From Candidatus Kerfeldbacteria bacterium CG_4_10_14_0_8_um_filter_42_10 (GTDB lineage: Bacteria; Patescibacteriota; Patescibacteriia; UM-FILTER-42-10), in the NCBI GenBank assembly GCA_002784945.1, contig PFMD01000021.1, forward strand, positions 1 to 34,108: a stretch of DNA of 34,108 nt, given 5' to 3'. How positions within the stretch are numbered: the stretch's first letter is position 1; each line of letters starts with the position of its first letter. The position numbers and the translations under genes are program-made. Under the pieces are notes generated by a model that was given only the letters and a program-made list of their open reading frames with translations, did no database searches and was not told where the DNA came from. Below, piece after piece: positions 1 to 34,108 of the stretch.

Positions 1-500
1 ACATCGTTCTTTCCACCCTGCATACCAATGATGCTTTTGGAGCCATTCCCAGATTAATCGACATGAAAATCGAACCTTTTTTGATTTCTTCTTCGCTGAA
101 CGTGGTGGTCGCTCAAAGACTAGTAAGAAAAATCTGTCCCTTCTGTCAGCAAAAGGCCGTTGTTCCTAAGGGTTTAGAAGAAGAAGTAATGATCGATCTC
201 CAAAAAATCCCCAAGATTTCCATTCCTCAAGACGTATCAATTGAGCGTCCCCTTAAATTTTATCGAGGAAAAGGATGCGCCCGCTGCGAGAACACTGGTT
301 ACAAAGGAAGAATGGCCATTGCCGAAGTGTTAGATATTAACGATAGTCTGGAAAGAATTATCGTGGAGGGGAGCAACCAAGACAAGATTAAAGAAGAGTT
401 CAAAAAACAGGGAATGCTTTCTATGAAGGAGGACGGAATACTCAAAGCGCTTCAAGGTTCTACCACTATAGAAGAGGTACTAAACGTTACTAGAGAATAA
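1..500 (+). CDS. pilB: Type IV pilus assembly ATPase PilB, C-terminal part (5' truncated by window edge)
   Basis: The reading frame is open from base 3, so the ORF-track ATG at 63 is internal. The first visible residues, [20 protein letters not shown], are the His-box region of PilB/GspE secretion ATPases, followed by the family segment [20 protein letters not shown]. The C-terminal tetracysteine zinc motif is intact (CPFC, then CARC about 55 residues later). PilB hydrolyses ATP at the cytoplasmic base of the pilus to drive extension. About 165 residues are visible; the Walker A and B parts lie outside the window. A response regulator and a PilT-like ATPase follow on the same strand with short gaps, so this is the 3' end of a larger pilus operon. 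The assignment to PilB rather than GspE rests on the pilus context. Confidence 0.95.
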
Positions 501-534
501 AATTTAACCATTCTTAAAATTAATTAATAAAGCT

Positions 535-927
535 ATGCAAATTACGGGTGTTGAGTCCAAAAAGAAAATTCTATTGGTAGAAGACGATTCCTTTTTGGCG
601 GGGATGTATGTTTCTAAATTGAATTTAGAAGATTTTAAAGTTAGTCTGGCCGACAACGGTGAAGACGGTTTAAAACTGGCCCAAGAACAGTTACCCGACT
701 TGGTTCTTTTGGACATCCTTCTGCCCCAAATGGACGGTTTTGAGGTATTAAAAAGATTAAAAGACGATCCGAAGACAGCTAAAATTCCTGTCATCCTTCT
801 GACTAATTTAGGGCAAAAAAAGGATGTTGACCGAGGGCTAGCGCTAGGGGCAGAAGATTATCTGATTAAGGCTCATTTTATGCCTAATGAAGTAATTGCC
901 AAGATAAAGAAAATTCTTAAATCATAA
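535..927 (+). CDS. Single-domain response regulator (CheY-like receiver)
   Basis: This 130-aa protein is a stand-alone receiver domain with no output domain. The acidic pocket is E16-D17-D18, the predicted phospho-acceptor is D60 in LVLLDILLP, the switch Thr is T90 in ILLTN, and the conserved Lys is K112 in YLIKA. Such proteins relay phosphorylation by protein-protein contact. It sits between pilB and the pilT-like gene, with 34 nt before it and only 4 nt after it, so it is probably co-transcribed with the motor ATPases and may tune pilus extension or retraction. No histidine kinase is present in the window. It closely resembles the receiver at 26640 (shared LLTNLGQ segment), suggesting paralogy. 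There is no clear Shine-Dalgarno sequence before the ATG. Confidence 0.93.
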   Translation: MQITGVESKKKILLVEDDSFLAGMYVSKLNLEDFKVSLADNGEDGLKLAQEQLPDLVLLDILLPQMDGFEVLKRLKDDPKTAKIPVILLTNLGQKKDVDRGLALGAEDYLIKAHFMPNEVIAKIKKILKS

Positions 928-931
928 AAAT

Positions 932-2029
932 TTGGAACAAGCTGATACCCAATCCTTAAGAACTAATGAGGAAATAGAAATTAATCGGATTTTGACGGCA
1001 GTAGCGGAATATAACGCTTCTGATCTTCATCTTTCGGTTGGCAACGCGCCAACAGTGCGAGTAGACGGCGAATTAGTGGCATTGAGAGAAGAAAAAGTGA
1101 TTACCCCTGATTTCATGAAAAAACTGAGCCTATTTTTTTTAGACGAAAAGCAGCGGGAAATTTTGAACAAAGAAAGAGAAATAGTATTTTCTTACAATTT
1201 TCAGGGTAGAATTCGTTTCAAAGTAGATCTTTTCTATCAAGAAGGATACCTTTCCGCTTCTTTAAGGTTAATCCCTTCCACGATAAAGAATCTAAAGGAA
1301 TTAGGGCTTCCCTTAATCGTGGAAAAGTTCCATCAAATAAAGAAGGGGTTAGTGATTGTTTGCGGTCCTTTTGCTTCAGGCCGTTCTTTTACCATCACCG
1401 CGTTAATTAATGAAGTGAACAATCATAGAAAAGAGCATATCCTAACGGTGGAAAAACCGATCGAATTTGTTTTTAACGACAACCAAAGCATAATTGAACA
1501 AAGGGAAGTCGGACGGGACACGAACTCATTTGAGCAGGCCTTAAAGGCCGCTTTTCGTGGCGATATTGACGTAATTATGATTGGTGAAATGAAATCAAAA
1601 GAAGTGATTAAAAATGCTTTAGATTTGGCCGAAGGGGGGCGTTTAGTGTATTCTGCCATGGAAACTGATTCTTCGATCAAAACCATTGAGAGAATCATTA
1701 ACAGCTTTGAAAGCGAAGAAAAGAATCAAGTAAGGGTTCAACTGGCTGAAGTTCTTGAAGGAATTATTGTACAGCGCTTGGTTCCCCGGGTCGGAGGGGG
1801 AAGAATTTTAGTAACGGAAATACTGGTTCCTAATCCGGCTACCCGTTCTATTATTCGGGAGGGTAATATTTATCAAATCAACAATGTACTGCAGACTTCC
1901 CGAGGCGAAGGAATGGTTTCGCTTGATCGGGCCCTGGCCGAGCTGGTTAAAACCGGAGAAATTATGTTAGAAAACGCGATTCAGTATGCCGTAGACGAAA
2001 ATAACCTGAAAAGAATGGCGCAACGGTAG
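932..2029 (+). CDS. pilT: PilT-family retraction ATPase with altered Walker A and His box
   Basis: The 365-aa protein has the PilT fold: an N-terminal PAS-like domain (NASDLHLSVGNAPTVRVDG, about residues 28-46) and a RecA-like ATPase core. The Walker A is GPFASGRS (residues 145-152), with Arg at 151 where the family has Lys (GPTGSGKS). The Walker B region IMIGEM keeps Glu219. The His box, normally GTLHT, reads SAMET, with Glu244 in the His position. The late PilT segment QVRVQLAEVLEGIIVQRLVP is well kept. PilT normally powers pilus retraction; here ATP hydrolysis may be weak or lost while the hexamer fold is preserved. The start is a TTG 4 nt after the preceding stop, chosen because it gives the usual PilT N-terminus; no good Shine-Dalgarno is seen. 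The family is clear, but the activity is uncertain. Confidence 0.9.
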   Translation: MEQADTQSLRTNEEIEINRILTAVAEYNASDLHLSVGNAPTVRVDGELVALREEKVITPDFMKKLSLFFLDEKQREILNKEREIVFSYNFQGRIRFKVDLFYQEGYLSASLRLIPSTIKNLKELGLPLIVEKFHQIKKGLVIVCGPFASGRSFTITALINEVNNHRKEHILTVEKPIEFVFNDNQSIIEQREVGRDTNSFEQALKAAFRGDIDVIMIGEMKSKEVIKNALDLAEGGRLVYSAMETDSSIKTIERIINSFESEEKNQVRVQLAEVLEGIIVQRLVPRVGGGRILVTEILVPNPATRSIIREGNIYQINNVLQTSRGEGMVSLDRALAELVKTGEIMLENAIQYAVDENNLKRMAQR

Positions 2030-2035
2030 CGGACT

Positions 2036-2213
2036 AGCTTGTAGGAAATTAGCTTGTAGCTTATTAGCTGGCTTAATTGTTTCATTATTCTATTGTTTCA
2101 TGGTTTTTATTTCAACAATAATGAAGCAACGAACATCCAAAAAAGCTACCACCTACAAGCTACCAGCTAAGAAGCTAACAAGCTAAAAAGCTACTAACCT
2201 AAAAAGCTAAACA
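2036..2213 (+). repeat. Long imperfect inverted repeat built of AGCTTGTAGC-like units
   Basis: The 190-nt gap between pilT and pilC is one large imperfect hairpin. The left arm contains TTAGCTTGTAGCTTATTAGC. The right arm read in reverse complement contains TTAGCTTGTTAGCTTCTTAG, plus further AGCTTGTAGG copies. The inner part also pairs: TTGTTTCATTATT with AATAATGAAGCAA. There is no T-tract typical of a terminator. It resembles in style the other AT-rich hairpins at 20048 and 24611 but has a different unit. It is probably an intergenic repeat element, possibly an mRNA-stabilising stem between the two pilus genes. Confidence 0.75.
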
Positions 2214-2219
2214 AAATTA

Positions 2220-3428
2220 ATGTCAATTTACGATTACAAAGCGAAAGACTTGAAAGGCAACACCGTAACCGGCGCGGTGGAGGCTTCTTCTGAAATGGTA
2301 GCGGCGGACCTTTTAAAAGAAAAGGATTATATCGTATTGGCTTTATCAGAAAGAAAACGAAAAACTTTATTTCAATCTTCTTTAGGATTTTTGCACCGAG
2401 TTCCCAGAAAAGAAATAGTTGTTTTTGCCAGACAATTGTCCGTTATGATTTCTGCGACCGTTCCGATTGTAAAAGCGCTAAGGATTCTCACTAAACAGGC
2501 CGAAAATGTCACTTTTAAAATAATATTATCCGAGGTAGCGGACGAAGTAGACGGCGGCGCTAAACTTTCCGATGCGTTGGCCCGTTATCCCCAAGTATTC
2601 GATGACTTCTTTACCCACATGATTAAGACTGGGGAAACCACGGGTAAACTGGATGAAACTTTAAATTATCTGGCTGATCAAAAAGAAAAAGATTATGACC
2701 TGACCAGTAAAATAAAGGGAGCGATGATTTATCCTATTTTTATATTGTGCGGGCTATTCGCCGTGGGAGCGGTAATGATGATTTTTGTTATTCCTAAATT
2801 GACAGGAGTTTTAGAAGAGGCCGGAGCGGAATTGCCATTCTCTACCAAAATGCTAATTGGCGTCAGTAATTTTTTACAAAACTTTTGGTGGATGATAATT
2901 ATAATCATAATAGCAATAATTGCTTTGTACCGGGTCATTTATCGAACGGAAAGAGGAAAGGTGCAAATCGATCTGATTAAACTGAAAATTCCCGTTTTTG
3001 GAACGATGTTCAAAAAAATATACCTTACCCGTTTTGCCAGAAGTTTTTCAAACCTAATTGCCAGCGGAGTTCCTATCGCCCATTCTTTAGAGATTGTCGC
3101 CGACGTAGTAGGTAACAGCATTTTCAAGGATCTGACCCGAAAGACCATCAAAGAAGTAGAAGACGGTAATTCCGTTGCCACCGTTTTTGCCAAGAGCAAG
3201 ATAGTGCCGGTTATGGTAACCCAAATGTTAATGGTGGGGGAACAGACTGGCCGAATTGATTTAATTCTAAATAAACTAGCCGATTTTTATGCCAAGGAAG
3301 TAGAAAATCTTGTTGCTAACCTGGTTAGCTTGATAGAGCCTTTAATTATCGCCGTTCTGGGGGCAGGAGTGGCGGTGTTGGTTGTTTCTATTCTATTGCC
3401 CTTGTATAGTTTATCCACGGCTATTTAA
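2220..3428 (+). CDS. pilC: Type IV pilus inner-membrane platform protein PilC
   Basis: The 402-aa length is normal for PilC/GspF. It starts MSIYDYKAKDLKGNTVTGAV, the typical PilC beginning, and has two GspF domains: residues about 65-190 with FARQLSVMISATVPIVKAL and GETTGKLDETL, and about 268-390 with FARSFSNLIASGVPIAHSLE and GEQTGRIDLIL. Three hydrophobic segments are visible: about 168-195, 222-242 (a run of Ile) and 370-395. PilC sits in the membrane and couples the PilB/PilT motors to the growing pilus. No strong Shine-Dalgarno is present; the ATG is preceded by the AT-rich hairpin region. It is followed directly by palindromic sequence rather than a clear terminator. Confidence 0.96.
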   Translation: MSIYDYKAKDLKGNTVTGAVEASSEMVAADLLKEKDYIVLALSERKRKTLFQSSLGFLHRVPRKEIVVFARQLSVMISATVPIVKALRILTKQAENVTFKIILSEVADEVDGGAKLSDALARYPQVFDDFFTHMIKTGETTGKLDETLNYLADQKEKDYDLTSKIKGAMIYPIFILCGLFAVGAVMMIFVIPKLTGVLEEAGAELPFSTKMLIGVSNFLQNFWWMIIIIIIAIIALYRVIYRTERGKVQIDLIKLKIPVFGTMFKKIYLTRFARSFSNLIASGVPIAHSLEIVADVVGNSIFKDLTRKTIKEVEDGNSVATVFAKSKIVPVMVTQMLMVGEQTGRIDLILNKLADFYAKEVENLVANLVSLIEPLIIAVLGAGVAVLVVSILLPLYSLSTAI

Positions 3429-3441
3429 TAAAATCCCCGTA

Positions 3442-3462
3442 GGGGCAATTCATGAATTGCCC
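3442..3462. repeat. Palindromic repeat GGGCAATTCATGAATTGCCC
   Basis: GGGCAATTCATGAATTGCCC (3443-3462) is a perfect 20-nt self-complementary sequence just after the pilC stop. It is one of several unrelated palindromes in intergenic gaps here and resembles REP-type dispersed elements. The short ORF in the track that starts inside it (3452-3706) is not credible. Confidence 0.75.
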
Positions 3463-3478
3463 TTGCGGCTATCGTTTA

Positions 3479-3577
3479 TCCCGTTACTTGAAATACCTGG
3501 GCGGTTTCTGCAGCAGAGTCTTGTATCCGTGGGATGAGTTTTGCTACAGGGTAAATGCCTGTGGTCAAGTAACGGGA
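3479..3577. repeat. 99-nt structured palindromic element closed by a 13-bp perfect inverted repeat
   Basis: TCCCGTTACTTGA (3479-3491) is exactly complementary to TCAAGTAACGGGA (3565-3577). The 73 nt between them can fold further: TACC with GGTA near the ends, AGCA with TGCT, and ATCC-GTG-GGAT at the tip. It may be a REP-like mobile palindrome or a folded RNA. No family could be assigned. Together with the neighbouring palindrome and the two promoters it fills the 364-nt gap between pilC and the pilin gene. Confidence 0.6.
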
Positions 3578-3606
3578 TTTACTACTTGCTTATTTTCTGC
3601 TATAAT
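3578..3606 (+). promoter_or_regulatory. Candidate promoter TTTACT-N17-TATAAT
   Basis: A perfect -10 hexamer lies 17 nt after TTTACT, directly after the 99-nt palindrome. The transcript would start near 3613 and carries a small hairpin (GAATC-TCGC with GCGA-GG-GATTC, 3632-3660) before reaching the stronger pilin promoter. It could give a longer pilin leader or a small RNA. No open frame of interest follows it. Confidence 0.45.
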
Positions 3607-3708
3607 AATGTTGTTGATAACTTCCTGTCCCGAATCTCGCAGTAGTAGGGCGAGGGATTCCATTACTCAGTTATTCCTCGGGATTTCCGTGTTTTATTTA
3701 GTGTAAGT

Positions 3709-3737
3709 TTGACAGAACGGGTTTTTTTTAGTAATAT
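3709..3737 (+). promoter_or_regulatory. Strong sigma70-like promoter of the pilin gene (TTGACA-N17-TAATAT)
   Basis: The consensus -35 TTGACA is separated by exactly 17 nt from TAATAT. The predicted start near 3744 gives a leader of about 50 nt that ends in the strong Shine-Dalgarno GGAAGGAGGTGAG, 6-10 nt before the ATG at 3793. A dedicated strong promoter plus a strong ribosome binding site fits a highly expressed major pilin. Confidence 0.75.
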
Positions 3738-3792
3738 ACAATTAATAATTGTTTTAAGAATTAAAATCAAAAGAAGGGAAGGAGGTGAGAAA

Positions 3793-4269
3793 ATGAGAAA
3801 CAAAAAAGGCTTCACCTTAATCGAATTATTGGTCGTCATCGCGATTATTGGTTTATTGGCTACAATCGCCGTAGTGGCATTGAATAGCGCCAGAACCAGT
3901 TCTCGAGACGCCAAAAGAGTAGCGGACGTAAGACAAGTGCAGACCGGTTTAGAGATGTATTTTAATTCTCAAACCCAATATCCTTATGGTGCGGGTTGTG
4001 GAACTTATGCTAGTCCGGTTAGACTTTCGGCACTAGCAACAGCCGCCTGTAGTCCCGCTTTAGTACCATTTGTCACCGGAATCGGCAATATCACAGATCC
4101 AGTTAGTTCGAACACTACTCCTTGTGACGCCGACACACAATCAAACAACTGTGACTACGGGTATGCCGCTCCAACAGCTCCCTATTACGTGATATATTTT
4201 TCACTAGAGGGAACATCGGGTAGCTTTGAAGCAGGTCCTCACACCGCTACATCCGCTGGTATTCTATAA
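3793..4269 (+). CDS. Type IV major pilin-like protein (prepilin N-terminal signal)
   Basis: The ORF track begins at 3709, but the ATG at 3793 is preferred: it follows GGAGGTGAG and gives the short leader MRNKKG before the class III prepilin cleavage site G-FTLIELLVVIAIIGLLA, with Glu5. The mature protein is about 152 aa. The N-terminal hydrophobic helix is followed by ALNSARTSSRDAKRVADVRQ, typical of pilins of this kind, then a small globular domain with five cysteines (GCG, ACS, TPC, NNC) that could form disulfides. It is likely the main pilus subunit, processed by the prepilin peptidase at 16688 and assembled by PilB/PilC. It is a single-gene unit with its own promoter and terminator. Confidence 0.93.
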   Translation: MRNKKGFTLIELLVVIAIIGLLATIAVVALNSARTSSRDAKRVADVRQVQTGLEMYFNSQTQYPYGAGCGTYASPVRLSALATAACSPALVPFVTGIGNITDPVSSNTTPCDADTQSNNCDYGYAAPTAPYYVIYFSLEGTSGSFEAGPHTATSAGIL

Positions 4270-4282
4270 AATTGAAATTTCC

Positions 4283-4325
4283 AAAAGAGCCTTAAATGTC
4301 TTTAAATAAGACGAGGGCTCTTTTT
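4283..4325 (+). terminator. Rho-independent terminator after the pilin gene
   Basis: AAAAGAGCC pairs with GGGCTCTTTT across a 24-nt loop region and is followed by TTTTT. It lies 14 nt after the pilin stop codon and should isolate the pilin transcript from the glycan genes. Confidence 0.8.
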
Positions 4326-4336
4326 GGTTTTGAATT

Positions 4337-4402
4337 GGTAGGCGAAATGCCGATTTATCCACCGAAGTCCTTCGGAGGACGAAGGCGGACGTTTCGCCTA
4401 CC
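4337..4402. repeat. Palindromic element with GGTAGGCGAAA ends
   Basis: GGTAGGCGAAA (4337-4347) is the exact reverse complement of TTTCGCCTACC (4392-4402). The centre carries a second hairpin, CCGAA-GTCC-TTCGG. It lies between the pilin terminator and the next promoter and is probably a REP-like intergenic element. Confidence 0.7.
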
Positions 4403-4414
4403 GTGAGAGTGAGG

Positions 4415-4420
4415 TATAAT
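4415..4420 (+). promoter_or_regulatory. -10 element TATAAT implying a leaderless transcript
   Basis: TATAAT is followed by only 6 nt before the ATG at 4427, so the expected +1 is the A of the start codon. The -35 position (TTTCGC, 4392) lies in the arm of the preceding palindrome and is weak. No Shine-Dalgarno sequence is present, which fits leaderless translation. Confidence 0.5.
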
Positions 4421-4426
4421 TAAATC

Positions 4427-5731
4427 ATGAACCCACAAAAAATAATATATTTTCTTATTGGTTCGTTAGGATTGATTTTACCCCTTTTTTTGAATACCAC
4501 TTCAGATAATGAATTTACTTTTAATAAGACTTATCTTTTCCAGTTGATAATTTTGATTAGCGCGGCTTTTTTGTTTTTCACTTGGAATCAATTTTCCGAA
4601 ATGATTAAAAAATGCTGGAATAGTTTCAGGCTTACTTTTCTTGTCTTGGTATTTTATTTTGGCGTACTAGTGGTAAGCACGATTTTTTCTATTTCGCCGC
4701 AAATAAGTTTTTGGGGCGGAGGGAGACAACAAGGGCTAATGCAATTTTTGTTTTATTTGATTTTCTTTTTTGTTGTATTATTGATAAAACCCACCAAGAA
4801 AAAGATCATTCAGTTACTTTACTTTATTTGCGGCGTTTCTTTTCTGGTAAGCACTTTTGGGATATTAGAGTATTTTAAAATTCGTCCCTTTCCCTTCCCA
4901 GTTTATGATTCGGGAGTCGCCTCTACTTTGGGCCATCCCAGTTTTTTGGGAGCGTATCTGATAATGGTGTTGCCGATAACCATCGGTTTATTTTGTATTT
5001 CTAGCTTAAGACTAATTAGGTATATCCTAGGAATTACTTTTGTTTTTCAACTAATCGTTCTTTATTTAACTGAAACAAGAGCAGCTTGGCTTGCTTTCGG
5101 GCTTTCTCTATTTTTAGCCCTAATTCTTTTTCTTTTGAAAAGAGAAAAAGTAACCGCCCTTATCGCTTTGTTTATTCTGCTTCTGGGCTCTTTTGTTTTT
5201 CTAATCCAAAGCGGCTATTTAAGTAAAATAGACGTTTTGGAAACAGGTTCAGGCGCTTTAAGAATCACTTGGTGGGAGGATGCGGTAAAAGCGATTCAAA
5301 AAAGGCCGATTATTGGCTATGGTTTAGAAACCCAAGAAGATGTGCTAATGCCCTATTTTAATTCCGGCCAGATACTGGCCGGCCGGGTCGACCGGGCGCA
5401 TAATGAGATTTTAGACGATTTATTAACCACTGGCATTTTAGGCGCCGTCTCATTCTTTATTTTTGTTGGTTTGGTTTTTAAGGATGGAATTGATCATTAT
5501 TTTAAAAGTAAGGATCGGGAAAGGCGGATTATCTCACTGGCCTTGTTAACCGGCCTGGCCGCCTATTTTATTCAGGGAATGTTCAGTTTTTCCGTTACCA
5601 TCCTTTACGTCTATTTTTGGCTGTTGGCGGGGATGGTGGTTGTTTTGGCGAGAGGGGAGAAAGAAGCTGACAAACAAGATTTGCCTGTCTGTCTGCTGTC
5701 GCAGGCAACGGACAGGTCAGCTACGCGATAA
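4427..5731 (+). CDS. O-antigen ligase/polymerase family membrane protein, 5' part of an interrupted gene
   Basis: This 434-aa polytopic membrane protein has about 10-12 hydrophobic segments and the Wzy_C/O-antigen-ligase signature (RAHNEILDDLLTTGILG, about residues 325-341) preceded by a large periplasmic stretch with RITWWEDAVKAIQKRPIIGYG. Such enzymes transfer or polymerise lipid-linked glycan on the outer membrane face. The last 15-20 residues (about from DKQDLPVCLL) are encoded by a palindromic repeat, not by the native gene. The TPR part found in its paralogue at 7329-9254 is missing here but occurs separately at 6644-7294, after a transposase. The native parts of the two pieces (about 415 + 216 aa) add up to nearly the paralogue's 641 aa. 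It is therefore probably an insertion-split gene; the membrane half may still be made from its leaderless promoter. Confidence 0.85.
   Translation: MNPQKIIYFLIGSLGLILPLFLNTTSDNEFTFNKTYLFQLIILISAAFLFFTWNQFSEMIKKCWNSFRLTFLVLVFYFGVLVVSTIFSISPQISFWGGGRQQGLMQFLFYLIFFFVVLLIKPTKKKIIQLLYFICGVSFLVSTFGILEYFKIRPFPFPVYDSGVASTLGHPSFLGAYLIMVLPITIGLFCISSLRLIRYILGITFVFQLIVLYLTETRAAWLAFGLSLFLALILFLLKREKVTALIALFILLLGSFVFLIQSGYLSKIDVLETGSGALRITWWEDAVKAIQKRPIIGYGLETQEDVLMPYFNSGQILAGRVDRAHNEILDDLLTTGILGAVSFFIFVGLVFKDGIDHYFKSKDRERRIISLALLTGLAAYFIQGMFSFSVTILYVYFWLLAGMVVVLARGEKEADKQDLPVCLLSQATDRSATR
5684..5716. repeat. Palindrome at the 5' junction of the RAYT insertion
   Basis: CCTGTCTGT pairs with ACGGACAGG (one G-U pair), and the inner bases TGC-CAGGCA extend the fold. 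It lies inside the 3' end of the O-antigen ligase frame, whose C-terminal residues it encodes. This marks where foreign palindromic DNA begins. Confidence 0.65.
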
Positions 5732-5755
5732 AAATTTTGTTTATCAGATAAACAT

Positions 5756-6406
5756 ATGATCAAACTGCCGAAATTTAACATAGAAGGTCAAGTGCATTTT
5801 GTGACGACAAATGTTAGTAAGAAAACACCTTTATTTTCTGATAATCTATTTTGTGAGATTATAATAAGGAATTTAGAATTTTACCGGAAAAAGTTTATTT
5901 TTGAACTGTATGGTTATGTAATAATGCCGGATCATCTCCATTTGTTGATTTATCCTCGGCCTCGTCAGGAGACTCGGCCCACCCGTCAAGAGGCTCGGTT
6001 TACTCCATCTTTACCAATGGATATTTCGAAACCCCCTGCTGCCCAACGGGGTATGGTGAGGTCCCCTGACCTCACAAAAATAGAAAAGATCATGGAAGAT
6101 TTCAAGAAATATACTGCTAAAGAGATCATCACAGAATTAAAAAATAGCAAAAAGGATGATTTATTAAATGGATTCAAATTAAGCTATCCTAAGAAAAAGA
6201 AACATCAATACCGAATTTGGCAGAATGGTTTTTATGACTTTAATATCTATTCAGCGAAAAAATTTTTAGAAAAATTAAACTATATCCATGAAAATCCATT
6301 ACGTGCTGGTCTGGTCAAAAACTCCGAAGACTGGCCGTATTCTTCTTACCGAAACTACTATTCAGACGATGAGTCTTTAATAAAAATTAATCGGATTGGA
6401 TTATGA
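5756..6406 (+). CDS. REP-associated tyrosine transposase (RAYT, Y1/HUH family)
   Basis: This 216-aa protein has the Y1_Tnp layout. The HUH motif is MPDHLHLLI (His60-Leu-His62), and the C-terminal segment is KFLEKLNYIHENPLRAGLV followed by WPYSSY, both typical of TnpA_REP-type proteins; the catalytic Tyr is expected in this C-terminal helix. RAYTs are single-strand nickases thought to mobilise REP palindromes. An unusual low-complexity insert (about residues 69-105, with RQETRPTRQEAR and then a palindrome-encoded stretch) follows the HUH motif. Palindromes lie on both sides: 5684-5716 before it and CCCGTTAGAAG/CTTCTAACGGG directly after its TGA stop. A second copy of that downstream palindrome lies at 18242. 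The ATG follows a short GTTTATC-A-GATAAAC hairpin with no Shine-Dalgarno. Confidence 0.9.
   Translation: MIKLPKFNIEGQVHFVTTNVSKKTPLFSDNLFCEIIIRNLEFYRKKFIFELYGYVIMPDHLHLLIYPRPRQETRPTRQEARFTPSLPMDISKPPAAQRGMVRSPDLTKIEKIMEDFKKYTAKEIITELKNSKKDDLLNGFKLSYPKKKKHQYRIWQNGFYDFNIYSAKKFLEKLNYIHENPLRAGLVKNSEDWPYSSYRNYYSDDESLIKINRIGL
6056..6075. repeat. Palindrome inside the RAYT coding sequence
   Basis: GTGAGGTC-CCCT-GACCTCAC is a perfect 8-bp inverted repeat within the open frame. It lies in the low-complexity insert of the transposase and is translated in frame as part of GMVRSPDLTK. Confidence 0.65.
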
Positions 6407-6525
6407 ATCCCGTTAGAAGCCGCGATCGCAATCAGTAAAATAAATTACAATAATACAATGAATACAAATTTTAAATATAAACATAATTATCAGCAGTTTA
6501 GATCGCGATCTGCTTCTAACGGGAT
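6407..6525. repeat. REP/BIME-like element (CCCGTTAGAAG family, copy 1)
   Basis: ATCCCGTTAGAAGC (6407-6420) is the exact reverse complement of GCTTCTAACGGGAT (6512-6525). Inside, GCGATC and GATCGC add to the stem. It starts at the base after the RAYT stop codon, the usual relation of a RAYT to its cognate REPs. A related half-site, CCCCTAACGGAATGA, lies at 6633-6647. A TACAAT box 6 nt before ATG 6458 lies inside the element. Confidence 0.8.
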
Positions 6526-6591
6526 GAATCCAGTTAGAGAAGAAAACCATAAAGGTAGCACTCAAGCTTCTGCTCGGGACTTCCGGTCGGA

Positions 6592-6640
6592 GCAGGCCTG
6601 CCCTGAGCCGAGCCGAAGGGGGCTTCGACCTGCCCCTAAC
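6592..6640. repeat. GC-rich palindromic repeat at the 3' junction of the insertion
   Basis: GAGCAGG near 6590 pairs with CCTGCCCC near 6630, with a GAAG-GGGG-CTTC hairpin between. The sequence is clearly more GC-rich than its surroundings. It is translated in the longer version of the next ORF as SEQACPEPSRRGLRPAP, which is not native protein. Confidence 0.55.
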
Positions 6641-6643
6641 GGA

Positions 6644-7294
6644 ATGACAAAAACACTCGGCATTTTAGGAGGTTTATCAGCTTTATTTTTGATTTGGTTT
6701 ATTGTCATCCGCCCGGCAATTGCTGGAATATATTTAAAACAGATGGAAACAGTAGATTCACAAAGCCATTTTGCCGAATATAAAATTAAAGATCTCCACC
6801 AAACAATCATTCCTTTGACCAAATTCACGTCAGCGGAAATTCCTTACCGCTACCGTTACGTAGAATTGTTAATGAAATTAGCCTCTGTAGAAAAAGATAG
6901 CGAGAAAAAAAAAGCGTTGTATCAAGAAGCGGATCAGGAATTGGAAATTATCTATCAGAAGAACCCCGGGGACTTTGATTACTATCCGACTTTGATTAAT
7001 TTAATGATCCAGTGGAAAAAAGCTGATCCCAGCAAGAACGAAGAGGTCAAACAAATCTTTCAACAAGCCGTCTCGGCCAACTCCAACAATGGATTCCTCT
7101 ATTATCTTTGGGGTGAAGAATTAAAGGAGGTTGGCGAATATCAGCTGGCCAAAGAAAAATTGACTAAGGCATTAGCGCTTTTTGCTGGTTCCAACTTTCC
7201 CGGAATTACTCCGGAAATTGAAAAAAATCTCGAGCTGATTAAAGCCGAGATTCATCAAGAATTAGTTGAGTTAGAAAAGTTAATTAAGAACTAA
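6644..7294 (+). CDS. TM plus TPR protein, 3' part of the interrupted O-antigen ligase gene
   Basis: The track ORF starts at 6458, but its first 62 codons are palindromic repeat sequence. The in-frame ATG at 6644 (MTKTLGILGGLSALFLIWF) is a better start, giving 216 aa. One membrane helix (residues about 5-25) is followed by helical TPR-like repeats: EADQELEIIYQKNPGDFDYYP, then QQAVSANSNNGFLYYLWGEEL and GEYQLAKEKLTKALAL. This matches the arrangement at the C-terminus of the paralogue at 7329-9254, where a TM helix and TPRs follow the polymerase domain. It is best read as the severed C-terminal half of the gene starting at 4427. Whether it is still translated is unknown; a TACAAT -10 box 6 nt before ATG 6458 could give a leaderless transcript. 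Confidence 0.75.
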   Translation: MTKTLGILGGLSALFLIWFIVIRPAIAGIYLKQMETVDSQSHFAEYKIKDLHQTIIPLTKFTSAEIPYRYRYVELLMKLASVEKDSEKKKALYQEADQELEIIYQKNPGDFDYYPTLINLMIQWKKADPSKNEEVKQIFQQAVSANSNNGFLYYLWGEELKEVGEYQLAKEKLTKALALFAGSNFPGITPEIEKNLELIKAEIHQELVELEKLIKN

Positions 7295-7304
7295 TTTCTA
7301 AATA

Positions 7305-7347
7305 GCGAGGAAAAAACCAATAATTAAACTATTGGCCCTCGTTTTTT
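7305..7347 (+). terminator. Terminator between convergent genes
   Basis: GCGAGG...CCAATA-ATTAAAC-TATTGG.CCTCG followed by TTTTTT forms a long stem. It terminates the + strand unit and overlaps the last codons of the minus-strand gene that stops at 7329. On the minus strand the A-rich 5' arm gives it a U-rich tail too, so it may act in both directions. Confidence 0.75.
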
Positions 7348-9254
7348 GTTTCCTCTTCAACAATGTCCTTGAGAGATTCAATTCTCTCTAAATATCCTTT
7401 AATTAATTCAATGCGTGGTTCATCGGCAAAGACCTTATTAATACTTGCTTCATTAAAAAGATTAAATGGAATATCCAGTATTGCTAAGGCCTCTTGATAT
7501 TTTCCTTGACGATAAAGTATGTATCCTAAAAGCTGGTAATAATAAGGATTGTTATCAGGATTATATTCAATCGCGGTTCTTAATTCCTTTTCCGCTGATT
7601 CAATCTCCTGATCGCTTCCGGAACTAACAAAATTAAGGGTATAGCCTAAAAACTGATGGCGTTCGCTGTTTTGAGAATCAAGCGCCGCCGCCTTTTGGGC
7701 ATATTTAACGCTTAAATATTGATTTTCTTCCCGCTCTCCTTGATGGTCCAATATCTTCAGTTGATAACTATCCGAAAGACTTCGATACAAATCAGCATTC
7801 CAAGGATCTAGTTTAACTGCATTTTTTATAATAATAAGCCCCTCTTCTTTAAAAGGCAAATCTTCTTGCAGTTTTTTTGCCTGTTCGTACCAAAGGTCAG
7901 TTAGGGCCGAAACTACAATAACATAGCCGAGTAATCCAAATATTATTAATCCAAAAATCGGTTGAATTTTAGAAACTTTTTTGTTTTGATCAAATGATTC
8001 GGATGTTGGGTCTTGCGCCGATTCTGTGATAATTTTCTTTAAGGCAAAGAGCAATCCTGCTTCAATAAAAAACACAAGCAGAAGCGCAGGCACTTCCCAA
8101 TCTAAATCGAAAAGACTATGCAAAAAAGAAGCGGTCAAACTTCCGGTTAAGCCAATGGCAATGGGAAAAACCAAGCGATCATCTATTTTGATAGCTTTAT
8201 TGATCACGGCAAGCCCATTCTTAAACAAAATGAATAGAAAAAACAGAAAGGGGATTGTTCCTAGAAGACCAACCTCTGCTAATAAAAGTAAAACAAAGTT
8301 ATGAGGAGAAACCGACCAAGACCAAATATTCTGCTGAAAATGAGTATAGAGAGTTTCAAAATTGCCTAAACCTACGCCTAACCAAGGATAATGTTTCGAT
8401 ATTTCTAGGCTGGTTTTCCAGTAATCGAGCCGGTTTTGAATACCGAGCGTTTGAACGGCGCTGGCTTCTTTGAGACTGGCCTCAGTGCTGATTGGAACAA
8501 AAATCGTATGGAGTTTCGGGAATGAAATAACTATAAGAATAACAATAAAAAAGAAAACAGCGAGACGAATTCCCAACTGCTTTTTTGGTAATTTTCTAAG
8601 AAACCAAATTATCACCAGAAATACAATTAAAAAAGAAAGCCAGCTGGCTTGGGAAAAAGTAAAATAAAGATTGACAGTCAGTAGGATAGTAGTTAGGCCG
8701 AAAAAATATTTTTCCCGCTTTTTTGTCGTGGTAAGGTAAAGCGTCAGGATCAAAGGTAAAAACAGTAAAATGAATCCACCAAAAATATTCCGCCAGCCGA
8801 AGAAAGAGGCGACTCCTAGAGTAATATTTTGTAATTGAAAGAAATTGATTAATCCGTAAATCGAAGCAACTAAAGCGGTTAGTGACAGCGTTATTGTTAA
8901 ATTGTTTAATTGCTTTATTGTTCTTATAGCTTGAGTAACAATCCAAAAAGCAATGACAAAAAGAAATATTTTTACAAATTCAATAACGCTATCATGCCAA
9001 TAAACAGAAAAAATTACTGACAACAAAGAAAAAAACAGAAAAAGCTTTAGAGAAAAAGGAAGCTCGCTCTCTTTTTTGGCTATACCAGCAATAAAGAATA
9101 AAAAAAGACAAAGAACAGCCACTTCCATTATTGCTAATACCCAAACGGTGCGGCTGGACCAGCCCAGAAGGGAAGAAATAATAAGTAGTGCCGTTCCTAT
9201 TAATATCACCAATCCATATTTATTTTCCTTATTGTTTTCGATTTGATTATTCAT
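7329..9254 (-). CDS. O-antigen ligase family protein with C-terminal TPR repeats
   Basis: The 641-aa protein has about 10-12 TM segments in the first 400 residues. The ligase motif WSVSPHNFVLLLLAEVGLLG is in the typical place after a large extracytoplasmic loop (WKTSLEISKHYPWLGVGLGNFE). A further TM helix near residue 450 precedes TPR-like repeats (AVKLDPWNADLYRSLSDSYQ; YAQKAAALDSQNSERHQFLG; AIEYNPDNNPYYYQLLGYIL). It would polymerise or ligate the glycan assembled by the operon. It is the last gene of the minus-strand operon, and its start overlaps the preceding GT4 gene by 8 nt. It is a full-length paralogue of the split gene at 4427/6644, with which it is convergent. Confidence 0.9.
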   Translation of the reverse strand: MNNQIENNKENKYGLVILIGTALLIISSLLGWSSRTVWVLAIMEVAVLCLFLFFIAGIAKKESELPFSLKLFLFFSLLSVIFSVYWHDSVIEFVKIFLFVIAFWIVTQAIRTIKQLNNLTITLSLTALVASIYGLINFFQLQNITLGVASFFGWRNIFGGFILLFLPLILTLYLTTTKKREKYFFGLTTILLTVNLYFTFSQASWLSFLIVFLVIIWFLRKLPKKQLGIRLAVFFFIVILIVISFPKLHTIFVPISTEASLKEASAVQTLGIQNRLDYWKTSLEISKHYPWLGVGLGNFETLYTHFQQNIWSWSVSPHNFVLLLLAEVGLLGTIPFLFFLFILFKNGLAVINKAIKIDDRLVFPIAIGLTGSLTASFLHSLFDLDWEVPALLLVFFIEAGLLFALKKIITESAQDPTSESFDQNKKVSKIQPIFGLIIFGLLGYVIVVSALTDLWYEQAKKLQEDLPFKEEGLIIIKNAVKLDPWNADLYRSLSDSYQLKILDHQGEREENQYLSVKYAQKAAALDSQNSERHQFLGYTLNFVSSGSDQEIESAEKELRTAIEYNPDNNPYYYQLLGYILYRQGKYQEALAILDIPFNLFNEASINKVFADEPRIELIKGYLERIESLKDIVEEETKNEGQ

Positions 9255-10359
9255 TATTTATTACCTTGTAATAAGCTTCCTTGGTATTTTTAGCAGTTTT
9301 CTCCCAAGAGAAATGCTCCAAAATATAGTTTTTTAATTTACCTGATCTCGGATCATTGTATGCTTTTAGCACTGCTTCTCGGATTGAGTTTGTGTCAGCG
9401 GGATTGCAGTACCAAGCCATATCTTTAAGATATTCTTTAGCATATCCTCGATCCGTACTTACTACATTACACCCGGCCAGCCCAGCCTCCAAACTGGCCA
9501 ATCCGCAGGTTTCAAACCAGCTGGCCAAAACGTGCACTTTGGCCGCGGCATAAGCGGATTTTAATCCTTCTTTTTCCACATTTTCTAGCAACAGTATCTT
9601 ATTGTTTTTTGCCGCCACTTTTTTTATTAATTGAAAATATCGCCGATGATTTTTTTGCGGTTTACCGATCAAAACTAAGGTTAATTCCGTACTTTCCAGC
9701 GCCTTGATCAGGTTTAGGTGATTTTTGATGCTGGCAAAATTAGCGACGCAAAGCACGAAATTCTCCAACTGGTATTTGTTTACAAATACATCCGGCTTCG
9801 CATCAGAAAAATCCATTTCCACTCCATTGGGAACTACTTGATAGCTGTTTTTTATTCCAAAATCTTCCTCCATTTTTCTCATTTCCATTTCTGAATTGGG
9901 CAATAGAAGATTGACCGAGTTAAGAATTTCTTTTTGTTGCTGGGTAAACCCTATCTTTAATTGATTCACAAACGGTTTCCATTGCTTATTATCGAAAAAA
10001 TTTCGTAAGAAGGTTTTTGTTATCTCTTTAGAATTTTTATTTTTGGCTATTCTCATAAAATACTTTTGCGCGCCATACCTTCCTTTTTCATCCCATTCGT
10101 CGAAATTCTGATAGATAGGAGTGAGAATAACCGGCTTACTCTGCTTTTTAGCATCAAGATATTGTAAGTAAGTTTCCTGGGGCCGGGTTATATTGAATAA
10201 GTGCACTAAATCGTAATTTTTAAGGTCTTCTTCTAATTTCGTAGAAATGTCTAGACTTATTCCGAGCTTTTTTAAATACTCCGAAGTTTTTAAAATTTGA
10301 GTCGTATCGCCGCCCGGCTTTCTTAATAAGTCCGTTCTACTTTTTAAAAGAATTTTCAT
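9247..10359 (-). CDS. Glycosyltransferase family 4 (GT-B)
   Basis: This 370-aa GT-B type transferase has an N-terminal KILLKSRTDLLRKPGGDT segment. Its C-terminal half contains YQLENFVLCVANFASIKNHLNLIKAL and the E-x7-E nucleotide-sugar site FETCGLASLEAGLAGCNVV, followed by a stop-gap Rossmann end (REAVLKAYNDP). It transfers a sugar from an activated donor to the growing lipid-linked glycan on the cytoplasmic side. Donor and acceptor cannot be read from the sequence. Translation is probably coupled: its start overlaps the upstream GT2 by 23 nt and its end overlaps the O-antigen ligase by 8 nt. Confidence 0.93.
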   Translation of the reverse strand: MKILLKSRTDLLRKPGGDTTQILKTSEYLKKLGISLDISTKLEEDLKNYDLVHLFNITRPQETYLQYLDAKKQSKPVILTPIYQNFDEWDEKGRYGAQKYFMRIAKNKNSKEITKTFLRNFFDNKQWKPFVNQLKIGFTQQQKEILNSVNLLLPNSEMEMRKMEEDFGIKNSYQVVPNGVEMDFSDAKPDVFVNKYQLENFVLCVANFASIKNHLNLIKALESTELTLVLIGKPQKNHRRYFQLIKKVAAKNNKILLLENVEKEGLKSAYAAAKVHVLASWFETCGLASLEAGLAGCNVVSTDRGYAKEYLKDMAWYCNPADTNSIREAVLKAYNDPRSGKLKNYILEHFSWEKTAKNTKEAYYKVINNE

Positions 10360-11284
10360 ATTGAGTGAATTTTTTCTGAGAAATTAGAGTTGTCAAAAGA
10401 ATAAAATAACTTTTGGCCTGGGTGAATAATCTGGGGGATAATATCCCGAAAACAGCTCCTATTATTGAATACAAAATACTTTTTATGATAAATAGCAGTT
10501 TTAATAACGGCGCTTGGGTGTTAGAATAATATTTTCGGAAAAAGTATATCAGGTTTTGATGGGAAAAAACAATCGCCGGGGTCTTATTAGGCGAGCTGGA
10601 ACGGTTAAAATGAGTAACTGCCTTTAAAGGCAGGTAAAAATTATCGTATCCTGCTTGTTTCACTTTATAACACAAATCAACATCTTCCACATACAAAAAA
10701 TATTTTTCATCGAAGCCGTCAATCTTTGCGAATAGATTTTTATTTATCAAAAGGCACGATCCTGATAGCCAATCGGATTTTTGCTGTTGCTGGTAAAAAT
10801 CATTTTTCAAAACTCGATAAAACAATTTGGAGCTGCCTTTAAATATTCGATCCAAATAAAATGACTCCGCCAGAAGGTTTAAAAAAGAAGGAAAGTTGCC
10901 GCAAAATTTTTGCCAAGAACCATCGCGATTTGCTATTTTAAATCCAATGGCACCTCTATTTTTTAAATCGTTAACATCATTCCGCAATTTATCTAAAAAA
11001 CCGTCAGTCATTTCCGTATCGCTGTTTAAAAATAATAAATATTCACCCTGCGCTATTTTTGCCCCCTGGTTATTGGCCTGTCCGAAGCCAGCGTTGGAAT
11101 TATTGGCAATCAATTTTATATTCCGAAAGTCCGTCTCGATCATTTCAACGCTCCCGTCTTGTGAACCGTTATCGATCACTATTATTTCTATATTGCCATT
11201 TTCTCCGTTTTTTCTAATAGACCCTAAACAATTCTTTAGGAGATTTTTCGTGTTGTAATTGACAATGATGATTGAGAGAAACAT
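10337..11284 (-). CDS. Glycosyltransferase family 2 (rhamnosyltransferase-like)
   Basis: This 315-aa GT-A enzyme has FLSIIIVNYNTKNLL at the start, IDNGSQDGS, then AGFGQANNQGA and the DxD-type motif LFLNSDTEM at about residue 90. The second half has SDWLSGSCLLINKNLFAKIDGFDEKYFLYVEDVDLCYK, the pattern of WcaA/RfbF-like GT2 enzymes, with the conserved ED in VEDVDL. A short hydrophobic region near the C-terminus may attach it to the membrane. It lies 18 nt downstream of another GT2 in the same operon and is likely one of the sequential transferases building the repeat unit. Confidence 0.93.
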   Translation of the reverse strand: MFLSIIIVNYNTKNLLKNCLGSIRKNGENGNIEIIVIDNGSQDGSVEMIETDFRNIKLIANNSNAGFGQANNQGAKIAQGEYLLFLNSDTEMTDGFLDKLRNDVNDLKNRGAIGFKIANRDGSWQKFCGNFPSFLNLLAESFYLDRIFKGSSKLFYRVLKNDFYQQQQKSDWLSGSCLLINKNLFAKIDGFDEKYFLYVEDVDLCYKVKQAGYDNFYLPLKAVTHFNRSSSPNKTPAIVFSHQNLIYFFRKYYSNTQAPLLKLLFIIKSILYSIIGAVFGILSPRLFTQAKSYFILLTTLISQKKFTQYENSFKK

Positions 11285-11302
11285 GGAAAAATATTAGCGA
11301 AT

Positions 11303-12130
11303 TTATTTTACGTGTTTTTTGTTTATGGTGACGCCGATAATCCCTGCGGTAATTCCAAGATCCCAGATGATTTTGAATAAAATAAATTGGATTATTCTGT
11401 ATTTAATTCCCTTAATGATGCCGATAATAACAGAAACAGGCAAGGAATATTTTATGATCCGCAACAGAGTTTTTACTGGGGTCAAAAGATTTCCTCTTCC
11501 GACCCAGCGAGCGTTTAAAAATGCTTCTTTTATGGTATCCGGATTATAGTGATAAGAAACAGCACCCTCAACGGCTAAAGACTTTATTTTTAATTTAGGA
11601 TAGACTGTTTTATCTTCTCCCCAACCAATATTATCGAACCCGCCCACTTTTAATAGGGTCTTTTTCAAAATAGCATTATAAGTAACGAATTCATCGGGGA
11701 AATCTTTTGGTACTTTTCTATGGAATCCCAAATTTAAATTAATGTTATAACACCTTGACCAGACATTTTCCGGATTAGCCACATACATTTCTTTAGAAAA
11801 AGTTCCTATGGCCTTACCCTCATTAATCGGTTTTACCAACTCATCAATGTAATTTCTATCGAAACGGATATCACTATCAGCAAAAACCAAAATCTCGCCT
11901 GTGGATTTGCGCAAACCGTGGTTTTTAACCGCGGCTAAACCTTGATGGGGCTGGTGCAGGTAGGCAACGGGATATTTTTTGATAATTTCCCCGGATTTGT
12001 CAGTGGAACCATCATCAATAGCTAGAATTTCTAAATTAGGATATGTCTGTTGTAGTAGAGACTGAATGCATTCATCCAGATATTTTTCTTCGTTATAAAT
12101 AGCCAGGATAATTGATACCTTTTTACTCAT
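11303..12130 (-). CDS. Glycosyltransferase family 2
   Basis: This 275-aa GT-A enzyme contains VSIILAIYNEEKYLDECIQSLLQQTYPNLEI, AIDDGSTDKSGEI, AAVKNHGLRKSTGE and the DxD motif FADSDIRFD. A WGEDK motif (residues about 168-172) corresponds to the catalytic-base ED region. The C-terminal part (about 215-265) is hydrophobic, suggesting one or two membrane helices. It abuts the upstream unknown gene with no gap. It probably adds one sugar of the surface glycan; the substrate is unknown. Confidence 0.92.
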   Translation of the reverse strand: MSKKVSIILAIYNEEKYLDECIQSLLQQTYPNLEILAIDDGSTDKSGEIIKKYPVAYLHQPHQGLAAVKNHGLRKSTGEILVFADSDIRFDRNYIDELVKPINEGKAIGTFSKEMYVANPENVWSRCYNINLNLGFHRKVPKDFPDEFVTYNAILKKTLLKVGGFDNIGWGEDKTVYPKLKIKSLAVEGAVSYHYNPDTIKEAFLNARWVGRGNLLTPVKTLLRIIKYSLPVSVIIGIIKGIKYRIIQFILFKIIWDLGITAGIIGVTINKKHVK

Positions 12131-12907
12131 TCAAACGGCTTTAAATCTATTAAATAGGCTGAAAGAAAATTTACTCAAAGTTGTCCAATTTTTATGGAGA
12201 TAGCTGATATTTTTGAGAGTCGCCCGATATTTATGGCAATTTCTCATCCAGGCATCCACTCTTTTTTCAAAAAGATTATCAGCGTATTTAGGATATCTTT
12301 CAGAAGAGGGGTGATTGTGATTATAGATCTGTTTACTAAATTCCGAAAGCCGAATCATATAGCATTGATCCGAGAAACCCGGACCTAAATAATAGTAATC
12401 AAATTCTTTAATGGCCTCTTTTTTAGCTTCCCTATATTTTTGATTCCAACAAGGATTTACCACCACAATATCCCGGTTGTTTTGGAAAATTTCTAAAGCG
12501 GGAATTATCCAATTATATTTCTTTTCCATGACGGAATCGCCGGAAAAATGAACTAGAAAATCGCAATTTCTATACAAATAGATTTCCATCATTTCAGCAA
12601 TGCTATAATAATATCCCTTACCGAAACTAGATTTTTCTAAATTAAAATATTTTAGGACCTCGTTTTCATATTGTTTGACAATATGATATTCATCGATAAT
12701 TTTTTTATTCACTAATTCATCGGAAAGCTTTTTTATTGAGTCAACATCATTAACATTGTTTATCATTAAAACTTTTTTGGCAAAATCAAAATCATTCCTA
12801 TTTATAATTTCATTTATAAATTGTTTTTTTAGTAGAATTTTCCAGTCATTTTCCCAACATTTCGTAGAAAAAATCACTTTGGGGTTTTTGATATTTTCAG
12901 AAAACAT
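12131..12907 (-). CDS. Unknown protein of the glycan operon, possibly a divergent glycosyltransferase
   Basis: I do not recognise a named family for this 258-aa protein. It begins PKVIFSTKCWENDWK and has VLMINNVNDVDSIKK, then CDFLVHFSGDSVMEKKYNWI and DIVVVNPCWNQKYREAKK. The FSGDSV segment after a hydrophobic strand resembles the metal-binding DxD region of GT-A glycosyltransferases, and the N-terminus resembles their first beta strand. This is a weak analogy. There is no signal peptide or obvious TM segment. Its position in the middle of the operon, touching the next GT2 gene, supports a role in glycan synthesis. It is notably AT-rich, like the flippase and methyltransferase next to it. Confidence 0.7.
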   Translation of the reverse strand: MFSENIKNPKVIFSTKCWENDWKILLKKQFINEIINRNDFDFAKKVLMINNVNDVDSIKKLSDELVNKKIIDEYHIVKQYENEVLKYFNLEKSSFGKGYYYSIAEMMEIYLYRNCDFLVHFSGDSVMEKKYNWIIPALEIFQNNRDIVVVNPCWNQKYREAKKEAIKEFDYYYLGPGFSDQCYMIRLSEFSKQIYNHNHPSSERYPKYADNLFEKRVDAWMRNCHKYRATLKNISYLHKNWTTLSKFSFSLFNRFKAV

Positions 12908-12949
12908 TTTTTAAATCATAAATCGGCTAAGCAAGTATTTGTCCAGAAT

Positions 12950-13849
12950 TTAGTAATTTTCTAATTTTTTAGCAACCACTATCAAAGTTTCTCCTATTCC
13001 AGCCCTTTTTCCATACCAAGAGATAGGGGCATCAAGCAGTATTTTCTTTACAGGTTCTATTAGGGGTTTGACTTTATAATAAATCCTTTTCCAATTGCTA
13101 ACTTGTTCGTTTATTTTACCTTTAAATATATTCATCGGGCCATAAGTGATGCTGATAACTTTAAAACCGTTTTGTTCTAACATTTTAGTAATGGTTTGTT
13201 TATTGAAGTGATATAAGTGAGTGGGGGGTATAATACATTCCCAATCCAATATTGTTTGGTATATTTCGGCATTCTTGAGATTGGGTGTTGTCACAATCAA
13301 GATTCCATTCTCTTTTAGGCAAGGATAAATACTCTTCAAAAAAGAAGCTGGATCGGAAACGTGTTCAATTACCTCTGACGCAGTTACTGCCTCATAACTG
13401 TCAACTTTTATTTCAGGATCTTTTAAAGAAGTAAATATTTTTTTGTTCAATCGTTGTTCTGCTAATCTCCTGGCAAATTCTGAAATCTCAACGCCGTCTA
13501 TTTGCCAGCCTCTCTCCTCGGCTGCTTTTAATAGATAACCGACCGCACAGCCAATATCAAGCAATTTTCCCTTTTTTGGCGCGATTTTTTCTAATAAGTC
13601 TAATAGTAACCATTTAGATACGTCTTCATTTTCTAAATAGTTTGAGCTGCCTTTTCCTAAATTATAATCATCCTTAAAGTATTGTTCATTATAACTATTC
13701 TTAATCAATTCTTCCGATGGCTGGGGATTTACATAGACCAAGCCACAAGCGCAAGAAACAATTTGGTAAGAGTTTTTTTTACCTAAAATTTTGTACTTAT
13801 CCGATCCGCAAAGGTTACAGCGAACTTCTCTGAGATTACCATTTAGCAT
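12950..13849 (-). CDS. SAM-dependent methyltransferase with N-terminal zinc-ribbon-like segment
   Basis: The 299-aa protein begins with a CxxC pair (RCNLCGSDKY) and a second Cys pair (SCACGLVYVNPQP), typical of sugar-operon methyltransferases with a small zinc ribbon. The class I SAM site follows: LLDIGCAVGYLLKAAEERGW and the acidic VEIS end of strand 2. SYEAVTASEVIEHVSDPASFLK is motif IV of the Methyltransf_11/23 group. It may methylate a sugar or the glycan end, as in capping of O-antigen chains. It is the second gene of the operon, 39 nt after the flippase. Specificity is unknown. Confidence 0.88.
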   Translation of the reverse strand: MLNGNLREVRCNLCGSDKYKILGKKNSYQIVSCACGLVYVNPQPSEELIKNSYNEQYFKDDYNLGKGSSNYLENEDVSKWLLLDLLEKIAPKKGKLLDIGCAVGYLLKAAEERGWQIDGVEISEFARRLAEQRLNKKIFTSLKDPEIKVDSYEAVTASEVIEHVSDPASFLKSIYPCLKENGILIVTTPNLKNAEIYQTILDWECIIPPTHLYHFNKQTITKMLEQNGFKVISITYGPMNIFKGKINEQVSNWKRIYYKVKPLIEPVKKILLDAPISWYGKRAGIGETLIVVAKKLENY

Positions 13850-13888
13850 GTTGATATTGGAATAAGATTATTAATACCAAATAGTCAT

Positions 13889-15337
13889 TCAATTGCTTTT
13901 GAAGCTTTTTAGTTTAATGATTTTTTTAATCAAAGAAACAAAAATATATTCCTTGGATAAAAACAGTAGAATTATATATAAGATGGCACTAAGTCCGATT
14001 GTGATTATGGCATTCAACCCCATGAACTTGAATAGCAAGATAATTAGCATAACTATTAATCCCAAAATTACCGGTTTAATCAGAATTCGGAATAAATCTA
14101 TTTTGAATTCCAGGTATTTTCTAATGAAAATAAAATAAGACAGAAATCTGATGAGTTCAGTCAGTAAAATAGATAAAGCTATTCCATAAATATTAAATAA
14201 GAGAATAAAAATGATGTTCAAAAATATTGAAAAAACAGTTATAGCAGAAAAAAGAAGAATGAATTTCTTCAAGAATTTTGAATTTATGATAGTCAAGCTT
14301 AAGGGCGAAGCAATAAATATAAAGAACATTACCCAGCCAAGTATTACCAGAATGGGAGCGGCTTCTAGATAATCTTTACCAAACAGCAATTCAATAATTG
14401 GTCGCGATAAAAGAGTAAAAACGATAGCTGTAGGAAAAGCAATAAGAAACAACGCTCTAGTAGCATATTGACAGCTGTTCTTGACGTTGACTTTTATTGC
14501 TTCAATGGATTGCCGGGCAATAGCGGGGAAAAAAGCAATAATTAAACTCGAAGGAATAAACAAAAAAGCCATTACTAATTTATTAGCGGCATTATATATT
14601 CCTACGGTTTCAATATCTTGAATTTTAGATAATATTATCACTCCGTTATAAAGATAGACGAAAGTAAGAATATTAATAATGGCAAAAGGCAAAGCATTCA
14701 CTAACAAATATTTCCAAAATTTCCAATCAATTTCCAGTTTTATTTTTAATAATAATTTATTTATCGCAAATAAATAGATAGCGGCTAATAGAAGATTAAG
14801 AATAATTATAGTCAGAAAAATAGACCGCAGATCGAATTTCAAATACAACATAATTACCGTGGTAAGGGGATTAATCATATTCTGAAGAACGAGAATTGAT
14901 GAAGAAATCTCCATTTTTTCTAAAGAAATTATTACGGCATTAAGAGTATTGATTAAAAAATTAGCAAATATAATTACTCCCAATATAGCGATAAGTTGAA
15001 AAATTTCCTCGGAGTAATTTAAAAATTTAGCCGTGAGAATTATTAGAAAATAAATGATAACAGTGATAAAAAAACGCAAAAACAAGGAATTTGATAAAAA
15101 TCTATTAAGAAGATTTTTATCTCTAGAAACGTCCCTAATAGTCAGATTCTCTAAACCGACATCCGAAATACCGCTAAAAAGCATAACCACGCTGAAAACC
15201 AAGGTGTAAGCACCAAACCCTTCGGTTCCCAGTAGTCTGGCAATAATCGGAACAGATACAAGCGATATTATTTTATTGAGTGATTGCCCGCCCGTTACGA
15301 AAAAACTGTTCTTAATAATCCTTTGTCCTTGATCCAT
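13889..15337 (-). CDS. wzx: Oligosaccharide flippase (Wzx, MOP superfamily)
   Basis: This 482-aa protein is almost wholly hydrophobic with about 12-14 TM segments. It begins IIKNSFFVTGGQSLNKIISLVSVPIIARLLG and has FGAYTLVFSVVMLFSGISDVGLENLTIRDVSR, the standard opening of polysaccharide flippases. It would move the lipid-linked repeat unit across the cytoplasmic membrane. It is the first gene of the seven-gene minus-strand operon and divergent from the sugar-phosphate transferase at 15445. A TATAAT-like box on the minus strand lies near 15374-15380. The C-terminus is Lys-rich (KEYIFVSLIKKIIKLK). Confidence 0.92.
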   Translation of the reverse strand: MDQGQRIIKNSFFVTGGQSLNKIISLVSVPIIARLLGTEGFGAYTLVFSVVMLFSGISDVGLENLTIRDVSRDKNLLNRFLSNSLFLRFFITVIIYFLIILTAKFLNYSEEIFQLIAILGVIIFANFLINTLNAVIISLEKMEISSSILVLQNMINPLTTVIMLYLKFDLRSIFLTIIILNLLLAAIYLFAINKLLLKIKLEIDWKFWKYLLVNALPFAIINILTFVYLYNGVIILSKIQDIETVGIYNAANKLVMAFLFIPSSLIIAFFPAIARQSIEAIKVNVKNSCQYATRALFLIAFPTAIVFTLLSRPIIELLFGKDYLEAAPILVILGWVMFFIFIASPLSLTIINSKFLKKFILLFSAITVFSIFLNIIFILLFNIYGIALSILLTELIRFLSYFIFIRKYLEFKIDLFRILIKPVILGLIVMLIILLFKFMGLNAIITIGLSAILYIILLFLSKEYIFVSLIKKIIKLKSFKSN

Positions 15338-15402
15338 TTATTAAGTTTACGCTTTAGTAAAATTATGGTATTATTATATCAAATAATAGGCTCTAGACAT
15401 AG

Positions 15403-15426
15403 TGAAATGGTTTTGTAACCATTTCA
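15403..15426. promoter_or_regulatory. Perfect 10-bp hairpin TGAAATGGTT-TTGT-AACCATTTCA in the divergent promoter region
   Basis: The 107-nt divergent gap between the flippase and the sugar transferase holds this exact inverted repeat with a 4-nt loop. It lies 19 nt before the ATG at 15445. It has no T-tract, so it is not a terminator. It could be an operator for both divergent units or an RNA hairpin in the leader of the transferase. Function is unproven. Confidence 0.5.
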
Positions 15427-15444
15427 GCGAAATCACGAAAATTC

Positions 15445-16116
15445 ATGCTCTCCATCCAATTTATTATCAAGAGGTTAATTGACTTAATCATCGCTGTGCT
15501 GCTTTTCGTACCGGCGATGCTTTTTAGTATTGCCGTGGGAATTCTCATTAAAATAGATTCCCGCGGTCCAATAATCTTTAAGCAAAAAAGATTGGGAAGA
15601 AACAACCAGGCTTTTTCCATGTACAAATTTCGCACGATGCACCAGAATGCTGCTCAAAAAAGAACTGATTTACAATCCCAAAACGAAGCGAACGGTTTTC
15701 TTTTTAAAATGAGGTTTGATCCTCGGGAAACCGCATTTGGCCGCCGGCTTAGAAATACCGGGCTAGATGAATTGCCGCAGCTGCTAAACGTTTTGAAAGG
15801 AGAAATGAGCCTAGTGGGGCCAAGGCCATTGCCGGAAGAAGACGTCAAGTTAGAAGAATTAAAAAGGAATCCGGAACTTTATCATCAGTGGCAGATTCGC
15901 AAATCAGTTCGGCCGGGCATTACCGGTTTATGGCAAATGAGTTCGGACAACCATTCTTTTTCTGAAATGTTGAGGATAGATGAATATTATGTAGAGAAAT
16001 ATTCCATTTGGAAAGACGCAAAAATTATTACCGGCACTTTGGCAAGATTACTAAGAATATTTTCCTTAAGATCTTTCAAGCAAAATAAAATTGCGTCTGA
16101 CGAAGATTCTAGTTAA
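15445..16116 (+). CDS. Polyprenyl-phosphate sugar-1-phosphate transferase (Bac_transf, PglC/WbaP C-terminal type)
   Basis: This 223-aa monotopic enzyme loads the first sugar-phosphate onto the lipid carrier. It has one N-terminal hydrophobic hairpin (residues about 9-32, LIDLIIAVLLFVPAMLFSIAVG) and no extra TM bundle, so it is the minimal PglC-like form. Family motifs in order are RGPIIFKQKRLG, MYKFRTM, the catalytic Asp-Glu pair in GLDELPQLLNVLKG, MSLVGPRPL and RPGITGLWQ. It starts the pathway served by the divergent operon. The likely next steps are the glycosyltransferases at 9247-12130 and the flippase at 13889. The ATG at 15445 fits the usual family start; no Shine-Dalgarno is apparent. 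Sugar specificity is unknown. Confidence 0.94.
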   Translation: MLSIQFIIKRLIDLIIAVLLFVPAMLFSIAVGILIKIDSRGPIIFKQKRLGRNNQAFSMYKFRTMHQNAAQKRTDLQSQNEANGFLFKMRFDPRETAFGRRLRNTGLDELPQLLNVLKGEMSLVGPRPLPEEDVKLEELKRNPELYHQWQIRKSVRPGITGLWQMSSDNHSFSEMLRIDEYYVEKYSIWKDAKIITGTLARLLRIFSLRSFKQNKIASDEDSS

Positions 16117-16652
16117 GCGATCATGGATATCGGCGATCACGGCGATAGACGACTATGCGATCAGCGATCATGGCGATCTTAACGATCGATTATCATTAAG
16201 TCATTTTAAACCAAAATAAATGGCTCAAAAATTCTATGATTTGACAATTTGGAAAGAAGGGCACGCTCTTTTAATGGAAATATATAAAGTAACAGCCGAA
16301 TTTCCTAAAGAAGAACAATATTCACTGATTGATCAGATTAGAAGGTCGGCTAATTCGGTTATTGCCAATATTGCCGAAGCGCACGGTCGTTATTACTTTG
16401 CCGATAAAATTAGAACTCTCTATAATTCCCGAGCAGAAGTAGAAGAAACACAAAGCCATTTAAGAGTTGCGCTCGGTTTAAAATACCTCACCAAGAAAAA
16501 TTTTCAAATCTTGGATAAAAGATACGAAAATCTTTGCAAAAGTATCAACAATTTTATAAACTCTCTTTATCAACAGAAGAAGTAAGGAGATTTTAATAGC
16601 CACTCAACAATTTAATATTCAATCTCGGATCGCCGTGATCTCTTGATCTCCG
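16115..16652. mobile_element. Inverted-repeat-bounded element carrying an S23-like gene (full copy)
   Basis: A GATC-rich left end (with GATCACGGCGAT, 16135-16146) and a right end with its exact reverse complement (ATCGCCGTGATC, 16629-16640) enclose the four-helix-bundle gene. A second, internally deleted copy lies at 19059-19286: 35 nt at the left end (16131-16165) are identical and the right 165 nt are highly similar. Homologous ends at two loci with different interiors show a discrete unit that moves or duplicates. No transposase is encoded inside, so movement would need help in trans. The outer limits are approximate. Confidence 0.7.
16220..16585 (+). CDS. Four-helix-bundle protein of the 23S rRNA intervening-sequence (S23) family
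   Basis: This 121-aa protein has the standard family pattern: YDLTIWKEGHALLMEIYKVT at the start, FPKEEQYSLIDQIRRSANSVIANIAEAHGR in the middle (family consensus QIRRAAvSIPaNIAEG), and a last helix YENLCKSINNFINSLYQ. Members form a four-helix bundle that assembles into pentamers. They were first found inside 23S rRNA intervening sequences and are abundant as stand-alone genes in many bacteria; the molecular role is not settled. Here the gene is not in an rRNA operon but lies between GATC-rich inverted repeats. The last 33 codons are duplicated at 19124-19222. No Shine-Dalgarno is present before the ATG. Confidence 0.93.
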   Translation: MAQKFYDLTIWKEGHALLMEIYKVTAEFPKEEQYSLIDQIRRSANSVIANIAEAHGRYYFADKIRTLYNSRAEVEETQSHLRVALGLKYLTKKNFQILDKRYENLCKSINNFINSLYQQKK

Positions 16653-16687
16653 TATTATCCCAAGCACCTAACCTAAAATATAGATAA

Positions 16688-17422
16688 ATGTTTGTAATTA
16701 TAACTATCGTCGGGCTTATTATCGGCAGTTTTCTTAACGCGATAATTTATCGCCTGCATAAAGGAATAAGCTTTTTGAAGGGACGTTCTTTTTGTCCGCA
16801 TTGCCGACATACTCTTTCGGCGCAAGACCTTATTCCCTTATTTAGTTTTATTATCCAAAAGGGCCGGTGCCGTTATTGCCGCAAAAAAATTTCTTGGCAA
16901 TACCCGTTGGTGGAGCTAGCCGCCGCTTTAGTGTTAATAGTGCTCTATTTTAATTTTGGATTATCGTTGGAATTTTTTATTTACTCTCTTTATTCCCTTT
17001 TTCTGATTGTTATTTTTGTATATGATCTGAAGTATTATTTAGTACTGGACCAAGTGGCTATTCCCGCAATTTTACTGGGGTTTACTGGCTCTTTGATTCT
17101 GGAAATGTCACTGACTAAACTGTTGATTGGTGGTATAATAGGGCTAGGTTTCTTTTTAATTCAATTTATAATATCAAGAGGAAAATGGATTGGCGGAGGA
17201 GACTTGCGGCTCGGTTTAATGTGCGGTTTCATGGTCGGCTGGCCCAAAATTGTTCCGCTTGTCTTTATCACTTACATCAGCGGAGCAGTCGTGGCGATTG
17301 GGCTGATGATTATAAAGAAAAAGAAGTGGCAGGATATGGTGCCTCTGGGAATATTTCTTTCTTTTGCAACTTTAATTGTTTTGCTCTTTGGAGAAGAAAT
17401 AATCCGGTTCTATCTTCTTTAA
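16688..17422 (+). CDS. pilD: Prepilin peptidase (type IV leader peptidase)
   Basis: This 244-aa polytopic protein removes prepilin leaders and may N-methylate the new N-terminus. The N-terminal GSFLNAIIYRLHKG motif is typical, and a tetracysteine zinc site follows (CPHC, then CRYC). The two catalytic aspartates are in VYDLKYYLVLD and in the GxGD motif WIGGGDLRLGL. About seven TM segments are visible. It is the first of a run of five pilus genes; the next gene starts 10 nt downstream. It should process the pilin at 3793 and those at 17432, 18338 and 19290. A TAAAAT box lies 8 nt before the ATG, suggesting a very short or absent leader. Confidence 0.96.
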   Translation: MFVIITIVGLIIGSFLNAIIYRLHKGISFLKGRSFCPHCRHTLSAQDLIPLFSFIIQKGRCRYCRKKISWQYPLVELAAALVLIVLYFNFGLSLEFFIYSLYSLFLIVIFVYDLKYYLVLDQVAIPAILLGFTGSLILEMSLTKLLIGGIIGLGFFLIQFIISRGKWIGGGDLRLGLMCGFMVGWPKIVPLVFITYISGAVVAIGLMIIKKKKWQDMVPLGIFLSFATLIVLLFGEEIIRFYLL

Positions 17423-17431
17423 TGAAAGGTA

Positions 17432-18241
17432 ATGATGGAAAAAGCAAAAATTTCGCATAATTTAGGGTTCACTCTGTTGGAATTGGTCGTGTCCGTGGGA
17501 ATTTTTGCTTTGGTGATCGGAATGGTTTTGGGGAACTTTAGGCAAGGTCAAAAAAATGATGATTTAAGAAGAGGTACCCTGGAAATGGAAGACAATTTAA
17601 GAAAAGTTCAAACACTGGGAATGTCCGGCCAAATAGCTAGCTTCTGTGATTCCGGCGATAACCAAGGAAAACCATGTGCCACAAACGATGATTGTCTGGG
17701 TACTCAATCGGGCAACTGTGTCAGCAAAGTCCCTTCTGGCGGATTCGGCATTGCCATTGGGCAGATTGAAAATGAGAACTATCAAAATTGCTATGAGAGT
17801 GAATTAGGAAATCCTGAAGTCCCAAATATAGATTGTCCCACTACCTATACTTTGTTTGCCGATACTTCAGGAGCACTGGGGATATTTGATCAAGATGATT
17901 TTGCCCTAGCGGGCGGTGAAAATTACGCTTTGCCCAAAGGGGTATTTATAAGAGACTTCGGCTGGTATTGTTTATGGGCCAGTCCGGAAAAACTGGGATG
18001 CCCCGTCAAGGGGCCCTTCGGATTGGATATTACGTTTAGACCGCCCAAGCCGATTCCTTATTTTTATACTTATAGCCAAAGTGGTCCGCCGCCTTTAGAC
18101 GCTAGAGCGATTTCAGAGCAAAGCATTAAAATTTTAGTACAACATGAAAATACGGGAAAATGCCGGGAAATATATATTAATGGTGTTTCCGGAGAAGTGA
18201 GTAGTATTGCTAACAGTAATTGCATGATTAATTGGCCGTAA
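17432..18241 (+). CDS. Minor pilin-like protein with a Cys-rich insert
   Basis: The 269-aa protein has a leader MMEKAKISHNLG and a prepilin cleavage site G-FTLLELVVSVGIFALVIGMVL with Glu5. The start may be the first or second of two adjacent ATGs; GAAAGGT lies 6-8 nt upstream. After the N-terminal helix, a segment with spaced cysteines (CDSGDNQGKPCATNDDC) matches similar segments in the proteins at 19290 and 20146, so these surface proteins share a small disulfide motif. The rest is a Pro/Gly-rich globular domain (PLDARAISEQSIKILVQ near the end) like GspH/FimT-type minor pilins. It is a likely pilus tip or assembly-initiation subunit. Confidence 0.88.
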   Translation: MMEKAKISHNLGFTLLELVVSVGIFALVIGMVLGNFRQGQKNDDLRRGTLEMEDNLRKVQTLGMSGQIASFCDSGDNQGKPCATNDDCLGTQSGNCVSKVPSGGFGIAIGQIENENYQNCYESELGNPEVPNIDCPTTYTLFADTSGALGIFDQDDFALAGGENYALPKGVFIRDFGWYCLWASPEKLGCPVKGPFGLDITFRPPKPIPYFYTYSQSGPPPLDARAISEQSIKILVQHENTGKCREIYINGVSGEVSSIANSNCMINWP

Positions 18242-18323
18242 ACCCCGTTAGAAGTTTCATAGAAGAGTAAAATAAAACCTAGTAGTAGGAATAAGCGTAA
18301 CATGTGAAGGCTTCTAACGGGGT
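18242..18323. repeat. REP-like element (CCCGTTAGAAG family, copy 2)
   Basis: ACCCCGTTAGAAG (18242-18254) is the exact reverse complement of CTTCTAACGGGGT (18311-18323), with about 56 nt between. It begins at the base after the stop codon of the preceding gene. The stems match the element next to the RAYT at 6407, so both are probably its substrates. Confidence 0.75.
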
Positions 18324-18337
18324 AAATAGCAAAAACA

Positions 18338-18979
18338 ATGCTAATTCCAAAAGGTAAATTGGTAATTAACTCCAAAGCTCAATCCATGATCGAGCTAGTG
18401 GTGGCAGTGAGCGTTATCTTAGTGGGAGTAGTCAGCACTTTGGTTTTGACTATGGCCACTATCCGGGGCGGAAAAGCCAGTAAACAGCAGGTTATTGCCG
18501 CCAGTTTAGGGCGAGAAGGGGCTGAGGTGGCCCGAATGACCAGAGATAATAATTGGCTTTCCATTGAGGCTAGCAAAACCAGGCCATCTAGTTGGGATGA
18601 TAACCTTGGTTTATCTGATGACCATACTGCGATTGCTATTTTTAATGCCACTAATATCACCTGGACGCTTGATTACGAAAATGGAACGGATTTCAGCACT
18701 TGCCTTCAAGATGAAAAATGCCGAATTTTCTTTAAAGATGGATTATATGCCCAATTCGCTGATCCGGCCAACCGGCCATTAGGCTGGGAACCAACGGAAT
18801 ATTATCGGCTGATTTCGACTTTAGAAATTTGTGCCGACTATCAATCAATACCCTCGGATGAATTTTGTCCGCCCGCTAATCCTAAAATCGGTATTAATGT
18901 TAAATCGGAAACCCGGTGGTTTGAAAAGAATAATTGGCGCACTCTGATATTTGAAGATCATTTGTATAATTGGAAATAA
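18338..18979 (+). CDS. Minor pilin-like protein (PilV-like) with Ala at the -1 cleavage position
   Basis: This 213-aa protein has KLVINSKA-QSMIELVVAVSVILVGVVSTLVL. Placing Glu at position 5 puts the cleavage after Ala rather than Gly, in the QS(M/L)IE form common to PilV-like subunits of this lineage. The helix continues into VIAASLGREGAEVARMTRDNNWL, a typical second half of minor pilin N-termini. The globular part has four or five cysteines (TCLQDEKC; ICADYQ; FCPP). It probably belongs to the minor pilin complex with its neighbours. It is separated from the preceding gene by a REP palindrome and from the next by the S23 element remnant. Confidence 0.85.
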   Translation: MLIPKGKLVINSKAQSMIELVVAVSVILVGVVSTLVLTMATIRGGKASKQQVIAASLGREGAEVARMTRDNNWLSIEASKTRPSSWDDNLGLSDDHTAIAIFNATNITWTLDYENGTDFSTCLQDEKCRIFFKDGLYAQFADPANRPLGWEPTEYYRLISTLEICADYQSIPSDEFCPPANPKIGINVKSETRWFEKNNWRTLIFEDHLYNWK

Positions 18980-19058
18980 GGTTTGGTTTAGCTGGATGAT
19001 TTTCTATTGTTGCTGGTTGTGGACTTTGTCGCTCATTTCGCAGATTACGGGAGATCGA

Positions 19059-19286
19059 AGAGATTTCGGAGATCGCGGCGATCACGGCGATAGACGACTA
19101 TGCGATCAGCAATCACGGAGATCCTAACTAAAAGAAACTTCCAAATCCTTGATAAAAGATACGAAAATCTCTGTAAAAGTATCAACAATTTTATAAACTC
19201 TCTTTATCAACAGAAGAAATAAGGAGATTAATAGCCACTCGACAATTTAATATCCGATCTCGGATCGCCGTGATCTCATAATCTCT
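19059..19286. mobile_element. Internally deleted, MITE-like derivative of the S23-gene element
   Basis: The terminal inverted repeats are AGAGATTTCGGAGATCGCGG (left) and, read in reverse, AGAGATTATGAGATCACGGC (right). Bases 19076-19110 are identical to 16131-16165 in the full copy. After GGAGATC the sequence jumps straight to the last 33 codons of the S23-like gene, and the right flank again matches (19223-19275 against 16586-16640). About 300 nt of the gene are missing. It occupies most of the 310-nt gap between two minor pilin genes and may supply the CATAAT box 7 nt before the ATG at 19290. Confidence 0.75.
19124..19222 (+). pseudogene. 3' remnant of an S23-family four-helix-bundle gene
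   Basis: Thirty-two codons plus a stop encode LTKRNFQILDKRYENLCKSI and the rest of the last helix, ending in the same QQKK stop as the intact gene (16487-16585, equal length, no indels). Only one residue differs (Lys to Arg), while about nine codons differ synonymously (for example AAT/AAC, TTT/TTC, TTG/CTT, TGC/TGT). It lacks a start codon and the first three helices, so it is non-functional. Confidence 0.8.
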
Positions 19287-19289
19287 AAC

Positions 19290-20045
19290 ATGAATAGCGT
19301 TCGATACAAAAAATTTAATAAAAACCACAAACAGAGAGGTTTCACCCTAATGGAAATGGTGGTAGTGCTTGCCGTTTTTTCCACTACGTCTTTAATAGCG
19401 GTAGATTTATTCATGACCATTACCAATGTTCAGCGCCAGGTGCGCAACGTGCAGGCCGTTCAGAGCGATGCCCGATTCGCCATTGAATCAATTGCCCAGG
19501 CGGTAAAGCTGGGAACGATTGACTACGATTATTACCAGGCCGTTTGTTCCGGAGGAAACAACCCCGGAGATCCTTGCCCCAATGGGAATGAATGCGTGGG
19601 AACGGGAGCCATCTGCGACAAGATCGATTTGAGTATTCCGATAAATATCCTGGCCACCAAAGATCAAGACAACAACCAGATTTTTTATAAGCTGAACGGA
19701 CAAGACATTGAAGTATGTTCCAATACTTATTATGAGTATAATCGTTGTAATTTAATGAATGATCAACACCAGCCGGAGAATAATTGGCAAAAGGTCACTC
19801 CCAGCGGCGTCAAAGTAACCGATCTCAAAATCTATGTTATGCCTTTTTCTGACCCTTTTGCTATTCCTAATGAATGTACCGTCAACCGCGATTGTGATTC
19901 CAATCAATGCGTGGATAAACGTTGCGTAATTCAAGATAAACAGCCCGCTGTCACCATTCTGTTAGAAACAGTAAGCAATGACGTTGGTTATGAAGAAAAA
20001 GTTAATTTACAAACAACCGTTACTTCCATGATTTATCGTAGATGA
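19290..20045 (+). CDS. Minor pilin-like protein (PilW/GspJ-like) with two Cys-rich segments
   Basis: This 251-aa protein has a basic leader MNSVRYKKFNKNHKQRG and cleavage site G-FTLMEMVVVLAVFSTTSLIAVDLF with Glu5. It is followed by RNVQAVQSDARFAIESIAQAVKLG, a PilW-like helix. It carries CSGGNNPGDPCPNGNEC, matching the Cys pattern of the proteins at 17432 and 20146, and a second cluster, CTVNRDCDSNQCVDKRC. The end (KVNLQTTVTSMIYRR) resembles PilW-type C-termini. It is probably part of the minor pilin complex. The start ATG lies 3 nt after the end of the deleted S23 element. No Shine-Dalgarno is visible, and a CATAAT box 7 nt upstream suggests a leaderless transcript. Confidence 0.88.
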   Translation: MNSVRYKKFNKNHKQRGFTLMEMVVVLAVFSTTSLIAVDLFMTITNVQRQVRNVQAVQSDARFAIESIAQAVKLGTIDYDYYQAVCSGGNNPGDPCPNGNECVGTGAICDKIDLSIPINILATKDQDNNQIFYKLNGQDIEVCSNTYYEYNRCNLMNDQHQPENNWQKVTPSGVKVTDLKIYVMPFSDPFAIPNECTVNRDCDSNQCVDKRCVIQDKQPAVTILLETVSNDVGYEEKVNLQTTVTSMIYRR

Positions 20046-20047
20046 AC

Positions 20048-20127
20048 TTTAAATTGCTGAATTGTTATATTGTTGAATTGTTAAATAAAAAAACAATAAA
20101 ACAATATAACAATAAAACAATTAAAGT
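20048..20127. repeat. AT-rich inverted repeat of (A)ACAATATA units
   Basis: CTTTAA...AATTGTTATATTGTTGAATTGTT pairs imperfectly with AACAATAAAACAATATAACA and TTAAAG. The same short ACAATATA units build the larger hairpin at 24611 after ligA. The two loci are probably copies of one repeat family. Confidence 0.7.
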
Positions 20128-20145
20128 AGAAATGAAGTCAAAAAC

Positions 20146-22542
20146 ATGAAAGACCAATCAAATCTAAAAATGGAGCAGCGAATGCGAGACAACAATCGTG
20201 GCCAGGTGCTTCTTTTGTCGTTACTGATTTTAGCGGGAGTGTCAGCAGCGGGAATCGGTTTTGCTACGCTTATCATTAATCAAATCAAATCTTCTCAGAA
20301 TATTGATAATTCCATTACCGCCCAGTACGGAGCGGAAAGCAGCTTGGAAAGAAGTCTTTATCAGGTTAAAATAAACCGTCTTAACGACACTAAAAATTTG
20401 GCAGATACCATTACGGATATAAAACAAATTAGCGAATCATTCGATCTTTCCGGTTTAACAATGTCGATTGATCAAGATTCTGTCCAATCAATTGAAGAAA
20501 ATAAAACCTTTTCTCTAAAAAAAGATGAATCAGAACAAAATGATTTATTTGATCCCGACGCCCCTTTTGGCAGTCAGGCCTCAATCAGATATTTGTGGAT
20601 TTCCTGGGATAATAATCCCTGTGAATTTTTAACGATAGGGCCGCCCAACTATAACGATTGCTTTGGCTTAGGCGAGGAGTGGGTAGAAATCAGCTGGACC
20701 GGCTGGGATGTCGATGGCAACTCTTATGAAAATGTGACCAAGACATTGTTGAGCAGCGCTTATTTAGATTGGATCGGAGACGGACAAAATGAAACAGACT
20801 GTCCGGATCCATTATTATATCCCGCAGTAGGCGCTTCTAAACAGTGCGGCGTGGTGGATTTATTAGATCCCAGCATCCCAGAAATTGTGTTCTACCAAGT
20901 GCGGGTTAAAGCGCTGTATGCTGATGTAGACAGCATTGAAGTCAAAGCCGTTGATGCGGAAGATCAATTTGTTGATATTCCGGCCCGAGTGCATATTAAA
21001 ACAGTTGGGAAATATGGTCGTACCGAGCAGGCCTTAAGCGCGTCTTTACCTTGGAAGCTGCCGGTTTCCGGTCTGTTCGATTACGTTATCTTTACTAAAG
21101 AAAAATTAAAGAAGACGCCTGTTTCTGGTTATTCCAGTTCCGGTCCGATTGAGATTGAGAGAGGAATTTTAGCAGGTAATTCTTCTAAAGCATGTGCTAG
21201 CGGTATTAATGTGGGCAAGATTTGTGAAAGCAGCGCTGACTGTGATGGTGCGTCTTGCGTTCGACCAACGGAGTGTATTTGCCAAGACGGCGTTTCTTAT
21301 CCGGTATGCAGCAAAAGCAGTTTAGCCGCACCTAGCGGGCCGGAGCCGTCTTGCGGAAACCTAGGGATGGGGCCGCCTGATTCTGGATATCCTCCGGCCG
21401 TGGGAGCAGATAGCGCTACTTATCCCGCTAGCTGGCTTGATTCCGAATTTTGGTGGGATCCTTTATTGCGGTGCACAAAAAGAGATCCAGCCGATTACGG
21501 CGAAGATGGAACAGTGGCCAGCGGCTGGGGTAATTGTATCATCCGCGTAGAAGAAACAATTCCTCAAGCCCAGACCGTTGTCAGAAAAAAAATAAGAGAG
21601 GAGGATCTGCCTAACGGGTCCGGTGATTATTACGTGTCTTTAAGAGAAAAATTTGATTCTAACCAGAACACGGAAGAAATGATAATAACCATTAAGGATG
21701 TCGGCGGAAATACCACTGACCAATTCTTTATGAAGGATCTTTATTCCTCGCAGGCTAACCCGGCAGTATCTTCTTATGAAAGATGCGTTTCCAGTGATTC
21801 GTTCCATTTGGAGCCGGGCTATTTTATAGAATTTAAGCACGGAAACGATTCCAGCGATAGCAGTAATCACCTTGATTGGTATCAATTCACCAATGAGGTG
21901 CCGCCCGATATCGAAAAGAAATGTGATTATCTATACAACTCCGGACGGTTACCGATTGAATATAATATTCCCGAGAGCGAAGCGGCCTTAAGTTGCAGTT
22001 GCAGTGATTTGAGCTGTAATACCGTCGGTGAATGCAAAAACCTAGGATGGAATCCGCATGATTTTAGCGATAGCGGCGCTCCTTACGCCGAATGCTTCCG
22101 CTACAGCAATACCAGCGTTTTTCCTACTGGTGCCGGTGAAGATGTTTGGGCTAATCTTCCCCATGAATGGGGCGCTTGCCGATATGACGAAAATCGCTGG
22201 TCAGACGTAGTGGTGCCTGGCAGTGTTTCCAGCGGCAATTACTATTTGTCGGTAAGGCTGGGTTTTACCGCCTTGGATCAAGAAAACCTGAAGCTGGAAG
22301 TATTAGATTCCGGAGGGGCAGTTAAAAAAACATTTACGACTAACGATTTATGGGGTTTAGAGCAATCACCCGATAATTCCTTTGTGGAATGCACTTTTTC
22401 TGAAACAGTTGCTCTTGATTCCAACTATCGGCTGAAATTTTCCGCTCCTAACACTTCCCTATACCTTGATTGGTATCAGATAACCGACACTCCTCCAGGG
22501 TATCATCCTTGTGATGGCGAACCCATTCGAAAAGAGTCTTAA
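20146..22542 (+). CDS. Large PilX/pilin-like surface protein with tandem repeated domains
   Basis: The 798-aa protein begins with a basic leader and RG-QVLLLSLLILAGVSAAGIGFATLI, a pilin-like helix without Glu5, then TAQYGAESSLERSLYQV, the AAExGxExAL-type motif of PilX-like minor pilins. A Cys-rich segment near residue 347 (CASGINVGKICESSADC) matches the Cys signature of the two smaller pilins. Two copies of a roughly 95-residue domain follow at about 490-587 and 695-786. Each has a GxYYxSxR start, a Tyr/Phe-Glu-Cys centre and an ending LDWYQ(F/I)T then PP, suggesting a beta-sandwich adhesin-like module. It is likely a pilus-tip or adhesive subunit. It starts about 100 nt after the preceding pilin and is followed 36 nt later by ligA. 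Confidence 0.8.
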   Translation: MKDQSNLKMEQRMRDNNRGQVLLLSLLILAGVSAAGIGFATLIINQIKSSQNIDNSITAQYGAESSLERSLYQVKINRLNDTKNLADTITDIKQISESFDLSGLTMSIDQDSVQSIEENKTFSLKKDESEQNDLFDPDAPFGSQASIRYLWISWDNNPCEFLTIGPPNYNDCFGLGEEWVEISWTGWDVDGNSYENVTKTLLSSAYLDWIGDGQNETDCPDPLLYPAVGASKQCGVVDLLDPSIPEIVFYQVRVKALYADVDSIEVKAVDAEDQFVDIPARVHIKTVGKYGRTEQALSASLPWKLPVSGLFDYVIFTKEKLKKTPVSGYSSSGPIEIERGILAGNSSKACASGINVGKICESSADCDGASCVRPTECICQDGVSYPVCSKSSLAAPSGPEPSCGNLGMGPPDSGYPPAVGADSATYPASWLDSEFWWDPLLRCTKRDPADYGEDGTVASGWGNCIIRVEETIPQAQTVVRKKIREEDLPNGSGDYYVSLREKFDSNQNTEEMIITIKDVGGNTTDQFFMKDLYSSQANPAVSSYERCVSSDSFHLEPGYFIEFKHGNDSSDSSNHLDWYQFTNEVPPDIEKKCDYLYNSGRLPIEYNIPESEAALSCSCSDLSCNTVGECKNLGWNPHDFSDSGAPYAECFRYSNTSVFPTGAGEDVWANLPHEWGACRYDENRWSDVVVPGSVSSGNYYLSVRLGFTALDQENLKLEVLDSGGAVKKTFTTNDLWGLEQSPDNSFVECTFSETVALDSNYRLKFSAPNTSLYLDWYQITDTPPGYHPCDGEPIRKES

Positions 22543-22578
22543 TCTCTTTAAAAGAGAACTATTGGGCAAGGAGGATTA

Positions 22579-24609
22579 TTGACTATTATGGATAAAAAAG
22601 AGGCTAAGTTAAGAATTGAAAAACTTAAAAAGGAGATTAACCGTCATCGCTATCTTTATCATGTGTTAGATAAGCAGGAAATATCCGATGCCGCTCTTGA
22701 TTCCTTAAAGCACGAGCTGGATCAGCTGGAAAGAAAATTTCCGGAATTTATTGCTCCGGATTCTCCTACTCAGCGCGTGGGCGGAAAACCGCTGGCTGAA
22801 TTCAAAAAAATCCAGCATAAATTGCCTATGTTGTCGCTGAACGATGTTTTTTTGTTTACCGAAATGCAGGATTGGGAGAACAGAAACAAAAAACTTTTAC
22901 CCAAAGAAATCAAACTTGATTATTACGCCGAATTGAAAATGGATGGTTTAGCCATTACTTTGGTTTATAAACAAGGAATATTTTGGAAAGGAGCGACCAG
23001 AGGAAACGGCAAAGTAGGCGAGGATGTTACGGAAAATTTAAAAACCATCGAAGCCATTCCCTTACAAGTCAATTTAGCCGATCTTCCTTCAAGTCTCCAG
23101 AAAAAAGCCGAAGAGGAACTGGAAGTGCGCGGAGAAGTTTTCATGAAAAAGACCGACTTTGATAAACTGAACGAAATTCAGAAAGAAAACGAACAGCCTG
23201 AATTTGCCAATCCCCGAAATGCGGCGGCCGGCTCTATTAGACAGCTGGATTCTAAAATAACCGCTTCGCGCAAGCTGAATTTCATGGCTTACGGCTTGGT
23301 TACCGATCTGGGTCAAAAAACCCATCAAGAAGCGCACGAAATTCTGCAAAAGTTGGGATTTCGAGCCGGAACCAAACTGAATCAATATTGTCCTGATCTT
23401 TCCGCGGTGGAACAATACCACAATGAAGTGAGTAAAAAAAGAAACAGTTTGCCGTTTTGGATCGACGGCGTTGTGGTGAACATTAATGATCAAAAAACTT
23501 TTGAAAGGCTGGGAGTGGTCGGAAAAGCGCCGCGCGGCGCCATTGCCTATAAATATCCGGCGGAACAGGCCACTACCGTGGTGGAGGATATTCAAGTGCA
23601 GGTTGGTCGCACCGGCGCCCTGACCCCGGTGGCCCACTTACGGCCGGTCCGGGTAGCCGGCAGCACCGTGGCGCGCGCCACGCTCCATAACGAAGACGAA
23701 ATAAAAAGGCTGGACGTTCGGATTGGCGATACGGTAATCATCCAAAAAGCCGGAGACATCATTCCTGAAGTGGTTAAGGCACTTTCTAAACTTAGAACAG
23801 GCCAAGAAAAAAAATTTAACATGCCCGTTCAATGTCCGATTTGCGGGTCCAAGGTAGTCAGAAGAAAAGGGGAGGTGGCCCATTACTGCAGCAATAAAAA
23901 CTGTTTTGCCGTCCAAAAAGAAAAAATCTATCACTTTGTTTCTAAAAAAGCGTTCGACATTGAAGGCCTGGGGCCCAAGATTATCGATCAGCTGCTTGAA
24001 AATAATCTCATTAAGGATGTTTCGGATATTTTTGGTCTTAATACATCTGACCTAGAACCGCTTGAGCGGTTTGCCGAAAAATCAGCGGCCAATATCATCG
24101 AGGCGGTGGAAAAGGCAAAAAAAATAAGTTTAGCCCGCTTTATTTATGCTTTAGGAATCCGCCACGTGGGAGAAGAAACGGCCATTGATCTGGCCAATCA
24201 TTTTAGAACGATCGGCCGGCTGCAAAAAGCGAGTTTTGATGATTTAAACAGAATATATGAAATCGGAGAGGTGGTGGCCCGATCAATCAGTGATTTTTTC
24301 CAGGACAAACACAGTCTTCAGCTGCTCGCCCGATTATTGGATCAGGGCATAAAAATCAAAGAGCCGGAGGTACGGAAAAAAACCGAAGCTTCGGGAAAAA
24401 CCTTTGTAATCACCGGGACCCTGCCTTCTCTTTCTCGAGAAGAGGCTAAAACAAAAATTCGGGAAGCGGGCGGAAAAGCCGCTAGCTCCCTTAGCCTGAA
24501 CACAGATTTTTTGGTCGCGGGCGATAATCCTGGATCCAAATACGAAAAAGCCAAAAAACTGGGAGTAAAAATAATTTCCGAAAAAGAGCTTCTGAATCTA
24601 TTGAAGTAA
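22579..24609 (+). CDS. ligA: NAD+-dependent DNA ligase LigA
   Basis: The 676-aa length is normal. Domains in order: Ia (RYLYHVLDKQEISDAALDSL), adenylation domain with Lys120 in ELKMDGLAI, GEVFM and NPRNAAAGSIRQLD; OB fold (VQVGRTGALTPVAHLRPV); a C4 zinc finger (CPICGSK, then HYCSNKNC); helix-hairpin-helix repeats (IYALGIRHVGEETA); and a C-terminal BRCT domain (KTFVITGTLPSLSREEAK). It seals nicks in replication and repair using NAD+. The start is either TTG 22579, 4 nt after AAGGAGG, or ATG 22588, 13 nt after it; the second gives MDKKEAK and fits the family better, the first fits ribosome binding distance better. Confidence 0.97.
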   Translation: MTIMDKKEAKLRIEKLKKEINRHRYLYHVLDKQEISDAALDSLKHELDQLERKFPEFIAPDSPTQRVGGKPLAEFKKIQHKLPMLSLNDVFLFTEMQDWENRNKKLLPKEIKLDYYAELKMDGLAITLVYKQGIFWKGATRGNGKVGEDVTENLKTIEAIPLQVNLADLPSSLQKKAEEELEVRGEVFMKKTDFDKLNEIQKENEQPEFANPRNAAAGSIRQLDSKITASRKLNFMAYGLVTDLGQKTHQEAHEILQKLGFRAGTKLNQYCPDLSAVEQYHNEVSKKRNSLPFWIDGVVVNINDQKTFERLGVVGKAPRGAIAYKYPAEQATTVVEDIQVQVGRTGALTPVAHLRPVRVAGSTVARATLHNEDEIKRLDVRIGDTVIIQKAGDIIPEVVKALSKLRTGQEKKFNMPVQCPICGSKVVRRKGEVAHYCSNKNCFAVQKEKIYHFVSKKAFDIEGLGPKIIDQLLENNLIKDVSDIFGLNTSDLEPLERFAEKSAANIIEAVEKAKKISLARFIYALGIRHVGEETAIDLANHFRTIGRLQKASFDDLNRIYEIGEVVARSISDFFQDKHSLQLLARLLDQGIKIKEPEVRKKTEASGKTFVITGTLPSLSREEAKTKIREAGGKAASSLSLNTDFLVAGDNPGSKYEKAKKLGVKIISEKELLNLLK

Positions 24610-24610
24610 C

Positions 24611-24727
24611 ATTGTATTGCTATATTGTTATATTGTCGAATTGTTAAATCACTTCATTGTCAAAATATAAAACAATACAGCAATACAACAATATAGCAAT
24701 ATAACAATATAACAATATAACAATAAA
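24611..24727. repeat. AT-rich hairpin of ACAATATA/AGCAATATA tandem units
   Basis: ATTGTATTGCTATATTGTTATATTG on the left pairs with CAATACAGCAATACAACAAT and the following repeats AACAATATA on the right, which occur about five times in tandem with small variations. It directly follows the ligA stop. It lacks a T-tract but may still act as a 3' stem. It is the same family as 20048-20127. Confidence 0.75.
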
Positions 24728-24738
24728 CCAACAGATAT

Positions 24739-24767
24739 TTGGCCAAAAAAACGGCAGGGTTTATAAT
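24739..24767 (+). promoter_or_regulatory. Promoter of gatCA (TTGGCC-N17-TATAAT)
   Basis: A perfect -10 box lies 17 nt after TTGGCC. The predicted +1 is about 24774, only some 4-5 nt before the gatC ATG, and no Shine-Dalgarno is present, so gatC should be translated from a nearly leaderless mRNA. Confidence 0.65.
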
Positions 24768-24778
24768 AAATATTAGCT

Positions 24779-25063
24779 ATGCTAATAAGCAAAGAAGAAG
24801 TAGCCCACATTGCTCAGCTTGCTCGAATAGAGCTTTCTGATGCTGAAATCAAAAAGTTTCAGCACCAGCTCTCTTTGATTATCGATTATGTCAATAAATT
24901 AAAAGAGGCGGATGTTGAACCAGTCAAAGAAATTTTATCAAACAGAGGTGTAAATGTATTTCGAGAAGATAAAGCCGAACGATATGCTAAACATAAGGAA
25001 CTTTTGAATCAGGCGCCCGAGCAAAAAAATGAGCATTTTAAAGTTGAAGCAGTTTTGAAATAA
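24779..25063 (+). CDS. gatC: Asp-tRNA(Asn)/Glu-tRNA(Gln) amidotransferase subunit C
   Basis: The 94-aa length is typical. It has the GatC opening ISKEEVAHIAQLARIELSDAEI and the middle FQHQLSLIIDYVNKLKEADV, ending in NEHFKVEAVL. GatC wraps around the GatA-GatB interface and stabilises the complex that amidates misacylated Glu-tRNA(Gln) or Asp-tRNA(Asn). gatA follows after 3 nt, so the two are co-transcribed. gatB is not in the window. Confidence 0.95.
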   Translation: MLISKEEVAHIAQLARIELSDAEIKKFQHQLSLIIDYVNKLKEADVEPVKEILSNRGVNVFREDKAERYAKHKELLNQAPEQKNEHFKVEAVLK

Positions 25064-25066
25064 ATT

Positions 25067-26539
25067 ATGGAACTATTCGAGCTAACCTTAAAAGAAGCGG
25101 CCCAAAAAATAAAAAATAGGGAGCTGTCTTCCTTGGAATTAACCGAATCCTTTTTAAAAAGAATTGATCAAGTTGATGGCAAAATATCAGCTTTTTTGGA
25201 CGTGGAAAAAGAAACTGCTTTAAAAACCGCCGAAGCAATCGATCAAAAAATTAAAAAAGGGGAGTATCACTCGCCATTAATGGGTGTTCCGGTGGCTTTG
25301 AAAGATAATATTTTAGCTAAAGGTCTTAAAACTACGGCTGGTTCAAAAATTTTAAAAGATTATCAAGCCAGCTATGATGCCACTGTGACCAAAAAGCTAA
25401 AAAAAGCGGGCATGGTATTGCTGGGCAAGACCAATTTAGACGAATTCGCCATGGGCGCCTCTTGCGAAAATTCTGCGTTTCAAAAAACAAAAAATCCTTA
25501 CGATCTTTCCCGAGTGCCTGGCGGCTCTTCGGGTGGATCGGCCGCGGCAGTAGCGGCGGATGAGTGTGTTTTCGCCTTAGGATCTGATACCGGCGGATCA
25601 GTCCGTCAGCCCGCGGCCTTTTGCGGAGTGGTAGGATTAAAGCCCACTTACGGCAGAGTATCCCGCTATGGGTTAATTGCGCTGGCTTCGTCTTTTGATC
25701 AAATCGGACCTATTACCAAAACCGTGGAAGATGCCGCCTTGGTGCTTAACCAGATTGCGGGCAAAGATGCTTACGATTCCACTTCGGTCGCTCTAGCCGT
25801 TCCTGATTACACCAAGGAATTAAAAAAAGAAATTAAAGGAATTAAGATTGGCATTCCCAAAGAATACTTTGTTAAGGGAATGGATAAGGCGGTAGAGAAA
25901 TCGGTGAAAGAAGCAATTGCCAAACTGGAAGAACTGGGCGCCAAGGTCCAAGAAGTAAGCCTTCCTTACACCAACTATGCTTTAGCGGCATACTATATTA
26001 TTCTGCCGGCCGAAGCTAGCGCTAATTTGGCCCGTTATGACGGTATTCGCTATGGATATTCCGCTGCTGGTAAAAAAAACGTTGATGACTTATTTTCAGT
26101 CTACAGCCGTTCACGAGCCGATGGGTTCGGTGATGAAGTAAAAAGAAGGATAATGATTGGAACTTACAGTCTTTCCAGCGGATACTATGATGCTTACTAT
26201 ATCAGAGCGCAGAAAGTAAAAGCGCTGGTGGAAAAAGAGTTCAGCGAAGTGTTTCAAAAAGTTGATCTTTTAGCCACTCCCACTACTCCTACCGTTGCTT
26301 TCCGTTTGGGGGAAAAACTAGCTAACCCCCTGACAATGTATCTTTCTGATATCTATACCGTTTCGGCCAACATGGGCGGAGTGCCGGCTATTTCCGTTCC
26401 TTGCGCTATGTCTAATGGTTTGCCGGTGGGGATTCAGCTGATCGGAAAGCCGTTTGCCGAAAGCCAGATTCTGAACGTGGCGTATCAATATGAACAGACC
26501 GCTAATTGGCATTTTACCCCCTTCCTTTCCTCCCCTTAA
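25067..26539 (+). CDS. gatA: Glu-tRNA(Gln) amidotransferase subunit A (amidase)
   Basis: This 490-aa amidase-signature enzyme releases ammonia from glutamine for transamidation of mischarged tRNA. The Ser-cisSer-Lys triad is intact: Lys79 in VALKDNI, Ser154 in PGGSSGGSAAAV and Ser178 in GSDTGGSVRQPA, followed by GLKPTYGRVSRYGL. It is encoded with gatC. The final residues, HFTPFLSSP, are encoded inside a C-rich terminator hairpin that begins before the stop codon, so the end of the protein has been shaped by that repeat. Its presence implies that Gln-tRNA and/or Asn-tRNA are made by the indirect route, with gatB elsewhere. Confidence 0.97.
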   Translation: MELFELTLKEAAQKIKNRELSSLELTESFLKRIDQVDGKISAFLDVEKETALKTAEAIDQKIKKGEYHSPLMGVPVALKDNILAKGLKTTAGSKILKDYQASYDATVTKKLKKAGMVLLGKTNLDEFAMGASCENSAFQKTKNPYDLSRVPGGSSGGSAAAVAADECVFALGSDTGGSVRQPAAFCGVVGLKPTYGRVSRYGLIALASSFDQIGPITKTVEDAALVLNQIAGKDAYDSTSVALAVPDYTKELKKEIKGIKIGIPKEYFVKGMDKAVEKSVKEAIAKLEELGAKVQEVSLPYTNYALAAYYIILPAEASANLARYDGIRYGYSAAGKKNVDDLFSVYSRSRADGFGDEVKRRIMIGTYSLSSGYYDAYYIRAQKVKALVEKEFSEVFQKVDLLATPTTPTVAFRLGEKLANPLTMYLSDIYTVSANMGGVPAISVPCAMSNGLPVGIQLIGKPFAESQILNVAYQYEQTANWHFTPFLSSP

Positions 26540-26565
26540 TAAAGGGAGGTGAGGAGGGGTTTTTT
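26517..26565 (+). terminator. Terminator overlapping the gatA 3' end
   Basis: CCCCCTTCCTTTCCTCCCCTT pairs with AAGGGAGGTGAGGAGGGG around a short TAATA loop, followed by six T. The 5' arm lies within the last codons of gatA. Confidence 0.85.
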
Positions 26566-26639
26566 GCCAATTTTAGCGGATTGTGATATATATAAATAAA
26601 GGAGGAGGATTAATAATTTAGTAAAGTCAAATATTATTT

Positions 26640-27026
26640 ATGAATAGCAAGCAAAAAATCCTTCTAATTGAGGATGATAAAATGCTCTTAGAGATGTATT
26701 CCTCGAAGTTTAACCGAGAAGGGTACGATATTGTTACCGCGGAAAACGGATCCGATGGATTAAAACTGGCTAAAGAAAACAAGCCAGATTTGATACTGCT
26801 AGATATCATTCTTCCTAAACTGGATGGTTTTGCCACCTTAAAAGAGATTCGCGGTGATGCTAACATTAAAAATACGCCCGTTATCCTGTTGACTAACTTG
26901 GGGCAAGATCAGGATATCCAAAAAGGTAAAGCGTTGGGAGCGGATGATTATTTTGTCAAAGCCAACCATACCCCTACCGAAGTGGTAGAAAAAGTAAGGG
27001 AACTATTAAAGAGCAAAGGAAAATAA
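26640..27026 (+). CDS. Single-domain response regulator (CheY-like receiver)
   Basis: This 128-aa receiver has an acidic pocket E11-D12-D13, phospho-acceptor D55 in LILLDIILP, switch T85 in ILLTN, and K107 in YFVKA. There is no output domain. It resembles the receiver at 535 more than the one at 33557. The stop codon is followed immediately by the ndk ATG, so the two genes form a transcription unit. A good Shine-Dalgarno (AAAGGAGGAGG) lies about 32 nt upstream, too far to serve the ATG at 26640; no alternative ATG, GTG or TTG in frame fits it. The partner kinase is unknown. Confidence 0.92.
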   Translation: MNSKQKILLIEDDKMLLEMYSSKFNREGYDIVTAENGSDGLKLAKENKPDLILLDIILPKLDGFATLKEIRGDANIKNTPVILLTNLGQDQDIQKGKALGADDYFVKANHTPTEVVEKVRELLKSKGK

Positions 27027-27509
27027 ATGAAAGAAAGAACTTTAATTATCATTAAGCCCGATGCTTTGCAAAGAAATTTATTAGGCGAAGTAGTCACTCG
27101 CTTCGAGAGAAAAGGATTGAAGATCGTCGGGTTAAAAATGTTTTCTATCGATGATACCTTAATTGCGGAACATTACGAGCATCATAAAGACAAGCCATTT
27201 TTTGAAGATTTAAAAAAATTTATGCAGTCTTCGCCGGTAGTGGTAATGGTGCTAGAAGGGCACAGCGCCATTAATGCGGTTCGGTTGATTGTTGGCCCGA
27301 CCACCGGCCGAGAAGCGGATGCCGGCAGTATCCGGGGCGACTTTTCTATGAGCAAAGGGCATAATATCGTACACGCTTCCGATTCCAAAGAAACAGCGGA
27401 ACAGGAGATTTACCGTTTTTTCAACGAAGATGAACTTTTTAACTACCAAAAACTTGATTTTTCGGCAGTATATGATGAGAGCGAGCGCCAAGAACTGGGC
27501 GGAGCTTGA
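27027..27509 (+). CDS. ndk: Nucleoside diphosphate kinase
   Basis: This 160-aa protein starts KERTLIIIKPDALQRNLLGEVVTRFE, the family opening. The phospho-histidine is His116 in NIVHASDSKETAEQEI, and the nucleotide loop VGPTTGREADAGSIRGDF is intact. It exchanges the terminal phosphate between NTPs and NDPs. The usual GSDS after the His is ASDS here. It is 10-20 residues longer than the compact bacterial form because of a C-terminal extension after FNYQKLDF. It directly follows a response regulator with no spacing. A promoter for the next unit starts inside its last codons. Confidence 0.97.
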   Translation: MKERTLIIIKPDALQRNLLGEVVTRFERKGLKIVGLKMFSIDDTLIAEHYEHHKDKPFFEDLKKFMQSSPVVVMVLEGHSAINAVRLIVGPTTGREADAGSIRGDFSMSKGHNIVHASDSKETAEQEIYRFFNEDELFNYQKLDFSAVYDESERQELGGA

Positions 27510-27534
27510 CGCGTTTAAACATATAGAATAAAAT
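27506..27534 (+). promoter_or_regulatory. Promoter TTGACG-N17-TAAAAT of the Ile-leader region
   Basis: Near-consensus hexamers are spaced by exactly 17 nt; the -35 overlaps the ndk stop codon. The predicted +1 near 27541 leaves about 6 nt before the ATG of the first leader peptide. Confidence 0.65.
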
Positions 27535-27546
27535 CAATCTAAAGTT

Positions 27547-27609
27547 ATGAACAGAAACGTTAGAAACATAGCAGCAATAATTATTATTAACACCAGACAC
27601 TCTGGCTAG
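27547..27609 (+). CDS. Leader peptide 1 with an Ile codon run
   Basis: This 20-codon frame encodes MNRNVRNIAAIIIINTRHSG. It has ATA earlier and then the run ATA ATT ATT ATT. It starts just after a predicted transcription start, and its TAG stop lies inside the 5' strand of an antiterminator helix. This is the layout of ribosome-mediated attenuators, in which stalling at codons for a scarce amino acid changes RNA folding. It is too short for the ORF track. Homology cannot be tested at this length; the case rests on the codon run and the alternative folds. Confidence 0.7.
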   Translation: MNRNVRNIAAIIIINTRHSG

Positions 27610-27659
27610 TTTTACGATAGAATAATATATAGGAAAACTGGCCGGATAAGCCAGTTTTT
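27605..27659 (+). promoter_or_regulatory. Attenuator 1: mutually exclusive antiterminator and terminator
   Basis: AAAACTGGC (27634-27642) can pair either with GCTAGTTTT (27605-27613, which contains the leader stop TAG) or with GCCAGTTTT (27650-27658, followed by T), the second being a terminator with a CGGATAA loop. A ribosome ending at the stop codon would block the first pairing and favour termination. A ribosome stalled on the Ile run would leave it free and allow read-through. An extra CCAG/CTGG pairing lies within the last leader codons. Confidence 0.7.
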
Positions 27660-27669
27660 AAGTATCAAA

Positions 27670-27723
27670 ATGAACAATCAATCCAAATCAAGCCTAATTA
27701 TTATTATCACCTTTTTCAGATGA
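27670..27723 (+). CDS. Leader peptide 2 with an Ile codon run
   Basis: This 17-codon frame encodes MNNQSKSSLIIIITFFR, with ATT ATT ATT ATC in a row and a TGA stop. It starts 11 nt after terminator 1, so its transcript depends on read-through or a weak local promoter. It resembles leader 1 in length and in having four consecutive Ile codons, but its sequence is not a copy. Confidence 0.7.
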   Translation: MNNQSKSSLIIIITFFR

Positions 27724-27790
27724 GAGGCTTGGTATAGTGAAAAAATAATAATAGAAACGCTTAAGCCGGTCTCTCTCAAGAGCCGGTTTT
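27690..27790 (+). promoter_or_regulatory. Attenuator 2: four-segment fold of trp-operon type
   Basis: Segment 1, AAGCCT (27690-27695), lies in the leader codons just before the Ile run. Segment 2, AGGCTT (27725-27730), follows the stop. Segment 3, AAGCCGG (27763-27769), and segment 4, CCGGTTT (27783-27789), form the terminator stem, extended by CTCT/AGAG. Segments 1:2, 2:3 (GGCTT/AAGCC) and 3:4 are each complementary, giving the classic choice between antitermination and termination. The T-tract is short (TTTT), so termination may be partial. Confidence 0.65.
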
Positions 27791-27856
27791 AAAATATAAA
27801 AATAACCAGAAGGATAAATACCATAACGCATCGTACATTTTTAAAGGAGGAGTGCC

Positions 27857-28051
27857 GTGGAAAAGAAACAAGCAAATTTCACCCCTGCTCGGCAGTTCAG
27901 CGGCAAAACGCTAGAAACCGCCATCCAAGCTTTAAACAAGGCTTTAACAGAAGGCGAATTAAGCGATTTGCCGTCCCACATCACCATAACGGTCCAGGGG
28001 AATCAGCTTAGCGAAGAGACCAGACGGCGTTGGGCCAGTATGCCCGTATAG
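27857..28051 (+). CDS. Small hypothetical protein (64 aa) under the Ile attenuators
   Basis: A GTG start is set by the very strong Shine-Dalgarno AAAGGAGG, 6 nt upstream. The protein has an N-terminal polar stretch, a predicted helix GKTLETAIQALNKALTEGEL, a strand-like HITITVQGNQL, and SEETRRRWASM at the end. It has no Cys, TM segment or signal peptide and matches no family I recognise. It is followed by its own terminator. The two Ile-codon attenuators upstream imply that it is made when charged tRNA-Ile is scarce. It could be a small regulator or inhibitor, but there is no evidence for a specific activity. Confidence 0.75.
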   Translation: MEKKQANFTPARQFSGKTLETAIQALNKALTEGELSDLPSHITITVQGNQLSEETRRRWASMPV

Positions 28052-28073
28052 TTCTTTTTAACTCAGTGAGTAC

Positions 28074-28105
28074 ACCACCTGCTTTGGCGGGTGGTTTTTC
28101 TTTTT
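28074..28105 (+). terminator. Terminator after the 64-aa gene
   Basis: CCACC-T-GC-TTTG-GC-G-GGTGG is followed by TTTTTCTTTTT. Confidence 0.85.
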
Positions 28106-28120
28106 AAATTGATTTGAAAA

Positions 28121-28152
28121 GGGTAGCGGGAACGACGTCGTTCCCGCTACCC
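28121..28152. repeat. Perfect 32-nt palindrome
   Basis: GGGTAGCGGGAACGAC is followed directly by its exact reverse complement, GTCGTTCCCGCTACCC. It is GC-rich in an AT-rich gap, lies between the terminator of the 64-aa gene and the promoter of the T-box leader, and is probably another dispersed REP-like palindrome. Confidence 0.8.
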
Positions 28153-28161
28153 GATTTGCAT

Positions 28162-28190
28162 TTGACAGGTTCCAGGCAGTTTGTTAATAT
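28162..28190 (+). promoter_or_regulatory. Promoter TTGACA-N17-TAATAT of the T-box leader
   Basis: The consensus -35 and the TAATAT -10 have ideal spacing, identical in both hexamers to the pilin promoter at 3709. The predicted +1 near 28197 gives a leader of about 350 nt to the terminator. Confidence 0.75.
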
Positions 28191-28196
28191 TTATTT

Positions 28197-28546
28197 AATT
28201 CATTGATAATTACAAAACTTTCAATTTAGGTCCCTTTTTCCATAAGAAAAAGGGTTGGGCCTGAGTTTTCGAACAAAGTACAATTTGTTTCGAGAAGTGA
28301 TCTCTGCGTTAGTGGAGATCCGGCTTCCTCCGTAATCATAGGATAACTGATGTCGCCCGAATGAGCTTGTCTCAGAAAGGAACAGAGTCAGTAAAAGTGG
28401 TTTTTTAGAATCCGTTTTACTGGCGGATTTTTTTAATTCGCCAGCTGGATTTATAAAACAACAAAGGTGGTACCACGGGCTGTCTTGAATTCAAGACCTC
28501 TCGTCCTTCTGTCCAATTTTTTGGATTTTGGGATGAGGGGTTTTTT
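28197..28546 (+). ncRNA. T-box leader (tRNA-sensing riboswitch)
   Basis: AAAGGTGGTACCACGG (28463-28478) is the T-box sequence. AAGG-(TGGTACC)-ACG pairs with CGT-CCTT (28501-28508) across GTCTTGAATTCAAGAC to give the canonical antiterminator with its seven-nt bulge. The competing terminator is CTCGTCC (28500-28506) with GGGATGAG (28530-28537) and TTTTTT. The bulge base U in TGGT fits tRNAs with A73. A likely stem III is CAGTAAAA/TTTTACTG (28390-28427). A loose stem I can be closed by CTGAG (28261-28265) and CTCAG (28372-28376), which would place AUG, followed by A, at the specifier position, but this is uncertain. The leader should permit transcription of the next gene when the sensed tRNA is uncharged. 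Confidence 0.88.
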
Positions 28547-28575
28547 GTTCTTTAAAATCAAGAAAGAAGGGAAAA

Positions 28576-31194
28576 ATGAAAGGATCTGCAGCTAAAAATC
28601 GGATAGTCAGTTTTACTAGTCTGACAGCAGAACAACTCGCTGTACTACCCGGTAAAATTACGCGACTTTACCACAACTGGCGTCAGGGATTGCCTGTGCC
28701 GTCTCGTGGCTTTGTCGTCTTTCAGGCAGTTGTTAAGGACATCGTTGAATCGTTGCACGAAGGCAATCGGTTGCCCGGCTACACCCGTAGAGAATTGCTA
28801 TCAGCCTATCGCCGAGGCGGTTTTGAACACGACGGAATGCGGGTGGCAGTCCGCGGCGCACTGTCGGTTGAGGACCAAGCCAATGCTTCCTGGGCCGGAG
28901 GTTCAGAGAGCCCGACGAACGTTCTTGGTAAGAAAGCATTCCTGGAGGCAATAGTCACCTGTATTACCGAAACATTCAACGGCAAAATGGATGGTTACCG
29001 TATCCGAATGGGGATTGAAGGTGAACTGAAACTTTCAATCTTGGTGCATCAGATGGCAGTTTGCGATCGGTTTGCCGTGGTGTTTACGCGTAACCCGATG
29101 AACGGTTCACCGGATGAAATTGTCATTCAGTCAACTTTCGGAGGCGGGCAGTTATTAACCGCTGGCAGAGAAACTGGTGACATTTTCATTCTTGACCGCA
29201 ACGGTAGGATATTGTCTGAAACCATCACCACTAAGGCGTTGATGGTAACCGACGAAAAAGTAGTGCCGATGCCTTCCCAATTGAAGGATAAAAGATCGCT
29301 TGAACCGAGCCAGCTGTTGAACCTGGTTAAATTCGTTCTCACAATTGAAGCAATTGAAAACGGCGTTCCTCAAGATTGTGAGATCGCTCTGGCAGTAGAC
29401 AACAGTGGGAGGATGGATAAATCACTCGTGCAAAATCGGCCAATTACTGCTGTTGGCGATTCTCCCGGATTGATTCGTTATCAAGCGATTAAATCAGCCA
29501 AAGCGGCGGTGGCCGCAGAGCGTTCGCGTTTGGAGAATCTTGGCGTTACAGTTCCGATTGACGTGCTTAGCGATCAGAATGTCGCAGAACTGCTCACTCA
29601 ACACCCTACCCCATTCAGTTTCGGGTTGTTTACCTACATCTTTGCGCATGGCGACGGAGCGATCCGCACCGGTCGCAACTTGATGGGGTACTCCATCGGA
29701 GAAGAGTTGGACGCTGGTTTTTTTGAATTAATTGGCTCACAACCGCGTTGCAGCATTTTCCATGACGCTCTAACCTACCGAATCTCAGGCATCTCACCGA
29801 TTGATTACCTTCAAGGAATGGTGCGTTCTTACTTTGATGCAATTCAAGCTGATGAACGGTTCGCCAATTACCCTGAGGTTAGTCTCTACGACCAGAATCC
29901 GAGCTTGGAGCGTCTCACGGAACTATACGGACGGGAAAAGGCCGAGGTTTACAAGCAGTGTTATGATCGGTTCTTTACCGGCATTCGTCAGTGGGAACGG
30001 ACATTTGCCGACGCTTATTTAAGCGTTCATGAGCCGATTGTCGCTGAGTTTGTTAATCAACAGCGCCGATTCGCTCAACTTCCGTTGTCGTCTGAACTGA
30101 TTGAATCACTTCAGGAAAAGTTCGACTTCCTGCGCACAAAAGTCTGTGTTTGGTTCGTCATCGTGGCACGGCTCGGCTTTTTTGCCTACGCTCGTCTGCG
30201 TAAAACGTTAGAGACACACTTTAATGGAGCCGGAGGTCAGCAACTGCTCGATTATCTTACCAGCGGCCTGCAAAACGATCCGACGATCGAGTTCAACGTT
30301 CGCTTGGATCAACTAAACAACGGAACAGTCACTCAAGCTTCTGTTTTGGCGGAGTTTGGACATCTAGGGTTCAACGAATTGGAAATCTCCGGACCGCGGT
30401 ATCACGAACATCCCGAGATGATGGATCAACTCGCTATTGGGATTAAAGGTGATCCTAAGGCTGAACTTCAGCGTCGGCTTCAGGAATACCGAACGGCGCA
30501 GCAATATGTCAGCGCCGGTTTAACCGGAGACAAACGGAAAGAATTCGAGCGGGACGTTGATTCGGCTCGGACGTATCTGGCACTCCGCGAGCGAGTCAAG
30601 TTTAATTATCTCAGGGTTTATGACTTGGTTCGTAGCCAGCTACTTTCCGTTGAAGCGCAGTTGAAGTGGCCGCCCGGCCACATCTTCTTCCTTGATCCCA
30701 GGGAAATCAGGATGTTGATTGATGCGCCGAACGATGCGCTTAAGCTCGCCATCCAACGAAAAGAACGCCATGATCAAGAGTTCAAGATGGAAGTGCCGCA
30801 GGTCATGTTTGTCGATCAGTTGAGTAAAATCGGCTTGGTTGATACCCCGAAAGGTGCTAGCGAGTTGCTAGGCATCGGCGTAACGTCGTTTGTCGCGGAG
30901 GGTCCGGCGGTTGTTATTCTTGACCCGAATGATCATCATGCCCTAGAACTGATGAGTGACGGTTGTGTACTGGTAGCACACACTACTGACCCGACCTGGG
31001 CGCCAATCATCGGTGCAGTCGGTAATGGCGGTTTAGTCACTGAGGTAGGCGGTCCGCTTGCTCACGGAGCGATTACCGCCCGGGAACTTGGGATTGCAGC
31101 TGTTCTTAATGTCAAACACGCTACTAAAGTCATCAAGACTGGCCAGCGGGTGCGCGTTGATGGTCCTGCCGGCAAGATCTACATTCTTGACTAG
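28576..31194 (+). CDS. Rifampicin-phosphotransferase-like PEP-utilising enzyme
   Basis: The 872-aa protein has three parts in the order of rifampicin phosphotransferase (RPH). An ATP-grasp PPDK_N-like domain (about 20-300) has Lys27 in PGKIT, LPVPSRGFVVF, VRGALSVEDQANASWAGG, FTRNPMNGSPDEIVIQSTFGG and QNRPIT (286-291). A long helical middle domain (about 330-750) has no family I recognise. A C-terminal swivelling His domain has His830 in GGPLAHGAITARELGIAAVL. PEP synthase and PPDK carry a TIM barrel after the His domain; this protein lacks it. It therefore probably transfers phosphate from ATP via His to an unknown acceptor. VRGALS replaces the usual VRSSA. Its base composition appears clearly richer in G+C than its neighbours, suggesting transfer. 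A T-box leader controls it; GAAAGAAGGG is the ribosome site. Confidence 0.88.
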   Translation: MKGSAAKNRIVSFTSLTAEQLAVLPGKITRLYHNWRQGLPVPSRGFVVFQAVVKDIVESLHEGNRLPGYTRRELLSAYRRGGFEHDGMRVAVRGALSVEDQANASWAGGSESPTNVLGKKAFLEAIVTCITETFNGKMDGYRIRMGIEGELKLSILVHQMAVCDRFAVVFTRNPMNGSPDEIVIQSTFGGGQLLTAGRETGDIFILDRNGRILSETITTKALMVTDEKVVPMPSQLKDKRSLEPSQLLNLVKFVLTIEAIENGVPQDCEIALAVDNSGRMDKSLVQNRPITAVGDSPGLIRYQAIKSAKAAVAAERSRLENLGVTVPIDVLSDQNVAELLTQHPTPFSFGLFTYIFAHGDGAIRTGRNLMGYSIGEELDAGFFELIGSQPRCSIFHDALTYRISGISPIDYLQGMVRSYFDAIQADERFANYPEVSLYDQNPSLERLTELYGREKAEVYKQCYDRFFTGIRQWERTFADAYLSVHEPIVAEFVNQQRRFAQLPLSSELIESLQEKFDFLRTKVCVWFVIVARLGFFAYARLRKTLETHFNGAGGQQLLDYLTSGLQNDPTIEFNVRLDQLNNGTVTQASVLAEFGHLGFNELEISGPRYHEHPEMMDQLAIGIKGDPKAELQRRLQEYRTAQQYVSAGLTGDKRKEFERDVDSARTYLALRERVKFNYLRVYDLVRSQLLSVEAQLKWPPGHIFFLDPREIRMLIDAPNDALKLAIQRKERHDQEFKMEVPQVMFVDQLSKIGLVDTPKGASELLGIGVTSFVAEGPAVVILDPNDHHALELMSDGCVLVAHTTDPTWAPIIGAVGNGGLVTEVGGPLAHGAITARELGIAAVLNVKHATKVIKTGQRVRVDGPAGKIYILD

Positions 31195-31201
31195 AGGATT
31201 A

Positions 31202-31252
31202 AGCACGGTGTCACTTCAAGTTTATCTTGTCAGTGACCCCGTGCTCTTTTTT
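31202..31252 (+). terminator. Strong terminator after the RPH-like gene
   Basis: AGCACGG-T-GTCACT...AGTGAC-C-CCGTGCT is followed by TTTTTT. The T-tract overlaps the -35 of the next promoter. Confidence 0.9.
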
Positions 31253-31278
31253 ACTTATTATTAATAATAGAGTAAAAT
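31250..31278 (+). promoter_or_regulatory. Promoter TTTACT-N17-TAAAAT, leaderless
   Basis: The -10 TAAAAT (31273-31278) is followed by 6 nt and the ATG at 31285, so the predicted +1 is the start codon. There is no Shine-Dalgarno. Confidence 0.6.
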
Positions 31279-31284
31279 AATTTT

Positions 31285-31956
31285 ATGAAAAATAAAATAA
31301 AAATCTATTTTATTAGACATAGCAAACTGGACTTGCCTTATGAAAATCATCTGCAGATGCCTTATGGAATTTTAAATGATTTGGCGACAGGCCAGCTTGA
31401 TCCGTCCATTGTCCAAAACAGCAATAAATTATTTTTAAAGGCAGCAGCCGGATTGCCATTAAAAAATATAGACGTCATTTATTTTAATAATTCCAATTTT
31501 CAATCTAAAAGATCAAGGGATTCAGCCTTTTTAATTGGTAAAGTTTTGAAGGAAAAATATAATAGAAAAGTGCCGATTTTTGGCAACCCTTATTTGAAAG
31601 AAATTGATTTTTGCCTGAAGGATATTCTGTCTAAAGAAAAATTTTTAAAAGAGAAAATGCCGGCAGTCAGAACAGCTTTATATAATGCCTTAATTAATAA
31701 GGGACCGGTTGAGCAAATAGATCATGTTTTTAAGCGCATTGAAGCTGTTTTGAAAAGTTTAAAGAAACATCAGGATAAAAATCAGACAGTCATGCTTGTT
31801 TCACATGATTTCTATATGAGAGCAGTAGAAGTTTTTTTTAGAAAATCAAAAAATTTCAGAAATATCACCGTTGATGATTTAGAAAAAACGACTTTAAATA
31901 CTTACTTCAAAGGATTTAGTGTTTCAGACGATGGTAAATCATTTAATCGTTTTTAG
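31285..31956 (+). CDS. Histidine phosphatase superfamily protein (phosphoglycerate mutase-like)
   Basis: This 223-aa protein begins KIYFIRHSKLD, the RHG-type catalytic motif with Ser in place of Gly, with the phospho-accepting His at residue 11. SKRSRDSAFLIGKVL corresponds to the conserved Arg region, and LVSHDFYMRAVE carries the second catalytic His. The superfamily removes phosphate from varied small molecules and proteins; the substrate cannot be inferred. The protein has long Lys-rich linkers (KNIDVIYFNNSNFQS, LKSLKKHQDKNQ). It appears to be transcribed alone from a leaderless promoter. Its position between two amino-acid-sensing units may be coincidental. Confidence 0.85.
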   Translation: MKNKIKIYFIRHSKLDLPYENHLQMPYGILNDLATGQLDPSIVQNSNKLFLKAAAGLPLKNIDVIYFNNSNFQSKRSRDSAFLIGKVLKEKYNRKVPIFGNPYLKEIDFCLKDILSKEKFLKEKMPAVRTALYNALINKGPVEQIDHVFKRIEAVLKSLKKHQDKNQTVMLVSHDFYMRAVEVFFRKSKNFRNITVDDLEKTTLNTYFKGFSVSDDGKSFNRF

Positions 31957-32007
31957 GTTATCAATTTCCTATTTTGAGTAATAAATTCCCATTCTAGGTT
32001 TTATTAT

Positions 32008-32036
32008 TTGACAGCTTTACCGCGGTTTGCTATTAT
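32008..32036 (+). promoter_or_regulatory. Promoter TTGACA-N17-TATTAT of the Phe-leader unit
   Basis: A consensus -35 has ideal spacing to TATTAT. The predicted +1 is near 32043, about 16 nt before the leader ATG. Confidence 0.75.
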
Positions 32037-32058
32037 TTTTCTAACATCGAAAATCACC

Positions 32059-32148
32059 ATGATTATCAGAGAAACCACAATTCAGAAATTATTAAATAAT
32101 CAAATCCAATTTTTTGGTTTCTTTTTTAAGCTGTCGCCCGGTGATTAG
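32059..32148 (+). CDS. Leader peptide with Phe codon cluster
   Basis: This 29-codon frame encodes MIIRETTIQKLLNNQIQFFG followed by FFFKLSPGD and a TAG stop. Five of six codons at positions 18-23 are Phe, as in the pheA and pheST leader peptides of enteric bacteria. The stop codon lies inside the 5' arm of an antiterminator, and a terminator follows. It is not in the ORF track because of its length. It lies in a 410-nt gap (31957-32366) that otherwise holds the promoter, the attenuator and the ribosome site of the next gene. Confidence 0.78.
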   Translation: MIIRETTIQKLLNNQIQFFGFFFKLSPGD

Positions 32149-32198
32149 TTAATTTTAATTTAAATCATTTTAACTAGCCACCGGACGGTGGCTTTTTT
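32138..32198 (+). promoter_or_regulatory. Phe attenuator: antiterminator versus terminator
   Basis: CCGGTG-AT-TAGTTAA (32138-32152) is complementary to TTAACTA-GC-CACCGG (32170-32184), a 13-bp antiterminator containing the leader stop codon. Its 3' arm also pairs as GCCACC-GGAC-GGTGGC followed by TTTTTT (32177-32198), a strong terminator. A ribosome reaching the stop would block the antiterminator and stop transcription. A ribosome stalled on the Phe cluster, which ends 10 nt before the antiterminator, would allow read-through to the 95-aa gene. Confidence 0.8.
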
Positions 32199-32366
32199 GA
32201 TTATCGTCGAGCTAAACTCGATCGCCACTCTCAGTTCGCTATTCGTATATCGCAAATTAAATCTCGCTATTTTAAATATTTGTCCCGAGATAGTCGGTCC
32301 TAAATTATTAGGAATGAAAATTTCTGGACAAAGAAAAGAATTAGTTTCAATAGGAGGTGAAAAATC

Positions 32367-32654
32367 ATGCCAGAAAAATTACCTGACTGCTCCTGCGGTG
32401 AGTCGATAACCATTGTCTGGGAAGAAGTGACCCATTACGATCAGCCATTCAGTGGCTTATCTAATACAGTCTCGCATGGTTTTCGGGGCTGTTGCGGAAA
32501 TGGTTGTAAATCCGTGTCAATCGCTCAACAACACTTCCCACTCCCAGAAAGTGTAACAGTGGTAGCTCAACGGCCGGCCAGGATAGCAGTTGGATCATTT
32601 CCTCCGCCTGAATTCAGTGGAGATAATCCGGACTGGTATCTATGGATACCGTAA
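32367..32654 (+). CDS. Small Cys-containing hypothetical protein (95 aa) under the Phe attenuator
   Basis: The ATG follows the strong Shine-Dalgarno ATAGGAGGTGA by 7-8 nt, so the gene is very likely real. It has five cysteines in two groups, CSC (residues 8-10) and CCGNGC (42-47), which could bind a metal ion. Conserved-looking polar and Trp residues follow (DNPDWYLWIP at the end). There is no TM segment or signal peptide, and I recognise no family. The 168 nt between the attenuator and this gene hold small hairpins (TCGAG-CTAAA-CTCGA) but no other frame of note. It has its own promoter, attenuator and terminator and would be induced when charged tRNA-Phe is scarce. Confidence 0.78.
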   Translation: MPEKLPDCSCGESITIVWEEVTHYDQPFSGLSNTVSHGFRGCCGNGCKSVSIAQQHFPLPESVTVVAQRPARIAVGSFPPPEFSGDNPDWYLWIP

Positions 32655-32671
32655 TCGCACCTTCAGTTAAC

Positions 32672-32702
32672 CCGCTAAACCTCTGTGTTTAGCGGTTTTT
32701 TT
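32672..32702 (+). terminator. Terminator after the 95-aa gene
   Basis: CCGCTAAAC-CTCTGT-GTTTAGCGG is followed by TTTTTTT: a perfect 9-bp stem with a long T-tract. Confidence 0.92.
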
Positions 32703-32748
32703 ATCCGTATTCATTGTCAGATAAATAGGTATGGAATATACTTAAAAT

Positions 32749-32891
32749 GCTCTACTTTTCAAGAACCAGTTAATCCAGTTCGACAGGATTATTATATTGG
32801 GAGCTCAATATCTTCTTAGCCTGCGGGCTAAGATTGCGAGCACCCACTTTTCCATAAGGAGCTAGGGCGATTACTGGTTTGAAAGTAGAGC
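32749..32891 (+). ncRNA. Unidentified structured RNA/DNA element upstream of the STAS-like gene
   Basis: An outer stem joins GCTCTACTTTTCAAGAACCA and following bases (32749-32775) to GATTACTGGTTTGAAAGTAG and following bases (32869-32891), with three single-base bulges all on the left strand. Inside, GGG-A-GCTC (32799-32806) pairs with GAGC-A-CCC (32838-32845), enclosing the perfect hairpin CTTAGCC-TGCG-GGCTAAG. The rest could form a further arm. It matches no riboswitch class I recognise. It may be a cis-regulatory leader, a stand-alone RNA or a MITE-like hairpin. Confidence 0.55.
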
Positions 32892-32911
32892 TCCTATTTT
32901 TGTTCTGTTTT

Positions 32912-33319
32912 ATGAAATCAGAAGAAGAGATTCGAAAAACCTTCAAGCTGTTTTTAGATGAAAACGGGATACTTAATTTAAGTATCTTTAATGAATCTTC
33001 TGATAAAGAAGAAACTATTCTTGCAGCGCAGTTAATAAAGAATGAAGTGGAAAATATTTTAAATCAGAGCACTCCTAAATCTACAAACATCTTACTTGAC
33101 TTAACGCCCTTGAAAATAGTCAAGGTCCCGCCTTCGGCAAAAGCAAGAGAAATTTACATTAAATTATCCTCAGACGCTAGAATTAATAAGATCGCTATTA
33201 TTGGTGCTAGTTACTTTCACGTTTCCATAGCGAAGAGTATATTTACTATAGCAAGAAAGAAGAAAGTGAATGCTTTTAGCGATCGAAAAGAAGCAAGCGA
33301 TTGGTTAAGAGAAGAATAA
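32912..33319 (+). CDS. SpoIIAA/STAS-like domain protein
   Basis: The track starts at a TTG (32879) inside the structured element; the ATG at 32912 (MKSEEEIRKTFKLF) is a better start, giving 135 aa. The C-terminal half fits the SpoIIAA-like/STAS fold: NILLDLTPLKIVKVPPSAKAREIY as strand and helix, KIAIIGASYFHVSIAKSIF, and an ending VNAFSDRKEASDWLREE very like the FxDxxEAxxWL end of that family. Such domains bind lipids or anti-sigma-type partners; a specific role is unknown. It is followed by a terminator (33334-33362). The structured element upstream may control it. Confidence 0.75.
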   Translation: MKSEEEIRKTFKLFLDENGILNLSIFNESSDKEETILAAQLIKNEVENILNQSTPKSTNILLDLTPLKIVKVPPSAKAREIYIKLSSDARINKIAIIGASYFHVSIAKSIFTIARKKKVNAFSDRKEASDWLREE

Positions 33320-33333
33320 TTGAGTTTAAAAAA

Positions 33334-33362
33334 GTAAGCCGACAAGATTCGCCGGCTTTTAC
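33334..33362 (+). terminator. Terminator after the STAS-like gene
   Basis: GTAAGCCG...CGGCTTTTAC forms a stem with a TTTT tract partly within the 3' arm; moderate strength. Confidence 0.6.
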
Positions 33363-33422
33363 TGTACCATTCTAAAATTATAAGGCTGTTCCTAAAATTA
33401 ATTTGGTTATATCCTTTTTTAT

Positions 33423-33451
33423 TTGTATATATTTTAGTTTTACTATATATT
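33423..33451 (+). promoter_or_regulatory. Promoter TTGTAT-N17-TATATT of tRNA-Pro
   Basis: The hexamers are spaced by 17 nt. The predicted +1 (about 33458) is within 1-2 nt of the mature tRNA 5' end, so the primary transcript may need little or no 5' trimming. Confidence 0.55.
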
Positions 33452-33459
33452 ATGAGCGT

Positions 33460-33535
33460 CGGGGTGTGGCCTAGCGGCTAAGGCGCATGCATGGGGTGCA
33501 TGAGATCGGAGGTTCAAATCCTCTCACCCCGACCA
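33460..33535 (+). tRNA. tRNA-Pro (anticodon GGG)
   Basis: The 76-nt cloverleaf is complete with genomically encoded CCA. The acceptor CGGGGTG pairs with CACCCCG, then A73 and CCA. The D-stem is GCCT/AGGC. The anticodon stem is CATGC/GCATG with loop ATGGGGT, so the anticodon is GGG (33493-33495). The variable loop is AGATC. The T-stem is GGAGG/CCTCT with loop TTCAAAT. C1-G72 is typical of bacterial tRNA-Pro. It would read CCC and CCU. Confidence 0.97.
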
Positions 33536-33556
33536 AACAATTAAACAATAAACTAT

Positions 33557-33925
33557 ATGGACGATCCAAAAAAAATATTGATTGTTGACGATGAGGCGTC
33601 AGTTAGATCAGCGATTAAGAACGCTTTTAGTCAAAAAAATATAGCCATTCTTGGAGCAAAGAGCGGCCAAGAGGGTTTAGTAATAGCTTTTAAAGAACAT
33701 CCCGATTTGATCATACTTGATTATGTAATGCCGATGTTTGACGGTATCGATTTTTTAAAAAAAATTAGGGACGATAAGTGGGGAAAAAATAGTAAAATTG
33801 TAATGCTTACTAATATCCCTTCTCCGGAAAAGAAAAAAGCATCCGAAGCGCTGGGAGCAGAATTTCTGGTAAAAGCGCAATGGAGGTTAGAGGATCTGGT
33901 AAAAAAGTGTGAAAAATTGGTATAG
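33557..33925 (+). CDS. Single-domain response regulator (CheY-like receiver)
   Basis: This 122-aa receiver has an acidic pocket D11-D12, phospho-acceptor D55 in LIILDYVMP, switch T85 in VMLTN, and K106 in FLVKA. There is no output domain. It is the most divergent of the three receivers in the window (DYVMPMFDG instead of DI(I/L)LPxxDG). It starts 21 nt after the tRNA-Pro CCA with no terminator between, so it may be read from the tRNA promoter. No histidine kinase is present nearby. Confidence 0.92.
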   Translation: MDDPKKILIVDDEASVRSAIKNAFSQKNIAILGAKSGQEGLVIAFKEHPDLIILDYVMPMFDGIDFLKKIRDDKWGKNSKIVMLTNIPSPEKKKASEALGAEFLVKAQWRLEDLVKKCEKLV

Positions 33926-33989
33926 ATTTTAGAATTAAACAATTTGATCTAATTAGCGAGGATTTTTTTGTTTATACGGATTTTTATGT

Positions 33990-33995
33990 TATAAT
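33990..33995 (+). promoter_or_regulatory. -10 element TATAAT implying a leaderless ATPase transcript
   Basis: TATAAT is followed by 7 nt and then the ATG at 34003, so the start codon coincides with the expected +1. The -35 (TTTGTT, 33967) is weak. No Shine-Dalgarno is seen. Confidence 0.55.
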
Positions 33996-34002
33996 TTAAT
34001 GC

Positions 34003-34108
34003 ATGTCAGCTCTAAAAAAACACTATAATCAGACTCTTGAAGCGACGATTAAGGACCTTAAAACCAACGAAGAAGGGCTGTCGGACAATGAGGCAAAAAC
34101 AAGACTAA
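34003..34108 (+). CDS. P-type cation-transporting ATPase, N-terminal fragment (truncated by window end)
   Basis: The 35 visible residues, beginning MSALKKHYNQTLEATIKDLK and continuing TNEEGLSDNEAKTRL, match the cation-transporter N-terminal domain of P2-type ATPases (consensus near L-x-T-x-x-x-GLSxxEAxxRL). These pumps move Ca2+ or other cations across the membrane using ATP. The catalytic DKTGT and metal-binding parts lie beyond the window, so the ion cannot be told. The frame is open to the last base. It is not in the ORF track because it is cut off. Confidence 0.85.
   Translation, partial: MSALKKHYNQTLEATIKDLKTNEEGLSDNEAKTRL

Follow-up and report, generated by a model that had tools for sequence, protein, structure and literature searches.

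In enteric bacteria, the pheA leader (pheL) and the pheST leader (pheM) each contain a short open reading frame with a run of phenylalanine codons, followed by an antiterminator and a terminator that exclude each other. The stop codon is placed such that a ribosome finishing the peptide blocks strand 2 of the antiterminator. Regulatory codons and alternative hairpins are also the elements of the trp, his, ilv and leu leader attenuators (Actinobacteria survey, PMC1262725). The T-box riboswitch (RF00230) is likewise an amino-acid-responsive antitermination device, which senses the tRNA directly and does without a leader peptide. Here, we analysed a locus on the plus strand of contig PFMD01000021.1 from Candidatus Kerfeldbacteria bacterium CG_4_10_14_0_8_um_filter_42_10, of which 34,108 nucleotides (positions 1 to 34,108, termed the window) were studied. 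Like pheL and pheM, it has a short Phe-run ORF, two alternative hairpins and a stop codon within strand 2. The locus is probably a ribosome-mediated transcription attenuator that senses charged tRNA-Phe (or slow translation).

The first-pass annotation had pointed to a leader peptide with the motif FFGFFF ahead of an unknown 95-aa gene, and this description was confirmed. The leader ORF (32059-32148, MIIRETTIQKLLNNQIQFFGFFFKLSPGD) has 29 codons from the ATG at 32059 to the TAG at 32146-32148, includes five Phe codons at 32110-32127 and precedes an orphan gene on its 3' side. When the leader and the spacer were shuffled with their dinucleotides preserved, any short ORF with at least five of six identical residues was obtained in 16 of 5000 shuffles (0.3%). 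No Shine-Dalgarno sequence precedes the leader ORF, which is also the case for most of the 32 window genes checked, and the ORF is presumably translated. A promoter-like site, TTGACA-17-TATTAT with a TG before the -10 (extended -10), is located at 32008-32036. It matches the consensus at 11 of 12 positions, and its 3' end lies 22 nt ahead of the leader ATG. The promoter scan of the plus strand found no other site ahead of the 95-aa gene. A different arrangement would be that the hairpin behind the leader only insulates the histidine phosphatase gene upstream from the 95-aa gene, which would be served by an unrecognised promoter in 32200-32360. This would suit the 168 nt between the T-tract and the gene, and promoters of the lineage may deviate from the consensus. 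However, the near-perfect promoter between the phosphatase gene and the hairpin would then transcribe the leader only, and we regard an insulator as very unlikely.

Strand 2 of the antiterminator (32138-32152) has the TAG stop codon inside it and pairs with strand 3 (32170-32184) over 14 bp. Six pairs are formed between 32138-32143 and 32179-32184 and eight between 32145-32152 and 32170-32177, with one A.C mismatch between the two blocks. Thirteen are Watson-Crick pairs, the number given in the first-pass annotation for an antiterminator over the stop codon, and one is a U-G pair. The terminator had been described as sharing an arm with the antiterminator, which proved correct. Strand 3 also forms a perfect 7-bp hairpin with a 4-nt loop (32176-32182/32187-32193, -11.8 kcal/mol), with CCACC common to both structures, followed by TTTTTT (intrinsic terminator 32176-32198, hairpin 32176-32193, T-tract 32193-32198). 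None of 5000 dinucleotide shuffles of the leader and spacer matched the observed 2:3 pairing strength, and the fold of the leader region exceeded the stability of the shuffles by 4.7 s.d.

In the naked RNA, the minimum free energy (MFE) structure was one 23-bp hairpin with two A.C mismatches that ends at the U-tract (-25.3 kcal/mol), because strand 4 (32186-32194) has a second possible partner in the segment AAGCUGUCG at 32128-32136, with which it can close a long hairpin on the U-tract. The MFE fold also contains a 5' hairpin at 32068-32125 (32068-32077 with 32116-32125), possibly a pause hairpin, in which the Phe codons make up the 3' arm. A single long hairpin is what a plain small RNA or short transcript with one 23-bp terminator would show, the Phe ORF then being a by-product of the U-rich arm 32116-32125. 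Such an origin would agree with Phe being encoded by U-rich tracts, with the run forming the 3' arm of a 10-bp hairpin and with the lack of a Shine-Dalgarno sequence. Yet a second perfect 7-bp hairpin within the 3' arm would be superfluous in a plain terminator, the residue run is as rare in shuffles as stated above, and the position of the stop codon in strand 2 is shared with 12 other leaders described below. We therefore consider a mere terminated transcript quite unlikely.

Since the RNA alone forms one long hairpin, the switch depends on the position of the ribosome. Folding was computed for different ribosome positions by masking bases up to about 13 nt downstream of the first A-site nucleotide, an assumed footprint length that follows general knowledge of the ribosome. 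When the ribosome was placed at the stop codon, the terminator formed with P=1.0. Stalls at Phe1 to Phe3 gave the antiterminator with P above 0.95. At Phe1 and Phe2, the full long hairpin stayed closed on the U-tract, at Phe3 (antiterminator P 0.99) its base extension was largely lost, at Phe4 the structures were mixed and at Phe5 the terminator was already freed. The earlier statement that the geometry fits attenuation exactly goes too far, since an antiterminated state was obtained for stalls at Phe3-Phe4 only. The long hairpin of the naked RNA and of the Phe1-Phe2 stalls might terminate by itself. According to these models, the classical logic would hold for only part of the Phe run if the long hairpin is itself able to terminate, and this is the main mechanical doubt.

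In the attenuation reading, transcription would start near 32043. A ribosome that is not delayed in the Phe run would reach the stop codon and cover strand 2. Strand 3 would therefore pair with strand 4 and the RNA polymerase would stop at 32193-32198. A ribosome stalled in the Phe run would cover 32128-32136 and leave strand 2 free, so that 2:3 would pair, strand 4 would remain unpaired and transcription would continue into the 95-aa gene. Phenylalanine would be the signal in this scheme, and low phenylalanine or impaired translation would switch on the small 95-aa protein.

The presumed target gene (32367-32654, plus strand) encodes a Cys-containing orphan protein and is followed by a terminator at 32672-32702 (plus strand). 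Its Shine-Dalgarno sequence ranks first among the 32 window genes checked, and the two top values (-11.7 and -14.5 kcal/mol) belong to a nearby 64-aa orphan and to this one. No relatives of the gene were found in 57 related genomes, 380 genomes of the phylum, GTDB contigs and phages, and the protein had no match in PDB, Pfam, PHROGs, NCBIfam or PADLOC. One viral match (L023) and one match within the phylum (L127) were off-frame and due to chance. The single-sequence AlphaFold model had a pLDDT of 46 and was unusable. Searches with the leader DNA gave AT-rich chance matches only, and the exact stem pattern of the leader was absent from viral contigs. The absence of an orthologous leader, the confinement to one island in one genome and a 95-aa target with no known link to phenylalanine count against the attenuator.

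The Phe leader is part of a region that begins at the end of ndk (27509), extends to about 32700 and is missing as a whole in a genome of the same genus (G001). There, ndk directly precedes a conserved stretch that corresponds to 32710-33464 of the window. The leader therefore lies in a lineage-specific island, or the island was lost from G001. The order in the island is tandem Ile leaders, the 64-aa orphan, a T-box, an enzyme similar to PEP synthase and rifamycin phosphotransferase, the histidine phosphatase, the Phe leader and the 95-aa orphan. Leader A (27547-27664, plus strand) has the Ile run MNRNVRNIAAIIIINTRHSG and a textbook set of a protector (1:2, CCAGA/UCUGG), an antiterminator over the stop codon (2:3, UCUGGCUAGUUUU with AAAACUGGCCGGA) and a terminator (3:4). 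Leader B (27670-27800, plus strand) follows in tandem with the Ile run MNNQSKSSLIIIITFFR, an antiterminator over the stop codon and a terminator. The geometry of both is the same as that of the Phe leader, and neither has a Shine-Dalgarno sequence. The 64-aa orphan gene on their 3' side (27857-28051, plus strand) has a strong one. The T-box leader (28261-28548, plus strand, AAAGGTGGTACCACG) was matched by RF00230 with 38 bits and an E-value of 1.2e-6, under the gathering score of 93, and lies upstream of the enzyme gene (28576-31194). The 872-aa enzyme matched, among others, models of rifamycin phosphotransferase and PEP synthase, all far below the cut-off.

Two other elements were observed in this region. 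A perfect 14-bp inverted repeat, GGGTAGCGGGAACGACGTCGTTCCCGCTACCC (28121-28152), lies downstream of the 64-aa gene and ahead of the T-box promoter. At 32745-32896, a long rod-like RNA (-55 kcal/mol) with the promoter TTGTCA-17-TATACT is partly conserved in G001 and resembles 6S RNA, without an Rfam match.

About 0.99 Mb of the 1.36-Mb genome was covered by a relaxed scan, which required a residue run in a short ORF, a terminator, and an antiterminator close to the stop codon. It yielded 11 candidates, compared with 2.5 in each shuffled set, and the two Ile leaders and the Phe leader of the island are among the 11. A stricter scan of 1.01 Mb, 16 kb of it from G001, gave 6 candidates versus 1.2 in the shuffled control. 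The other candidates (L050, L061, L073, L081, L095, L103, L105, L107 and L122) were rejected as chance-like, as a Lys-rich small protein or for an unconvincing context.

The enzyme and the phosphatase recur together in loci of Kerfeldbacteria and Falkowbacteria with a T-box consensus ahead; Magasanikbacteria loci with this pair have leader peptides in place of the T-box. The order of T-box, enzyme and phosphatase was the same in L132 and L134. We take the compared Kerfeldbacteria and Magasanikbacteria genomes to be Patescibacteria (CPR) of class ABY1, and 58 of 144 class genomes had T-box matches. Most loci outside the window came from a search with a covariance model built on a downstream RNA, which used no peptide information. 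A leader ORF and a terminator lie ahead of this RNA in 11 of 12 loci, and L188 has neither. The leaders are rich in different residues: Trp in L136 and L185 (L137 and L184 have one Trp each), Leu in L159/L191, Ile in L186, Val-Ile-Leu in L192, Tyr in L187, L189 and L190, and Leu/Ile in L199. The L136 leader reads MKKLTQKINSMSWWAKLFLV and lies 3' of a TrpR-family gene (PF01371, E 1.7e-22). L137 and L185 are also located behind TrpR-family genes by their sequence, and L184 was judged from the gene end only. Homologous targets with a changed leader peptide keep the residue, which is Trp in L136/L137 and in L184/L185 and Tyr in L187/L189. The genes of L187 (1068-1445, minus strand) and L189 (1110-1457, minus strand) encode homologous small zinc-ribbon-like proteins from two genomes that share QHPFVRDS and CRREDS, and the Tyr-containing leaders ahead of them differ in sequence.

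Together with the three leaders of the window there are 14 leaders from several genomes. All but one of them (13 of 14, L199 being the exception) have a strand 2 that overlaps the stop codon, and the distance from the stop to the terminator is 20-43 nt. The pairing test for strand 2 gave a combined P of 4e-21 for the 14 leaders and a Fisher P of about 4e-16 for the eleven outside the window, 10 of which overlap the stop; L199 and L185 were weak individually (P 0.10 each). In some loci the residue runs had been picked out visually. The pairing test takes no account of the peptide and is for this reason the stronger evidence. The comparison of architecture, rather than of orthologues of the 95-aa gene, supports the ribosome-mediated attenuation that the first-pass annotation had proposed. 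It is the best reading of the locus, and the attenuation is very probably genuine.

The residues kept among these relatives also bear on the signal. The leader could sense impaired translation in general, by an antibiotic or a slow ribosome, the Phe run merely setting the site of slowing. Leaders of this kind exist, since an E. coli uORF senses several classes of ribosome-targeting antibiotics (PMC12121999), and a general sensor would be in keeping with the sub-threshold rifamycin phosphotransferase matches of the neighbouring enzyme and with a target that is no amino-acid gene. However, a run of five Phe exceeds what general sensing needs, the neighbouring Ile runs and the T-box point to amino acids, and the relatives elsewhere keep Trp or Tyr. 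General sensing is therefore unlikely in our view, and sensing of charged tRNA-Phe is preferred.

Between the attenuator terminator and the gene, the outside loci contain a conserved RNA (L136:3362-3462, L137:3031-3128, L184-L192 and L199:329-431). It has the nested helices GGAAG/CTTCC and GAAGATCTTTC/GAAAGATCTTC, with covariation. The apical loop is complementary to an upstream segment that differs by locus (AAATATCCC/GGGATATTT, AAATAGGTCAGT/ACTGACCTATTT and CAAATTGAGCAA/TTGCTCAATTTG), and therefore a pseudoknot is likely from the sequences. This RNA looks new, and no Rfam family reached the gathering score in L136. The window does not contain it, and searches of the genome did not find it either.

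The first-pass annotation had called leader-peptide attenuation little documented in CPR bacteria. This fits our literature search, in which neither leader-peptide attenuation nor a T-box was found together with Patescibacteria, Parcubacteria or Candidate Phyla Radiation in open-licence PMC papers; given this scope, absence is not proven. A 2024 review describes the phylum as lacking amino-acid synthesis pathways and mentions neither attenuation nor leaders (PMC11665869). At least 11 further leader switches of the same build occur in the class, for which the literature searched had yielded none. It is an evenly balanced proposition that Patescibacteria, without most amino-acid biosynthesis, carry a starvation regulon of attenuators and T-boxes over fast-evolving small, often Cys-containing proteins and a few enzymes, that Magasanikbacteria and some others couple the attenuator to the new pseudoknotted RNA, and that the Phe leader is one branch of it. 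If true, classical attenuation extends to a phylum that depends on others for its amino acids, and orphan proteins that are switched on by starvation become accessible from sequence. A reporter in E. coli would make the mechanism accessible even though the organism itself is not grown.

The Rfam Phe_leader model (RF01859) scored the leader with 22.9 bits (E 0.34), under its gathering score of 55, and RF00230 had no match in 32043-32366. Unlike the trp, his, ilv and leu attenuators, which also differ in phylum, the leaders described here precede small orphan or zinc-ribbon, haem-oxygenase-like and PEP-synthase-like targets and not biosynthetic operons. Taken together, the mechanism is classical attenuation, for Patescibacteria not found in the literature searched. 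It is closest to pheL and pheM and differs from them in that no gene for Phe biosynthesis or tRNA charging lies behind the leader, that the leader has no Shine-Dalgarno sequence and that its long hairpin can also close on the U-tract.
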